From Thiobacillus denitrificans ATCC 25259 (GTDB taxonomy: Bacteria > Pseudomonadota > Gammaproteobacteria > Burkholderiales > Thiobacillaceae): a DNA stretch of 64,000 nt. Below are positions 1 to 64,000 of the stretch, in pieces. The notes beneath the pieces were generated by a model. That model had not been told where the DNA came from and did not search any database. It was given only the letters and a program-made list of their open reading frames with translations. Location of the stretch: NCBI RefSeq assembly GCF_000012745.1, contig NC_007404.1, positions 1,984,001 through 2,048,000 of the forward strand. The letters run 5' to 3'. Made by a program: the position numbers and the translations under genes. Numbering within the stretch: the stretch's first letter is position 1; every line of letters starts with the position of its first letter.

Positions 1-79
1 CGGTTGCGCCCGTGATCAGGAACACACGAGGGTCATTATTCAGTGCCGAGGAAACAGCAGAGGTGAATTCAAGTGCCAT
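1..79 (-). CDS. N-terminal fragment of a gene cut by the window edge, possibly a Rossmann-fold oxidoreductase
   Basis: Only about 26 codons are visible, from an ATG at 77-79 to the window edge. The translation ends in VFLITGAT, which resembles the first strand and glycine loop of NAD(P)-binding SDR or epimerase proteins. A DPRVFL-type N-terminus also occurs in thiamine-diphosphate enzyme subunits, so the family is open. It lies 15 bp after the cyclase stop codon on the same strand, so it is probably the fourth gene of the polysaccharide precursor operon. Confidence 0.5.
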   Translation of the reverse strand, partial: MALEFTSAVSSALNNDPRVFLITGAT

Positions 80-94
80 AGCTTCACCTGCCAG

Positions 95-1186
95 TCATTC
101 AGCGGCCGACAAGAAATCGGGACGCCGTATGGCTCCGAACGTCTCCTTGATGATGCGTTCTGATTCTGGCGAACGCGGCAAAGCCAGCCTTTGCAGACGG
201 CCCGCCTGGTCGATGCCAACAATCGTATATGCGGTAGCACTGTGTTTTTTGTCTGCCGCAAAGCGATCGAACAAATCCTGCTCAGTCGTGGCTGCAAGCA
301 CTTCGCCTAATCCATCGATATGTGCGAGCAAACCCCGGATATGGGCAGCCAACGTGGTAGCCGGTAGCGGAAGCGCCCGGTTCCCGGTGGCGAGCCGGGC
401 ATAGTGCATCGCGGCCAGCATGCCGACACCTACTGCCACGCCGTGGCTGACGGCGAACTTGGCCGCCCCCTCGATTGCATGTCCGAACGTATGGCCAAAA
501 TTGAGCAAGAGCCGCTCATTGCGATCGAATTCGTCGACCTCGATGAACCATTTCTTGGAGCGCAAGCTCAATTCGATCAACCGTGACAGGTCAACGTTTT
601 CCAGATCGGCCGATGGATGCAGCGCCAGGTAACGCGCGAATACATCTTCGCCGCGCGCATAACATATCTTGGCGGCCTCGCAGAGACCAGCCACCTTCTG
701 CTCAATGGCGAGCGTTCCGTTTAAACCAGGATCAACCAGGATTTCTTCGGGCGGATAGAAGTTGCCGACGATGTTCTTGTATGGGCCAACATTGATGGCG
801 GATTTTCCGCCAATGCAGGAATCAACCATGCCGAGCAGAGTTGTCGGCAGATACTTCCAGGAAATCCCCCGCATGTAGATCGAAGCGCAAAACGTAGCGA
901 CATCCTGGATGACCCCCCCGCCGACCGCGACTAAGTTCGTATTACGCGTGGCCCCGTTCGCTCGCAAGCTAATAATCACCTCGGACATTCGATCAAGGCT
1001 TTTCACGTACTCAGTCGCATCAACTGCTATGACGGGGCGACCAGAATGTGCCAGGCGGTTCGCAAAGAAACGATCGCAGAGGAAAATGCTGTCGTTCGCG
1101 GCCTCGAACGTCGCCTCAAGCAAATCTTTTCCGATCCGAACTTGATAGGGCTTGATTTCTGAATGGATATCAAAGGATACGGACAC
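95..1186 (-). CDS. 3-dehydroquinate synthase-like sugar phosphate cyclase
   Basis: The 363-aa protein has the hallmarks of the AroB/sugar-phosphate-cyclase fold. There is an NAD-binding GGG at 89-91, VDSCIGGKSAIN at 121-132, a metal-ligand Glu in LCEAAK near 170, and NFGHTFGHAIE at 229-239 with a further His at 248. Family members cyclise DAHP or a heptulose phosphate using NAD and Zn. The GTG start at 1186 overlaps the end of the SDR gene by 17 nt and is preceded by GGGA. Its place with an aldolase and an SDR beside an O-antigen ligase argues for a specialised cyclase making an unusual polysaccharide precursor, not the housekeeping shikimate enzyme. The exact substrate cannot be told from sequence. 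Base composition is more AT-rich than downstream genes. Confidence 0.8.
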   Translation of the reverse strand: MSVSFDIHSEIKPYQVRIGKDLLEATFEAANDSIFLCDRFFANRLAHSGRPVIAVDATEYVKSLDRMSEVIISLRANGATRNTNLVAVGGGVIQDVATFCASIYMRGISWKYLPTTLLGMVDSCIGGKSAINVGPYKNIVGNFYPPEEILVDPGLNGTLAIEQKVAGLCEAAKICYARGEDVFARYLALHPSADLENVDLSRLIELSLRSKKWFIEVDEFDRNERLLLNFGHTFGHAIEGAAKFAVSHGVAVGVGMLAAMHYARLATGNRALPLPATTLAAHIRGLLAHIDGLGEVLAATTEQDLFDRFAADKKHSATAYTIVGIDQAGRLQRLALPRSPESERIIKETFGAIRRPDFLSAAE

Positions 1187-1898
1187 GGCTAAATCCCAAG
1201 TCAGCGGCTATGAACTGGCCAGTTATGCCCGTATTCTCTTCCGAGCAAAGAAACATCGCGAGCCGGGAAACATCTCCCAACTGCGGAAGACGACCGAATT
1301 GTGTTGCGCTAGCCAATTCGCCTATCTGTTCAGCGGTAAGATTTTCGCGAGTCATTGGCGTGTCCAGCGCCCCCGGAAGTATGGCGTTAACAAGATGGCC
1401 GTCAGCCGCGAGGTCCGCCGCCGCCGACAACACCAGCCCTCGCAGTGCCGATTTCGTCATGCCATAGGAGAGCTTGTTTTGCCTCGCAATCTCCTGCCAG
1501 ATCGAACTGATGACGCATAACCTCGCAGGCTGGGCGAGCAAGCTCCGCTGCAGAAGCAGCTTCAACGACGACAGGATGTATATGCAGTTGGTCTGATAGA
1601 GCTGTAAATGCGCATCCACATCTACGTCATAGACGCTATCGTTGACGTTTCCTCCCTGGGCCCAGCACACGGCATGGTATGGAGCGTATTCATCATAACC
1701 GTCCGCTGCCACGTGACCGGCCAACGGATCAGCGATTATCCAGGACACTCCATTGGCTTGACCGGAGCGCACACTGCGGGTCACGCCGACTACGCTCCAG
1801 TCGCGAGACAAGAATAAGTCCGCAATGGAGGATCCGATTGCGCCACTAGCACCAAATAGCAAGATCGTTTTGCGCGGCTTATCCATGGCCGGAGTCAA
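1170..1898 (-). CDS. short-chain dehydrogenase/reductase (SDR)
   Basis: A classical SDR of 242 aa. The N-terminal glycine motif GASGAIGSS sits near residue 15, an active-site Ser lies in VISSIW, and the catalytic pair YGMTK follows. The C-terminus [11 protein letters not shown] is typical of FabG-like reductases. It is expected to interconvert a ketone and an alcohol with NAD(P)H, probably on an intermediate handled by the neighbouring aldolase and cyclase. The longest frame begins at a TTG that overlaps the aldolase stop (TTGA); an ATG at 1886 (protein MDKPRK) is an equally good start. Translational coupling on both sides indicates one operon. Confidence 0.85.
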
Positions 1899-2737
1899 AT
1901 GTTCGGTTGGTTTACATACGTCGACGTGCTCGCCTTCTCATCGGCCGAAAGCACGTGCCATCGTCTCTCAAGCATTTCTATGCGCTTAGCATCCTCTTTC
2001 AGAATGCAACTGTAGTACTCACGCTTGTTCAGCAGCCAAAGCAATTCGAAATGAACGGCCTGCAGCAGCCCGTTATGGACATCCGCATTCTCCATCATCG
2101 CTGCATCAAAAATGATTTTTCTCGTCTCGAATCGGGAGAGATGACTCGAATTCAACTCCTTCATGATCGAGAGCGCATCCATCGATACGCCGCCTCCCAC
2201 TACAAAATCCAAGCCGCTCCTTTTGCACGCCTCCGAAACCTCAAGGCAGTAGGAGGTGACTTTTGGGTCATTGATGTCATCGCGCGTGAGTCCCATAGAC
2301 AGAGAAAAGTCGACGCGACCAAAGACGACCCCGTCCGCCCCCCCGGGTTGAGCAGCTATTTGCACCAATTCATCCATACAACCGAACGCGCTCTTTGTTT
2401 CTACATTAAAGAGAAATCGCGTATCGCGTTGTTCATCCTTGCTATACACCTTGTTTTTTGCATCAATGAATTTGGACAAGGCATAGCCACTCTCTATCAT
2501 GGGGGCAATAATGTACTCGACGCCGTATTGCTTGCTTTCCATCAAATCGCGCATCGCCTCGCAGCCTCCGATTTTTAGGCCGACGTTGAGACCCGCCTTG
2601 CGTGCCAGCTCGATCAGTCTCAACAATTCGTCCGTGCGCGTCCCTTCCGCCTCGAATTCAGCCTTGACGCCGACGTAGCCCAGTTCCTGCTTACCTCGCT
2701 TGAGAAGATCCAACATTTTTCTTTCATACTGATTCAT
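1895..2737 (-). CDS. HpcH/HpaI-type aldolase or citrate-lyase-like lyase
   Basis: The 280-aa protein looks like the HpcH/HpaI (CitE-like) TIM-barrel family, which cleaves or forms C-C bonds next to a 2-oxo acid with a divalent metal. Supporting sites are [10 protein letters not shown] near 25-34, the strand IIAPMIES at 76-83, the metal Glu in FNVETKSA (E113) and the metal Asp in VVFGRVDFS (D143). The ATG at 2737 has a strong GGAGG upstream (2745-2750). It is the first gene of the operon that continues with the SDR and the cyclase, so it may make the keto-sugar they act on. The substrate is unknown. Confidence 0.75.
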
Positions 2738-2808
2738 AACATTCCTCCAACCGGATCCGAAGTGCCTGCAAGGCAGTAAATAAGTTAATTGCCAGAGCTT
2801 CCAAAGCC

Positions 2809-4056
2809 CTACGTGTATGGCCTATTCGATGAGACGTGTTCGACGGACGGCGCGGTCCGGGAAATAGCGATCATCCACCCGACCACCAGCGACCAATAGG
2901 CCGAATAAATCGCGGTATGCGTATTGAAAGGGAAGAGCCAGGCGAATACCCCCAGCCAAGCCGGCCAAGCCAAGTACTCCCGAGACATCCCCTGCGCCGA
3001 CCGGATCAGAACCGCGAAAAACATCAGCAACCCGACCAATCCAATGCCCCCGGTTTCTGAGCCAACCTCCAGCACCAATTGATGGGCGTAAATCATCCCC
3101 GTCCCGTCCGGACTTAAGTAAGGGTCGTTCGGCTTCGCATACTTGGCATATGCGTAGCGATAACTACGGACCCCTGCCCCATTTACGGGGTGATTCTTCA
3201 GGACGGTGAGCGCATTGTTCCACAAGTGAACCCTATAGGAACTGGCGTTGTTCAGGCTTTCATACGTGAAGTCAAACGCCGACAAGGATTGATCCACGCG
3301 CTGGGCAAACTTCGGGTTGACTTGATACACTCCGACACCCGCGACCACCGCTGCCACCACAAGCGGCCCGAGTAACCTCACCGGATGAAACGCGAGCCTC
3401 CGCGCATAAACCCAAGTCCACATCACGGTCGCGACGGCGAAGACGATCCAGCTTTCGCGATTGCTCGCGAGGAGGACCACGGCCGCTGTGCCGAGCCAGG
3501 CCAATGCCAATTGCCAGCGAGTGCCGTGGCGCGAGAAATATTCCCACACAATCGGCGACAGCATCGCCAGCGTGAGGCCGAGCTTCCAGTTGGTCGGGCC
3601 ATATATGCCGTTCAGGCGTTCCGGGTAAGCGTGGCCGAACAGATCGTAGCCGACGATTGCCTGAATCAAGGCGTCGACCACCCAGAACACCAACAGCCAC
3701 GCGGACAGCTTGAAGAGGCGCTCGCGCGCCAAAGGCTCGCGCAGCATCCAGATCAGATACAGACCGGCGAGCCAGATACGCGGAAAGGTAAGCGCGGTGC
3801 TCAGTGACTTCTTGAACCAGAGCGAGTCAGGCACGGACAGCGCTATCGGCACCCAGATGCACAGGAACAGCAGGCTGAAGGTCTTGGCGCCGCCTTCCCA
3901 CGCGACCGCCCGGCCATGCTTCCAGAGCAGAATGCCGCCGAGGATGGCCATGATGAACATGGGCAACTCGGACGAGCGAGCGAATGGCAGGAGCAGCAGG
4001 AAAGACCAGGCGAGGACGGGGGGCGTCCATGTTCTGGGGAGGAACAATGATTTCAT
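2809..4056 (-). CDS. O-antigen ligase/polymerase (WaaL/Wzy-like) membrane protein
   Basis: A polytopic inner-membrane protein of 415 aa with about ten or more hydrophobic segments. It carries the Wzy_C/O-antigen ligase signature in its long periplasmic loop: [11 protein letters not shown], then [12 protein letters not shown], then [14 protein letters not shown] just before the last helices. WaaL proteins transfer O-antigen from undecaprenyl diphosphate to lipid A core, and Wzy proteins polymerise it; the two are hard to separate by sequence. The ATG at 4056 is preceded by an in-frame TTG at 4059. The start overlaps the divergent glycosyltransferase start by about 10 nt. It lies 71 nt upstream of the aldolase and may share its transcript. 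Confidence 0.8.
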
Positions 4057-5186
4057 CAATTAAGCACGGACTCTCGGATGCCCTTATCGCCGGGCGGGGT
4101 GCATTGTACCGGAGCCGCGCCCGGGTCAGGACGCGAGTCCGCAATTCCCCTAAAATCGCGCTTCGTCGTCATGTCGCAACTCCACCACGTACCGAAATAT
4201 TGAAGCCACGAATTCTGCTCGTAGGAAAGTCAGGAAGCATCGTTCAGTGGTTCGAGGACGCCCGGGATGGCTTCGAAGACGCGGGTGCGGCCCCCGCGGT
4301 TTTTGCCCTCAATGGCAACACGCCCTGGTCCGCGATGGGTGCACGTCTTGCCAAGCTGGGCGGTCGGGCTGCACTCGAACGGCACCTCCTGCGGCAACTC
4401 GACGCATCGCTGAAAACGGTGAAGCCCGACCTGGTTGTGTTCGTCCAGGCTTATTGGGCGCCCGCTGCGCTTTTCGACATGGTCCGGTCCCAGGGAATAC
4501 CGGCGGCCGGCTGGGTGGGCGACAAGTTTGGGCCGCAGGCGAAAGAAAGGGCCTCCCGCCTGGACCGCGTCTATTACACCGACAGCGGATTCCTCGTTGA
4601 GGCAGAGACTTTCGGTTTCGCGGACGACGGGGCTTATCTGCCGCACGCCGTCAATACGCGCCGGTTTCTCTCGGGAGACGTGCCTCGTACCGATCGAATC
4701 GCGTTCGTCGCAGTGCCCACCCCACACCGCGTCGCACTTCTCCAGCAGCTGGCCTTCCCGATCGCGGTCTATGGCCGTGGCTGGAACCTCCTCGGGCGCA
4801 CACCCCATGACGTACATAACGGATGGCTCGCGCGGGGGCAGCTTCCAGGCCTCTACGGCGAGAGCCTCGCCGTGCTCAACATCCGCAACGAGCTCAACGT
4901 GTTCGAGGGTCTCAACCAGCGCAGCTTCGAACCGGCGGCATGCGCCACGGCGGTGATCCACGACTATGTGGCCGACCTCGCGCGATGCTTCGAGCCGGGG
5001 AAAGAGGTGTTGGTGTTCGGCGGGGTGCAGGAATTACAGGAAATCTGCGAGCGCGTGCGCCGCGATCCCGCCCTCGTCCGCCGCGTCGGTGCGGCCGCGA
5101 AAGCACGCGTTCAAGCCGAGCATACTTGCGCCCACCGCGCGAAGACCATCTTGCGGGATTTCGGGTTGGAGTGTCGCAAGCCCTAG
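4047..5186 (+). CDS. CgeB-family glycosyltransferase
   Basis: About 379 aa. The N-terminal half has a Rossmann-like start (PRILLVGKSGS) and DLVVFVQAYW. The C-terminal half matches the Glyco_trans_1_2/CgeB pattern: LYGESLAVLNIRNEL, NQRSFEPAAC, a VLVFGGVQEL segment and a terminal helix rich in Arg and Ala. It probably adds a sugar to the surface polysaccharide. An ATG at 4047 has GGGGAGG five bases upstream and is taken as the start. It overlaps the divergent ligase gene, and the first 50 residues are Arg-rich and poorly conserved in appearance, so an internal TTG at 4200, just before KPRILLVG, is a real alternative. The gene is convergent with hisG; the 255 bp after it hold no gene I can see. 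Confidence 0.75.
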   Translation: MISSIKHGLSDALIAGRGALYRSRARVRTRVRNSPKIALRRHVATPPRTEILKPRILLVGKSGSIVQWFEDARDGFEDAGAAPAVFALNGNTPWSAMGARLAKLGGRAALERHLLRQLDASLKTVKPDLVVFVQAYWAPAALFDMVRSQGIPAAGWVGDKFGPQAKERASRLDRVYYTDSGFLVEAETFGFADDGAYLPHAVNTRRFLSGDVPRTDRIAFVAVPTPHRVALLQQLAFPIAVYGRGWNLLGRTPHDVHNGWLARGQLPGLYGESLAVLNIRNELNVFEGLNQRSFEPAACATAVIHDYVADLARCFEPGKEVLVFGGVQELQEICERVRRDPALVRRVGAAAKARVQAEHTCAHRAKTILRDFGLECRKP

Positions 5187-5441
5187 CGGGCCCGAGGGGT
5201 CGCGTCGATTCGGCGTAGGCCGGCGGGCGGCCGATTCACGCTTCGTCGGTAGGAGACGAGTCTTGCACGATGCTGCCGCGCCGGGCCTCCGAGTGAGCGT
5301 CGGCAGTGGCTACGGAGGGCTCGTGTTTACCGCTCCAGACGAGTCGTTCGACTGCTCGGCGCTGCTTATTTTGCCCGACCGACACGCGCGGGGTTTCTCA
5401 CCGAGACCCGAACGACACCCCGGCTGCCTGCACGTACCTTC

Positions 5442-6092
5442 TCAGCGCGCCACCGCCGCCGCAAACGCATCCACCACAGGCTGGATTACGCTGCGCTTGA
5501 GCTTGAGCGCGGCCTGGTTCACGACCAGTCGCGAACTGATGTCGCAGATGTGTTCGACCGCCGCGAGGCCATTCGCCTTGAGCGTGCCGCCGGTCGACAC
5601 GAGGTCGACGATGACGTCGGACAGGCCGACCAGCGGGGCGAGCTCCATCGAGCCGTAGAGCTTGATCAGGTCGATGTGCACGCCTTTCGACGCAAAATGG
5701 TCGCGCGCCGCGTTGACGTACTTGGTCGCCACGCGGATGCGCGCGCCCTGCTTGACGGTGCCGGCGTAGTCGTAGCCCTCGCGCACGGCGACCATCATCC
5801 GGCACTTGGCGATCTGCAGGTCGAGCGGCTGGTAGAGGCCGCGGCCGCCGTGCTCGTTCAACACGTCCTTGCCGGCAATGCCGAGGTCGGCGGCGCCGTA
5901 TTGCACGTAGGTCGGCACGTCGCTCGCGCGCACGATGATGAGACGGACGTCGTCGCGGTTCGTGCCGATGATGAGCTTGCGCGACGACTCCGGGCTCTCT
6001 GCCGGCGTGATGCCCGCGGCGGCCAGAAGCGGCAGCGTCTCGTCGAATATGCGGCCCTTCGACAGGGCCAGTGTGATGCCGGTATTGCTCAT
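5442..6092 (-). CDS. hisG: ATP phosphoribosyltransferase, short form
   Basis: The first enzyme of histidine synthesis joins ATP and PRPP. The 216-aa length is that of the short HisG_S form, which lacks the C-terminal regulatory domain and works with HisZ; hisZ is not in this window. Motifs include LSKGRI at 10-15, DLGIAGKDV near 69-77 and the PRPP-binding DLVSTGGTL at 163-171. It follows murA by 13 nt in the same operon. In many betaproteobacteria hisD and other his genes come next, but here the run stops and a convergent polysaccharide gene follows. Confidence 0.95.
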
Positions 6093-6105
6093 GGCTCGTC
6101 CGTCT

Positions 6106-7597
<1,492 letters not shown>

Positions 7598-7653
7598 GCT
7601 TGTCTCGCTAGTTTCGCTTGTTTCCATCGGGCGCCTCTCGGTCGAGAGACGTT

Positions 7654-8409
7654 TCAGTGCCTGAGCTTGTAGCCGCGCTTGAGCAGCGTCAGGGAGAGGG
7701 CGGATATTGCCACAAAGCAGGCCCCGGCGACCAGCAGACCGAGCCAGGGGTCGGTGTCCGACTGGCCGACGAAGGCATAGCGGAAGCCGTCGATCAGATA
7801 GAACACCGGGTTGACGTGGGAAACCGCCTGCCAGAACGGCGGCAGCGAATGGATCGAATAGAACACGCCCGAAAGAAAGGTCAGCGGCAGGATCAGGAAG
7901 TTCTGGAAGGCCGCGAGCTGATCGTATTTCTCGGCCCAGATCCCGGCGAGGATGCCGACCGCACCGAGGATCGCGCAGGCGAGCAGCGCGTAGGCAAGCA
8001 GCCAGCCCAGATGCGGCAGTTCGAGCGGCGCGAACCAGAGCGTGACGACCCAGACGCCGAGACCGACGACGAGCCCGCGGATCACCGACGCGCCGAGATA
8101 GGCCAAGAAGAACTCCAGGTAGGACAGGGGCGGCAGCAGCACGAACACGATGTTGCCGGTCATTTTCGACTGGATCAGGCTCGACGAGCTGTTGGCAAAC
8201 GCGTTCTGCAGCATGCTCATCATGACGAGCCCGGGGATCAGAAAGCTCGTGTAGGAAACGCCCGGGTAGACCTCGACGTGCGCTTCGAGCACGTGCGAAA
8301 AAATCAACAGGTACAGCAGCGCCGTCACCACCGGCGCGACGACGGTCTGCACGACGACTTTCCAGAAGCGCAGCATTTCCTTGCGGAACAGTGCAGGCAG
8401 GCCGCTCAT
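7654..8409 (-). CDS. yadH: ABC-2 type transporter permease (YadH-like)
   Basis: Six-helix inner-membrane permease of 251 aa of the ABC-2 family. Typical landmarks are the amphipathic start LFRKEMLRFWK, the segment FLIPGLVMMSMLQNAF, and PLTFLSGVFYSIHSLPPFWQ followed by NPVFYLIDGFRYAF. Its ATG overlaps the stop of the ATPase gene (ATGA), so the pair is translationally coupled. The YadGH pair is widespread beside mla and murA genes, but its substrate is not established. Confidence 0.92.
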   Translation of the reverse strand: MSGLPALFRKEMLRFWKVVVQTVVAPVVTALLYLLIFSHVLEAHVEVYPGVSYTSFLIPGLVMMSMLQNAFANSSSSLIQSKMTGNIVFVLLPPLSYLEFFLAYLGASVIRGLVVGLGVWVVTLWFAPLELPHLGWLLAYALLACAILGAVGILAGIWAEKYDQLAAFQNFLILPLTFLSGVFYSIHSLPPFWQAVSHVNPVFYLIDGFRYAFVGQSDTDPWLGLLVAGACFVAISALSLTLLKRGYKLRH

Positions 8410-9314
8410 GTCCGTTTCATGATGTCGGTGAAGACATCTTCCAGGTCGGGTTCGCGCAGATGCATCTCGAGCACGCGCACGTCGTCGGCGCGCAGGTCGG
8501 CGAGCAGCGATTCGAGGTCGGCGTAGTCGCCGAAATTGAGCCGCCAGCAGCCGTCGGCGTCGCGCTGCAGCCGCTTTTGCCAGGCAAGCGGTACGGTCTC
8601 GCGGTCGAGCCGCAGTTGCGCGCAATGCTCGTTGGTCAGGCGAAGCAGGTTGCGCGTCGTGTCGGCGGCAACGACGCGGCCGCTTTTCAGCATCGCGATG
8701 CGGCCGCACAGCGCCTCAGCCTCTTCCAGATAATGCGTGGTCAGCAGGATCGTGTGCCCCTCGCGATTGAGGCGGCTGACGAATTCCCACAGGGAGCGGC
8801 GCAGATCGACGTCGACGCCAGCGGTTGGCTCGTCGAGGACGATGACGGGCGGCTTGTGGACCAGTGCCTGCGCGACGAGCAGGCGCCGCTTCATGCCGCC
8901 GGAGAGGCTCTGGGTGTTCTTGCTCGCATGCGGCGTCAGATCGAGGTGATGCATGATCTCGTCGATCCACGCGTCGTTGTGCTTGAGGCCAAAATAGCCG
9001 GACTGGATATGCAGGGTCTCGCGCACGTTGAAGAAGGGGTCGTAGACGAGCTCCTGCGGCACGACGCCGAGCGCACGCCGCGCCTTGCGGTATCCCGCGA
9101 CGACGTCGTGGCCCATGATCGACGCCGAGCCCGAATCGGCGCGCGTGAGGCCGGCAAGGATCGAGATCAGCGTCGTCTTGCCGGCACCGTTCGGGCCGAG
9201 CAGGCCGAAAAACTCGCCGGGCTGGATGTCGAGCGAGACGCCGTCGAGCGCCTGGGTCGTGCGAAAGCGCTTGCGCAGGTTGTGGACGCTGATCGCGTGC
9301 GCCGCCGCGTTCAT
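8406..9314 (-). CDS. yadG: ABC transporter ATP-binding protein (YadG-like)
   Basis: A 302-aa ATPase with a complete nucleotide-binding domain. Walker A GPNGAGKT is at 40-47, the signature SLSGGM at 136-141, Walker B VIVLDEP at 157-163 and the switch His in LLTTHYLEE. The C-terminal 80 residues are the variable extension usual in ABC-2 exporters. It energises the YadH permease encoded next. The start overlaps the end of the STAS gene by 4 nt. Confidence 0.94.
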   Translation of the reverse strand: MNAAAHAISVHNLRKRFRTTQALDGVSLDIQPGEFFGLLGPNGAGKTTLISILAGLTRADSGSASIMGHDVVAGYRKARRALGVVPQELVYDPFFNVRETLHIQSGYFGLKHNDAWIDEIMHHLDLTPHASKNTQSLSGGMKRRLLVAQALVHKPPVIVLDEPTAGVDVDLRRSLWEFVSRLNREGHTILLTTHYLEEAEALCGRIAMLKSGRVVAADTTRNLLRLTNEHCAQLRLDRETVPLAWQKRLQRDADGCWRLNFGDYADLESLLADLRADDVRVLEMHLREPDLEDVFTDIMKRT

Positions 9315-9589
9315 GCCTGCAACAGGTCGGAGACGCCGTAGAGGTCGGCCAGGATTGTGAAGCTCGCCGGCATGCCGGTGCAGCGCAGCGCCCTGCCCTC
9401 CTGCCGCGCCGTGCGCATCGCGCTGAATATCAGGGCGAGCGCCGCGGAGTCGGCGGCCTCGACCGCGCTGAAGTCGAGTTCCGCCACGCCGCCCCGCAAA
9501 TGGGGTTCGAGTTCGCGCAACAGGCCGCCGACGCTGTCGACCGTCACCGCGCCGCCGAGCCGGCAGCGCTCGCCGTCGCAGGCGATCAC
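9311..9589 (-). CDS. mlaB: STAS domain protein of the Mla system
   Basis: A 92-aa STAS protein with the fold core VAELDFSAVEAADSAAL; the conserved Asp-Ser pair sits at the start of the helix. MlaB binds the MlaF ATPase and stabilises the MlaFEDB phospholipid transporter in the inner membrane. The gene overlaps mlaC by 4 nt and yadG by 4 nt, so production of the three proteins is coupled. Assignment rests mainly on size, fold and position. Confidence 0.85.
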   Translation of the reverse strand: MIACDGERCRLGGAVTVDSVGGLLRELEPHLRGGVAELDFSAVEAADSAALALIFSAMRTARQEGRALRCTGMPASFTILADLYGVSDLLQA

Positions 9590-10221
9590 GGCGCCGGGCG
9601 TGCCGCCGGCTTGGCCGCGGCGCTCGCCGACTTGTCGGCCAGCGTCTTGACCAGGCCGTCGATGCCGCTCTGGCGTATCGTGCTCGCGAACGAGGCGCGG
9701 TAGTTGGTGACGAGGCTCACGCCGTCGATCGAGACGTCGTAGACCTTCCAGCCGAAAGCCGTCTTGTACATCGCGTAGTCGATCGGGATCGGCTGCCCGC
9801 CGGGCTGGCGGATCTCGCTGCGGACGGTCACGTCGGTGTCGTCGGGCTTCAGCGTCATGGGCTTGAAATCGACGGTCTGGTTGGTGAACGCGGTCAGCGA
9901 GCTCGAGTAGGTGCGCACCAGAAGGTTGCGGAACTCGGTCACGAGCGCCTGCTTCTGCTTCGGGCTCGCGCGCGGCCAGTGCTTGCCGACGGCAAGCTGC
10001 GTCATGCGGTTGAAATCGAAGTTTGGCAGGATCTTGGCCTCGACGAGCTGATACACCTTGTTGAGGTTGCCGCTCCGGATTTCCTGGTCCTGCTTGAGGA
10101 TGGCGAGGACCTCCTGGGTCGTCGTCCGGGCGAGAACGTCGGGCGGCGTGTCGGCCGCCGTCACCGGCGTGGAGAACAGTCCGGCGATCAGCGCCAGCGG
10201 CAGCAAAAACGTGCGCAACAT
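9586..10221 (-). CDS. mlaC: periplasmic phospholipid-binding protein
   Basis: A 211-aa exported protein. The signal peptide ends near VTAADTPP (residue 23). The Tgt2/MlaC core is visible as VYQLVEAKILPNFDF, MTQLAVGKHWPRAS, then FRNLLVRTYSSSL and GWKVYDVSIDGVSLV. MlaC ferries phospholipids between the outer-membrane complex and MlaFEDB. The C-terminus is an Ala/Pro-rich tail. An AGGAAA sequence precedes the ATG, and a 66-nt gap separates it from the TolC-family gene. Confidence 0.93.
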   Translation of the reverse strand: MLRTFLLPLALIAGLFSTPVTAADTPPDVLARTTTQEVLAILKQDQEIRSGNLNKVYQLVEAKILPNFDFNRMTQLAVGKHWPRASPKQKQALVTEFRNLLVRTYSSSLTAFTNQTVDFKPMTLKPDDTDVTVRSEIRQPGGQPIPIDYAMYKTAFGWKVYDVSIDGVSLVTNYRASFASTIRQSGIDGLVKTLADKSASAAAKPAARPAP

Positions 10222-10287
10222 AACGGTTTCCTATGTGTAGAGAACGGGGGCCCGATTCGGGCAGGCAGGGAGTAGACGCCTTCCCCC

Positions 10288-11649
10288 TTAGCGGAGTTCA
10301 CCGGTCAGCCGGGCAAGCTGCGCGACGTTCATGTTGTAGTCGTTCACGGTGCGCAGATATTCGGTATGCACCAGAACGTAGTTGCGGATCGCATCGGCCA
10401 CCGTTCCGGCACTTTCGATTCCCGCCGACAGGTCGGCCAGCGAAGCGATCATCCAGCGCCGCGCCGCCGTGGCCCCCTCGGCGAGTTCCTGCTGGGCGTC
10501 GAGGTTGGCTTTGGCGTTGACGTAGGCCTCGCTGACCTCGAAGGGGATGCCCGACACCGCGAAGGCCTTCTTGTGGTTGAGCGCTTCGAGTTCAGCCTGG
10601 GCCTGGTTGATGCGCGCGTCGGTGACGCCGAAGACCGAGTCCCATTTCACGCCGACGACCGGGGTCAGCCCGCCGCCGTTGAAGGGGTCGGTGAGATAGG
10701 GGTTGTCGAGCCGTTCACGGTTGGACGCGTAGTTGAACTGCCCGATCACGCCCGCGTAGACGTTCGGCATGCGATCCGCCTTCTTCGCGGCGACGAGCGC
10801 GCGCCGGGCGCGCAGCCCGGCCTCGAGCTGGCGCATTTCGGGGCGATCCTGCAGGGCGCGCGCGTGCAGGTCGGCGAGTTCGACCTGCGGAAACGGCACG
10901 GGCGCGATACGCTCGTCGACCACGGCGAGTTCCGTCTTCAGGCCGACCCCGGTCAGCACCTTGAGGCCGTCGAGACTGACTTTCTCGATCGCCCGCGACT
11001 GATGCACGTATTTCGACAGCAGGCCCTTCGCCGTCTGCAGGGCATAGAGGTCGGACTGCTTCGACTCGCCATTCTCTTCCTTGAGGTTGCGGTCGACCGA
11101 GGCGATCGCGCGGTCGAGCCGCGACTGGATGTCCTCGAGGAACACCCGGATGTCGCGCGCCGTCAGATAGCCGAAGTAGGCGCGCTTGGTGTCATAGACG
11201 ATGTCGCCCTGCGTCTTGCTGAGTTCGCCGCGCTTGACGTCGACGTTGCCTTGGGCCGCCTCGCCGTAGTGTTCGATCTTGCCGAAGGTGAAGAGCGGCT
11301 TGATCAGCGCGAAATCGAGGTGGGTCCAGTCCGACACGCCGTCGAGGTTGTCGCCGTCGGTGCGCGGCACCGTGCCGCTGTACGCGCCACCCTGATAGAA
11401 GCCGCCCTCGACCTCGGGCGCGAGCCCGATGAAGGCGTTGGCGCTGATGCGCCAGCCGGCGTTGCCCTTCGCCTCTTCGAGCAGCGCACGCGCGGCCTCG
11501 ACCACCTGTTCGCGTTCCTTGACGCGCGGATCGGCGGCGAGGCTCATGGCGACGGCCTGCTGCAGGTTGACCGTTTCCGCGTGGGCCGAAGAAGCGGCCA
11601 GCAGGACGCCGGCCGCCAGGAGAGTGCTTGTCAGGGTTTTGAGCATCAT
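10288..11649 (-). CDS. TolC-family outer-membrane protein inside the mla operon
   Basis: A 453-aa exported protein with a signal peptide ending SSAHAE and two related halves of long helices. The halves begin with NLQQAVAMSLAADPRVKE and ADLHARALQDRPEMRQLE, as in the TolC/OEP duplication. Family members form trimeric outer-membrane channels with a periplasmic helical tunnel. The ATG overlaps the mlaD stop (ATGA), so it is co-translated with the transporter subunits. In many mla operons mlaA (vacJ) occupies this position; no mlaA is visible here. It may replace MlaA as the outer-membrane partner or belong to the adjacent YadGH exporter. Confidence 0.85.
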   Translation of the reverse strand: MMLKTLTSTLLAAGVLLAASSAHAETVNLQQAVAMSLAADPRVKEREQVVEAARALLEEAKGNAGWRISANAFIGLAPEVEGGFYQGGAYSGTVPRTDGDNLDGVSDWTHLDFALIKPLFTFGKIEHYGEAAQGNVDVKRGELSKTQGDIVYDTKRAYFGYLTARDIRVFLEDIQSRLDRAIASVDRNLKEENGESKQSDLYALQTAKGLLSKYVHQSRAIEKVSLDGLKVLTGVGLKTELAVVDERIAPVPFPQVELADLHARALQDRPEMRQLEAGLRARRALVAAKKADRMPNVYAGVIGQFNYASNRERLDNPYLTDPFNGGGLTPVVGVKWDSVFGVTDARINQAQAELEALNHKKAFAVSGIPFEVSEAYVNAKANLDAQQELAEGATAARRWMIASLADLSAGIESAGTVADAIRNYVLVHTEYLRTVNDYNMNVAQLARLTGELR

Positions 11650-12113
11650 TGTGGCGCTCCTTCTTGAGCCTTGCCGTAGAGAAAATGGCCGATCAGGTTT
11701 TCGAGGACCACGGCGTCCTGCGTGATGGCAATGCGGTCCTTGTCCTTGAGCGTCGCGCTATCGCCGCCCGCTTCGAGGCCGATATATTGCTCGCCCAGCA
11801 GGCCGGACGTCATGATCGCGGCGCTTGAATCCTTAGGAAAAGCATAGCGCTTGTCGAGCCGCAGGGTCACCGCGGCTTCGTAGCTTTCGTTGTCGAAGCG
11901 GATCTCCCCGACCCGGCCGACGACGACGCCCGCGCTCTTCACCGGGGCGCGCGGCTTGAGGCCGCCGACATTGTCGAAGCGCGCGACGACCTCATAGGTA
12001 TCGGATGCGCTTACGGCGCTCATGCTGCCGACCTTGAGCGCGAGGAACAGCAGGGCCACGATTCCCGCGATGACGAATAATCCCACCCAGAGATCGAGTA
12101 CGGTCTTGTTCAT
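11646..12113 (-). CDS. mlaD: MCE-domain phospholipid-binding protein
   Basis: A 155-aa protein with one N-terminal membrane helix (about residues 8-27) followed by one MCE domain: DTYEVVARFDNVGGLKPRAP, then VVVGRVGEIRFD, and a C-terminal hydrophobic stretch after SGLLGEQYIGLE. MlaD forms the hexameric lipid-binding ring on top of MlaE. The length equals that of short single-MCE family members. It follows mlaE by 2 nt. Confidence 0.94.
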   Translation of the reverse strand: MNKTVLDLWVGLFVIAGIVALLFLALKVGSMSAVSASDTYEVVARFDNVGGLKPRAPVKSAGVVVGRVGEIRFDNESYEAAVTLRLDKRYAFPKDSSAAIMTSGLLGEQYIGLEAGGDSATLKDKDRIAITQDAVVLENLIGHFLYGKAQEGAPQ

Positions 12114-12115
12114 TG

Positions 12116-12904
12116 TCAGTTGCTTCCCCGGAACATGAATGCAGTCAAAACGAAATCGAGCGCGAGCACCGCGAGGCTCGAGGTCACCACGGTACGGGTC
12201 GTCGCCCGCGACACCCCCTCGGCGGTCGGCGGCGCGTCGTAGCCCTCGAACAGCGCGATCGCGGTGATCGCGACGCCGAAGACGACGCTCTTGATGACGC
12301 CGTTCAGGATGTCCTGCTCGAAATCCACCGCACTTTGCATCTGCGACCAGAACGCGCCCTCGTCGACCCCGATCAGCTGCACGCCGACGAGGTAGCCGCC
12401 GAACACCCCCATGGCCGAGAACAGTGCCGCCAGGAGCGGCATCGAGATCACGCCTGCCCAGAAGCGCGGCGCGACGACGCGGGCGATCGGGTCGACGGCC
12501 ATCATTTCCATCGCCGAAAGCTGTTCGGTCGCCTTCATGAGGCCGATCTCGGCCGTGATCGCGCTGCCGGCGCGGCTGGCGAACAGCAAGGCCGCGACGA
12601 CCGGGCCGAGTTCGCGCACCAGCGACAGCGCGACCAGGATGCCGAGCGCTTCCTCCGAGCCGTAGGTCTGCAAGGTCTCGTAGCCTTGCAGCCCGAGCAC
12701 CATGCCGACGAAGAGGCCCGACACCAGGATGATGATGAGCGACAGCACGCCGGTGAAATAGAGCTCACGCACGGTCAGGCCGAAACGGCGGAACGCGGTG
12801 CCCGAATGCAGCAGCGTCGCGGCGAAGAAACGGGTCGCGAAGCCGATGCGCCAGACCGCGTCTATCGTGCGGGCGCCGAGGTTTTCGATGGCCTGCCTAA
12901 GCAT
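12116..12904 (-). CDS. mlaE: phospholipid ABC transporter permease
   Basis: A 262-aa MlaE-family permease. The coupling and membrane segments read [31 protein letters not shown], the [22 protein letters not shown] block and the [17 protein letters not shown] segment that contacts the ATPase. It forms the dimeric membrane core of MlaFEDB. Its start lies inside the last 8 nt of mlaF. Confidence 0.95.
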
Positions 12905-13709
12905 GCATGGCTCCCAACTGGAGGTCGGTGGCGTAGTCCGGCCCCGGGTAGTGGAAGGGTACCGGGCCGTCCGCTTCGCCGTGGACGAACTGGTGCACGT
13001 AGGACAACGCGGACGCGCGGATCTCGTCCGCCGTCCCCTCCGCCACGATCACGCCTTCCGAAACGAAATACACGTAATCGACGATCTTGAGCGATTCCTG
13101 CACGTCGTGCGTGACGACGAGCGAGGTCAGGCCCAGCGTGTCGGTCAGGCGCCGGATCAGGTTCCCCGTCACGCCGAGCGAAATCGGATCGAGGCCGGCG
13201 AAAGGCTCGTCGTACATGACGAGCATCGGATCGAGCGCAATCGCGCGCGCCAGCGCCACGCGCCGTGCCATGCCGCCCGACAGCTCGGCCGGCATCAGCT
13301 CGGCCGCGCCGCGCAGGCCGACCGCGTGCAGCTTCATCAGCACGAGGTCGCGGATCGCGTCCTCCGGCAGATCGGTATGCTCGCGCAGCTGGAATGCCAC
13401 ATTGTCGAACACCGACATATCGGTGAAGAGCGCGCCGAACTGGAACAGCATGCCCATCTTGCGCCGCAGCCGATAAAGGCCGGCCTGGTCGAGCGCGCCC
13501 AGCGACTCGCCGGCGACCCGTACGGTGCCCTGCCGCGCCTTGATCTGTCCGCCGATCAATCGAAGAAGTGTTGTTTTCCCGCAACCACTGCTGCCCATGA
13601 TGGCCACGACCTGGCCGCTGCGCGCACGCAGGTTGATGCCCTTCAAAACCGGCCGGGCGCCGTAGCCAAATGCAACATCTTCGATTTCGACGAGTGTGTC
13701 GTTGTGCAA
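12897..13709 (-). CDS. mlaF: phospholipid ABC transporter ATP-binding protein
   Basis: A 270-aa ATPase and the first gene of the mla-yad-murA-hisG operon. It has Walker [10 protein letters not shown] at 38-46, the signature [10 protein letters not shown], Walker [14 protein letters not shown] and the switch VVTHDVQ. It starts at TTG 13709; no in-frame ATG lies before the conserved [11 protein letters not shown]. An inverted repeat stands just upstream. MlaF powers phospholipid movement that keeps the outer membrane asymmetric. Confidence 0.94.
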
Positions 13710-13715
13710 GAAATC

Positions 13716-13740
13716 GAGCCTGTATTTTTTATCGAGGCTC
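13716..13740. repeat. short inverted repeat upstream of mlaF
   Basis: GAGCCT at 13716-13721 pairs with AGGCTC at 13735-13740 around a 13-nt A/T-rich centre. It ends 7 nt before the mlaF TTG start, so it could be an operator or an mRNA hairpin affecting the mla operon. No regulator family was recognised. Confidence 0.4.
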
Positions 13741-13797
13741 GCATTTTACCCAAGCCCGGCGCGCCTGCCCGGCTCGGCGGCCGCTTTCGCGTCGTTT

Positions 13798-14253
13798 TCA
13801 GTAACCCAACACTTCCTTCAGGCTTTTCACCTGCTCGAGGCGCGCGAGGTCGCCGCTGCGGCTGAACACGAACAGCGGCTCGGCGCGCGCTGCGTGTTGG
13901 GTGATCCGCGCGGCCAGCGCACGCAGGTCGGGCTGGGCGTCGAGCCACGAGACATGCTTCGCTTCCCAGGCCGCATCGGCCACTACGACGCGGCCTGACG
14001 CGGGCACGTACGGCGCGCGGGCGGCCGTTTCGAGAATGAAGTGGAAGCCGTCCTGGGTGTCGGCAAGCCACTGTGCCCAGGTCGCCGGGGACACGTCTCG
14101 CCAGCGCTCGGCCGCCAGGTAGACCGCCTCGAACTGAGTGTTGTAATAAGACAACAACCAGTCGTCCGGCAGGCCCTCGGGATAAAACTGCCCGCGCCAC
14201 GCCGGATGCACCCAGTCGACGGCCCCGACCAGAACGAGCGCGCTCGATTCCAC
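13798..14253 (-). CDS. short DUF72 (YecE)-like protein
   Basis: A 151-aa protein whose start resembles DUF72: VDWVHPAWRGQFYPEGLP, then the aromatic LLSYYNTQFEAVYL, and later the strand DGFHFILETA. DUF72 proteins are usually 230-300 aa TIM barrels, so this is roughly half-sized and lacks much of the usual second half, although the reading frame is intact and ends in a plausible helix. It begins 11 nt after cysS on the same strand and is probably co-transcribed. Function is unknown. Confidence 0.6.
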   Translation of the reverse strand: MESSALVLVGAVDWVHPAWRGQFYPEGLPDDWLLSYYNTQFEAVYLAAERWRDVSPATWAQWLADTQDGFHFILETAARAPYVPASGRVVVADAAWEAKHVSWLDAQPDLRALAARITQHAARAEPLFVFSRSGDLARLEQVKSLKEVLGY

Positions 14254-14264
14254 GGTTCGCGCGC

Positions 14265-15629
<1,365 letters not shown>

Positions 15630-15744
15630 GGGGCGAATCGGACGGAAGCGTTGAGGACAGGCTGGAAACACGCGTCGAAGCGGTGTCTGAGCCCGTTCGA
15701 CGCTGCTAGAATGCCGGTTTCCCGAGATGAGCCGAGCATATCAT

Positions 15745-16686
15745 ATGGCCCTGTTCCGTTTCTTCGCTGTGTTCGCCGTCTGCATCGTCGCATTCGGCAC
15801 GCCGGCTCTGGCGGACGATGCGCAGGACATCAACCGGCGCTTCCGCAGCGGCGACCTGACGGGGGCGTTGGAGCAGGCCGAGCGGCATCTCGCGAAAAAT
15901 CCCAAGGATGCGCAGGTGCGCTTCCTGAAGGGCCTGATCCTTGGCGACCAGGGCAAGCGCGACGAGGCCATCCGCGTATTCACGAGTCTGACCGAGGACT
16001 TCCCCGAACTGCCCGAGCCCTACAACAACCTCGCCGTGCTGTACGCGGCGCAGGAAAAGTACGACGCCGCGAAACACGCGCTCGACATGGCGATTCGTGT
16101 CCACCCGAACTACGCGACCGCTCACGAGAACCTCGGCGATCTCTATGCCAAGCTCGCGACGCTCGCCTACGACAAGGCGCTCGCGCTCGACACCGGAAAT
16201 ACGGCCGTGCAGACCAAGCGCGCCCGGATCGGCGACGTGATCGCCGACGTCGGGTCACCTGCCCCCGCAGCGGACGAGGCCGCCAGCACCACGGGCGCAC
16301 GCACCACGGGTACGAGCACCACGGGTACGCGCCCTGCGGATTCGTCCGACGGCGCGGTGGCGGCCATCGAAGCGGCAATCGCCGACTGGGCGAAGGCCTG
16401 GTCGAAGCAGGACGTCGCGGGTTATTTCGCGGCTTACGCGAGCAATTTCAGTCCCGCGGGGCTGAGCCGTGCGCAGTGGGAGGCGCAGCGCCGCAGCCGC
16501 ATCACCGCGCCGCGCAGCATCGACGTACAGATCAGCGACCTCGAGATCGAGCGGCAGGGAGACACGGCCCGCGCGAACTTTCGCCAGTCCTATCGCTCGG
16601 ACCGTTTGAGCACGACCGTCAGCAAGGCGCTCGCCCTGACGCGTGTCGACGGTCGCTGGCGCATCGTCGACGAAATCTCCCGATAA
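15745..16686 (+). CDS. exported TPR protein with a C-terminal NTF2-like domain
   Basis: A 313-aa protein with a signal peptide ending TPALADDA. Tetratricopeptide repeats follow (RFRSGDLTGALEQAERHLA, then VRFLKGLILGDQGKRDEAI, then EPYNNLAVLYAAQEKYDAA and a fourth). A Thr/Gly linker near residues 177-205 precedes a SnoaL/NTF2-like domain (IADWAKAWSKQDVAGYFAAY ... VDGRWRIVDE). Related proteins occur near murein enzymes in betaproteobacteria, but no function is proven. The chosen ATG at 15745 begins the signal peptide; an ATG at 15727 is in frame. A TAGAAT -10-like box lies at 15707-15712 without a convincing -35. Confidence 0.8.
   Translation: MALFRFFAVFAVCIVAFGTPALADDAQDINRRFRSGDLTGALEQAERHLAKNPKDAQVRFLKGLILGDQGKRDEAIRVFTSLTEDFPELPEPYNNLAVLYAAQEKYDAAKHALDMAIRVHPNYATAHENLGDLYAKLATLAYDKALALDTGNTAVQTKRARIGDVIADVGSPAPAADEAASTTGARTTGTSTTGTRPADSSDGAVAAIEAAIADWAKAWSKQDVAGYFAAYASNFSPAGLSRAQWEAQRRSRITAPRSIDVQISDLEIERQGDTARANFRQSYRSDRLSTTVSKALALTRVDGRWRIVDEISR
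16287..16331 (+). repeat. three tandem 15-bp units in the TPR protein linker
   Basis: CACCACGGGCGCACG, CACCACGGGTACGAG and CACCACGGGTACGCG follow each other without gaps, encoding a Thr-Thr-Gly-rich linker between the TPR and NTF2-like domains. In-frame 15-nt units change linker length without a frameshift, so copy number may vary between strains. Confidence 0.8.
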
Positions 16687-16886
16687 GCATGTTTCGCCTG
16701 GTCTTGCTTCCGATCCACAACACTGCGCGCTGAACATCGAGTCACGCCGCGCGCGTCCTATTCGCGGGCGATGACGTTTGAGGAGCGAAACAGGCGGCGT
16801 CGCGTGGCGGCGCCTGGGGACTGCCCGATGACCAACACCCGTGCGGACATCAGGCGAATTCATCAAGAACCGGGGGAAGGACATCC

Positions 16887-17378
16887 ATGGTCAAGCTGCA
16901 TACGAATCACGGCACCATCACACTCGAACTCGACGCCGAGAAGGCTCCCAAGACCGTCGAGAATTTTCTCCAGTACGTCCGTGACGGCTTCTTCGACGGC
17001 ACGATCTTCCACCGTGTGATCGACGGATTCATGATCCAGGGCGGCGGCTTCGAGCCGGGCCTCGCGCAGAAACCGACGCGCGACGCGATCGAGAACGAAG
17101 CCTCCAACGGCCTCAAGAACGACGCCTATACCGTCGCGATGGCGCGCACGCCGAACCCCAATTCGGCCACCGCGCAGTTCTTCATCAACGTCGCCAACAA
17201 CAGCTTCCTGAACTTCACTTCGCCGACCCCGCAGGGCTACGGCTATGCCGTCTTCGGCAAGGTCGTCGAGGGGACCGACGTCGTCGACAAGATCAAGAAG
17301 GTCAAGACCGGAAGCCGCGGCGGCCACCAGGACGTGCCGCTGGAAGACGTCGTCATCACGAAGGCCGAAATCATCTGA
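16887..17378 (+). CDS. ppiB: peptidyl-prolyl cis-trans isomerase B (cytoplasmic cyclophilin)
   Basis: A 163-aa cyclophilin without signal peptide, catalysing cis-trans isomerisation of prolyl bonds. Active-site motifs are [18 protein letters not shown] (with Phe-His-Arg) and the [12 protein letters not shown] loop. GGGGGAAGGAC precedes the ATG with good spacing. It is followed 8 nt later by lpxH. The preceding 200 bp hold no gene. Confidence 0.96.
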
Positions 17379-17386
17379 TTTCGGCC

Positions 17387-18130
17387 GTGGGCGCAAAACC
17401 GGGTGCGGGCCGGGCCTTCTTCGTCGCCGACCTCCATCTGACCGACGACCGCCCGCGCGCGACCGAGCGTTTCTTCCGTTTTCTCGAGGAAGAGGTTGCG
17501 GGCGCGGATGCGCTCTACATCCTCGGCGACCTGTTCGAGGCCTGGATCGGCGACGATCACGACGAGCAGGTCGCGACGGCGACCGCGCAGCACCTGAAGG
17601 CGCTCGCCGAAGCCGGCACCCGCGTATATTTCATGCACGGCAACCGTGATTTCATGCTGGCCGGCCGCTACGCCGGGCAGGCCGGCATGACGCTGTGCGC
17701 CGACCCCACGCGGATCGACCTCTACGGCACGCCAACACTGCTCACGCACGGGGACACGCTTTGCACCGACGATACGGCCTATCAGGCGTTCCGCCGGCGC
17801 GTGCGTCATCCGCTTACGCTCGCGCTGCTGCGACGGCTGCCGCGCGGGCTGCGCAACCGTCTCGCCCGCGGCGCCCGTGCCGGGAGCCAGGCGGCGAAAG
17901 CCCGCAAGCCGGTGCAGACCATGGACGTCAATGCCGACGCCGTCGTCGACGCATTGCGCAGCCACGCGGTCACGCGCCTGATCCACGGCCACACCCATCG
18001 CCCCGCTCGGCACGTGCACGAGCTCGACGGCCAGCAGTGCGAGCGCTGGGTGCTTCCCGACTGGTACGCGCGCTGGGGCTACGTCGTCTGCGACGCGGCC
18101 AGATGCACGCTGCGGGTCGAGGACTTATGA
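17387..18130 (+). CDS. lpxH: UDP-2,3-diacylglucosamine diphosphatase
   Basis: Hydrolyses UDP-diacylglucosamine to lipid X in lipid A synthesis. The 247-aa calcineurin-like phosphoesterase has all metal motifs: DLH at 15-17, GDLFEAWIGDD at 47-57, GNRD at 85-88, LTHGD at 119-123 and IHGHTHRP from 199. It starts at GTG 17387, 8 nt after ppiB. It is convergent with the next gene and overlaps its stop by 6 nt. Confidence 0.95.
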   Translation: MGAKPGAGRAFFVADLHLTDDRPRATERFFRFLEEEVAGADALYILGDLFEAWIGDDHDEQVATATAQHLKALAEAGTRVYFMHGNRDFMLAGRYAGQAGMTLCADPTRIDLYGTPTLLTHGDTLCTDDTAYQAFRRRVRHPLTLALLRRLPRGLRNRLARGARAGSQAAKARKPVQTMDVNADAVVDALRSHAVTRLIHGHTHRPARHVHELDGQQCERWVLPDWYARWGYVVCDAARCTLRVEDL

Positions 18131-18802
18131 CGGCGCGTTGACCGCCGTCAAGCCCGGCGGGACGCGGAACAGTTCCGGCGCGCGGGGCAGCTTCGATTCG
18201 CTTTCGAATCGCCGCGTGCGCCCGCTGAACTCGCGCACCTCCAGCGGCAGGCCAAGGCCGAGGAGCGCATCCGCCTCCCACACCTCGTTCGCCAGGTCGC
18301 AGTCGTGCTGCATCTCGGGCGGAGAATCCTTCCACACCCGATACTGGGTCGCCGCCAGCACCGTCTTCAGTTCGGCCATCGCCCGCGCCGCGTCGGGCGC
18401 GGCTCGCGACGCGACGATCCCCTCGCTGCAGACGACGCCCTCTACGACGAGGCTGAAACGCCGGGTGCCGGCGGCGGCAGGCACGGTGCGCAGATCCGAT
18501 TTCCACGTCGCCGGCCGGGGTGGCGCGCCTTTCCCGCTGAACACCATGGCGAGACCGCTATCGCGCATCACGTTGGTCACCTGGCGCTGGCGCCGATCGA
18601 GCAGGACGAAATCGCCGTCGTCCTCGCCGGTGTCCATGCGCAGAAAGTCCGGCGTCACGAGGATGCGCGTCGCGTAGGCCGGATCGCCCGGGTCCTGGTC
18701 GACGTAGCGCAGCGCGGTCATCGTCGCCCCCGCGTCCGTCGGCTCGCTCGCGTGAAGCGTACCCGTCGCGGCAAGACAGAGCAGAGCGAGCCAGCGCCTC
18801 AC
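18125..18802 (-). CDS. secreted protein of unknown function downstream of metZ
   Basis: About 225 aa. It begins with a GTG inside the metZ stop codon (GTGA) and an apparent signal peptide, RRWLALLCLAATGTLHAS. The mature part contains DFLRMDTGEDDGDFVLLDR, the segment TNVMRDSGLAMVFSGKG and two cysteines (VVCSEG, HDCDLANE) that could form a disulfide. The pattern of a protein that reads or reports bound material recalls periplasmic LolA/DUF4412-like folds, but I do not recognise a family. It is probably co-translated with metZ. Confidence 0.75.
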   Translation of the reverse strand: MRRWLALLCLAATGTLHASEPTDAGATMTALRYVDQDPGDPAYATRILVTPDFLRMDTGEDDGDFVLLDRRQRQVTNVMRDSGLAMVFSGKGAPPRPATWKSDLRTVPAAAGTRRFSLVVEGVVCSEGIVASRAAPDAARAMAELKTVLAATQYRVWKDSPPEMQHDCDLANEVWEADALLGLGLPLEVREFSGRTRRFESESKLPRAPELFRVPPGLTAVNAPS

Positions 18803-19968
18803 GCCAGCCCTCGCGCCAGATCGGCTTCGATGTCCGCGACCGACTCGAGACCCACTGCGATGCGTACAAGACCGTCGCCGATCCCGGCCGCCAGCCGCTG
18901 CTCGGGCGTCATGCGGCTGTGCGTGGTGCTCGCCGGATGCGTGATCGTGGTCTTGGTGTCGCCGAGGTTGGCGGTGATCGACAAGAGCTTCGTCGCGTCG
19001 ATCAGCTTCCACGCTGCGTCCTTTCCGCCCTTCAGTTCGAAGGCGACGATGCCGCCGCCGGTTTTCTGCTGCGTCATCGCCAGTTCGTGCTGCGGATGCG
19101 ACGGCAGACCCGGGTAGAGCACGCGCACGACCTGCGGCTGCGCCTCCAGCCACTGCGCCAGCGCCAGCGCGTTCTTCGAATGGGCGTCCATGCGCAGCGC
19201 CAGCGTCTCCATGCCCTTGAGGATCACCCAGGCGTTGAAGGCCGACAGCGTCGGACCGGCCGTGCGCAGGAAGGTGTAGACACCTTCCATCAGCGCCTGG
19301 CTGCCGAGCACGGCGCCGCCGAGCACCCTCCCCTGCCCGTCCAGATACTTGGTCGCCGAATGGATCACGATGTCGGCGCCGAGCTCGAGCGGCTTTTGCA
19401 GCGCCGGCGAGCAGAAGCAGTTGTCGACCGCGAGCCAGGCGCCCGCCTCGCGGGCGATCGCGGCGAGCGCGCGGATGTCGCTGACCTCGGTCAGGGGATT
19501 GGACGGCGATTCGACGAAGAAAAGCCTGGTGTTCGGTTTCACCGCTGCGCGCCATTCGGCCGGGTCGGTCGGCGAGACATAGCTCGTTTCGATGCCGAAG
19601 CGGCCGAGGATGTTCGAGAACAGCTGCACGGTCGAGCCGAAGATCGAGCGCGAGGCGACGACGTGCTCGCCGCCCTTCATGAGCCCCATCACGGTCGCGA
19701 GGATCGCCGCCATGCCCGAGGCGAAGGCGACGCAGCGCTCGGCCCCCTCGAGCGCCGCGAGCCGCGCCTCCATCATCTGCACGGTCGGGTTGGTGAAACG
19801 GGCGTAGATCGGTCCCGGCTCGTCACCCTTGAAGCGCGCGGCGGCTTCGGCAGCGCTGCCGAAAACGAAGCTCGAGGTCAGGAACATGGCCTCGGAATGC
19901 TCGTTGAACTGGCTGCGGACCAAGCCGGCGCGCACCCCAAGGGTTTCGATGTCGTATGCGTCGTTCAT
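18799..19968 (-). CDS. metZ: O-succinylhomoserine sulfhydrylase
   Basis: A PLP enzyme of the Cys/Met metabolism family making homocysteine directly from O-succinylhomoserine and sulfide. About 389 aa from ATG 19968 (an in-frame TTG is at 19980). Landmarks are YARFTNPTVQ near the N-terminus, VAFASGMAAILATV, the PLP-binding Lys in SATKYLDGQG, and the C-terminal SLGVESLITHPA-like segment, here TITHPASTTHSRM. The 5' region carries a promoter, a SAM-II riboswitch and a terminator, so expression is expected to fall when S-adenosylmethionine is plentiful. Confidence 0.94.
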   Translation of the reverse strand: MNDAYDIETLGVRAGLVRSQFNEHSEAMFLTSSFVFGSAAEAAARFKGDEPGPIYARFTNPTVQMMEARLAALEGAERCVAFASGMAAILATVMGLMKGGEHVVASRSIFGSTVQLFSNILGRFGIETSYVSPTDPAEWRAAVKPNTRLFFVESPSNPLTEVSDIRALAAIAREAGAWLAVDNCFCSPALQKPLELGADIVIHSATKYLDGQGRVLGGAVLGSQALMEGVYTFLRTAGPTLSAFNAWVILKGMETLALRMDAHSKNALALAQWLEAQPQVVRVLYPGLPSHPQHELAMTQQKTGGGIVAFELKGGKDAAWKLIDATKLLSITANLGDTKTTITHPASTTHSRMTPEQRLAAGIGDGLVRIAVGLESVADIEADLARGLA

Positions 19969-19980
19969 CTTCGAGTCCAA

Positions 19981-20018
19981 AAGAAAAAACCCCGAACGCC
20001 AAGCGCGCCGCGGGGTTT
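19981..20018 (-). terminator. intrinsic terminator between purF and metZ (riboswitch expression platform)
   Basis: Read on the minus strand, AAACCCCG (20018-20011) pairs perfectly with CGGGGTTT (19994-19987), closing a G/C-rich loop and running into TTTTTTCTTTT. It sits directly after the SAM-II aptamer and about 13 nt before the metZ ATG, so it can act as the transcription-stop arm of the riboswitch and as the purF terminator. Confidence 0.85.
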
Positions 20019-20024
20019 CCGTCG

Positions 20025-20082
20025 CCTCGCTTTAGCCGTATTTTTCAAGCGCCCGCAAGCTGGGATTCAAATCGGCGCGTCC
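20025..20082 (-). promoter_or_regulatory. SAM-II (SAM-alpha) riboswitch aptamer upstream of metZ
   Basis: On the minus strand the order of conserved elements is that of SAM-II. P1 arm GCGCC (20078-20074) is followed at once by GATTTGA, then AATCCCAG, the conserved CTTGC, the second P1 arm GGCGC (20053-20049), an A-rich linker TTGAAAAA and the pseudoknot strand GCTAAAG (20037-20031). P1 is perfectly complementary. SAM-II aptamers bind S-adenosylmethionine in an H-type pseudoknot and precede metA/metZ-type genes, chiefly in Alphaproteobacteria (established knowledge). The genomic position, just after a good promoter and before a terminator and metZ, supports function. Confidence 0.86.
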
Positions 20083-20087
20083 GGCCG

Positions 20088-20116
20088 AATCTACGCCCGG
20101 GGACTGTGGCGGTCAA
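20088..20116 (-). promoter_or_regulatory. sigma70-like promoter for metZ overlapping the purF stop codon
   Basis: Minus strand: -35 TTGACC (20116-20111), a 17-nt spacer, -10 TAGATT (20093-20088). The purF TGA stop is part of the -35 box. Transcription should start near 20082, directly before the riboswitch P1 helix, so metZ can be controlled separately from the purine genes upstream. Confidence 0.7.
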
Positions 20117-21633
20117 CTGCCCGTCGCGAGGTTGAGGTCGAGCTGCTGGGTCGACAGCGCCGACGGCGGCGGGCTTTCGCCGTCGCGCGCGGCCTCGACG
20201 TAGTCGAGGTACTCGGGCGTGATGTCGCCGGTGATGTAGCAGCCGTTGAAGCACGAGGTGTCGAACTCGCGGATCGCCGGGTTGGCGGCGCGCACCACCT
20301 CGACCATCGCGTCGAGATCCTGATAGATCAGCGCGTCGCAGCCGATCTCACGCGCGATTTCCTCGTCATTGCGGCCGTTGGCAATGAGTTCGCGGCGCGA
20401 CGGCATGTCGATGCCGTAGACGTTACAGAAGCGCACAGGCGGCGAGGCGGACGCGAAATAGACCTTCTCCGCACCCGCGTCGCGCGCCATCTGGACAATC
20501 TCCCGGCTCGTCGTGCCGCGGACGATCGAATCGTCGACGAGCAGGACGTTCTTGCCCTTGAACTCCTCGGCGATCGCGTTGAGCTTCTGCCGCACCGACT
20601 TCTTGCGCAGCGCCTGCCCCGGCATGATGAAAGTGCGGCCGATGTAGCGGTTCTTGATGAAGCCCTCACGGTACGGCACCGCGAGATGGTTCGCCAATTG
20701 AAGCGCCGACGGGCGGCTGGTGTCGGGGATCGGGATCACGACGTCGATCTGCAGGTGGCCGAATTCGCGGCGGATTTTTTCCGCGAGCGACACGCCCATC
20801 GCGAGGCGCGTGCTGTAGACCGAGATTCCGTCCATGACCGAATCCGGGCGGGCCAGATAGACGTATTCGAAAATGCAGGGGTTGAGCACGGGGTTGTCGC
20901 TGCACTGGCGGCTGTGCAGCCGACGCTCGTAGTCGATGAACACGGCCTCGCCGGGCGCGACGTCGCGCAGCAGGCGGAAGCCGAGCGTATCGATCGCGAC
21001 GCTCTCGGACGCGACGATGTACTCGTGCGGCGTGACCTGGTCGTTGATGCCGATCACCAGCGGGCGGATGCCGTGCGGATCGCGGAAGGCCAGCAGGCCG
21101 TAGCCGGCGATGAACGCGGTCACGGCGTAGGCGCCCTTGCAGCGCGCGTGGACGCCGGCGACCGCGCCGAAGATCGTATCGAGGCTCAGCTGCTGCCCGG
21201 ACGCGCGGACGTGGAGCTCGTGCGCCAGTACATTGAGCAGGACCTCGGAGTCGGAGTTGGTGTTGACGTGGCGCAGATCGCTGCGGAACAACGATTCCTT
21301 CAGTTCATGCGTGTTCGTCAGGTTGCCGTTGTGCCCGAGCACGATGCCGTAGGGCGAGTTCACGTAGAACGGCTGCGATTCGGCCGACGACGACGCACTG
21401 CCCGCGGTGGGATAGCGCACGTGTGCGACGCCCATGTCGCCGAGCAGGTTGCGCATGTCGCGTGTGCGGAAGACGTCGCGCGCGAGCCCGGGCGCCTTGT
21501 GCATGTGAAAACGGTTTTCCTCGGCGGTCACGATGCCCGCAGCATCCTGTCCGCGATGCTGCAACACCATCAGCCCGTCGTACAAAAGCTGATTGACCGC
21601 CGTGTTGGCGACGACTCCGATTACCCCGCACAT
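20113..21633 (-). CDS. purF: amidophosphoribosyltransferase
   Basis: The first committed enzyme of purine synthesis makes phosphoribosylamine from PRPP and glutamine. The start is set at 21633 so that the catalytic Cys follows Met (MCGVIGVV); the frame is open three codons upstream. The glutaminase domain has [19 protein letters not shown] and GHNGNLTN. The phosphoribosyltransferase domain has the PRPP loop [14 protein letters not shown] and the RRELIANGR segment. Length is 506 aa, normal. It follows cvpA by 21 nt. Confidence 0.97.
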
Positions 21634-21654
21634 ACCGTGCACCCATCCATAAAG

Positions 21655-22146
21655 TTATTCAAAGCGAACGTATTTCGCGACGCTTGCCGGCACCAGCGGC
21701 AGGGCGCTCTGCGCCATCGACTGCAGGGTGCCCGAGAGCATGGCCTGCTTCCAGAAGTCCGTACGCGGCAGCGACGTGAGGCCCGCCGCCAGCGTGAGCC
21801 CGACCAGGATGACGAGGCCCTTCGCCAGACCCAGCACGCCGCCGAGCACGGTGTCGGCACTGCCGAGGCCCGCCGCCTTGACGAGCGAGGCGAGCGCATG
21901 GCCGAGCAGCAGCACGCCGATCAGGACGACCAGAAAGATGACCGCGAAGCCCGCGAAATAACGAATCGCCGGGTTCTCGATCCCGATCGGCAGCATCGGC
22001 GCCAGCGCCACCGCGCCCCATCTGCCCGCGATGAAGGCGAGTATCCATGCGGCAAGCGAAAACAGCGTGTCGACCAGACCGCGCATCAGGCCGCGCACGA
22101 CGGCCAGCAGCAGCACGAGCACCACGATCAGGTCGAGCAGGCTCAC
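21655..22146 (-). CDS. cvpA: CvpA family membrane protein
   Basis: A 163-aa inner-membrane protein with about four helices, starting LLDLIVVLVLLLAVVRG followed by the RGLVDTLFSLAAWI segment. Colicin V production protein homologues precede purF throughout the proteobacteria; their role is unclear, with links to envelope homeostasis. It overlaps the SPOR protein gene by 4 nt. Confidence 0.93.
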   Translation of the reverse strand: MSLLDLIVVLVLLLAVVRGLMRGLVDTLFSLAAWILAFIAGRWGAVALAPMLPIGIENPAIRYFAGFAVIFLVVLIGVLLLGHALASLVKAAGLGSADTVLGGVLGLAKGLVILVGLTLAAGLTSLPRTDFWKQAMLSGTLQSMAQSALPLVPASVAKYVRFE

Positions 22147-22787
22147 TTGGCGAGCACCTGCCCTTTCATTCCGTTCTGCGCGAGCGTCTGCGCCGCGTTG
22201 GCCGCGGCCTCGCGCGACGCGTAAGGGCCGACGCGAACGCGGGTCAGCGTGCCGACGGTGTCGGTGTAGGCCGGCAGCCCCGCCAGCGTCGCACGCGCCT
22301 TGAGGGCGCCTGCCTTTTCGACGTCGGCCAGGGCGGCGAGTTGCACGACGAACACTTCGGCCGCGGCAGTCGTGGATGTCGGGGTTTTTTGCGGGGGGGG
22401 AGCCGGAGCCGGCTTTGCCACGGCCGTCTGGGCGGGCGCCTTGGGTTTGGCGGTGGGCGCGGCCGGATGAACCTCGGGGGCAGCGGATTGGGGCTTGGAT
22501 GCAGGGAGGGCGGGATCGGGATCGGCCCGCGCCGGGGTCGACGGCTCGGCTTGCTCCGTCCCGCGGGTCTGCGCAGGCGGATCGACCGCCGGAGCCGGCT
22601 GCGCAGACGTTTCGCTATCAGGTAAGGGGGTCGCCATGCGCACGGCGAGCGAACTGGCGGGCGGCGGTTCGTCTTCGAGCAGCAGCGGCAGCGCGATGAC
22701 CGCGACGAGCGTCAGCGCGACCGCGCCGATCAGCCGCCGGCGGGCGCGGCGCCTGAGCTCATTTTCACTACTGCTGGGTGGCGGCAT
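22143..22787 (-). CDS. dedD: SPOR-domain cell-division protein (DedD-like)
   Basis: A 214-aa protein with a short cytoplasmic Arg-rich start, one membrane helix (RRLIGAVALTLVAVIALPLL), a long Pro/Ala/Lys periplasmic linker and a C-terminal SPOR domain (VFVVQLAALADVEKAGALKA ... RVRVGPYASREAA). SPOR domains bind denuded glycan strands at the septum. The start at 22787 overlaps the end of folC by 20 nt; the frame remains open upstream but those codons lie inside folC. Confidence 0.88.
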   Translation of the reverse strand: MPPPSSSENELRRRARRRLIGAVALTLVAVIALPLLLEDEPPPASSLAVRMATPLPDSETSAQPAPAVDPPAQTRGTEQAEPSTPARADPDPALPASKPQSAAPEVHPAAPTAKPKAPAQTAVAKPAPAPPPQKTPTSTTAAAEVFVVQLAALADVEKAGALKARATLAGLPAYTDTVGTLTRVRVGPYASREAAANAAQTLAQNGMKGQVLAK

Positions 22788-24025
22788 GATCGAGGACTGC
22801 AGCGACGGTGTAGAACGAACCGAAGACGAGGATTCTATCATCTTCACCGGCTGCACTTCGCGCCGCCGCAAGCGCCGCCTTCACGCCCGGCTGCACATTC
22901 ACGCTACGCACGCCGTGCGCGTGCAGGACCGCGGCCAGCGAGCTGGCGTCGCGGGCCCGCGGGGAATCAGGTGTGCATGTCCACCACGCGTCGACGCCGT
23001 CGGCCAGCGCCGCGACGACCGCTCCGGCATCCTTGTCGGCGAGCATTCCGACGACGGCGAGCGTGCGCCCGGAGATCGGCTGCTCGCGCAGCGTCGACGC
23101 CAGCGCACGCGCCGCCTCGGGGTTATGTGCGACGTCGACGATCACCTCGGGCCTGCGCCCGATGCGCTGGAAGCGCCCGGCCACGCGCGCTTCCGCGACG
23201 CCTCGGCGGATCGCTTCGGACGAGGTCGGCAACCGGGCCTGTAGCGCCTCGAGGACGGCGAGCGCACCGGCGGCGTTACGCAACTGGCAGGGCCCGGCCA
23301 TGGCCGGCAAGGGCAGATCCGGCCAACTGAGCGCGCGGCTGTGATAGGTCCAGCGCTCCCCGGCACGCGCGGCGGAGAAATCGCGGCCGAGCCGGCGCAG
23401 ATCGGCGCCGACTTTCCCGGCGTGGGCAAGCAGGCTGGCAGGCGGTTCGGGGTCGGCGCAGACCGCGGGCCGGCCGGCCCGGTAGATACCGGCCTTCTCG
23501 AATCCGATTTGTTCGCGCGTGTCGCCGAGGTAATCCATGTGGTCGAGGTCGACGCTGGTCACGATCGCGGCGTCGGCGTCGAACACGTTGACCGCGTCGA
23601 GGCGTCCACCAAGGCCGACTTCGAGGATCGCGACGTCGACCTTGGCGGCGACGAACTGTGCCATAGCGGCAAGCGTGCCGAATTCGAAATAGGTCAGCGC
23701 GACGTCGCCGCGCGCCCGGTCGACGGCCTCAAACGCGGCGACCAGATCGGCGTCGTCGACCTCCTTGCCCGCGATGCGGACGCGCTCGTTGTAGCGCAGC
23801 AGGTGGGGCGAGGTATAGAGACCGGTCTTGTAGCCGGCGGCGCCGAAAACCGCCTCGAGATAGGCGCAGGTCGAGCCCTTGCCGTTGGTGCCGCCGACGA
23901 CGATGAGCGGGAAGTCGGGTGCCAATCCCATCGCGTCCTTGACGCGTCGGACGCGTTCGAGGCCCAGTTCGATGGCGCTGGGATGCAGCGTCTCGAGCCG
24001 GGCGAGCCAAGCGGCGAGCGATGCG

Positions 24026-24036
<11 letters not shown>
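22768..24036 (-). CDS. folC: bifunctional folylpolyglutamate/dihydrofolate synthase
   Basis: A Mur-ligase-like ATP enzyme of 422 aa that adds glutamate to dihydropteroate or folates. The P-loop [11 protein letters not shown] is near 47-57, followed by the folate-binding [14 protein letters not shown], the metal region LDHMDYLG, the carbamylated-Lys region IGFEKAGI and the C-terminal domain entry [12 protein letters not shown]. Order accD-folC-dedD-cvpA-purF is the classical one. It overlaps accD by 11 nt. Confidence 0.96.
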
Positions 24037-24891
<855 letters not shown>

Positions 24892-24892
<1 letters not shown>

Positions 24893-25713
24893 TATTTATT
24901 CTCCGTTTGCTTCGATGCGGCGTCGACGCCGCGGCGCAGGTCGGCGACCAGATGCTTGACCCGCGCGCCGCATTCTCCCTCGGGCGCGGTCTCGATCTCG
25001 TTGACAATGCGGCTCCCCACCACGACCGCATCGGCAATGCGCGCGACGGCTTCGGCAGTGGCCGCGTCGCGGATGCCGAAACCGACGCCGACCGGCAAGT
25101 CACAATGCTTACGCACCATCGCCACCTTGCGCGCGACCTCCTCGGTGTCGAGGTTGGCCGAGCCGGTCACCCCCTTGAGCGACACGTAATAGATGAAGCC
25201 GCCGGCGACCGCGGCTACCTGCGCAACACGCGACTCGGGCGTGGTCGGCGACAGCAGGAAAATCGGGTCCAGGTCGTGGGCCTTGAACACGTCGGACACG
25301 CCGAGCGATTCCTCGGGCGGAATGTCGACGGTCAGCACACCGTCGACGCCCGCGGTCTTCGCGGCCTCGGCAAAGGTCTCGTAACCCATGTGCTCAAACG
25401 GGTTGGCGTAACCCATCAGGACGACGGGCGTGCTGGTGTTGACCTTGCGGAACTCGGCGGTCATCGCCAGCACGTCCTTGAGCCCGACCTTGTTCGCGAG
25501 CGCCCGTTCCGACGCGCGCTGGATCACCGGACCGTCGGCCATGGGGTCGGAAAACGGCACGCCGAGCTCGATGATGTCGGTGCCGGCGTCGACGAGCGCA
25601 TGCATGAGCGGCACGGTCAGACCCTTGCCGGGATCGCCGGCCGTGATGAAGGAAATCAGGGCTTTCCTGTTTTGCGCCTTGAGCGCGGTGAACGTCTGGC
25701 CGATGCGGCTCAT
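24892..25713 (-). CDS. trpA: tryptophan synthase alpha chain
   Basis: A TIM-barrel subunit of 273 aa that cleaves indoleglycerol phosphate. The catalytic pair Glu49 ([12 protein letters not shown]) and Asp60 (MADGPVIQ) is present at the same numbers as in E. coli, which also supports the MSRIGQTF start at 25713. The phosphate loop [10 protein letters not shown] and VVGSRIV are present. It lies 43 nt after trpB. Confidence 0.97.
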
Positions 25714-25756
25714 GGATTCGTTGCTTTCTAAAGACCGGGGAGTGTGACGCGGCAAC

Positions 25757-26952
<1,196 letters not shown>

Positions 26953-26956
<4 letters not shown>

Positions 26957-27570
26957 GATGCTTTCGCCTGTGAGATGAATCGCGCGATCTTCTGCGCGTC
27001 CTTGATGCCTTTCGCCGCCTCGACGCCCGAGGACACGTCGACCGCCCAGGGACGGACGCGCCGGACCGCGTCGGCAACGTTATCCGGCGTGAGCCCTCCG
27101 GACAAAATAACCCGCTGGGGCAGACGCGGCGGAATCAGCCGCCAGTCGAAGCGCGCCCCGGTGCCACCGGGCACGCCGGGCACGTAGGCGTCGAGCAGAA
27201 GCCCGCTCGCGGCCGCGAAGTCAGCCGCGCATTTTAGCAAATCCGTGTCCGCTCTGACGCGTATGGCCTTGATCCAGGGCCGGCCGTGGCGCGCGCAGTC
27301 GGCGGGCTTCTCGTCGCCATGAAACTGCAGCAGATCGAGCGGCACAGCGCGCAACACCGAGTCGACAAAGGCCGGGTTGGCGTCGACGAAAAGGCCCACA
27401 GTCTGAACGAATGGCGGGACTTCCCGCAGCAGCGCGGCGGCGGCGTCGAGCGTCAGATGACGCGGGCTCTTCTCGTAGAAAACGAAGCCAAGCGCATCTG
27501 CGCCGGCGTCGCACGCAGCGTGCAGGTCGTCGACGCGGGTAATTCCGCAGATTTTTACGCGAACGGCCAT
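26953..27570 (-). CDS. trpF: phosphoribosylanthranilate isomerase
   Basis: A 205-aa TIM barrel. The general base Cys8 lies in KICGITR and the acid Asp127 in LLLDAYV; other family signatures are [11 protein letters not shown] and [10 protein letters not shown]. It isomerises N-phosphoribosylanthranilate in tryptophan synthesis. It overlaps the end of truA by 16 nt, a gene order common in proteobacteria. Confidence 0.96.
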
Positions 27571-28337
27571 CGTTCGGAGCTTTCCGGCAGGGCAAAGCGC
27601 GCAGGATACCGGATGTGCGTGAGGTACAGTCCTGCCGCCTCGAAGGTCGGCGCGGCACGCGTGCGGTCGCGCCCGGCCAGCACCTCGTGCAGCCACTCGG
27701 GCGGGCGGCCGCCGGCACCGATCTGGACCAGACAGCCCATGAGGTTTCGCACCATGTGGTGCAGAAAACCGTCCGCGCGGAAATCGCACAGCAGGTAATC
27801 GCCGCGCCGCTCGATCAGCGCGCGGCGCAACTCCTTGACCGGCGAGCGGGCCTGGCACTCGGCTGCGCGGAACGCGGAAAAGTCGTGCCGTCCGATCAAC
27901 GGCGACGCCGCCCGATTCATGCACGCCACGTCGAGCGGCCGGTGATGCCAGCCGACGAGCCCGGCGTTGAGGCCGGGGCGCACCGGATGGTTGAGCAGCA
28001 CGTAGCGATAGCCGCGCTCGAAAGCGGCAAACCGTGCATGGAATTCCGCATCGACTTCGCGCGCCCACAACACGGCGACGCCCGCGGGAAGATGGCTGTT
28101 GACGCCGCGCACCCACGCGGTCAGCGGGCGGACCGAGGTCGTGTCGAAGTGCACGATCTGCAAGGCCGCATGCACGCCGGTGTCGGTGCGGCCGGCGGCG
28201 GTGACCGTGATCGCCTCGCCGGCGATCGCCGACACGGCTTTTTCCACGGCGTCCTGGACGCCGCAGGCTTGCGGCTGCGACTGCCAGCCGCAGAAACCGA
28301 CGCCACGATATTCGAGACCCACCGCGATCCGCATCAT
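27555..28337 (-). CDS. truA: tRNA pseudouridine(38-40) synthase
   Basis: About 260 aa. The catalytic Asp52 lies in [10 protein letters not shown], with the family landmarks [14 protein letters not shown] at the N-terminus and the [11 protein letters not shown] helix in the C-terminal half. It modifies uridines 38-40 in the anticodon arm. Two adjacent ATGs (28337, 28334) are possible starts. It follows the membrane protein gene by 10 nt. Confidence 0.96.
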
Positions 28338-28347
28338 CCAGTCGGCC

Positions 28348-28962
28348 TCAGGCCAGCACGATCCCCACGAGCAACACGCCCGCGAGTATGACGGCGCTGT
28401 CGCGCCTTTGCCAGCGTTCGCACGCAAGCGCGTAGGTGGCGGGTGTCGGGTCGTCGGCCGGCGGCGCACGCAGGGCGTCGAGCCAGCGCGCGGGGCGCGG
28501 CGCGTGCTCGACGTAGTCGAGCGTCAGGCCCAGGCGCACGGCGAAGGCCCGGCGATCGAATCCGAACCAGCCGAGCGGCTTCGCCAGCGCGTAGAGGCCA
28601 TAGACGAGCCGCGGCCGCGACGTGTAGGCGAGGAGCACGGCGAGCCCGCCGAGCAGCAATACCAGGCGTGCCGCCCGCAGCGTCCCCTGCTGCATTCCGG
28701 TCACGCTCGGGCTCGCCCATTCGAGGGCCGGCCACAGGGCCGGCCCCGGCGTCACGTAGGCATACATGAGCAGCAGGATCGCAAGGAGCCAGCGCGTGCG
28801 GCGCAGCAGCCGCAGCCCCTGCACCCTGACCGGCGCAAACAGAAAGGCCGTCGCGGTTGCGACGGCCATGAGTGCCAGCACGGAGGTTGCGGCGTGCTCC
28901 ACCGCAACCGCCCACCCGCACCAGAGAAGGATGCGGGCGACGGGATGAAACGACTTAGCCAA
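28348..28962 (-). CDS. CbiQ/EcfT-like integral membrane protein
   Basis: A 204-aa membrane protein with about five hydrophobic segments (for instance LLWCGWAVAVEHAATSVLAL and WLLAILLLMYAYVTPGP). It contains a charged cytoplasmic part resembling the transmembrane T component of energy-coupling factor transporters (YGLYALAKPLGWFG, RLGLTLDYVEHA). No ECF ATPase or substrate-binding S component is encoded nearby, so its partner is unknown. The start overlaps the fimV stop by 8 nt; the stop is 10 nt before truA. Confidence 0.65.
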   Translation of the reverse strand: MAKSFHPVARILLWCGWAVAVEHAATSVLALMAVATATAFLFAPVRVQGLRLLRRTRWLLAILLLMYAYVTPGPALWPALEWASPSVTGMQQGTLRAARLVLLLGGLAVLLAYTSRPRLVYGLYALAKPLGWFGFDRRAFAVRLGLTLDYVEHAPRPARWLDALRAPPADDPTPATYALACERWQRRDSAVILAGVLLVGIVLA

Positions 28963-31441
28963 GTGCGCCCAGCATGCCTTTCGCGTCGGCCTTCTGGCTG
29001 TCGTTGCCTTCGGTCACCACTTCGTTGAGGATTTCGCGCGCCCCTTCCTTGTCGCCCATTTCCACATAGGCGCGTGCGAGGTCGAGCTTGGTGCCGACTT
29101 CGTCGAGCTCGACGTCGTTGCTGCCATCGCCGAGATCGAGATCGAGGCCGCTGAAATCGAATTTACCGTCGGCCGGCTTGTCGTCTTCGAGACCGAGGCC
29201 GACGTTGAGCGTGTCATCCGTCGATGCGGACGTATCCAGCGCGGGCAGATCGAAGCTCAGCCCCTCGAGGTCGAGGAGGCCGTCGTCCGCCGCGGTCTCG
29301 TCAGCGTCCGCCGTAACCGCGGCGCCGCCGCCCCCCGCGCGGCGCTCGAATGCGGGCGCCTGCCCGGCCGACTCGAAGTCGAGCACCGGACTTGCCACGG
29401 CCGCCACGGCCGCGTCGACGGCCTGCGGGCGCTCGGTCTCCACCGCGGTGGAGTGCGCCGTTTCCGCGGAGATTGCATTTCCCGCATCGACGACGCGCTC
29501 GGTATCGAAGCCCACCGCCCCGCCGGCGACCGCCGGCGTCGCAGCGAATGTCGCCGCGGCGGCTGCAGGCGCCGCGCTCGACTGGACACCCCCGTACAGA
29601 GGGTTAGTCGGGTCGATCCCGCGTCCCATCTCGCAGGCCTTGTCCCAGAGCGGGCTGGACTTGCTGCCGAGCGCCGCGTAGAGCTCGCCCGCGGCTGCCT
29701 CGAACGCGGCGGTATTGCGGCGCGCGGCATAGATTTCGAGCAGTTTCACCCGCACCTCGTGGCGATCGGGGTTCTTGGCGATCGCTTCCTTGAGGATTTC
29801 CTCGGCCTGCGCGTCACGGCCGTACGCCATGTAGACCTCGGCTTCGGCGATCGGGTCGACGTCGTGGGTGTCGATCGTGCCGAGCCCGGCCTGGCTGAAG
29901 TCGGTGAGGAAGGAGGTGTCACCGGTATTGACGCTGCCGCCCGCGGCAGAACCGAGCACGGTGTCGGGCCGCACGTCGCCGCCGGTGATGAGGCTGTCTT
30001 CGAGCCCCGTCGTGCCGGTCTTGCGCCGCCGTCCGCCGGCCATCATCCACCACAGGACGCCACCCAGGCCCACCGCGGCGAGGCTACCGCCCCAGTAAAG
30101 CGGGTTGGCGAGCAGCGGCTCGAACCAGTTTTCGGCGGACGCCGGTGCCGCGGGTGGCGCGGCGACGGCAGGAGCAACCGGCGCTGGCTTCGCCGGCTCT
30201 GCGGGCGCAGCGGCCGGCTCAGGGGTAGCGGCGGACGCGGCGCTCGGCTCGGGCTCGGCCGGTGCTTGGGCCTGCGCTTTCATGTCGGCCAGCTTCTGCA
30301 TGTCCTGAATCTGCTTTTCCAGCAGCGCGACGCGCTGGTCGGATTCTGCGAGCGCCTTCTGTCGCGCGATCGCGTCCTCTTCCTGGGCGCGGAGCTTCTC
30401 CTGCAGCGCACTGGCCTCGCCCTTGTTCGCAGCGCTATCGGCCGGCGCGACCTTGGACAGCTTGAGCACGTCTTTCTTGTCTGCCGCCGCGGCCGCCGCC
30501 TTGTCTTCGACTTTGGACGTGACCTTGCCGCTGCTCGCCTGACCTGCCGCGGGCTCGGTCGGGGCGGTTCCGCTCACGGAAGCCGCGAGTTTCTGACGGT
30601 AGGCGTTCCAGTCGGCAGCCTGCAGCTTGAGTTCACGCACTGCTTCTTTCTGCGGAATCGCCGCAACGGCCTCTGCCGTCGGTACGGCCAAGGTGCGGCC
30701 CGCCTTGAGGCGGTTCATGTTGCCGACGAAAGCGTGCGTGTTCTCGCGATAGAGGCCGACGAGCGTCTGTTCGAGGCTGACGCTGTCGGGGCGCACGCGC
30801 TGGGCGATGCCGATCAGTGTGTCGCCGCGCTTGACCTTGACGCGCGTGGGTGCGGTGTCCTGCGGTGCCGTCGACTTCGGTGCGGGCGTCGCGGTGGCCG
30901 TCGCCGCCGGCGGCTCGGAAACGGGGGCGTCAGCCGCGGCGGGCGGTTGCGCAGCGGGCGGCGCGACCGGAGCCGGGGCCGCGCGCGCCGGAGATTGGGC
31001 CGGCGTGACAGCCACGGGCGCGACGGTCTGCGGGCTCGCCATGCCGGGCGGGTCGAGGAGCATCGTGTATTCGCGCACCAGACGGCCGGACGCCCAGCTC
31101 AGTTCGACCAGCATGTCGATGAACGGGTCGTTGACCGGTCGGCTCGACGTGACTTTGAGCACGGCCTTGCCGCCGGGCTTCTTCTCGACCGAGAAACGCA
31201 GTGTCGACAACACCGGGGAGAAATCGACGCGTGCATCGCGGTAAGCCTGATCCGATGCAAGGGTGGCGGAGATGCTGTCGAGCTCGGCCTTGTCGGCGGC
31301 GAACAGCTCGATCTCGGCTGCCAGAGGCTGACCGAGCGCCGAGGTGACCGAGAGCTTGCCCAACCCGGCGGCGTGCGCCATCAACGGCAGGGCGACAAGC
31401 CCGGCGGCGGCCAGCTGGGTGGTGAAGCGCTTCAATTTCAT
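28955..31441 (-). CDS. fimV: FimV-like peptidoglycan-binding inner-membrane protein
   Basis: An 828-aa protein. Order of parts: a signal peptide to about residue 24, the FimV N-terminal domain beginning LGKLSVTSALGQPLAAEIEL, a LysM domain at about 201-254, a coiled coil at about 342-392, a Pro/Ala linker, a membrane helix at about 450-468, an acidic cytoplasmic tail with a TPR-like segment and the C-terminal FimV motif (KLDLARAYVEMGDKEGAREI). FimV anchors polar complexes for twitching, type II secretion and cAMP signalling in Pseudomonas. A perfect palindrome lies 20 nt before its ATG. Position between asd and truA is conserved. Confidence 0.92.
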   Translation of the reverse strand: MKLKRFTTQLAAAGLVALPLMAHAAGLGKLSVTSALGQPLAAEIELFAADKAELDSISATLASDQAYRDARVDFSPVLSTLRFSVEKKPGGKAVLKVTSSRPVNDPFIDMLVELSWASGRLVREYTMLLDPPGMASPQTVAPVAVTPAQSPARAAPAPVAPPAAQPPAAADAPVSEPPAATATATPAPKSTAPQDTAPTRVKVKRGDTLIGIAQRVRPDSVSLEQTLVGLYRENTHAFVGNMNRLKAGRTLAVPTAEAVAAIPQKEAVRELKLQAADWNAYRQKLAASVSGTAPTEPAAGQASSGKVTSKVEDKAAAAAADKKDVLKLSKVAPADSAANKGEASALQEKLRAQEEDAIARQKALAESDQRVALLEKQIQDMQKLADMKAQAQAPAEPEPSAASAATPEPAAAPAEPAKPAPVAPAVAAPPAAPASAENWFEPLLANPLYWGGSLAAVGLGGVLWWMMAGGRRRKTGTTGLEDSLITGGDVRPDTVLGSAAGGSVNTGDTSFLTDFSQAGLGTIDTHDVDPIAEAEVYMAYGRDAQAEEILKEAIAKNPDRHEVRVKLLEIYAARRNTAAFEAAAGELYAALGSKSSPLWDKACEMGRGIDPTNPLYGGVQSSAAPAAAAATFAATPAVAGGAVGFDTERVVDAGNAISAETAHSTAVETERPQAVDAAVAAVASPVLDFESAGQAPAFERRAGGGGAAVTADADETAADDGLLDLEGLSFDLPALDTSASTDDTLNVGLGLEDDKPADGKFDFSGLDLDLGDGSNDVELDEVGTKLDLARAYVEMGDKEGAREILNEVVTEGNDSQKADAKGMLGALG

Positions 31442-31460
31442 CCGTTTCTCTCCTGTTCAC

Positions 31461-31476
31461 CCCCGCTCGAGCGGGG
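31461..31476. repeat. 16-bp perfect palindrome in the asd-fimV gap
   Basis: CCCCGCTCGAGCGGGG is self-complementary and lies between the asd stop and the fimV start, just before the fimV ribosome-binding site. It could form a GC-rich hairpin acting as a weak asd terminator or a translational control element. No T-run follows on the minus strand. Confidence 0.5.
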
Positions 31477-31570
31477 CTGTTGAATGCTTGACGCCATCAT
31501 TGACGGCTCGTCACGCCCAATCTTTAGCGGACACCGCGCCTGCCGGCGGCGCCGGCGCTGGATTTGACGG

Positions 31571-32686
31571 CTAGCGTGCGTCGAGCAGGATGCGCAGCAT
31601 ACGCCGCAACGGCTCGGCAGCCCCCCACAGCAGCTGGTCGCCAACGGTGAACGCAGTGAGGTACTGCGGGCCCATGTTGAGCTTGCGCATGCGGCCGATC
31701 GGCACCGTGAGCGTGCCCGTCACGGCCGCCGGCGTGAGCTCGCGCATCGTGATCTCCCGGTCGTTCGGCACGACCTTGACCCATTGGTTGTGGGCCGCGA
31801 TGAGGTCATGGATGTCGGCCAGCGGGACGTCTTTCGTGAGCTTGATGGTGAGCGCCTGCGAATGGCAGCGCATCGCGCCGACGCGGACGCAGAGGCCGTC
31901 GATCGGGATCGGGTTGTCGCTGCGGCGCATGATCTTGTTGGCCTCGACCTGCGCCTTCCACTCCTCCTTCGACTGACCCGATTCGAGCGCGACATCGATC
32001 CACGGAATCAGATTGCCGGCGAGCGGCACCGGCCAGGCGTCGACCGGATAGCGGTCGGAACGGATGAACTCGGCGACCTTGCGGTCGATCTCGAGGATGG
32101 CCGATGCCGGGTCGCCGATCAGGTCCATCACCTCGGCGTGCACCGCGCCCATCTGCGAAATCAGTTCCCGCATGTTGCGCGCACCGGCGCCCGAGGCGGC
32201 CTGATAGGTCATCGGCGACACCCATTCAACGAGCCCGGCGTCGAACAACCCGCCCATCGCCATCAGCATCAGCGACACCGTGCAGTTGCCGCCGACGTAG
32301 GTTTTCACGCCGTTGGCGATGCCGTCCTGGATCACGTTCTTGTTGACCGGGTCGAGGATGATGATCGCCTCGTCCTTCATCCTCAGCGTCGAGGCCGCGT
32401 CGATCCAGTAGCCGTTCCAGCCCGCGGCGCGCAGCTGTGGGTAGATCTCCTTGGTGTAGTCGCCGCCCTGGCAGGTGATGATGGTGTCGCAGGCGCGAAG
32501 ATCGTCGAGGCTGCTCGCGTCCTTGAGTGGCGGCACCTCGCGCCCGATGTCGGGGCCCTGGCCGCCGACGTTGGACGTGGTGAAAAATACCGGCTCGATG
32601 TGGTCGAAATCCCGCTCTTCCTTCATGCGCCCCATCAGCACGGAGCCCACCATGCCGCGCCAGCCGATCAGTCCTACCTTCATCAT
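31571..32686 (-). CDS. asd: aspartate-semialdehyde dehydrogenase
   Basis: About 371 aa of the proteobacterial Asd type. The NADP loop [13 protein letters not shown] begins at residue 5, the catalytic Cys135 lies in [10 protein letters not shown], and the active-site His in [10 protein letters not shown]. It reduces aspartyl phosphate on the way to lysine, threonine, methionine and diaminopimelate. Two consecutive Met codons make the start 32686 or 32683. It sits between leuB and fimV, a known betaproteobacterial order. Confidence 0.96.
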
Positions 32687-32703
32687 GTCCGTTCTCCTGT
32701 TGA

Positions 32704-32821
32704 GGGGTCAGGGGTCAGGGGTCAGGATTCAGGGGTGGTGCGGGCAAAGCCCGCGCCGAGAAAATTGCGCGGCCTGTGGCCGCTCGTTCCCTGCCCCCTG
32801 GATCCCGAATCCTGCCCCCTA
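32704..32821. repeat. heptad repeats and inverted arms between leuB and asd
   Basis: GGGGTCA is repeated three times (32704-32724), followed by the variant GGATTCA and GGGGTGG. About 60 bp further, a related sequence in opposite orientation (TGCCCCCTGGATCCCGAATC, then CTGCCCCCT) ends at the leuB stop. Between the arms lie two small hairpins, GCGGGCAAAGCCCGC and GCGGCCTGTGGCCGC. The layout resembles a degenerate REP-type or other dispersed intergenic repeat and could fold into a large structure after leuB. Confidence 0.7.
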
Positions 32822-32825
32822 GAAA

Positions 32826-33887
32826 TCAAAGTGCCACGACCACCGCGTCGCCCATCTCGCTGCACGACACCTTCTGCGTACCCTCGGTCCAGATGTCGCC
32901 GGTGCGATAGCCCTTCGCGATCACCTGCTTGACTGCGTTCTCGATGCGGTCGGCAGTCGCCAGATCGGCGAAGGTGTAGCGGTACATCATCGCGACCGAC
33001 AGGATCGTCGCGAGCGGGTTGGCGAGGTTCTTCCCGGCGATGTCGGGCGCCGAGCCGTGGATCGGCTCGTACATGCCCTTGTTGTGTTCGTCGAGCGAGG
33101 CCGACGGCAGCATGCCGATCGATCCCGACAGCATCGAGGCGGCGTCGGACAGGATGTCGCCAAAGATGTTGCCGGTGACGATGGTGTCGAACTGCTTGGG
33201 GGCGCGGATGAGCTGCATCGCGGCGTTGTCGACGTACATGTGCGAAAGCTCGACCTCGGGGTAGTCCTTGGCCACCTCGATCATGATTTCCTTCCACAGC
33301 TCCGAGCATTCGAGCACGTTGGCCTTTTCGACCGAGCAGAGCTTCTTCCCGCGCTTCATCGCGATGCCGAAGGCGACGTGGGCGACGCGGCGCACCTCGG
33401 ACTCCGAATACAGCATGGTGTTGAAGCCGACGCGCTCGCCATTCCGTGTTTCGATGCCGCGCGGCTGGCCGAAGTACACATCGCCGGTCAGTTCGCGCAC
33501 GATCATCAGATCGAGGCCGGACACGACCTCGGGCTTCAGCGACGACGCCGACGCGAGTTCGGGATACAAGAGTGCCGGGCGCAGGTTGGCGAAGAGGTTC
33601 AGTTCCTTGCGAATGCGCAGCAGGCCGCGTTCCGGGCGCAGCGGGCGATCGAGCGTGTCGTACTGCGGCCCCCCCACGGCGCCGAGCAGCACCGCGTCGG
33701 CTTCGCGCGCGAGTTTCAGCGTCGCCTCCGGCAGCGGATCGCCCGCCGCGTCGTAGCCGGCGCCGCCGATCGGCGCGGTTTCCATCTCGATCTTCGCGCC
33801 TTCGGACTTGAGCGCCTCCAGCACCTTGACTGCCTGGGAGATGATTTCCGGACCGATGCCGTCACCCGGCAAAACTGCAATCTTCAT
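32826..33887 (-). CDS. leuB: 3-isopropylmalate dehydrogenase
   Basis: A 353-aa NAD enzyme of leucine synthesis. Family signatures are the N-terminal [10 protein letters not shown], the substrate loop [15 protein letters not shown], the catalytic region [13 protein letters not shown] with Tyr, and the metal Asp pair in [14 protein letters not shown]. The start MKIAVLPG at 33887 is chosen; a longer open frame upstream lacks family similarity. It follows leuD in the leu run. Confidence 0.97.
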
Positions 33888-33941
33888 GTTCTCAAAACCC
33901 TTTTTCCGCGAATTCCCTTCGGGCATTCACGGATGAAAAAT

Positions 33942-34580
33942 TCACGCAAACAACCACGGCGCTTCCTGCCTGCGCCGCGCTTCGTAGGCCTTGATCTTGT
34001 CGGCCTGCAGAAGCGTCAGGCCGATGTCGTCGAGGCCGTTGAGCAGCCGGTGCTTGCGCCCGGCATCGACCTCGAAGCGCAGCACCTCGCCGCCCGGCGT
34101 CGTCACGGTCTGCTGCTCGAGGTCGATCTTGAGGCGGTAGCCCGCGCTCGCCTCGCATTCGCCGAACAGGCGGTCGACTGCGGCGGCGTCGAGCACGATC
34201 GGCAGGATGCCGTTCTTGAAGCAGTTGTTGTAAAAGATGTCGGCAAAACTCGGTGCGATGATCGCGCGGATGCCGTAGTCCTCGAGCGCCCATGGCGCGT
34301 GCTCGCGGCTCGAGCCGCAGCCGAAGTTGTCGCGCGCGAGCAGCACCGAGGCACCGGCGTAGCGCGGGAGATTGAGCACGAACGCCGGATTGGGCTGGCG
34401 CGTCGCCGGGTCCATGCCGGGCTCGCCGTGATCGAGGTAGCGCCATTCGTCGAACAGGTTGGGGCCGAAGCCCGCGCGCTTGATCGACTTCAGGAACTGC
34501 TTGGGAATGATCGCGTCGGTGTCGACGTTGGCGCGGTCGAGCGGCACGACCAGCCCGTCCAGGGTCGTGAATGCCTGCAT
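33942..34580 (-). CDS. leuD: 3-isopropylmalate dehydratase small subunit
   Basis: A 212-aa aconitase-swivel subunit, normal length. Typical parts are [18 protein letters not shown] near the N-terminus and [14 protein letters not shown]. It works with LeuC to isomerise isopropylmalate. Its start lies 2 nt after the stop of the entericidin-like gene. Confidence 0.97.
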
Positions 34581-34582
34581 GG

Positions 34583-34720
34583 CTAGTTACCGGCCTTGCT
34601 GCCGGCCTTCTCGATGGCGCTGCCCGCCTTCTGGACGTCCTGACCAAAGCCTTCCATGGTGTTGCAGCCCCCAAGAATCAGCGCAGCCGCGGCAGCCAGC
34701 ACGACGATCATCGGTTTCAT
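34583..34720 (-). CDS. entericidin-like small lipoprotein between leuC and leuD
   Basis: A 45-aa ORF with a strong AAGGAGAA Shine-Dalgarno before ATG 34720. A signal peptide [18 protein letters not shown] is followed by a lipobox Cys (GGCNTMEG) and a short mature part with [16 protein letters not shown], the entericidin A/B pattern. Entericidins are tiny outer-membrane lipoproteins linked to lysis or antidote functions in enterobacteria; their role inside leucine operons is unknown. It lies 9 nt after leuC and 2 nt before leuD, so it must be co-transcribed. Confidence 0.88.
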
Positions 34721-34729
34721 ACGTTCTCC

Positions 34730-36133
34730 TTAAAAGTTGCGGACGTCGACGAAGTGGCCGGCGCACGCCGCGGCGGCGGCCATCGCCGGACTCACGAGAT
34801 GGGTGCGCCCGCCCTGCCCCTGGCGGCCTTCGAAGTTGCGATTGGAGGTGGACGCGCAGCGCTCGCCGGGCTCGAGCCGGTCGGCGTTCATTGCGAGGCA
34901 CATCGAGCAGCCCGGCTCGCGCCACTCGAATCCGGCGTCGATGAAGATCCGGTCGAGGCCCTCCGCCTCGGCCTGCTGCTTGACCAGCCCGGAGCCCGGC
35001 ACGACCATCGCGAGCTTCACGTTGGGCGCGACCCGGCGCCCCTTGGCGACGGCCGCAGCCTCGCGCAGGTCCTCGATCCGCGAGTTGGTGCACGAGCCGA
35101 TGAAAACCTTGTCGAGCGCGATCGCGCTGACCGGCGTGCCGGCCGCGAGCCCCATATATTCGAGTGCGCGCACCCAGTCCTGACGCTTGACCTCGCTCGG
35201 CGCCGCACTCGGGTCGGGCACGCTCGCGCCCACCGTGGTCACCATCTCGGGCGACGTTCCCCAGGTCACCTGCGGCTCGATGGCCGCGGCGTCGAGTTCG
35301 ACCACGCGGTCGAACACGGCGTCCGCGTCCGAGTGCAGGGTTTTCCACCACGCCACCGCCGTGTCCCAGGCCTCGCCCGTCGGCGCATAGGGACGCCCTT
35401 CGACGTAGTCGATCGTCGTCTGATCGACCGCAACCATGCCGGCGCGCGCGCCCGCTTCGATCGCCATGTTGCACAGCGTCATGCGGCCTTCCATCGACAG
35501 CGCGCGGATCGCCGCGCCGCCGAACTCGATCGCGTAGCCGGTGCCGCCGGCCGTGCCGATGCGGCCGATGACGGCGAGCGCGATGTCCTTGGCCGTCACG
35601 CCCTTGCCCAATTCGCCCTCGACCTTGACCAGCATCGTTTTCGACGGCTTCTGCCACAGGCATTGCGTCGCCAGCACGTGCTCGACCTCGGACGTGCCAA
35701 TGCCGAACGCCAATGCCCCGAACGCCCCGTGCGTCGAGGTATGCGAATCACCGCACACCACGGTCATGCCCGGCAGGGTCAGGCCCTCCTCGGGGCCGAT
35801 GACGTGGACGATGCCCTGGCGGACGTCGTCCATCCGGAATTCGGTGATGCCGAACTCGGCGCAGTTGGCGTCGAGCGTTTCGACCTGCAGGCGCGACACC
35901 GGGTCGGCGATGCCCTGTGAGCGATCGGTCGTCGGAACGTTGTGGTCGGGCACGGCGATCGCCGCGTCGGGCCGCCGGGGCAGGCGCTGCGCGAGCTTGA
36001 GCCCCTCGAAGGCCTGCGGACTCGTCACCTCGTGCACGAGGTGACGATCGATGTAGAGCAGCGTCGTGCCGTCGGGTTCGACATGGACGACGTGGGCGTC
36101 CCACAGCTTCTGGAATAAGGTTTGGCCAGCCAT
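34730..36133 (-). CDS. leuC: 3-isopropylmalate dehydratase large subunit
   Basis: A 467-aa aconitase-family protein with all three [4Fe-4S] cysteines: Cys348 in IGSCTNSR, and Cys409 and Cys412 in [11 protein letters not shown]. The N-terminal [15 protein letters not shown] is typical. It is the first gene of the leuC-entericidin-leuD-leuB run; only 64 nt separate it from the MFS gene upstream on the same strand, so the leucine promoter, if any, is in that gap. Confidence 0.97.
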
Positions 36134-36197
36134 GCGGAATCGGGCGATGAAGCGTGCAAAACAGCGATTATTTCATAGCTTGAGCGGGATGAATCAT

Positions 36198-37358
36198 TTA
36201 TCGCGCCTGCGCTGGCACGGGTTTTGTTTGTCCCCACAGCGCGTAAATGAGCCAGGCAAGGGCCGCGCTCGCGGCGGCGAGCGTGAAGGTCCAGGCCGAG
36301 CCGATCGCGTCCCAGGTCAGTCCGCTCGCGAGCCCGCCGATCGTGCCGCCGACGCCGTACGACAGGCTCGTGTACAAGGCCTGGCCGCGCGCTTGGTAAC
36401 GCCCGCGGAAATGCAGGTGGATCAGCGCGACCGCGGCCGCATGATAGGTGCCGAAGGTGAAGGCGTGCAGGGTTTGCGCACCCCACACGAGCCAGGCCGA
36501 TTCGACACCCCAGGCAATCAGCAGGAAACGCAGCACCGCGAGCGCGAAGCTCAACAGGAGAAGACGCGGCGGCGCCATGCGCGCGAAGATGCGCGGCACG
36601 AGCAGAAAAATGCCGATCTCGCAGGCCACGCCGAGCGCCCAGAGCCAGCCGACCGTCGACTTGTCGTAGCCGTGGTCGACCAGATAGATCGAATAAAACG
36701 TGTAATACGGGCCGTGGGTCACCGACATGAGCATGCAGCCGGCGAGCAGCGAGGCGACTTCCGGCCGCCTGACGATGTCCCATACCGAACGATGGTCAGG
36801 GGAGTGCAGCGGTATCACGGCCTCGGGAATCACGCGCGCGCACGCCAGTATCCCGAGCATCACGACGAGAACCGCCCACGGCAGCCAGGCGATCGAGACG
36901 TGGTCGAAGGCGTAGCCCAGGCCGACGACCATCAGGATGAAGCCGACCGAGCCCCAGAGGCGGATGCGGCCGTAGGCCGAGGCGCGCTCGCCGAGATGGG
37001 AGAGCGTCATCGCCTCGACCAGTGGCAGCGAAGCGCTCCAGAAAAAGCTCAAGCCCGCCATGACGGCGAACAGCCACCAGAAGCCGTCGTCGACGAAGAC
37101 GCCCGCGAACACGACGACGCTGGCCAGCGCTGCGACCTGCACGATTGCCGTGCGCCGGCCGAGGCGGTCGGCAACGTGGCCCCAGATGTTCGGCGCGAAA
37201 ATCCGCATCACCTGCAACAGCGACATCAGCACGCCGATCTGCACCGCGTCGAACGCGAGCGACTTCAGGTAGAGGCCCCAGAACGGCGACATCGCGCCGA
37301 CGAAAGCGAAGTAGAAGAAGTAGAAACCGGACAGGCGCCAGTAGGGGACGGCATTCAT
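36198..37358 (-). CDS. MFS transporter of the HcaT/nucleoside-symporter-like group
   Basis: A 386-aa protein with 12 predicted membrane segments. The start SGFYFFYFAFVGAMSPFWGLYL, the MSLLQVMRIFAPNIWGHVADRLGRR loop (MFS motif A variant) and GRIRLWGSVGFIL are characteristic of the MFS_1-like family containing the 3-phenylpropionate carrier HcaT. Substrate is unknown. No catabolic genes are adjacent. Confidence 0.85.
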   Translation of the reverse strand: MNAVPYWRLSGFYFFYFAFVGAMSPFWGLYLKSLAFDAVQIGVLMSLLQVMRIFAPNIWGHVADRLGRRTAIVQVAALASVVVFAGVFVDDGFWWLFAVMAGLSFFWSASLPLVEAMTLSHLGERASAYGRIRLWGSVGFILMVVGLGYAFDHVSIAWLPWAVLVVMLGILACARVIPEAVIPLHSPDHRSVWDIVRRPEVASLLAGCMLMSVTHGPYYTFYSIYLVDHGYDKSTVGWLWALGVACEIGIFLLVPRIFARMAPPRLLLLSFALAVLRFLLIAWGVESAWLVWGAQTLHAFTFGTYHAAAVALIHLHFRGRYQARGQALYTSLSYGVGGTIGGLASGLTWDAIGSAWTFTLAAASAALAWLIYALWGQTKPVPAQAR

Positions 37359-37404
37359 GCGGGCGCATTATCCCCGAGTGGCGAGGCGCTGCCGCGGCCG
37401 CAGC

Positions 37405-37848
37405 TCAATTCTGCCGTGCGTCCGCCCCCGCTCGCCGCGGCGCGTCGCGCGACGGGATGCGCGCGATCCACGTCATCAGCAGCAGCCCGCCCACGCCCAG
37501 CGCAAGCTTGGCCGGCCAGCCGGGCACGACGAAGCCGATCGAGATCGCGAAGCTCAGCGCGATCAGCCACAAGGCCCTGCGCTTGGCGCGGTAGGGCATG
37601 CTGCGGTGTTCGCGCCATTCGCGGATCAGCGGGCCGAAATGCCGATGCGCGAGCAGCCAGGCGAAGACACGGCGCGACGCGCGCGCGTAGCAGGCCGCCG
37701 CGAGCAGCAGGAAGGGAGTCGTCGGTAAAACGGGAAAGAAAATCCCGGCCAGGCCAAGCAGCACGAACACCGTTCCGAGGACCGCGAACACGAGGCGGAC
37801 CGGCATGGGGTGCCGATGCGGGTCGATCTCGTCGTGTTCCCTGCTCAA
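37405..37848 (-). CDS. YbaN-like DUF454 membrane protein
   Basis: A 147-aa small inner-membrane protein with the DUF454 signature: GLAGIFFPVLPTTPFLLLAA, then CYARASRRVFAWLL and the REWREHRSMPYRAK turn. Function is unknown. The frame starts at TTG 37848, which has a good GGAGA seven bases upstream; an ATG at 37806 would remove a His/Asp-rich N-terminus. It lies 37 nt after the flavin reductase. Confidence 0.85.
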   Translation of the reverse strand: MSREHDEIDPHRHPMPVRLVFAVLGTVFVLLGLAGIFFPVLPTTPFLLLAAACYARASRRVFAWLLAHRHFGPLIREWREHRSMPYRAKRRALWLIALSFAISIGFVVPGWPAKLALGVGGLLLMTWIARIPSRDAPRRAGADARQN

Positions 37849-37885
37849 TGGCCTGTCTCCCCTCGCGAGCCCGGAAGCGGGCGTC

Positions 37886-38422
37886 TCATTTCATCGCCGA
37901 GCGCAGGCGCAGCGTCTCGCCGGCGACGAAAAACTCGCCCTTGCCGCGATGGTGCAGCGTCTTCGGTTCCTTGACGCCCGTATCCACACGTGCCTTCAGC
38001 ACTTCGAGCACGAAGAAATTGTAGCGATTCACCTCGCGCGTGTCGGCGACGCGGCATTCGAGATTCGCGTGGCACTCGACGATCAGCGGCGCCGACACCG
38101 TGGACGCGGGCGCCGGGGTGAGACCGAAACGGGCAAACGTGTCGACGGAGCGTCCCGAGCAGTTGCCGATGCCGACGACCGCGTTCGCCAGTTCGACAGT
38201 CGGAATGTTGAGCGTGCATACCCGCGTCGCCCGCACGGCGTCGAAGGAGGCGTTGCGCCCGCTGATCACGCAGCCGAGCAGCGGCGGTTCGAACTCGAGC
38301 ATCGTGTGCCAGGACAAGGTCATGACGTTGGCCCGTCCGCGCCACGCGGTAGCGAGCAGCACGACCGGGCCAGGCTCCAGCAGGCGGTAAACCTTGGATA
38401 AGGGATAAGACCGTTTCGCCAT
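37886..38422 (-). CDS. flavin reductase-like FMN-binding protein
   Basis: About 178 aa with the split-barrel fold of flavin reductases: LLEPGPVVLLATAWRGRANVM, SWHTMLEFEPPLLGCVIS and the NYNFF-type segment VNRYNFFVLEVLKA. Such proteins bind FMN and reduce free flavin for partner oxygenases. The ATG at 38422 with GAGG upstream is preferred to a GTG six bases earlier. No monooxygenase gene is nearby. Confidence 0.85.
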   Translation of the reverse strand: MAKRSYPLSKVYRLLEPGPVVLLATAWRGRANVMTLSWHTMLEFEPPLLGCVISGRNASFDAVRATRVCTLNIPTVELANAVVGIGNCSGRSVDTFARFGLTPAPASTVSAPLIVECHANLECRVADTREVNRYNFFVLEVLKARVDTGVKEPKTLHHRGKGEFFVAGETLRLRSAMK

Positions 38423-38603
38423 GCACACCTCGCGACCGCTTCACTCAAGTCTAGGGCTTCGTCGCGCGTTTGCCGTGCGGGGCGGCCGGAGAGTCGCGAG
38501 TCCGTGCCACGGCGACCCGCGTCCGGTGGTCGTCCGTCGCCTTGTCCGGCCGTCGGCCATCGCCTATGTTTGAAGAGTCCCCAGCCTCCAAGGAGAGTGA
38601 CAA

Positions 38604-38975
38604 ATGCTCCACGTTTCCACGGACATCAACCACCTGATCGCCGAACCGGCCGCCGACCCCGATTTCCCCCACGCCCCGCTCGACTGGACGCGCGAAGCCG
38701 CCGAAGCCGTTGCGCAGGCGGAAGGCCTCGCGTTGACGGCCGACCACTGGGAAACCGTGCGCGCGCTGCAGAGCTATTACGCGCAGCACGCCGACGACAG
38801 CGTCATCACGCTGCGCGAGCTGCACGACGCGCTCAACGAAAGCTTCCACCATAAAGGCGGTCTTCGCTATCTCTACGCACTCTTTCCCGGCGGCCCCGTT
38901 GCCCAGGCCTGCCGGATCGCCGGACTGAAGCCGCCCTACATCGCTGTCGACCGCGGCTTCGGAAGCGTGGCCTGA
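38604..38975 (+). CDS. DsrC/TusE family sulfur-carrier-like protein lacking the penultimate cysteine
   Basis: A 123-aa protein with the DsrC/TusE fold: DWTREAAEAVAQAEGLALTADHWE, LRELHDALNESFHHKGGLRYLYALFPGGP and the C-terminal arm AQACRIAGLKPP. The arm keeps one Cys (Cys103). The family's penultimate Cys, expected 11 residues later, is absent; the chain continues YIAVDRGFGSVA. TusE relays sulfur for tRNA 2-thiouridine through that missing Cys, and DsrC uses both. This protein is therefore unlikely to be a normal TusE or DsrC. AAGGAGAG precedes the ATG. The neighbours are not tus or dsr genes. Confidence 0.85.
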   Translation: MLHVSTDINHLIAEPAADPDFPHAPLDWTREAAEAVAQAEGLALTADHWETVRALQSYYAQHADDSVITLRELHDALNESFHHKGGLRYLYALFPGGPVAQACRIAGLKPPYIAVDRGFGSVA

Positions 38976-39226
38976 CCCGCCGGGTCGTCTGGCGTCGCCG
39001 GCCCGACGCTGCCCCAAGCGGGGCGGTCGTCCGAGCCCGTTTTTCCCGCTAGCCACCGGGCAGCCGCACCGCCCCTTCTCTGAGTTCTCACTCGTCGAGC
39101 CCAGCGGGGGGCCGTCCCGCCGGGCTTGATCAAAGCCCAGAAACCCCACATACTCCCGGGGCTCCCGGCCGGAGCCTCACCGGCCGCCTGCCCTTTTACA
39201 GCCGGTACTAGAACAGAAAAAACGCT

Positions 39227-39988
<762 letters not shown>

Positions 39989-40020
39989 CAGCCGGGCCAC
40001 GCGGTTCCGCCAGTCTATCC

Positions 40021-40848
40021 ATGAACGACGTTCTTTCCCCCGTCCAAGCGGCCACCACGCGGCTTCCGCTCAAGCCGCCCGGCAAGGTCGTCGCGATCAC
40101 CAGCGGCAAGGGCGGCGTCGGCAAGACCTTCGTCGCCGCCAACATCGCTGCGGCGCTGGCCAAGCGCGGACACAAGGTGCTCGTGCTCGATGCCGACCTC
40201 GGCCTCGCCAACCTCGACGTCGTGCTCAATCTCTACCCCAAGCTCACGCTGCACGACGTATTCACCGGAAAAGCCACGCTCGAGGAAGCCATCCTGCCCG
40301 CGCCGGGCGGATTTTCCGTACTTCTCGCCGGCTCCGGCATGGTGGAGTATTCGCGGCTCACGCCCGACATGCGCCAGGAATTCCTGCGTGTCGTGAACGG
40401 TCTCGTTCCGCATTACGACGTCGTGCTGCTGGACACCGGCGCCGGAATCTCGGACGTCGTGCTGTTCGCGGTTTCACTGGCTTCGGAAGTGCTGATGGTC
40501 GCGACGCCGGAGCCGACCTCGCTGACCGACGCCTACGCCACGATCAAGGTACTCGTCAGCCAGCAGCAGCGCCGGACCGTACGCGTCGTCGTCAACCAGG
40601 CGCAGCCGGGGGCGGGAAACGCGATCACGAAGCAGTTGCAGCACGTGCTCGACCGCTTCGTCAATCCCGGCTCGGAGCATCCGGTCCGCCTGCTGCACCT
40701 CGGCGAGATTCCAAGCGATCCGGGCGTGCGCGACGCCGTCATGCGGCGTCAACTGCTGATGCAGGCGTCGCCGACGAGCCCGGCCGCGCGCGCGGTGTCC
40801 GGGCTCGCGGGCAAACTCGAACAGGCTTTGAACGCCCAAAAAGCCTGA
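40021..40848 (+). CDS. FlhG/FleN-like MinD-family ATPase
   Basis: A 275-aa deviant Walker ATPase: SGKGGVGKTF at 28-37, the switch DADLGLANLDVVLNL and VLLDTGAGISD. The N-terminal PPGKVVAITSGKGG and the VVNQAQPG segment suit the FlhG/YlxH branch, which controls flagellar number or other polar structures. No flagellar genes are in the window. Coupling with a diguanylate cyclase suggests a role in surface-structure placement or motility regulation. It ends 16 nt before a convergent HDOD gene. Confidence 0.85.
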   Translation: MNDVLSPVQAATTRLPLKPPGKVVAITSGKGGVGKTFVAANIAAALAKRGHKVLVLDADLGLANLDVVLNLYPKLTLHDVFTGKATLEEAILPAPGGFSVLLAGSGMVEYSRLTPDMRQEFLRVVNGLVPHYDVVLLDTGAGISDVVLFAVSLASEVLMVATPEPTSLTDAYATIKVLVSQQQRRTVRVVVNQAQPGAGNAITKQLQHVLDRFVNPGSEHPVRLLHLGEIPSDPGVRDAVMRRQLLMQASPTSPAARAVSGLAGKLEQALNAQKA

Positions 40849-40864
40849 GCCGACGCGGCCACGT

Positions 40865-41686
40865 TCAGGCCGTGTTCTCGGCCGTGACCAGCGCGACCAC
40901 GCGGTGAACGTCCATGTGCAGCAATTCGCCGATCTGCAGGAAGTCGTCGGGCAAGGCCGCGTCGTGCCAGCCATCGGCCGAGTGGCGCGCGAGATTGACC
41001 GCGAGCATCACGTTGCGCACGCGGGTGTTGCGCGCCTGCGCCGGGTCCATCAGCGTGACGAGCAATTGCGGGAGGTGCCATTGCAGCGCGAGTTCGTGCT
41101 GCAGGGCAACAAGCGGGAAACCCAGCACGCGCCGCTGCGCCTCGCTGCTGCGCAGCGTCGGGTCGCCACGCTGCAGCTGGCGCACGTCGAGCATGCCCTG
41201 GGGATCGAAACACCACATCAGCATTTCCGAGGCGTGGGCAAGGAGCGCCGACGTCTGCACCTCTTCGGGATGCAGGTCGTGGAGGCGCAACGCCCAGTCG
41301 AAGGCGTAGGCCGCGGCGCGGCGGGCGCGCCCGGCGGTGTGGAGCACCCTGAACGGCACGCCGTCGTAGGATCCGACGAGCTCTTCGGCCACGGGAGCCG
41401 CGGGCAGGTCGCGCAGAAACGCTTCCAGGCCGAGCATGAGGAGCGCCTGTTTGACGTCGATCAGTTCGTGCTGCTGGGCGCGATGCTTGTGCGTCTGCAG
41501 AAAGCGCAGCAGCTTGATCGTCATGAGCGGGTCGTCGGTCACGACGTTGGCGACGTTGCGCGCGGTCAGCAGCGTGTCGCTCACCCGCAGACGCTCGAGT
41601 TCGGCGGCCGTGCGGCCGAGCACGGGGATGTCGGCGCCTTGCAGGAAAGCGAGCCAGCCGGCCAGACTTTTCGTTTCTAGTGACAT
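40865..41686 (-). CDS. HDOD-domain protein
   Basis: A 273-aa protein that looks like a stand-alone HDOD domain, related to HD hydrolases but without the metal-binding HD pair. The core reads TARNVANVVTDDPLMTIKLLRFLQ, then the VKQALLMLGLEAFLRDL helix and ASEMLMWCFDP. HDOD proteins act in signalling, often with c-di-GMP or two-component modules. It faces the MinD-like gene and is divergent from the alternative oxidase with 298 bp between starts. Confidence 0.85.
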   Translation of the reverse strand: MSLETKSLAGWLAFLQGADIPVLGRTAAELERLRVSDTLLTARNVANVVTDDPLMTIKLLRFLQTHKHRAQQHELIDVKQALLMLGLEAFLRDLPAAPVAEELVGSYDGVPFRVLHTAGRARRAAAYAFDWALRLHDLHPEEVQTSALLAHASEMLMWCFDPQGMLDVRQLQRGDPTLRSSEAQRRVLGFPLVALQHELALQWHLPQLLVTLMDPAQARNTRVRNVMLAVNLARHSADGWHDAALPDDFLQIGELLHMDVHRVVALVTAENTA

Positions 41687-41984
41687 CCGTTCTCCGCCTC
41701 GGGCCAGGAACGCCGCCGCGCGCGGGGGTCGCTGTGCGACAGGCGTGACTCGAAGCCCCTGACAGCTATATCGGCCGAAAGCCGCATCCCTTAAGCGCCA
41801 GCGACCGCCTTGAGTGCCGCTCGCACGCGGTCCGCCCGCCCCCGCCCGCGGCCCGTCCCGTTCCCACCTCGCCGCATCGAACCACCGCGGAACGATCGGC
41901 CTTGCCCCGGGGTCGGACTTGCGAATGGCCGCCGCTCGCGGACGCGGAATCCGGCCTGCTCAAGGAGAAAACACGGTCTTGCCC

Positions 41985-42623
41985 ATGCCACCCGACGCCC
42001 CGCTCGACGTGCACCGTCCGCCGGCCGACCTCAGGGATCGCATCGCACTCGGCTTCGTGAAGCTCGTAAAAGCCGCGGCCGACGCGTTCTTCGGGCGACG
42101 CTACGGCCATCGCGCGGTCGTGCTCGAAACGATCGCCGCCGTCCCGGGAATGGTCGGCGCGACGCTCCAGCATCTGCGCGCGCTGCGGCGCATGCAGGGC
42201 GACCGCGGATGGATTCGCACGCTGCTCGAAGAAGCCGAGAACGAACGCATGCATCTGATGACCTTCATCCACGTCGCGCAGCCCACGCAGTTCGAACGGC
42301 TTCTGGTCGTGCTCGCGCAGGCCTTCTTCTACAACCTGTATTTTTTCGTTTACCTCGCTTCGCCGAAGACCGCGCACCGCATCACCGGCTATCTCGAGGA
42401 AGAAGCGGTCCACAGCTATACCGAGTATCTCGCCCGCGTCGACGGCGGCGCGTGCACAAATGTCGCAGCGCCGGGCATCGCGATCGAATACTGGGCGCTT
42501 CCCGCCGACGCGCGCCTGCGCGAGGTGATCGTTGCGGTCCGCGATGACGAGATACGCCACCGCGAAGTGAATCACGCCTACGCCGACACGCTCACCCGAT
42601 CGTCGGCGTCGGGGCCGGAATGA
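41985..42623 (+). CDS. aox: alternative oxidase (cyanide-insensitive ubiquinol oxidase)
   Basis: About 212 aa, diiron interfacial membrane quinol oxidase. All iron-ligand motifs are seen: LETIAAVPG (E48), LEEAENERMHLM (E87, H90), GYLEEEAVHSY (E139 region) and RDDEIRHREVNH (E189, H192). It oxidises ubiquinol and reduces oxygen to water without pumping protons. The protein is compact, with no mitochondrial-type N-terminal extension. AGGAG lies at 41963-41967; a TTG at 41979 is better spaced from it than the ATG at 41985, so the start may be six bases earlier. Confidence 0.93.
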   Translation: MPPDAPLDVHRPPADLRDRIALGFVKLVKAAADAFFGRRYGHRAVVLETIAAVPGMVGATLQHLRALRRMQGDRGWIRTLLEEAENERMHLMTFIHVAQPTQFERLLVVLAQAFFYNLYFFVYLASPKTAHRITGYLEEEAVHSYTEYLARVDGGACTNVAAPGIAIEYWALPADARLREVIVAVRDDEIRHREVNHAYADTLTRSSASGPE

Positions 42624-42695
42624 ACGAAGGCGGGCGGCCTTTCGTACCGAGGACTGCGGAAAATCGGGAACGGGGGTGATCGAAGCGCGCCGGGC

Positions 42696-43667
42696 TCAGA
42701 CGGCCGCCTGGCACCACGGCATGCCGCGGCTGCTGAGGCCGGCGGATTCGCGCTCGGAGACCGCGATGATGCCGATGTCCACGTCGGGCGGGAACAGGGC
42801 GAGGCCTTGCTTCAGGGCATCGGCCGGCGGCAGGCCGGTTTCGATCCAGCGATACACGGTATTCGCGAGCAGGGTGCGCACGATCTGCTCGCCGGCCCCG
42901 GTCACGGCGACCGCGGCGCGTGGGCCCGCATAAAACCCGCTGCCGATGATCGGGGTATCGCCGACCCGGCCGCGCAAGGCCGGCACCGCACCACCGGTCG
43001 ACGTCGCGACCGCGAGCTGGCCGGTCGCATCGCGAACCACTGCGCCGACGGTGCCGCACCCCCATTTCTTCAAGGCCTCGTCCCACGGCAACGCGTAGTT
43101 CCAGAACCGGCGCAAGGGCAGGTCGGCGTCGGGCGACTCGCACCAGAAGCGGGCCAGTTCCGACACCACCTCGGCGTAGCGCTCACGCGCCCGGGCGCTC
43201 GGCTCATGGTTGCCGGTCAGGCTGCAGCGCGCGGCGAATTCGCGCGCGCCGTCGCCGACCAGCAGCCAGTGTGCGGTGTCGGCGACCGCGCGTGCGGCGA
43301 GGACGGGATGGCGCACGTCCTGCAGCGCGGCGACCGCGCCGAGACGGCCCGTCGAGTCCATGACTGCCGCGTCCATCTCGACGGCGTCGCCGTCGAGCTT
43401 GAGCGAGGCACCGAGCCCGGCGTTGAACCGCCCGTCGGCTTCGAGCGCGATCACCGAGGCGATCGCCGCACTCAACGCGTCGAGCCCGTTCTTCAGAACC
43501 GCCGCACCGGCCTCCGCCGCGTGGGTGCAGCCGTCCAGCCACGTCATCGGCGCGCCCGCGCCGCCGTGCACCACGACCAGCGGCTGGAAGCCGCCCGACT
43601 GACCGAGCTCCGCGGGCCGCACGTCGATTTCGCCCGCGGCGCCGCCTTCGCCGCCGTCTATGGGCAT
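42696..43667 (-). CDS. isoaspartyl peptidase/L-asparaginase, Ntn-hydrolase type
   Basis: An Ntn-hydrolase of about 323 aa from ATG 43667. The N-terminal strand LVVVHGGAGAP, the ALEADGRFNAGLGASL segment and DAAVMDSTGRLGAVAAL are typical of the IaaA family. The autocleavage nucleophile is the Thr of GCGTVGAVVRD (residue 206), giving alpha and beta chains. It hydrolyses isoaspartyl dipeptides and asparagine. The start is uncertain: the frame is open to TTG 43757 and none of the candidates has a clear Shine-Dalgarno. Confidence 0.9.
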   Translation of the reverse strand: MPIDGGEGGAAGEIDVRPAELGQSGGFQPLVVVHGGAGAPMTWLDGCTHAAEAGAAVLKNGLDALSAAIASVIALEADGRFNAGLGASLKLDGDAVEMDAAVMDSTGRLGAVAALQDVRHPVLAARAVADTAHWLLVGDGAREFAARCSLTGNHEPSARARERYAEVVSELARFWCESPDADLPLRRFWNYALPWDEALKKWGCGTVGAVVRDATGQLAVATSTGGAVPALRGRVGDTPIIGSGFYAGPRAAVAVTGAGEQIVRTLLANTVYRWIETGLPPADALKQGLALFPPDVDIGIIAVSERESAGLSSRGMPWCQAAV

Positions 43668-43837
43668 CGCGAAGACGCCGCGCGGGGCGGCGCGGCCGGT
43701 CGGGAGACGGGGTTCAAGCATTGGGCGGGCACGAGGCGGGAATGGGTACACGATCAAGGCATCAGTATTTCCGCCTGCCGGCGCCCGCGATATCGGAGGA
43801 CAGCGCCAACCGCTGTGGGATTCGTCTTGCGCAGGCC

Positions 43838-44350
43838 TCAGGAACGGAGCGGCGGCGCGTCGGCCGCGCGGCGGGGCCTCTGCTGGAGCAGATGCCCGGC
43901 GGCGATCCCGACCGCGAACGCGCCGTAGACGATCGCGAGCGAGCTCGTGCTCAGGTGCCGCTCGAAGCCCGGCTTGAAGCGCTGCGGCGTCAAACGGTAG
44001 TCGACGAAATTGGCCAGCCCGGCGAAGGCCGTGGCGCGCAGCAGCTCAGCCGCTGGCGGCAGGGGCCTCGAACGCGTGAGGCGCTCGTAGATCACGCCCC
44101 AGAACACGGCCGACGCGTGGTGGATGCCGTAGCCGACCAGCGTGTGGCGCACGCTCAGGCCATGCCGGTGCGTGGCCTCCTCGCCCCACACCCAGTGGCT
44201 GACCGCGTTCTGCGCGCTGAGCGCGGTCCTGGAATCCTTTTTGCTGAGAAGCAGCAGGGCCGCGGTCGAGGTGATCGCGGCGACCGAGCCCGAGATCAGA
44301 CCGCGGCTCAAACTCCGTCGCTTGTGCTGGGCTGGACGTTGAACTTTCAT
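43838..44350 (-). CDS. small membrane protein of unknown function
   Basis: A 170-aa protein starting at ATG 44350 with GAGGAGATT upstream. It has a basic start followed by about three hydrophobic segments (LISGSVAAITSTAALLLLS, a VGYGIHHASAVFWGVIYERL segment with conserved His, and SLAIVYGAFAVGIAAGHLL). The arrangement recalls DUF1440-type YagU-like membrane proteins, but I cannot assign it firmly. It is divergent from the SDR-DoxX gene. Confidence 0.7.
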   Translation of the reverse strand: MKVQRPAQHKRRSLSRGLISGSVAAITSTAALLLLSKKDSRTALSAQNAVSHWVWGEEATHRHGLSVRHTLVGYGIHHASAVFWGVIYERLTRSRPLPPAAELLRATAFAGLANFVDYRLTPQRFKPGFERHLSTSSLAIVYGAFAVGIAAGHLLQQRPRRAADAPPLRS

Positions 44351-44401
44351 GGGAATCTCCTCGTTGACGAGCAAGGCCTGCGCTTCGACCTTCCTCCTGC
44401 C

Positions 44402-45673
44402 ATGTTGATCCTGCTGACCGGCGCGACCGGTTTCCTCGGCCGTCATCTGCTCGCCGCGCTCCTTGCCGCCGGTCATCGCGTCCGTGCCGTGCGCCGCGGG
44501 ACGCCACCGGCCGATTCCGCATCCGTGCACTGGATCCAGGCCGATTTCGCCCGCGACCACAGCCCCGACGCCTGGCTTCCGCATCTCGACGGCGTCGACG
44601 CCGTCGTCAACGCCGTCGGCATCTTCCGCGAGACCGCCGGGCAAAGCTTCGAGGCCCTGCACGAACGCGCACCGATCGCGCTGTTCCAGGCCGCGGCGCG
44701 GGCCGCCGTCGGGCGCGTGATCCAGATCTCGGCGCTCGGCGCGGACGAACAGGCGACGACGCCCTACCATCTGAGCAAGAAACACGCCGACGACGTCCTG
44801 CTCGCGCTGCCGCTCGCGGCGACCGTCGTCCAGCCTTCGCTCGTCTACGGCCCGGGCGGCGCGAGCGCGCGGATGCTGCAGAAATGGGCCGCATTGCCGC
44901 TGGTTCCACTGCCGGGCAACGGTTCGCAGCAGATCCAGCCGATCTTCGTCGACGATCTGTGCGACGCGGTCGTGAAACTGCTCGCCGGCCCACCGCGGCC
45001 GGGCCGGCTGGCCGCGGCCGGCCCCGGGCCGCTTTCGCTGCGCGCCTACCTCGCCGTGCTCCGCCGCGGACTGGGCCTCGGCGAGCCGCGTTTCGTGCCG
45101 ATCCCGAAGCCGCTCGTGAAAGCCGCGGTGACGCTCGCCGCACGCCTGCCCGGCAGCCTCGCCGACCCCGACAGCCTGGCGATGCTCGAGCGCGGCAATA
45201 CCGCAGACGCCGAGCCCTTGACCGGCGTCCTGGGGCGCGCGCCGCGGCCGCCACGCGTATTCATCGCCCCCGAGCAGGCGCCGGCGGCGCGCGACGCCGC
45301 GCTGCTCGGCCATCTGCTGCCGCTGCTACGCGTGTCGATCGCGGTGATGTGGGTCGTCACGGGCTTCGTGTCGCTGTGGGTCTACCCGGTCGCCGACAGC
45401 CTCGAACTGCTGCGCCGCGTCGGCGTGCCGGCCGCGCTCGGGCCGCTCATGCTATATGGCGCCGCGGGCCTCGATTTCGCGCTCGGGGCCGGCACGCTCG
45501 TCCTGCGGCGCCGCCGGCTGCTGTGGTTGGCGCAGATCGCGCTCATCGTGTTCTACACCGCGGCCATCTCACTCTACCTGCCCGAATTCTGGGCCCACCC
45601 CTACGGCCCGATCCTCAAGAACCTGCCGCTGCTCGCGGCGATCTGGGTGCTCTATGCGCTCGAGAAGGACTGA
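44402..45673 (+). CDS. NAD(P)-binding SDR fused to a DoxX-like membrane domain
   Basis: A 423-aa fusion. The N-terminal 300 residues are an atypical SDR related to complex-I accessory proteins: LLTGATGFLGRHLL, then VNAVGIFRET and the active-site-like TPYHLSKKHADD. The C-terminal 120 residues hold four membrane helices of the DoxX-like type (SIAVMWVVTGFVSLWVYP ... AGLDFALGAGTLVLRRR). Such fusions may handle quinones or reducing equivalents at the membrane. It is followed 2 nt later by the DUF2269 gene, indicating a two-gene operon. Confidence 0.85.
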   Translation: MLILLTGATGFLGRHLLAALLAAGHRVRAVRRGTPPADSASVHWIQADFARDHSPDAWLPHLDGVDAVVNAVGIFRETAGQSFEALHERAPIALFQAAARAAVGRVIQISALGADEQATTPYHLSKKHADDVLLALPLAATVVQPSLVYGPGGASARMLQKWAALPLVPLPGNGSQQIQPIFVDDLCDAVVKLLAGPPRPGRLAAAGPGPLSLRAYLAVLRRGLGLGEPRFVPIPKPLVKAAVTLAARLPGSLADPDSLAMLERGNTADAEPLTGVLGRAPRPPRVFIAPEQAPAARDAALLGHLLPLLRVSIAVMWVVTGFVSLWVYPVADSLELLRRVGVPAALGPLMLYGAAGLDFALGAGTLVLRRRRLLWLAQIALIVFYTAAISLYLPEFWAHPYGPILKNLPLLAAIWVLYALEKD

Positions 45674-45675
45674 AC

Positions 45676-46140
45676 GTGGAATACATCGTCGTCAAGTGGC
45701 TGCACATCCTGTCGTCGACCTTCCTGTTCGGCACCGGCATCGGCTCGGCCTTCTATCTCTTTTTTGCGAGCCTCAAGCGCGAGCCGCTCGCCGTCGCCTT
45801 TGTCGCCCGCCACGTCGTCAAGGCCGACTGGCTGTTCACCGCGACGACCGTCGTGTTCCAGCCGGCGAGCGGCTTCTATCTGGCCTACCTTGCGGACATC
45901 CCGCTCGGCAGCATGTGGATCGCGGGGTCGACCGCGCTCTACCTCTTTGCGGTCGGCTGCTGGCTCCCGGTCGCGCGCCTGCAGTACCGCATGCGCGACG
46001 CCGCGCGGCGGGCGGTCCAAGACGGCGCTGACCTGCCGCCGGACTACTGGCGCGCCTTCCGCATGTGGATCGCGCTGGGCTTCCCGGCGCTGTTCGCGTT
46101 CGTCGCGATCTTCTACCTCATGGTCGCGAAGCCCGTGTGA
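45676..46140 (+). CDS. DUF2269 family membrane protein
   Basis: A 154-aa protein with four helices, starting at GTG 45676. The family pattern is YIVVKWLHILSSTFLFGTG, the conserved VKADWLFT region and the WIALGFPALFAFVAIFYLMV end. The family often sits next to SDR-DoxX fusions. Function is unknown. Confidence 0.85.
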   Translation: MEYIVVKWLHILSSTFLFGTGIGSAFYLFFASLKREPLAVAFVARHVVKADWLFTATTVVFQPASGFYLAYLADIPLGSMWIAGSTALYLFAVGCWLPVARLQYRMRDAARRAVQDGADLPPDYWRAFRMWIALGFPALFAFVAIFYLMVAKPV

Positions 46141-46235
46141 ACGTCCGACCCGTGCAAGACGCGGGAAAAATCTGCACGGAGATTTGCACGGCTTACGCGA
46201 AGGCGTACCCGAGCCTGCGCACGTCGTGCGGGTCC

Positions 46236-46394
46236 TCAGGTATCGAACAGGCTGCCGACGACGACGATCACGAGAAACAGCACGAACAGCAGGATCAGGC
46301 CCAGCCCGATCATCTGGAAGATGCCGATTCCAGGACGCTCGTTCGGCTTCGATTCGGGTGGCCTGGGGCCGGGGAAACTGGGATTGGTCGGCAT
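46236..46394 (-). CDS. 52-aa single-helix membrane protein
   Basis: A short ORF with GAGGAG nine bases before ATG 46394. The N-terminal half is Pro-rich (PSFPGPRPPESKPNERPG) and cytoplasmic in character; one hydrophobic helix follows (MIGLGLILLFVLFLVIVVVG) with LFDT at the end. It is convergent with the DUF2269 gene. No family recognised. Confidence 0.65.
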   Translation of the reverse strand: MPTNPSFPGPRPPESKPNERPGIGIFQMIGLGLILLFVLFLVIVVVGSLFDT

Positions 46395-46516
46395 GGCTGA
46401 CTCCTCGTCAAAACATGCTCTCGTCTTAGCCTGTCAGGCGGGAAATGCGAGGTAGCCGTGCGGAGGACCGAGGGCGGCACGGATGCCAGATCGCCACGCC
46501 GGACGGGGAATCGCGC

Positions 46517-47110
46517 TCAGCGGATGACGAAATCCTGCACCCAGACGACCTCGCAGGCGCCGTCGCCGGAGTCGCTGCGCGTCAGCGAACTGTTCCAGTG
46601 CCAGCCGTCCGGCGCCTTCACGCGCACGAGGTAGCCGCGCAACGCGACGATCTGCCCGACGCTAACCTGGTCGAGCCGCCGGCGGACTTCATCGGTCGCC
46701 GGGATCATGTGCATGTTGGCGCTGTGTTCGACGATCTGGGTCGGCGTGATCGGCGGGTTCATGGGCCAGCTGTAGAAGTAATACCGGTTGCCCTGGCTGA
46801 TCTGCAGCCGCTTCAGCACGGCGCTGTCCGACATCGGCCCCCAGCCCAGCGCGAGGTCGATCGGCGAAAGGTCGGCTTCGCGCCCGCTGCTGTATTTCGC
46901 GAGCGAGAGCACCCGGGCTTCGACGGAAAATTCCGCCGCCGGCGCGATCTGGTAATCAGCGATCGAAAATCCTGGCAGATCCGAGCGATCGACCTGCACC
47001 GGCGCCGAGGGCGCGATCGCCCCCTCGGCCTGGCTGATCGGACGTGCGGAGAAATAGTTCAGCGCGCCAGCGGTGATGGCGACGAGGACAAGGGCGGGAG
47101 CGAAGCGCAT
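46517..47110 (-). CDS. conserved exported protein of unknown function
   Basis: About 197 aa from ATG 47110, with an uncleaved or cleaved N-terminal hydrophobic segment (FAPALVLVAITAGALNYF). The mature part contains SPIDLALGWGPMSD, then the aromatic GNRYYFYSWP, the SANMHMIPA block and the terminal SGDGACEVVWVQDF. These blocks look conserved and would suit a globular periplasmic domain, but no function is known to me. Confidence 0.75.
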   Translation of the reverse strand: MRFAPALVLVAITAGALNYFSARPISQAEGAIAPSAPVQVDRSDLPGFSIADYQIAPAAEFSVEARVLSLAKYSSGREADLSPIDLALGWGPMSDSAVLKRLQISQGNRYYFYSWPMNPPITPTQIVEHSANMHMIPATDEVRRRLDQVSVGQIVALRGYLVRVKAPDGWHWNSSLTRSDSGDGACEVVWVQDFVIR

Positions 47111-47408
47111 CGTTGATTCGGGGAGCAGCGAAGGTGCTTCCGATAACGGTCGGTGCGGGCCCAAATTTAGGGTGCGCGCGAGGATGGGTGGATTCCGCGG
47201 GGCGAACGGCATTCTTCATGGCGACGGTTCGTCTGCGCTTGAAACGCCGGGGAGAAAGGCTACAAACAAGGCTTGCCGCCGGCAAACGGCGGCATTGGCT
47301 GGAAGGCGCACCCCGCTCGCGCCGGCGAGGCCACGCGCTCGCCGCGGACTCCCCTCGCTGCGCCCGCTTTCGCACACCTGTCTGCGTCCCGACCGAGGAG
47401 CCTGAACG

Positions 47409-47636
47409 ATGGATATTGTTGACATGATCGTCCACGTCGACGAAACGATCCCCCGCGAGAAGATGCACGAACTCGAGGACGTCGTCCGCGCCGACGCCTG
47501 CGTCATCAGCGCCTGCAGCCTCAACGAGAATCCGCACCTCCTGGTCGTGACCTACGACCCCGCTTGCACGAGTTCGGGCAAGGTCCTCGACGCCGTCCAG
47601 GCGCAGGGCTTCCACGCCGAACTGCTCGGACTCTAG
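47409..47636 (+). CDS. 75-aa HMA-fold-like small protein, copy 1
   Basis: A small cytoplasmic protein beginning with a beta strand (DIVDMIVHVDE) and a helix, as in heavy-metal-associated domains, but without the CxxC loop. It has Cys31, Cys36 and Cys53 in ADACVISACSL and YDPACTSS. GAGGAG precedes the ATG. It is about two-thirds identical (roughly 50 of 75 positions by eye) to the protein at 49713-49940, so the two arose by duplication around the genes between them. Function unknown; a metal or thiol role is inference. Confidence 0.8.
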   Translation: MDIVDMIVHVDETIPREKMHELEDVVRADACVISACSLNENPHLLVVTYDPACTSSGKVLDAVQAQGFHAELLGL

Positions 47637-47776
47637 ATCGTCGCCCGTCGGGCCCGGTACGCGGCGGCCCCCGGCCGTCGCCGGAGCTTGCGCGCCCGTC
47701 GTCGCCCGATGTCCATGGCGCAAGGAAGGCGCCGCCTGTGCCCGCGCTCGCGCACGGGGCCGCGCTCAGCGCCGCT

Positions 47777-47804
47777 TGGAACCGGAAACCGAACTGATAT
47801 GCTC
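47777..47804 (+). promoter_or_regulatory. possible promoter of the EAL-HDOD gene
   Basis: TTGGAA (47777-47782), a 16-nt spacer and TATGCT (47799-47804) form a sigma70-like pair in the gap after the first small HMA-like gene. It lies about 35 nt before the TTG start. Both boxes match consensus at four of six positions. Confidence 0.4.
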
Positions 47805-47839
47805 CTCCCCGATGACAAAACAATCAGGAGGAGCCCGGT

Positions 47840-49108
47840 TTGGGTAAGGAAACCTTTCTCGCGAGGCAACCCATCGTCGACGCCGCACACGGCCTCTTCG
47901 CTTACGAGCTGCTGTTCAGGCAGTCGCTGAATTCCGTCTCCGCCCAGATCGGCAGCCAGCTCCAGGCCGGCGTCGAGGTCATCAGCAACACCCTCTGTCT
48001 CGGGCCGGAGTGGCTGCTGCAGGGCAAGCTCGCCTTCATCAATCTCGACGAAGCGACGCTGATGAGCGACTTCGTCTGCCTGCTTCCGCCGCATCACGTC
48101 GTCTACGAAATCCTCGAGACCGTGCCGATGTCGGCGGTGCTGGTCGCCCGCATCCGCGAGCTCAAGCAGCTCGGCTACCGCTTCGCGCTCGACGATTTCG
48201 TCTGCCTCGAGGAATATCGCCCGCTGTTGCCGATGGTGGACTTCGTCAAGCTCGACGTGCTCGAACAGCATGCGGAAAAGACCGTCGAGATCATCGCGCA
48301 CATCCGGCTCAACTTCCGCGGCCAGTTCATCGCCGAGAAGGTCGAAAGCCGCGAGATGTTCGAGCTCTGCCGCGACGCCGGCATCGAGTATTTCCAGGGT
48401 TATTATTTCGCCCGCCCGGAGAACTTCTCGAGCAAGACCATCCAGCCCGGACAACTTGCGGTGCTCGACCTGATGAACCAGGTTCGCGCGTGCGACGACC
48501 TCGGCGAGATCGAGGAGCCTTTGCGGCGCAACGCCGCGCTGACGCTGCGCCTGCTGCGCTACGCCAATTCGGCGGCGTCGGGCGTGCGCCAGCCGGTTCA
48601 CACGGTGCGCCAGGCGCTGACGCTCGTCGGACTGAGGACGCTCTACCGCTGGCTCGCGCTGCTCCTCGTCGTCGCCAACCCGAGCCCGACTAACCTCCTG
48701 CTCGCCCGCACCGCCGTGACCCGCGGACGCGTCTGCGAGCTGCTCGGCCAGCCGCGCCTCGACCGCGACGCACAGGACGAACTCTTCATCACCGGCTTGT
48801 TTTCGCTCGCGGGCCCACTCATGGGCACGCCGCTGCCCGACCTGCTCGCGCGTCTGCCGATGCCCGACGCGATCGTGCAGGCGCTGCTCGATCGCAGCGG
48901 TCCCTACGCACCTTTCCTCGCGCTCGCCGAAGCGTCGGAGCGCAACGATTTCGAGGCGATCGCGCGGTACGCGGGCGAGATCGCGTGCCCACCCGAGGAG
49001 ATCACCGTCGTCGAATTGCAGTCGCTCGCGTGGACGGAGGCGCTGAGCACGGAAATGGCAGAAGACGCCGCCGCACCGGCTCGCACGCGCAGCGACACGC
49101 GCGCCTGA
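47840..49108 (+). CDS. EAL-HDOD (YuxH-type) c-di-GMP signalling protein
   Basis: A 422-aa protein starting at TTG 47840 with AGGAGGAG six bases upstream. The N-terminal half is an EAL domain with a variant YELLFR motif (E23-L24-L25) in place of EAL. Several expected catalytic positions are kept: FINLD near 68, VYEILE near 90, FALDDF with D118-D119 and FVKLD. The C-terminal half is HDOD (ALTLRLLRYANSA, then QALTLVGLRTLYRWLALLL). Such proteins either degrade or merely sense c-di-GMP; activity is undecided. Confidence 0.88.
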   Translation: MGKETFLARQPIVDAAHGLFAYELLFRQSLNSVSAQIGSQLQAGVEVISNTLCLGPEWLLQGKLAFINLDEATLMSDFVCLLPPHHVVYEILETVPMSAVLVARIRELKQLGYRFALDDFVCLEEYRPLLPMVDFVKLDVLEQHAEKTVEIIAHIRLNFRGQFIAEKVESREMFELCRDAGIEYFQGYYFARPENFSSKTIQPGQLAVLDLMNQVRACDDLGEIEEPLRRNAALTLRLLRYANSAASGVRQPVHTVRQALTLVGLRTLYRWLALLLVVANPSPTNLLLARTAVTRGRVCELLGQPRLDRDAQDELFITGLFSLAGPLMGTPLPDLLARLPMPDAIVQALLDRSGPYAPFLALAEASERNDFEAIARYAGEIACPPEEITVVELQSLAWTEALSTEMAEDAAAPARTRSDTRA

Positions 49109-49299
49109 AGCGGCCACGCGGCCGCCGCCCGGCCCGCGGCGCCAATCGAGGGAACGATCACGGTCTGCGGAATGCGTCGCGCAGGGCCTCGCCCACGCCG
49201 CTTACCCAAGCTTGCATTCCCCGCGTGAGGGTCTAAAAAAACCCGATCGGCAGGCGAAACGCGTCCGTTCGGACCCTCCGCTCGCCGCTCGCCCCTCCC

Positions 49300-49319
49300 G
49301 TCGTGCCGGTCGGCACGAC
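49300..49319. repeat. stem-loop in the leader of the DUF1540 gene
   Basis: GTCGTGCC and GGCACGAC pair perfectly over 8 bp around a GGTC tetraloop and finish 20 nt before the DUF1540 start codon, next to its AAGGAG. It could affect translation or be an operator. The preceding 190 bp contain no gene. Confidence 0.5.
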
Positions 49320-49338
49320 GTCATCAAGGAGAATCCCC

Positions 49339-49638
49339 ATGAAAAACATCGTCATCGAGATGCCCACCGTCGCGAGCTGCCTGGCGACGGAATGCGCGTA
49401 CAACGTCAACGAGGACTGCCACGCCCGCGCGATCACCGTGGGCAACAGCCTCCACGCCGGCTGCGACACCTTCTTCTCCGGCTCCGAACATACCCGCGCC
49501 GTGCAGCGTACCGCGGGTGTCGGCGCCTGCAAGTCCAAGGAATGCGAGTTCAACCAGGACCTCGAATGCATGGCCGACAGCATCACCGTCGCGCCGCACG
49601 GCAAGGCGGTCGACTGCATGACCTACGCGCCGCGCTGA
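49339..49638 (+). CDS. double DUF1540 cysteine-rich protein
   Basis: A 99-aa protein with two copies of an eight-cysteine pattern in total: Cys14, 19, 27, 42 and Cys64, 69, 77, 93, each C-x4-C-x7-C-x14/15-C. The core of each copy reads CAYNVNEDCHARAITVG or CEFNQDLECMADSITV. This is the DUF1540 motif, thought to bind metal; its biology is unknown. AAGGAG precedes the ATG at 49339. It lies between the EAL-HDOD gene and the second HMA-like gene. Confidence 0.88.
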   Translation: MKNIVIEMPTVASCLATECAYNVNEDCHARAITVGNSLHAGCDTFFSGSEHTRAVQRTAGVGACKSKECEFNQDLECMADSITVAPHGKAVDCMTYAPR

Positions 49639-49712
49639 CGCGTTTCCGCTGTTTCATGACGGGCCGGCAGCAACCGGCCTCGTTTCACCGCTTATCCTGT
49701 AGGAGTCAAGCC

Positions 49713-49940
49713 ATGGATATCGTCGATGTGACCGTCCACGTGGACGAAACGCTTTCCCCCGAAAAGATGCACGCACTCGAGGACGCAGTGCGGCAAGAGG
49801 CCTGCGTCGTCACCGCCTGCTGTTCGAAGATCGACCCCCACCTGCTCTCGGTCACCTACGACCCCGACTGCACCAATTCCGCCGCGGTATTGCACAAGGT
49901 CCAGTCCCAGGGCGTGCATGCGGAACTACTCGGCCTGTAG
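49713..49940 (+). CDS. 75-aa HMA-fold-like small protein, copy 2
   Basis: The paralogue of the protein at 47409-47636, sharing the start DIVD, VHVDET, VTYDP and the end HAELLGL. It has an additional adjacent cysteine (ACVVTACC) and keeps the YDPDC cysteine. TAGGAG precedes the ATG. It lies 74 nt after the DUF1540 gene and is convergent with the NYN-domain gene, with 57 nt between stops. Confidence 0.8.
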   Translation: MDIVDVTVHVDETLSPEKMHALEDAVRQEACVVTACCSKIDPHLLSVTYDPDCTNSAAVLHKVQSQGVHAELLGL

Positions 49941-49997
49941 ACGCCGGCGCGGCGGCGGGCGGCCGGCACGCCGACTGCAGCCGATCGGTCGAGGTGC

Positions 49998-50924
49998 TCA
50001 GGACTCGCCCCGGGCAGGCGGCAGGCTTACCAGGACCGCGCCGCCCTCTTTCTTGTCCACCACGAGGGCGCCGCGCTTGTGCGCGTCGTCGAGGATCTTT
50101 CCGAACGCGCTGTAGCCGTACTGCGACTCGCTGAAGCCGGGCTGGATGCGCTTGATCGTGTTCTTGATCAGCGAGGCCGAGATCGCGCCTTCGCCGCGCT
50201 CGGCGACCAGTTGTTCGAGCGTGCCGACGACGATTTCGATCGCCCGGGTTTTCTGTTCTTCGGGCGTCGGCTCGGCGGCCGGCGCAGCCTCGACGGCATC
50301 GGCAGCCTGCGCGACAGCGGGACGTCCGCGCCGGCGGGTCGTCGTCGCTGGTTTGGCCGCCGCGCCCGTCTCCACCTCCTTCGCGGGCTGCGGCGGAACA
50401 GCGACTTTCTCGCTCGGCGCCTTCTTCGCCGGCCGCGTGGGCCGGGCCTTGGGCTGCACAAGATCTTCGTAAAAGATGAACTCGTCGCAGTTGCTGATCA
50501 GGAGCGACGACGCCGAGCCACGCACGCCGATACCGATCACGCTCTTGCCGTTCTCCTTGAGCTTGGAGATGAGCGGCGAGAAATCGGAATCGCCACTGAT
50601 GATGACGAAGGCGTCGATGTGCGCCTTGGTGTAGCAGAGGTCGAGCGCGTCGACGACCATGCGGATGTCGGCCGAGTTCTTGCCCGACTGGCGCACGTGC
50701 GGGATCTCGATCAGCTCGAACGCGGCTTCGTGCATGTCGCGCTTGTATTCCTTGTAGCGGTCCCAGTCGCAATACGCTTTCTTGACGACGATGCTGCCCT
50801 TGAGAAGCAGGCGTTCGAGCACCGGGCGTATCTTGAAATCCGGGTAATTGCCTTCCTTGAGGCCGATCGCGACGTTTTCGAAATCGCAGAAAACGGCGAA
50901 GTTGTGCGTGTCTGTTGCCGCCAT
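49998..50924 (-). CDS. NYN-domain nuclease-like protein with a C-terminal LOTUS/OST-HTH domain
   Basis: A 308-aa protein. The PIN-like NYN domain (residues 8-165) has the acidic set FCDFENVA (D14), SADIRMVVDAL (D86) and ISGDSDFSPL (D112, D114). A charged Ala/Pro/Lys linker leads to a C-terminal OST-HTH/LOTUS domain (about 228-303: LEQLVAERGEGAISASLIKN, GFSESQYGYSAFGKIL). The combination is that of LabA/DUF88 and limkain-like proteins, which are likely RNA-binding nucleases. GAGGGAG precedes the ATG at 50924. Confidence 0.88.
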   Translation of the reverse strand: MAATDTHNFAVFCDFENVAIGLKEGNYPDFKIRPVLERLLLKGSIVVKKAYCDWDRYKEYKRDMHEAAFELIEIPHVRQSGKNSADIRMVVDALDLCYTKAHIDAFVIISGDSDFSPLISKLKENGKSVIGIGVRGSASSLLISNCDEFIFYEDLVQPKARPTRPAKKAPSEKVAVPPQPAKEVETGAAAKPATTTRRRGRPAVAQAADAVEAAPAAEPTPEEQKTRAIEIVVGTLEQLVAERGEGAISASLIKNTIKRIQPGFSESQYGYSAFGKILDDAHKRGALVVDKKEGGAVLVSLPPARGES

Positions 50925-51123
50925 GTCGGGGCTCCCTCGATGTGTGTCTGGGTGCGCCATGTCGCTGCGCCCGCACACCGGGCGTGGCGAAACGGCCGCT
51001 CGAGCGCCTCATGCTAACCGGGAAAAGGGCGAGGCGCGCCGTCGACCGGGCGTCCCGTGATCCGGGAACGCGACGGCAGCGGCTCCGCGAACACTCGCCG
51101 AACCGCTGCAACGCACGCCAAAC

Positions 51124-51567
51124 TCAGTACATTCTGTAGGGCAGGAACTTGCCGTTCAGGACGATACGTACACGATCGCCTTTGGGGTCAGCCTCGCGCG
51201 AGATGTCCATCGAGAAATCGATCGCACTCATGATGCCGTCGCCGAATTCCTCGTGGATCAATTCCTTGATGCTCGTGCCATAGACGTTGATCAACTCGTA
51301 AAAGCGGTAGATCAACGGATCGGTCGGCACGGCGGTCGGCAAGGATCCCTTGTACGGCACGACCTGCAGCCCGTCGACCGCGTCGGCCGGCAGATCGAGC
51401 AGGCGGCCGACGGCGCCCGCTTGCGCGGCGCTCAGCGTCATCTGCCCGAGCAGCGCGGCCGCGGTCCATTCCTTGCTCTGGCCCGTCGCCTCGGCGAGCT
51501 GCGCCCATTTGAGTTGCTTGCGGCGCTTGCTGTCGAGGACGAGTTGGGTGACTTGGTCGCGTGTCAT
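51124..51567 (-). CDS. cynS: cyanate hydratase (cyanase)
   Basis: A 147-aa protein, family length. It converts cyanate and bicarbonate to ammonia and two CO2. The catalytic triad of the decamer interface is present at Arg88 and Glu91 (IYRFYELI) and Ser114 (GIMSAIDFS). The ATG shares ATGA with the stop of the phosphatase-kinase gene, so cyanase synthesis is coupled to it. The usual cynR/cynT partners are not visible. Confidence 0.96.
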   Translation of the reverse strand: MTRDQVTQLVLDSKRRKQLKWAQLAEATGQSKEWTAAALLGQMTLSAAQAGAVGRLLDLPADAVDGLQVVPYKGSLPTAVPTDPLIYRFYELINVYGTSIKELIHEEFGDGIMSAIDFSMDISREADPKGDRVRIVLNGKFLPYRMY

Positions 51568-53372
51568 CGCGATCTCCTTTCGCTGGGTTGGGAGGAAACG
51601 AATGCGGCGCCGCGCTCAGCCGACGGCTCTGCCGACGTGGCGGGCAACCGGGTGGCATGCAAGGCCGCGGCGAGCGCGACGACGACGAGCGCAAGCACGA
51701 GCGACAGTCCCTGCCAGAACGCGAGCGGATGGCGTTCGATCAGTGGCGAGGCGGGCCGGCTCGGCGAGGGGTGGCGCAGGTCGAACGTGAACTCGGACAG
51801 GTTCTCGTAGCGGCGTTCGGGCTCGGGGTGGACGGCCTTGCGGATCGCGTCGTCGACCCACGGTGGAATCGCGCGGCGGCCGTCGCGCAGCGAGCGATAA
51901 CGCAGTCTGCGCTGATCGGCCCGCGTCCTGTAGCGGGCGACCTGCGTGTCGTAAGGCAGCTCGCCGCTCAGCATCTGGTAGGTGATCACGCCGAGCGCGA
52001 ACAGGTCCGCGGCGCGCGTGCCGCCGTCCCCGAGCAGGCGCTCGGGGGCCGTGTATTGCAGCGTGCCGAGTTCGATGCCGCGCCCGGCCAGGGGGTCGGT
52101 CTCGCGCATACCGGCCACCTCGGTCGAGCCGAAGTCGATGATCTTCACGGTGCCGTTCGGCTCGATCATGATGTTCTCCGGCCGCAGATCCTGGTGCAGC
52201 ATCTCGAGCCGGTGAAACGCCCGCAGCCCGCGGGCGATCTGTTCGACGATGCCGCGCACGGTCTCGAGGTCGGGCCGCGGGTGATCGATCATCCACTGGC
52301 CCAGCGTCTGGCCTTCGACGAACTCCATCGCGGTGTACAGATAGCCCGGCTTGCGTCGTACCGGCGACGGTTTCAGCACGTGCGCGCTGTCGACACGGCG
52401 TGCGACCCACTCTTCCATCAGAAAGCGTTCGAGATAGCCCGCCTCACCCTGCAGCTCGATCGACGGCGCCTTGAGGATCACGCGGGCGCCGCTTTCCTCG
52501 TCGACGGCGAGGTAGACGTGGCTGCGGCTGCTCCCATGCACCTCGCGCACGATCGTATAGCCGTCGAAGCGCATGCGCCCCTGGAGGATGGGCGGAAGCG
52601 GCCGCGCGGCGAGCTGGTTGCGCAGTTCGCGCGCGCCTGCGTTGGGCAGCCTGTCGATTCTGAGGATCTGCACGGTCAGGTTGTCGGCGCTGCCCTGCGC
52701 GTAGGCCTGGCCGGCGATCGCCGCCGCGGCGCGGTCGAGGTCGTCGCCGTGCGTGGCGACGGCGTCGGCCACGAATCCTGCGGCGACGTGTTCGTAGACG
52801 CCGTCGGTCGCGAGCACGAAAACGTCGCCCGCCTCGAGCGCTTCGGCCCGGTAGTCGATTTCGAGCTGGGCATTGATCCCGAGCGCGCGGCCGAGATAGT
52901 GGACGTCGTCGGCAAGCCGCAGCCTGTGGTCGTTCGTCAGTTGCTCGAGCGTGCCGTCGCGCAGGCGGTAGATCCGCGTGTCGCCGACGTGGAAGAGGTG
53001 CGCCGTTGCCGACTTGACGACCAGCGCGCTCAAGGTGCAGACGTAGCCGCGGTCGCGCTCGTAGCGGTAGGGGCTGCGCTGGCTTTGCGCGTGCAGCCAC
53101 GCGTTGAGCGCCGTCAGCACGCGCTGTGCCGAGGTCTTGACCGACCAGGCATCTGGGGTGCAGAAATAATCCTCGAGGAAGCCGGCGACCGCGGCCTGCG
53201 CCGCGACATGGCCGACCGTGCTGCTGCTGATGCCGTCGGCCAGCGCGACAACGACGCCCTTGGCCCGCCGTTGCGTGGCTTCGGGGATACGAATGCCGTG
53301 AAAATCCTGGTTGATTTCCTTGCGTCCGCGGTCCGAATACTGCCCGGCCGATACTTCGAGTTCGCCGCGCAT
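51564..53372 (-). CDS. bifunctional PP2C-type phosphatase-Ser/Thr kinase membrane protein
   Basis: A 602-aa fusion. Residues 1-242 are a PP2C phosphatase with metal Asp residues in VALADGISS (D46), FHVGDTRIYR (D131), ATDGVYEH (D190) and SADNLTVQ (D230). Residues 268-535 are a Hanks-type kinase with Lys301 in VILKAP, the catalytic loop HQDLRPENIM (D395, N400; the usual HRD Arg is Gln) and IIDFGSTE (D413). A single C-terminal helix (about 551-571) anchors it to the membrane. The ATG at 53372 starts a normal phosphatase N-terminus. It lies 53 nt after the FNT gene and overlaps cynS. Confidence 0.92.
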   Translation of the reverse strand: MRGELEVSAGQYSDRGRKEINQDFHGIRIPEATQRRAKGVVVALADGISSSTVGHVAAQAAVAGFLEDYFCTPDAWSVKTSAQRVLTALNAWLHAQSQRSPYRYERDRGYVCTLSALVVKSATAHLFHVGDTRIYRLRDGTLEQLTNDHRLRLADDVHYLGRALGINAQLEIDYRAEALEAGDVFVLATDGVYEHVAAGFVADAVATHGDDLDRAAAAIAGQAYAQGSADNLTVQILRIDRLPNAGARELRNQLAARPLPPILQGRMRFDGYTIVREVHGSSRSHVYLAVDEESGARVILKAPSIELQGEAGYLERFLMEEWVARRVDSAHVLKPSPVRRKPGYLYTAMEFVEGQTLGQWMIDHPRPDLETVRGIVEQIARGLRAFHRLEMLHQDLRPENIMIEPNGTVKIIDFGSTEVAGMRETDPLAGRGIELGTLQYTAPERLLGDGGTRAADLFALGVITYQMLSGELPYDTQVARYRTRADQRRLRYRSLRDGRRAIPPWVDDAIRKAVHPEPERRYENLSEFTFDLRHPSPSRPASPLIERHPLAFWQGLSLVLALVVVALAAALHATRLPATSAEPSAERGAAFVSSQPSERRSR

Positions 53373-53425
53373 CGCCGGTCCCGCAAGCGGTGCCGGACCC
53401 GCCTCGGCGCGCCCGGCCGTGCCGC

Positions 53426-54271
53426 TCAATTGTAGGCGCGCTCGGCGTCGGCCTTGACCGGGTAAGACACCCGCTTGGGCGCGGTCCGGAGGTGCGTCGT
53501 GTAGAGCGTGAGACCGGTGAACGCAAGGCCGCCGACCAGATTGCCGAGCACGGTCGGGATCTCGTTCCAGATCAGGTAGTCCATGACCGAGAAATTGCCG
53601 CCCAGGATCAGTCCCGACGGGAACAGGAACATGTTGACCACCGAATGCTCGAACGCCATCGCGAAGAACAGCATGATCGGCATCCACATCGAGATCACCT
53701 TGCCGGTGACCGTCGTCGAGATCATCGCGCCGACGACGCCCATCGACACCATCCAGTTGCACAGCATGCCGCGGATGAAGAGCGTCAGCATCCCGGCCGC
53801 GCCGTAATCCTTGTAGCCGAGCGTGCGCGCTTCGCCGATGCCTGCGATCTTCTGGCCAACGTCGTTGGGTTCGACCGAGAAGCCGTAGGTGAAGACGATC
53901 GCCATCATGACCGCGACGGTCAACGCGCCGGCGAAGTTGCCGGCGAAGACGAGCCCCCAGTTGCGCAGAATGCCCTTCACCGTCACCCCGGGGCGCTTGT
54001 CGATCAGCGCGAGCGGCGTCAGCACGAACACCCCGGTCAAGAGATCGAAGCCCATCAGATAGAGCATCACGAAGCCGACCGGGAACAGCAGCGCGCCGAC
54101 CAGCGGCGAGCCGGTCTGCACCGTCATGCTGACCGCGAAGACCGCGGCGAGCGCGAGGATCGCGCCGGCCATGTAGGCCCGGATCAGCGTATCGCGCGTC
54201 GCCATGAAGACCTTGGCCTCGCCCGCGTCCACCATCTTCGTCACAAATTCGGAAGGCACCAGATATGCCAT
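53426..54271 (-). CDS. formate/nitrite transporter (FNT) family channel
   Basis: A 281-aa six-helix protein. FNT signatures are LMGFDLLTGVFVLTP in the first half, GNFAGAL, RGMLCNWMVSMGV and FEHSVVNMFLFPSGL, which contains the central-pore His209 of FocA numbering. FNT channels carry small monovalent anions such as formate, nitrite, hydrosulfide and lactate. GAGGAGAAAT precedes the ATG at 54271. It heads a three-gene set with the phosphatase-kinase and cyanase, so cyanate or nitrite import is a plausible role. Confidence 0.92.
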   Translation of the reverse strand: MAYLVPSEFVTKMVDAGEAKVFMATRDTLIRAYMAGAILALAAVFAVSMTVQTGSPLVGALLFPVGFVMLYLMGFDLLTGVFVLTPLALIDKRPGVTVKGILRNWGLVFAGNFAGALTVAVMMAIVFTYGFSVEPNDVGQKIAGIGEARTLGYKDYGAAGMLTLFIRGMLCNWMVSMGVVGAMISTTVTGKVISMWMPIMLFFAMAFEHSVVNMFLFPSGLILGGNFSVMDYLIWNEIPTVLGNLVGGLAFTGLTLYTTHLRTAPKRVSYPVKADAERAYN

Positions 54272-54630
54272 GACATTTCTCCTCGTCGCTATGAACCGTC
54301 CTGGCTGCGGCGCTGCAGCCACGTCAGCTGCCTTCTAGCAACAAGCCTGCCACGCCGCAGGACGTCGCTATGCCGTTGTTCCGTATGGGACTTCGTGGAG
54401 ACGGGCCCTGCCGGGGCAGCAGCGCGACGGGCGCGATGCACCGCGATGCGAGCGCGCGCCTGTTTGTGGTGCACCGCGAGGACGTGCGTCGTGCCGGTCG
54501 CGCGGCGCCCGACGATGACCCGAGCGGGCGACGCACCGGCCAGACATGCCATACGCATCCGCGTCATGGCTTGGCATAATCCCAACCCCGGCTCCTGCCG
54601 GCCCGCTCACTCCGACGCGACTTCCGAACC
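54272..54630. other. 359-bp region without a convincing gene
   Basis: The divergent gap between the FNT gene and tex. An open frame of 69 codons at 54370-54579 on the plus strand lacks a ribosome-binding site and is Arg/Ala-rich, as expected from composition. The region should hold both promoters, but I could not pick a confident -35/-10 pair. Confidence 0.55.
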
Positions 54631-57033
54631 ATGCTCCCGCCCATTGCACACCGCCTCGCCGCCGAGGTTGCCGCCACCCCGGCCCAGGTCGCCGCCGCCA
54701 TCGCCCTGCTCGACGAGGGGGCGACCGTGCCCTTCATCGCGCGCTACCGCAAGGAAGCGACCGGCGGACTCGACGACGCGCAACTGCGCCTGCTCGAAGA
54801 CCGGCTGCGCTACCTGCGCGAACTCGAAGCGCGCCGCGCGGCGATCATCGATTCGGTCAACGAGCAGGGCAAGATGACGCCCGAGCTGCTGAGCGCGCTC
54901 TCGCTCGCGGCGGACAAGACGCAGCTCGAAGACCTCTATCTTCCGTACAAGCCCAAGCGACGCACGAAGGCGCAGATCGCGCAGGAAGCCGGCCTCGCGC
55001 CGCTGGCCGATGCCCTGCTCGCGAACCCGCTGCTCGACCCCGAACACGAGGCAGGCGCTTACCTGCGCGAGCCGTTCGCAACCGACGCGGGCGAGAATCC
55101 GGGCGTTCCCGACACGAAGGCGGCGCTCGACGGTGCGCGGCAAATCCTGATGGAGCGCTTCGCCGAAGACGCAACGCTGCTGCAAGACCTGCGCGACTAC
55201 CTGCTCGAGCACGGCGTCGTCGAATCGAAGCTGCGCGAGGGCAAGGCGAGCGCGGCGGAAAAATACGCCGACTACTTCGACTATGCCGAGGCGCTCGCCG
55301 CGATTCCGTCGCACCGCGCGCTCGCGCTGCTGCGCGGCCGCCGCGAGGACCTGCTCGACGTGCGGCTGCGCCTCGACAGCGAGGAGGAGCGTCCGGCCTG
55401 GAGCGCGCCGCACAACCCCTGCGAGGCGCGCATCGCGCGGCGCTTCGGCATCGCCGACCAGAACCGCCCGGCCGACCGCTGGCTGATGGACACGGTGCGC
55501 TTCACCTGGCGCGTGAAGAGCTTCATGCACCTCGAACTCGAATTGATGGGCGCGCTGCGCAGCCGCGCCGAGGCCGAAGCGATCAAGGTTTTCGCGCGCA
55601 ACCTCAAGGACCTGCTGCTCGCCGCGCCGGGCGGCCCGCACGTGACAATGGGGCTCGACCCGGGCGTGCGCACCGGCGTCAAGGTCGCCGTCGTCGACGA
55701 GACCGGCAAGGTCGTCGACACCGCGGTGATCTATCCGCATGCGCCAAAAAACGACTGGGACGGTTCCTTGCACGCGCTCGGCAAACTCGCGGAGAAACAT
55801 CACGTCACGCTGATCGCGATCGGCAACGGCACCGCGTCGCGCGAGACCGACAAGCTCGCACGCGAGCTCATCACACTGCGCCCCGAGCTCGGACTCACGA
55901 GCATCGTCGTATCGGAGGCCGGCGCCTCGGTCTATTCCGCGTCGGCCTACGCCTCGCAGGAACTCCCCGAGCTCGACGTCTCGCTGCGCGGCGCAGTCTC
56001 GATCGCGCGCCGGCTGCAGGACCCGCTCGCCGAACTCGTGAAGATCGACCCCAAGTCGATCGGCGTCGGCCAGTACCAGCATGACGTCAGCCAGTTCGAC
56101 CTCGCGCGCGCGCTCGACGCCGTCGTCGAGGACTGCGTCAACGCCGTCGGCGTCGACGTCAACACGGCCTCGGCGCCTTTGCTCGCGCGCGTTTCCGGCC
56201 TCGGCACGAGCGTCGCGCATGCGATCGTCGCCCACCGTGACGCCAAGGGCCGTTTCGCGACGCGTGGCCAGCTGCGTGAGGTCCCGCGTCTCGGCGAGAA
56301 GACCTTCGAGCAGGCCGCGGGCTTCCTGCGCATCGTCGGCGGCGACGACCCGCTCGACGCGTCGGCCGTCCACCCGGAGTCCTATCCGCTGGTGCAGCGC
56401 ATCCTCGCCGACATCAAGCAGGAACTGAAAGCGGTCATCGGCAACGTCCAGGTGCTGAAAACGCTCAGCGCGGCGAAATACGCCGACGAGAAATTCGGCA
56501 TGCCGACGATCAGCGACATTCTCAGGGAGCTCGAGAAGCCCGGCCGCGATCCGCGCCCGGAATTCGCGACCGCGGCATTCAGGGACGGCATCGAAACCCT
56601 CGCTGACCTCAAACCCGAGATGGTTCTCGAAGGCGTCGTCACCAACGTCGCCGCGTTCGGCGCCTTCGTCGATATCGGCGTGCACCAGGACGGCCTCGTC
56701 CACATCTCGGCCCTGTCGAACAGCTTCGTCAAGGACCCCCACACCGTCGTCAAGGCCGGGCAGATCGTAAAGGTCAAGGTGCTCGAGGTCGACGAGAAGC
56801 GCAAGCGCATCGCGCTGACGATGCGGCTGGGCGACGCGGCCGCAGGGAACACCGCGCGGCACGAGACCAGGCAGACGCGGCACGAGGCAGGTCAGGCGCG
56901 GCGCGGGCTGGGGCAGGCGCCGCGCGAGGCACGCCCCGCGCCGGGCAAAGGGTCCGGCGGCAAACCGAATCGCCCGACCGCGGCAGCGCCGGCGGGCGCG
57001 ATGGCCGCGGCTTTCGCCAAGCTGAAGCGGTAA
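54631..57033 (+). CDS. tex: Tex family RNA-binding transcription accessory protein
   Basis: An 800-aa protein. The N-terminal region has [20 protein letters not shown] and [15 protein letters not shown], then the YqgF-like nuclease fold ([17 protein letters not shown]), helix-hairpin-helix motifs ([16 protein letters not shown]) and an S1 domain ([20 protein letters not shown] ... [19 protein letters not shown]). Tex and its relatives bind nucleic acid and elongating RNA polymerase. The tail after the S1 domain is Arg/Gly/Ala-rich and strain-specific in appearance. Confidence 0.96.
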
Positions 57034-57343
57034 TCCGGTTCCCCGCCCCCCGGGACGGCCTTGCGATACGTACGGCCCGGGGCAGGTACCCCGGGCCGCG
57101 TCCGCAGCACAGCAGGGGTTCTGCCTGCCCGCACGCCGTCATCCCTGCGAAATCGCGCCGCTCAGCCGCCTCGCCGACTCGCGCCCGCAGCGCGGGCCGA
57201 AGTGAAGCAAGGTCCATTCCCCGTTGCGTCATCCCGCCTGCCTAAACTTTTGCCTTCCGGCGTCCGTTATACGGTAAACGGCGCGTGCGCCCGGCGGGCG
57301 CTCCCGTCTGCGGCCGCGCGATCGATACCAACAAGGCTGCTCT
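57034..57343. other. 310-bp gap after tex, gene-free apart from a strong hairpin
   Basis: No frame with a start and Shine-Dalgarno was found. Near its start lies a perfect 10-bp inverted repeat (57073-57098). The remainder is GC-rich with an AT-richer patch at about 57240-57280 that may hold the promoter of the lipoprotein gene. Confidence 0.55.
57073..57098. terminator. stem-loop after tex, possible terminator
   Basis: CGGCCCGGGG (57073-57082) and CCCCGGGCCG (57089-57098) pair perfectly around the loop CAGGTA, 40 nt after the tex stop. No T-run follows, so it would be an atypical terminator or an mRNA 3'-end protector. Confidence 0.5.
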
Positions 57344-57811
57344 TTGCACCGGATTTTGAGGCGACCCAGCTTGCGTACACCCATCGACCTGTCCCTGTCC
57401 CGACTCCCCCGCGCGCGCCGGGCCCTCGCCGTCCTGCTGCTCGCGGTCGGCACTGCCGGCTGCGATCCGATCTCGCTGACCGCCGCGTCGCTCGGCGCCG
57501 GCGTCGGCGTTTCGCACACGCTCAACGGCATCATCTACCGGACGTTCACCGCGCCCATGAAGACCGTGGAAAACGGCAGCGTGCAGGCGATGCGCGACAT
57601 GGGCGTCAAAGTCGTCTCGCGCTCGACCAACCAGGAGGGCGAGCGCGTGATCAACGCCACGGCGAGGGACCGCGAGATCGAGGTGCTGCTGGAACCCCTC
57701 ACCAAGCGAACCACGCGCATGCGTGTCATTGCCAGTAACGGCCTGCTGAAGGACAGTGCCACCGCGCAGGAAATCATGCTTCAAACTGAACGGGTTCTTT
57801 CCAAGGGATAA
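57344..57811 (+). CDS. small lipoprotein, DUF3568-like
   Basis: A 155-aa frame. A basic start and hydrophobic stretch lead to a lipobox (LLLAVGTAGC), so the mature protein begins with a lipidated Cys. The remainder, with LGAGVGVSHTLNGIIYRTF and repeated strand-helix units about mutual comparison (MGVKVVSRS ... REIEVLLEPLTKRTTRMRV), fits DUF3568. Starts are TTG at 57344 or TTG at 57371; the latter has GAGG about nine bases upstream. It lies 17 nt before the Thr-rich secreted protein gene. Confidence 0.75.
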   Translation: MHRILRRPSLRTPIDLSLSRLPRARRALAVLLLAVGTAGCDPISLTAASLGAGVGVSHTLNGIIYRTFTAPMKTVENGSVQAMRDMGVKVVSRSTNQEGERVINATARDREIEVLLEPLTKRTTRMRVIASNGLLKDSATAQEIMLQTERVLSKG

Positions 57812-57828
57812 CAGAGAGGAGACAGACC

Positions 57829-58845
57829 ATGCAGCCCATCGCCACCCCGCACCTGCAGTCGATACTGCTTGCCTGCGCGATCGCCGTAGCCTTCCCCGCC
57901 GTTGCGGAAGACGCGACGACGACAAGCAACACGAGCACGACCGGCACGACCACGACGTCGAGCACGACGACCGCTACCTCCGCCATCGGCAGCTCGGCGA
58001 CGACCGAGGCGAAACTCGCCGCCGAATTCGCCGATTTCCTCGGTGGCGAGACGCAGGCGAAGAGCGTGGTCTCGAGCCTGCGCCAGGGCACGTACAACGC
58101 GGATGCGGAATCGTCGACCGCCCCGGCCACCACGACTTCGTCAACGTCGACGACGGGGACGACGGGCAGCACGACGGGGACGACGACCGGCAACACGGGC
58201 ACAACGGCGACGGCGACCAGCGGGTCGACGGGCACGATGGGTTATGGCGAAGTGCGCATGACCTTGCGCCTCGCGCAAGCGCAGCTTGACCAGATGGGCA
58301 TCACGCAACCGACGGACGCGGAACTGGCCGCAGTCCTGCAGGGCGGCGAAGTCGGCGGCACCCAGGTCGATGGCATCCTCGCGCTGCGCGCCGACGGCAT
58401 GGGCTGGGGCCAGATCGCGCAAAAATCCGGGATGACCGTCGGTCAACTGATGGGCAAAGCGCCGGCCAAGACGGCCACGGTGACGACGAGCGCGAGCGCT
58501 AGCAAGGCCGGCAAGCCTTCCGCTACGACGACAACGCGCTCGGCGTCTGCGCCCCAGGCGCGCGCGAACGGCTACATTCCGAGTTCGCCGAAGGCCGGCT
58601 CGACACAGGCCCGTTCCAACGGCTATATCCCGAGCGGCAAATCGAACGGGGCGGGCATCGTCAGCGGCGCGGGCGACCGCATGACCGCCGCTGCCGGCGT
58701 GAACCGCGGACAGACGCACAAGGCGGGCGCCAACGTCCAGAGCGGCGGAGGGAGCGTCTCGGCCGGCGGTCGTCTGGTCTCGATGGGCGGCGGGAGCCGC
58801 GCCGGCGCGTCGGTCGACAACCCGGGCCACGCACGCAAGAACTGA
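57829..58845 (+). CDS. secreted Thr/Ser-rich protein with GMGWGQIA and NGYIPS motifs
   Basis: A 338-aa exported protein (signal peptide ending PAVAEDAT) with GAGAGGAGAC before the ATG. Two Thr/Gly/Ser tracts (about 29-50 and 98-132) flank a small helical segment (AKLAAEFADFLGG). A second folded segment follows (138-210) with RLAQAQLDQMGITQPTDAEL and LRADGMGWGQIAQKSGMTVG. The tail carries two copies of ARaNGYIPS or ARSNGYIPS (245-269) and Gly/Ser-rich sequence to the end. No cysteine-rich or enzyme motif is present. Probably a periplasmic or cell-surface protein; family function unknown. Confidence 0.75.
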   Translation: MQPIATPHLQSILLACAIAVAFPAVAEDATTTSNTSTTGTTTTSSTTTATSAIGSSATTEAKLAAEFADFLGGETQAKSVVSSLRQGTYNADAESSTAPATTTSSTSTTGTTGSTTGTTTGNTGTTATATSGSTGTMGYGEVRMTLRLAQAQLDQMGITQPTDAELAAVLQGGEVGGTQVDGILALRADGMGWGQIAQKSGMTVGQLMGKAPAKTATVTTSASASKAGKPSATTTTRSASAPQARANGYIPSSPKAGSTQARSNGYIPSGKSNGAGIVSGAGDRMTAAAGVNRGQTHKAGANVQSGGGSVSAGGRLVSMGGGSRAGASVDNPGHARKN

Positions 58846-58853
58846 GCTTCGTT

Positions 58854-58874
58854 CCCGGCCCTTCCGCGGCCGGG
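58854..58874. terminator. hairpin between convergent genes
   Basis: CCCGGCC (58854-58860) pairs with GGCCGGG (58868-58874) 8 nt after the secreted protein stop. A second hairpin, ACCCGG/CCGGGT, lies near 58919-58937 beside the stop of the reductase on the other strand. Neither has a long T-run; together they may terminate the convergent transcripts. Confidence 0.45.
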
Positions 58875-58949
58875 CCGCCCTCCCTTCCTCTGGCCGACGA
58901 CGCTCGGCCCCCTCGCGAACCCGGGATTCGTTCCGGGTCCGCCGAGGCA

Positions 58950-59615
58950 TTACTGTTCGAACACCAGGCTCTCCGCCCGCGCGCCGAGATCGGTCAGCGC
59001 GCCGTTGACGGCTTCCATGAAAGGCGGCGGTCCGCAGACATAGAAATTCTGCGTGAAGTCGTCAATCGTTTCTTCGAGAAAAGCGCGATCGATGCGCCGA
59101 TGCGCGTACCCCGGTGCATCCGCCGCGGTCGTCAGCAGGAGGCAGCGCTCGCCTAGCAGATGCCGCAATTCCTTTTCGCAGATCACGTCGCCCGGCGTCT
59201 TGTTCGAGAAGATCAGGGTCTGACCGGCGAGCTCGCCCCGGTGCGCACGTTCGCGCAGGATCGCGAGAAAAGGCGTAATGCCGGCGCCGCCCGCGACGAA
59301 CACGCCCGGCCCCTTGTACTGGATCGTGCCGAAAGGCTCCGACATCAGCATTTCCGCACCGGGTTCCAGCCGGTGCAGCGCGTCGGTCACGCCGGCGTGG
59401 CTTGGGTAGCCCTTGATCGTGAATTCGAGCACCGCGTCCGCCGCGAGCCCGGTCGGCGTGAAAGGCCGGCGCTGCTCGCGCAGGCCGGGTCGATCGATCG
59501 CGAGTTCGACGCCCTGGCCCGGCATGACGGAAAACCCCGGCGGCTTGCTGACGATGAAGCGCTTCACGTCATGGGTGACGAACTGGGTCATGAGAAGCTT
59601 GACGGCGTGGTCCAT
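58950..59615 (-). CDS. ferredoxin-NADP reductase-like FAD/NAD(P) oxidoreductase
   Basis: A 221-aa flavoprotein of the ferredoxin reductase superfamily. The FAD-binding motif appears as RRPFTPTG instead of the usual RxYS/T; the NAD(P) site has VAGGAGITPFLAI and the C-terminal side VCGPPPFMEAV. There is no fused 2Fe-2S ferredoxin domain. It moves electrons between NAD(P)H and an unknown acceptor. It is divergent from the DUF1003 gene. Confidence 0.88.
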   Translation of the reverse strand: MDHAVKLLMTQFVTHDVKRFIVSKPPGFSVMPGQGVELAIDRPGLREQRRPFTPTGLAADAVLEFTIKGYPSHAGVTDALHRLEPGAEMLMSEPFGTIQYKGPGVFVAGGAGITPFLAILRERAHRGELAGQTLIFSNKTPGDVICEKELRHLLGERCLLLTTAADAPGYAHRRIDRAFLEETIDDFTQNFYVCGPPPFMEAVNGALTDLGARAESLVFEQ

Positions 59616-59790
59616 GGTTCGGCTCCGGATGGGGATGCTTTCAGCTTAGACATGGGCCCGCCCCCCGGACGGCCCCGGCGGGACATCGCCAGGATTCCTA
59701 CGCGGGAATGGGTTGAGGACCTATGGAGGCGACGCCGCCGAACGTGTATCAGGATAGCTATCTGCCCGCGCGGGCCGTCCTGACCTCACC

Positions 59791-60315
59791 ATGCCTCGCC
59801 CTACTTCTGACCGACCCAACCCGATCACCGAACAGAACATCGAGCATATCGTCCGGCTGCAGCGGCAGGCCGACAAGAAGCGCTCGGGCGCCGAACGCCT
59901 CGCCGACCTCGTCGCCCGCGTCGCCGGCGGCTCGCCTTTCATCGTTTTTCACGCCCTCTGGTTCGGCGCGTGGATCGTGCTCAACCTCGGCGCGGTCCCG
60001 GCGATCCGGCCCTGGGACCCGTTTCCGTTCGGCCTCCTGACGCTCGTGGTCTCGCTCGAAGCGATCTTTCTCTCGCTGCTGGTCCTGATGGCGCAGAACC
60101 GCTTGAGCCAGGACGCCGACAGGCGCGCGCAGCTCGATCTCCAGATCAACATACTCGCCGAGCAGGAGAGCACCGCGACGCTGAAAATGCTCGAGCAGAT
60201 CTGTGAACACCTCGGCATCGACAACGCCGGCGAGGAGGAGCGCGAACTGGCGACCGCGACCGACGTCAGCGAACTCGCGAAATCGCTCGACGACAAACTC
60301 ACTTCGGAGAGCTGA
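59791..60315 (+). CDS. DUF1003 membrane protein
   Basis: A 174-aa protein. The family core is GSPFIVFHALWFGAWIVLN, WDPFPFGLLTLVVSLEAIFLS and MAQNRLSQDADRRAQLDL, two membrane helices followed by a cytoplasmic coiled segment. Function unknown. It is convergent with the next gene, with 15 nt between stops. A 10-bp palindrome, GATAGCTATC, lies at 59753-59762 upstream. Confidence 0.9.
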   Translation: MPRPTSDRPNPITEQNIEHIVRLQRQADKKRSGAERLADLVARVAGGSPFIVFHALWFGAWIVLNLGAVPAIRPWDPFPFGLLTLVVSLEAIFLSLLVLMAQNRLSQDADRRAQLDLQINILAEQESTATLKMLEQICEHLGIDNAGEEERELATATDVSELAKSLDDKLTSES

Positions 60316-60330
60316 CGCGGCGAGGCCGAC

Positions 60331-60741
60331 CTACGCCGCAGGCGATTTTCCTGCGCGGAAGACGGCGAGCAGCGCCGCCTTCAGCGTCGCGTCCGCCTCC
60401 CAGTCGCGCGCGCCGATGACCGACTCGGCGACGCGACGCGCGACGTGCCAGTCCCGCGCGTCGCGCGCGTCCTGCTCGAAGCGCCTCCAGTCGAAGTCGC
60501 CGTCGCCGCAATGTCGCGCCGCGACGCCCGTCGCATCCGAGAACGAAAGCGGGTGCGACTCGAAGACTTCGTAGAGGTAGGAGCCGGGGTCGATCCCGGC
60601 CGCGCGGGCGAGACGCCGATAAAAGTCGGGCGCGACACCCGGCTCGCCCAGGCAGGCGTCGAGGTCGATGCGCGCTTCGGGCTCGCAGGCCTCGCCCTTG
60701 AAGGAAAAGGACGCGCGGATACGAATCGTGTTGCGGCTCAT
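60331..60741 (-). CDS. 136-aa protein of unknown function
   Basis: A cytoplasmic protein starting MSRNTIRIRASFSFKGE. It has a helical, acidic/aromatic body (DFYRRLARAAGIDPGSYLYEV, the WRRFEQDARDARDWHVARR region) and no cysteine motif beyond three scattered Cys. It follows the RlmN-like gene by 25 nt on the same strand and is probably co-transcribed. I do not recognise the family. Confidence 0.7.
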   Translation of the reverse strand: MSRNTIRIRASFSFKGEACEPEARIDLDACLGEPGVAPDFYRRLARAAGIDPGSYLYEVFESHPLSFSDATGVAARHCGDGDFDWRRFEQDARDARDWHVARRVAESVIGARDWEADATLKAALLAVFRAGKSPAA

Positions 60742-60766
60742 GGCGCGGGCTCGACGAAAACCGGGG

Positions 60767-61855
60767 TCAGCCGGGGAAGCCGATCGAAGCCGCCGCCTTC
60801 GGCGACGCAGCCGGCGTTTCCGCGCTGGGGAGCGGACGCCGGGCCAGGACTGGCGCCGCATCGAGCGCCCGCGCGCGCAACTGGCCGCAGCCGCCGTCCA
60901 CGTCCTGCCCCGCCGAGTGGCGCAGCTTCGCGAGTACGCCGCGCCGGTGCAGGCGCCGCGCCATCTCGGCGGCGCGCGCCCAGCTCGGGCGGTTGAAACC
61001 GTCGGCTTCGGTCGCGTTGTATGGGATCAGATTCATCACCGCGTAGCGGCCGGCCAAGAGACGCGCGATCCCCTCCAGCTCGGCCTCTGTGTCGTTGATG
61101 CCTTCGAGCAGGGTCCATTGGTATTGGATCGGGTAACCGGTGCGCCGGGCATAGGCCTCGCCGAGCTCGACCAGTTCCTGCGGCGCGATGTCGGGCGCGC
61201 GCGGCAGCAGGCGGCGGCGCAGCGCGCGGTCGGTGGTGTGCAGCGACAGCGCCCGCGCGGGCTTCACCGTCGACTGCGGCAAGCGCTCGAACACGCGCCG
61301 GTCGCCCACGGTCGAGAACACGAGGTTCTTGTGGCCGATCCCGCCTTCCAGCCCCAGCAGCTCGATCGCGTCGAGCACGTTGTCGAGGTTGTGCGCCGGC
61401 TCGCCCATGCCCATGAAGACGACCTTCCTGACCGGGCGGCGGCTGCGCGCGAGCACCACCTGCGCGACGATCTCCGCGCCCGAAAGCTGGCGCAGCAGGC
61501 CGGCGCGGCCGGTCATGCAGAACACGCAGCCCACGGCGCAGCCGACCTGGGTCGACACGCAGACGCCGTCGCGCGGCAGCAGCACGCTCTCGACGGTCTG
61601 GCCGTCGGCGAGCCGCACGAGCAGGCGCGCCGAGCCGTCCTCACCGGGGTGCTCGGAATGCACCTGCGCCAGATTACGCAATTCGTCGAACAGGCCGGGA
61701 AGTGCGTTGCGTAGCCGAAGCGGCAAAAAATCCTCGGCGCGCTGCCGCCGGTTGTCGAGCGGACGCCCCGCGACCCACGCACGCAGCACCCGCCCCGCGT
61801 GGCAGGGCGCAGCACCGTGGTCGCGCAGACGTTGTCGGAGTTCGGGGAGTCGCAT
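60767..61855 (-). CDS. RlmN/Cfr-family radical SAM methyltransferase
   Basis: A 362-aa protein with the radical SAM cluster motif CAVGCVFC (Cys106, 110, 113) after the family segment GVCVSTQVG. Other sites are the GMGEPAHNLDNV loop, LSLHTTDRALRRRLLP and the methyl-carrying Cys in DGGCGQL (about 323). RlmN methylates C2 of A2503 in 23S rRNA and of A37 in some tRNAs. The expected housekeeping rlmN (near ndk, pilF and hisS in many betaproteobacteria) is not here, and this copy has a shorter N-terminus and a Pro/Ala C-terminal tail, so it may be a paralogue. Confidence 0.85.
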   Translation of the reverse strand: MRLPELRQRLRDHGAAPCHAGRVLRAWVAGRPLDNRRQRAEDFLPLRLRNALPGLFDELRNLAQVHSEHPGEDGSARLLVRLADGQTVESVLLPRDGVCVSTQVGCAVGCVFCMTGRAGLLRQLSGAEIVAQVVLARSRRPVRKVVFMGMGEPAHNLDNVLDAIELLGLEGGIGHKNLVFSTVGDRRVFERLPQSTVKPARALSLHTTDRALRRRLLPRAPDIAPQELVELGEAYARRTGYPIQYQWTLLEGINDTEAELEGIARLLAGRYAVMNLIPYNATEADGFNRPSWARAAEMARRLHRRGVLAKLRHSAGQDVDGGCGQLRARALDAAPVLARRPLPSAETPAASPKAAASIGFPG

Positions 61856-62047
61856 GGCGCGCGGATGGTAGCACGCACGTGCCCCCCACGCCGTCGCGGG
61901 TCAACACGCCTGCGGGCTCCAATACGCCTGAACTCCATTAACCCTCGCGATCCGCACCCCGCGAATGCTGACGCATCCCAGACACCGTTCCGTTCGCTTC
62001 GCGGGCTGGCCGGATAATGCAGGCTGCGCAACAAAAGAAACCTCGCC

Positions 62048-62416
62048 ATGCCCTTCATCCGCATCTTTCCGCTGCACGAAACCGAAGCTGTTCGTCCCGA
62101 GGACTTCGGCCGCGGCAATCCGGCCCGCTGTGGCGCCCTGCGCCGCAGCGACGCCCGCGAGATCTGGCTCGCACTCCGTCAGATCGTCGCCTACGAGGAA
62201 TGCCCGCTCTACCTCATCTGCGAGGCGGAGCCCAACGCGCTCGTGAACGGCATACGCATGCGTCTCGCCGACGGCGGCATGCTGGTCGTCGCGGACGATC
62301 CTGAGGACGATGCGCTCGGCTTCGCGGCCGCCGTCGAACGCGCGGCGGGCGGACAGGTCGCGGAGATGGGGTGCTCGCGTTATCTCGGCGAGCTGACGCG
62401 CAAGAATCTGATCTGA
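62048..62416 (+). CDS. 122-aa protein of unknown function
   Basis: A small, probably cytoplasmic protein beginning MPFIRIFPLHETEAVRPEDF. It has no membrane segment; the middle shows a possible strand-helix pattern (EIWLALRQIVAYEECPLYLI) and three Cys (AARCGALR context, EECPLYLIC, MGCSRY). It is divergent from the RlmN-like gene and convergent with the CBS-GGDEF gene. Not recognised. Confidence 0.65.
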   Translation: MPFIRIFPLHETEAVRPEDFGRGNPARCGALRRSDAREIWLALRQIVAYEECPLYLICEAEPNALVNGIRMRLADGGMLVVADDPEDDALGFAAAVERAAGGQVAEMGCSRYLGELTRKNLI

Positions 62417-62422
62417 GCGACT

Positions 62423-62440
62423 GTGCGCGCGGACGCGCAC
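62423..62440. terminator. stem-loop between convergent genes
   Basis: GTGCGCG (62423-62429) pairs with CGCGCAC (62434-62440) around a CGGA tetraloop, 6 nt after one stop and 46 nt before the other. It is a good hairpin without a T-run. Confidence 0.5.
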
Positions 62441-62486
62441 GAAGCCGCTGGGCCGCGCTTTCCATGGCGGGGACGGTCCGCCTGCG

Positions 62487-63851
62487 TCATCTGCCCGGAT
62501 CGGCCACGCGCTCATCCGTCGCGCGCGCCTGGACCACCTGATTGCGGCCTCGGCGCTTGGCCTCGTAAAGCGCGCCGTCCGCGCGCGCGAGCAGGGCCGC
62601 GCCCGGCTCTCCCGACTCGATCGTGGCCACACCGAAGCTCGCTGTCACGGTTCCGACGCGCTCGAGCGGTACCTGCCCGAGCGCACCGCAAATCTTGTCG
62701 GCGACCACGCGAGCCGCATCGAGATCGGTCCGCGGCAGCAGGACGGCGAATTCCTCGCCCCCCCAGCGCGCGAGCGTATCGGCCGTGCGCAGCAGGCCCT
62801 GTACCTCGCGTGCGATGGTTTTGAGAACGTCGTCCCCCTGACCGTGTCCCCAGGTATCGTTGATCTGCTTGAAGCGATCGATATCGAACAGGATGACGGA
62901 GAAAGGCTGACCCGGCACGCGCAGGCAGTGCTGTTGCTCCAATTGCAGCAATTCTTCGAAACGGGCCCGATTGGCAATGCCGGTCAAGGCATCCGTCGTC
63001 GCCATCCGCTCGAGCCGCGCGGCCTTGCGCTCGAGGATGTCGATGACCTCCTGCAACTCGAGTGCGTGGTGTCGCATCAAGTCCGCCCAGCGGCTATACG
63101 CGACGCCGATCAAGTCCTTCTGCGTGATGAGGCCGATGATTCTTCCGCTGTCGCTGTCCCTGACGACGAGGCGCTTGAAATGCTTCTCGTGCAGCGTCGC
63201 GATCGCCTCGCTCACCGTGAGGCCGTGGCCAACCGTGTGCAGCGGGGCGGACATGTGCGCCGCGACCGGGTCGGCCAAGGGCGCGTCGCTCTGCAGGATA
63301 CGGACCGCGTCCTGGGTCGTGAGGATGCCAATCTCTGCCTCCTGATCGATCACGATCACCGCATCGTCGGCCTGGACCAGTTGCACGAGCACGTCCGCGA
63401 GAGGCGTCGCCGCGTGCACGGTCTTGATCTCGTGACGCTTCAGCAGATCGCCCAGACACTGTCGCTGCAGCATGAGCTGCGGATCGAGGCTGCCCAGGAT
63501 GTCCGAATTGGAAACGATGCCGTACAGGTCGCCCGACCCGTCGACGACCGCCGCGTATCCCTGTGAGCCGTCGAGCTGGTCGAACATGTCGAGGATGTTG
63601 TAGTCCTGCGGGATGACGGGGAGCTCCGCGCACTCGACGTTTCCGACCGCGATGCCGAGGCCCTTCTCGCCAAAACGCAGTTTCACGACGTCCGGCGCGG
63701 TCAGTAGCCCATACCTCCCCTCGCCGCGCCGCACCACGATGTTGCGGACGTTCCGCGCAGCCATCTGCCGCAACGCCTCGCTCACGCTGACCTCCGACGA
63801 CACGCTCACGATGTCGGTCGTCGCCAATTCGGCTATCGGGGGAAAAAACAT
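62487..63851 (-). CDS. diguanylate cyclase with four CBS motifs
   Basis: A 454-aa soluble protein. Two CBS pairs (motifs at about 5-60, 72-125, 138-190 and 195-250) probably bind an adenosyl ligand. They feed through a short coiled coil (ELQEVIDILERKAARLERM) into a GGDEF domain beginning TTDALTGIANRARF, with GGEEF at 364-368 and an I-site RTAD at 355-358. It should make c-di-GMP in response to a nucleotide signal such as ATP/AMP or SAM. The ATG at 63851 has AGGA eight bases upstream; the frame remains open to 63965. The remaining bases to the window end hold no other gene. Confidence 0.9.
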   Translation of the reverse strand: MFFPPIAELATTDIVSVSSEVSVSEALRQMAARNVRNIVVRRGEGRYGLLTAPDVVKLRFGEKGLGIAVGNVECAELPVIPQDYNILDMFDQLDGSQGYAAVVDGSGDLYGIVSNSDILGSLDPQLMLQRQCLGDLLKRHEIKTVHAATPLADVLVQLVQADDAVIVIDQEAEIGILTTQDAVRILQSDAPLADPVAAHMSAPLHTVGHGLTVSEAIATLHEKHFKRLVVRDSDSGRIIGLITQKDLIGVAYSRWADLMRHHALELQEVIDILERKAARLERMATTDALTGIANRARFEELLQLEQQHCLRVPGQPFSVILFDIDRFKQINDTWGHGQGDDVLKTIAREVQGLLRTADTLARWGGEEFAVLLPRTDLDAARVVADKICGALGQVPLERVGTVTASFGVATIESGEPGAALLARADGALYEAKRRGRNQVVQARATDERVADPGR

Positions 63852-64000
63852 GTGCCGGTTCCTGTCAGGGGTAAACGGCCGGGGCGCGAACGCCATCCTG
63901 ACCGTCCGATGCTCAACAAGGCCCAGCTCCGCTTCGGGTCGGCCGGAACCGAACCAGTCGCGCAACCGTCAAGCTGTGCCGGCCGAGAACTTACGACGAA

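Follow-up and report, generated by a model that had tools for sequence, protein, structure and literature searches.

The locus considered here raises the question of why an anion channel, a protein phosphatase-kinase fusion and a cyanase should be encoded side by side, and which anion the channel serves. The genes lie within a stretch of 64,000 nucleotides from the Thiobacillus denitrificans ATCC 25259 genome (the window), where they occupy positions 51124-54271 of the minus strand. In transcription order, the first (53426..54271) encodes an FNT-family anion channel of 281 aa, the second (51564..53372) a PP2C phosphatase-Ser/Thr kinase fusion of 602 aa with a C-terminal hydrophobic, putative membrane segment, and the third (51124..51567) is cynS, encoding a cyanase of 147 aa. 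A 53-nt gap (53373..53425) separates the channel gene from the fusion gene, whose stop codon overlaps the cynS start codon by 4 nt in the motif ATGA (51564..51567). Open reading frames and sequence agree with the coordinates and gene order given in an earlier note on this DNA, which had left the strand unstated. The T. denitrificans genome contains a single match to each of cynS, the channel and, at E<=1e-60, the kinase fusion.

The cynS product scores above the cut-offs of PRK02866 and of the TIGR00673 equivalog (177 bits, cut-off 113.3), as well as above the curated cut-offs of the Pfam models Cyanate_lyase (124.7 bits) and CYNS_N (88 bits). Read by eye, its residues R88, E91 and S114 correspond to Arg96, Glu99 and Ser122, described as catalytic in cyanase (PMC7305129). 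Cyanase activity is mentioned for thiocyanate-using Thiobacillus species (PMC6504805). The fusion protein matches PP2C_2 (63.5 bits, residues 13-196) and Pkinase (117.9 bits, residues 283-522), both above curated Pfam cut-offs, and its best hydrophobic 19-mer starts at residue 555 of 602. It falls below the equivalog cut-offs for the Stp1/IreP phosphatase (97 against 230 bits) and the PASTA kinase (140.5 against 450 bits). The catalytic positions D23, D46, D190, D230, K301, D395 and D413 are kept in all 103 aligned FNT-linked fusions, and the protein is predicted to be a bifunctional PP2C phosphatase/Ser-Thr kinase with catalytic residues in both domains.

Conservation of the three genes in other genomes, the check proposed in the earlier note, was borne out: all three occur, in several gene orders, at 30 of the 118 FNT loci examined, the carriers including, besides the window's genome, Methylomonas sp. 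SURF-1, Microbulbifer rhizosphaerae, Aestuariicella hydrocarbonica and Teredinibacter waterburyi. This FNT subfamily is found mostly in proteobacteria. The loci attributed to named organisms are the best 80 of 593 confirmed relatives, and their shares lean to close relatives; an even sample of 369 genomes of the class is therefore less biased. The claim that such phosphatase-kinases sit beside transporters held in both sets, with the fusion beside the channel gene at 75 of these 80 named loci and, in the class sample, no more than 1.5 kb from 28 of the 38 FNT genes. The enzymes encoded alongside are more variable. Among the same 80 named loci, nirB or nirD lies by the channel gene at 48, cynS at 15, and neither at 20. 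The frequent presence of nirBD beside the FNT-kinase pair makes nitrite a likely substrate.

The association of cynS with this subfamily exceeds what chance would give. Both occur in 24 of the 369 class genomes, where about five would be expected, and in 20 of these 24 no more than 3 kb separates them, so that a chance neighbourhood was rejected. The count takes one cynS row per genome, leaving out second copies in three genomes (G137, G410 and G223), and its kinase and nirB rows are limited to those possibly near an FNT gene. Seven arrangements of the linkage are found over 36 loci, that in the window having a single kinase gene between the two, and in six of the 36 no kinase lies near, two of these six being cut by contig ends. 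P-values for this neighbourhood, and for the comparison with ABC transporters given below, ignore kinship, and change counts on trees are the sounder evidence. On an FNT tree built by a quick method, with 48 of 114 inner branches open and two loci left out (L003 and L196), the cynS-adjacent label changes at least 20 times, and starred branches force four changes for the 29-row 'cyn' group. A cynS-specific FNT clade was sought and not found, the label being scattered over this tree. FNT adjacency changes nine times on the cyanase tree, from which one locus at a contig end (L179) was dropped and whose 18 rows without an adjacent FNT come from the cynS loci returned by the search. To judge from these sequences, cynS joined this FNT subfamily repeatedly.

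Some cynS genes that lack an adjacent FNT gene lie downstream of a CynABD-like ABC transporter instead. An NrtD/CynD-like ABC ATPase lies next to cynS at eight of 20 such loci, seven of which also have a permease and a binding protein; the 20 were hand-picked from 30 genomes, and the ten omitted include all four with an FNT gene elsewhere. A full ABC set occurs at one of the 36 FNT-cynS loci, of which five extend less than 3 kb beyond cynS in one direction, so that an ABC transporter could have been missed there. One genome (G464) has two FNT genes, the first with a kinase and nirB nearby, the second with cynS and no kinase.

The channel protein itself scores far above the curated cut-off of Pfam Form_Nir_trans (211 bits, cut-off 34.6; 2.2e-62) and below those of the NCBIfam subfamily models TIGR00790 (142.9 against 232.3 bits), TIGR04060 FocA (118.9 against 290.1), NirC (46.4 against 293) and FocB (43.7 against 499). 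By sequence, its nearest solved structure is the low-CO2-inducible protein LCIA (9v2a), followed by FocA and other FNT/NirC entries. LCIA is a bicarbonate channel, and this proximity speaks for a channel supplying bicarbonate, the co-substrate of cyanase; such a role is nevertheless highly improbable, as it leaves unexplained both the nirBD neighbourhood at 48 of the best 80 of 593 loci and the alternation with nitrate/cyanate-type ABC transporters. The FocA pore residues are Thr91, Phe202, His209 and Asn213, which T79, F202, H209 and N213 of the window protein match by alignment, each of these being conserved across 95% or more of the 116 channels compared. Within this aligned set, no residue of the conserved pore motifs separates cynS-linked from nirBD-linked channels. 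Just four columns show a difference between the two groups exceeding half of the rows, and three of these columns fall in the poorly conserved segment 140-144; the comparison was made without a broken 176 aa FNT (L003), a second locus at the same place (L196) and one at a contig end (L212). The likeness of the pore motifs argues against a reading in which the channel is dedicated to cyanate and regulated by a cyanate-specific kinase. The recurrence of the triplet and the overlap between the fusion gene and cynS would suit such a dedicated system, which is, however, very unlikely given that the same kind of channel (up to about 84% identity) and its kinase are also found by nirBD without cynS.

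Among related fusions without an FNT neighbour, a match to an MFS transporter lies beside 41 of the 47 checked, and closely upstream at 17 of 20 class-sample loci, hand-picked from the upper part of the match list (45-58% identity), and at 24 of 27 family loci; one locus (L036) reads MFS_1, then Pkinase and PP2C_2. The kinase tree shows just two changes between FNT-linked and MFS-linked rows, this tree using every second FNT-linked row (52 of 103) and no mixture model, with long branches meeting according to a tool warning. Since an MFS protein adjoins most FNT-less fusions and the tree follows transporter type, the partner of the kinase fusion is evidently the transporter rather than cyanase. 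The earlier idea of the three genes as one cyanate system is accordingly kept as regards the conserved triplet and given up as regards a cyanate-specific kinase. A target among the assimilation enzymes or their regulators, as opposed to the transporter, would fit the presence of nirBD and cynS among the neighbours of the kinase; it is rather unlikely, because the kinase follows the transporter whatever enzyme adjoins, and the kinase tree divides according to the kind of transporter.

The MFS-kinase pairs share with the window the make-up of the kinase, its place downstream of a transporter and, often, a nearby nirB, and nitrate transport by these MFS proteins is suggested by the nirB neighbours. 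They differ in the unrelated transporter fold and in kinases only about 30-50% identical to that of the window, except for one close swap (L215, 57%). Two old gene pairs, each simply inherited as a unit, could also account for the division into FNT-linked and MFS-linked kinases. A broader proposal, offered tentatively and as possible rather than probable, is that membrane-anchored PP2C-kinase fusions of proteobacteria are dedicated phosphorylation switches for nitrogen-anion uptake, acting on FNT channels and on MFS nitrate-type transporters of unrelated fold, with the FNT-branch channel carrying nitrite and cyanate, and with cyanase as an accessory gained on many occasions. If this is true, bacterial FNT channels would have a general gate based on Ser/Thr phosphorylation, and gating of the channel by the kinase would add to bacterial nitrogen uptake a post-translational layer that follows two transporter folds. 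As for a target site, position T11 is Ser or Thr in 95% of 103 kinase-linked and 62% of 13 unlinked channels; comparison with these 13 rows, three of them from one clade, gave weak signals at T11, S219 and T255 and no clear kinase-specific phosphosite.

The region upstream of the channel gene offers some indication of how the genes may be expressed. A sigma54-like promoter, TGGCAGGCTTGTTGCT (54337..54352, minus strand), agrees with 11 of 12 consensus positions and starts 81 nt before the FNT start codon. Such sites are enriched: 53 of the 116 regions upstream of FNT genes have one scoring at least 10, the mean in shuffles being 1.0, and they occur in contexts both with and without cynS. Two weak, possible NtrC half-sites, GGTGCACC (54468..54475) and GGTGCATC (54435..54442), lie on the same strand further upstream. 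NtrC-like palindromes are enriched upstream in relatives, the best full site of the window being a weak 8/12.

Taken with the neighbourhoods, these sites bear on a rival explanation, in which the channel passes nitrite only, cynS is a neighbour through a shared nitrogen-limitation regulon, and the cyanate for cyanase either arises inside the cell or enters as diffusing isocyanic acid. Sigma54-like sites irrespective of cynS, pore motifs alike across contexts and the prevalence of nirB or nirD (48 of the best 80 of 593 loci) are all in its favour, and the window's own genome encodes nirB, nirD and a molybdopterin oxidoreductase some 340 kb from the FNT locus, so that nitrite alone could be the substrate. 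The cyanobacterial FNT protein NitM, moreover, takes up nitrite in a manner not inhibited by cyanate (PMC4390861). This nitrite-only explanation is still considered unlikely, if worth serious attention, in view of the position of cynS beside the channel gene in 20 of the 24 genomes having both, the different partners of the two FNT genes in one genome, and the ABC transporter found in place of FNT at eight of the 20 FNT-less cynS loci.

It is considered somewhat probable, instead, that the locus is a nitrogen-limitation operon in which the channel passes both nitrite and cyanate, with its own kinase/phosphatase acting as the switch. A sigma54 promoter, probably driven by NtrC, would express the channel, which would admit small nitrogen anions, nitrite and cyanate, to the cytoplasm. 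The membrane-anchored PP2C-kinase, from what is presumably the same transcript, would switch or tune the channel through reversible phosphorylation of Ser/Thr residues, which may lie in the cytoplasmic N-terminal helix of the channel; channel switching, the direction of which we infer, would keep toxic nitrite or cyanate from flooding the cell. Co-translated cyanase would convert imported cyanate and bicarbonate to ammonia and CO2. The operon reading is favoured on account of the FNT-kinase pairing, the alternation with MFS transporters, the repeated linkage to cynS, the ABC transporters at FNT-less cynS loci and the sigma54-like sites. Counted against it are the distribution among the best 80 of 593 loci, where nirBD exceeds cynS as a neighbour (48 against 15) and 20 have neither, together with the uninhibited uptake by NitM, the kinase-less cynS-FNT loci, the unclear phosphosite and the weak NtrC site. 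The substrate named in the earlier note, "cyanate (or nitrite)", fits a channel repeatedly linked to cynS and, with its kinase, also found by nirBD. A gene set recurring in many bacteria suggests that nitrite/cyanate uptake may be switched by protein phosphorylation.

Several known systems resemble this locus in part. Escherichia coli has a nirB-nirD-nirC operon; there, as with NitM channels, FNT serves nitrite assimilation, and nirBD adjoins the window's subfamily at many loci, although the window channel is paired with a kinase and stays below the NirC cut-off. The cynABDS operons of cyanobacteria and Pseudomonas pseudoalcaligenes likewise unite transporter and cyanase in a single unit, with an ABC transporter, and in P. 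pseudoalcaligenes the regulator CynF of the cyn operon itself (PMC6627978), in place of a channel and a kinase. Nitrite is a further substrate of the ABC cyanate transporter (PMC4390861), and nitrate/nitrite transporters have been suspected of cyanate uptake (PMC6627978). Also similar are the cynS-nirC neighbourhoods of Nitrososphaera gargensis and Nitrospira, in which the FNT protein (NirC) next to cynS has been put forward as a candidate cyanate importer (PMC10753782, PMC12342949). A second candidate in Nitrospirales is the ABC transporter CynABD; among genomes with a cyanase, 9.5% carry both transporters beside cynS (PMC12342949, PMC10753782). The FNT role has been described as based on genomic evidence only (PMC10753782) and as needing experimental confirmation (PMC12342949).

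The statement that no cyanate system of this kind had been described is thus to be narrowed: an FNT cyanate importer is a hypothesis already published for nitrifiers (PMC10753782, PMC12342949), and the novelty lies in the kinase partner of the mostly proteobacterial subfamily. The word 'kinase' is absent from the main texts of both papers, the available text of PMC2607301, PMC4412052 and PMC12625717 holds nothing on the kinase partner, and a search of the open-licence PMC literature by title, abstract and text passages turned up no paper that couples a PP2C-kinase to an FNT channel or an MFS nitrate transporter. As the window's genome and several named isolates carry the triplet, the question of cyanate import by FNT channels, raised for nitrifiers (PMC10753782, PMC12342949), becomes testable in these organisms.

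Some FNT genes have neither cynS nor nirBD near. Of the 20 loci of this type among the best 80 of 593, 12 were read by eye and showed no theme common to their neighbours, and the class sample holds a further 12 FNT loci lacking both (L187, L195 and L198-L207). At one locus (L070), a molybdopterin-oxidoreductase-like protein was seen by eye downstream of the channel gene; at a nirBD locus read for comparison (L045), molybdate-transport-like genes were seen near it.

The FNT (formate/nitrite transporter-family) channel gene (53426-54271), the PP2C phosphatase-Ser/Thr kinase fusion gene (51564-53372) and the cyanase gene cynS (51124-51567) lie together on the minus strand of a genome made up of one contig of 2,909,809 bases (window at G000:C1:1984001-2048000). 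ORF coordinates place 53 nt between FNT and the fusion, which overlaps cynS by ATGA, and curated cut-offs were exceeded by the Pfam domain of the channel, both domains of the fusion and the domain and model matches of cynS, in agreement with the triplet as originally described. Upstream lies tex (54631-57033) on the opposite, plus strand, and downstream an NYN-domain gene (49998-50978, minus strand); none of ten flanking proteins scanned for domains showed a link to nitrogen metabolism. A small DUF1540-repeat protein is also encoded nearby (49303-49638). The first 4 kb of the window (1-4000) have a GC content of 55-56%, against 64-71% elsewhere, and may be mobile or acquired DNA.

The most likely reading of the three genes is an operon for nitrogen limitation, in which a phosphorylation-linked nitrite/cyanate channel is combined with cyanase. 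In the fusion, a Pfam search assigned residues 13-196 to the PP2C domain and 283-522 to the kinase, with a C-terminal hydrophobic segment beginning at residue 555. The residues D23, D46, D190, D230, K301, D395 and D413, catalytic in these families, are invariant when 103 fusions linked to FNT are aligned, and in 95 of the 103 the most hydrophobic 19-mer lies near the C-terminus and scores at least 1.8. Both the phosphatase and the kinase halves look active.

When the FNT protein was used to scan the collection of named genomes, 593 relatives were confirmed. Among the best 80, with 76-89% identity to the window FNT and hosted by Alpha-, Beta- and Gammaproteobacteria and one MAG labelled Verrucomicrobiaceae, the fusion adjoins FNT, or is separated from it by one cynS, in 75 loci. 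In this same set of 80, cynS occurs within 3 kb of FNT in 15 loci. Either nirB (up to 6 kb away) or nirD (up to 1.5 kb away) accompanies FNT in 48, of which three also have cynS, and 20 loci have neither cynS nor nirBD nearby. A less biased view is given by the class sample of 369 evenly drawn genomes, where this FNT subfamily (identity at least 62%) is represented by 38 genes in 37 genomes, counting the split FNT of G184 and excluding matches at 42% in G422 and G113. Here cynS is present in 50 genomes and accompanies the FNT subfamily in 24, against about 5 expected, lying within 3 kb of it in 20 (the exceptions being G184, G220, G362 and G457). The kinase is found within 1.5 kb of at least 28 of the 38 FNT genes, a lower bound because in G456 and G417 the FNT locus is truncated by a contig end. 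Among the matches listed, nirB lies within 7 kb of at least 8 of the 38, with no further case in the regions fetched for the other class-sample genomes except G184. Therefore, nirBD is a common neighbour of FNT in close relatives; in the even sample it is less common, and cynS is found near FNT more often. FNT, fusion and cynS are all present at 30 of 118 loci.

Individual genomes show further variants. G464 has two FNT genes (L208 and L209), one with kinase and nirB nearby and the other, 65% identical to the window FNT, with cynS and no kinase. In G137 the FNT shares a contig with two kinase fusions and two cynS-like matches (67%; partial 74%). The only other genome with a close kinase match (58%) among 100 of the window genome's family, G052, carries the same triplet with the FNT frame broken after about 174 codons; as this is a draft assembly, error and decay are both possible.

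The joining of cynS to FNT is recurrent, as judged from arrangements and trees. Seven arrangements occur across 36 FNT loci with cynS: FNT-PPK-cynS (PPK denoting the fusion) in 14, FNT-cynS-PPK in 12, FNT-cynS in four (one ending at a contig end), cynS-FNT-PPK in three, and single cases of cynS-FNT, of divergent cynS at a contig end and of divergent PPK. The cynS label requires at least 20 changes on the FNT tree, and the FNT-adjacent label nine on the cyanase tree, five of them forced by well-supported branches. The window cyanase clusters with FNT-PPK-cynS loci, and its FNT, on a branch that is not strongly supported, with Gallionella-type FNT-cynS-PPK loci.

For 116 FNT genes, the upstream region (at most 350 nt) was scored against sigma54 and NtrC consensus motifs, with shuffles preserving base composition only. 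In the window, a sigma54-like site matching 11 of 12 consensus positions begins 81 nt 5' of the FNT start (54352-54337). Such sites score at least 10 in 53 of the 116 regions (shuffle mean 1.0; reverse strand 1), distributed as 21/29 in the cynS context, 4/6 with both neighbours, 19/31 with neither and 9/50 with nirBD only, a context where FNT is mostly downstream of nirD. For NtrC-like palindromes of at least 10/12, the count is 20 among the 66 regions that do not belong to the nirBD-only group (shuffles 0.9) and 3 among the 50 that do (shuffles 1.4); the best palindrome in the window scores only 8/12.

Fusions lacking an FNT tend to adjoin another transporter. Of 20 such class-sample fusions, 17 have an MFS transporter with 53-64% identity to the query from L082 directly or up to about 1.5 kb upstream, two of the three remaining loci ending at contig ends. 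Weaker, partial matches (25-37%) lie beside the kinase in 24 of 27 loci of the window family, and an MFS_1 domain was confirmed for the relative at L036. Under a stricter spacing and strand rule, applied to 53 FNT-less fusions including six second copies in FNT loci, 41 are MFS-linked and 12 are without an assigned partner. Linkage to FNT or to MFS requires only two changes on the tree of the kinases. This split is expected if the kinase regulates its transporter, and also if FNT-kinase and MFS-kinase are two old gene pairs; it therefore supports, and does not prove, the transporter as kinase substrate. L215 and L216 carry fusions of the FNT-linked type, the former MFS-linked and placed among FNT-linked kinases, the latter at a contig start beside nirBD. 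The class-sample search gave no FNT match in either genome, and a partner swap is likely.

Concerning the substrate, conserved pore motifs are alike in 34 cynS-linked and 50 nirBD-linked aligned channels, the most divergent columns (140, 143, 144 and 258) lying outside them, which speaks more for a single channel of several substrates than for one dedicated to cyanate. The earlier interpretation of an importer of cyanate or nitrite serving cyanase is partly right. Nitrite uptake by NitM, which cyanate did not inhibit (PMC4390861), counts against cyanate passage through FNT. The same paper describes a cyanobacterial ABC cyanate transporter that also takes up nitrite, and in PMC6627978 cyanate uptake via nitrate/nitrite transporters is suspected in P. 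pseudoalcaligenes, both favouring cross-specificity. In the window genome, nirB and nirD adjoin an 894-aa, nitrate-reductase-like molybdopterin oxidoreductase about 340 kb from FNT (contig region 2374000-2390000); of the neighbours scanned there, one has CNNM/CorC domains and none is an FNT, a kinase fusion or an MFS transporter. The lone FNT may therefore as well supply nitrite to nirBD as cyanate to cyanase.

FNT-cyanase coupling is already a published hypothesis; what is new, as far as our literature search shows, is the partnership with the kinase. In 30 class-sample genomes cynS lacks a neighbouring FNT, and 20 of these were fetched and compared with ABC queries identified by domain search (NMT1_2, BPD_transp_1 and ABC_tran). 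Neither FNT nor ABC transporter was found at 12 of these loci. In the other eight, an NrtD/CynD-like ABC ATPase (at least 42% identity) adjoins cynS, with binding protein and permease in seven and a contig end at the eighth (L251). Since a full ABC set lies within 4 kb in only one of 36 FNT-cynS loci (L032; L191 has ATPase matches only), the two transporters look like alternative importers for cyanase. The pattern resembles the FNT/ABC alternation reported for cyanase loci of Nitrospirales (PMC12342949).
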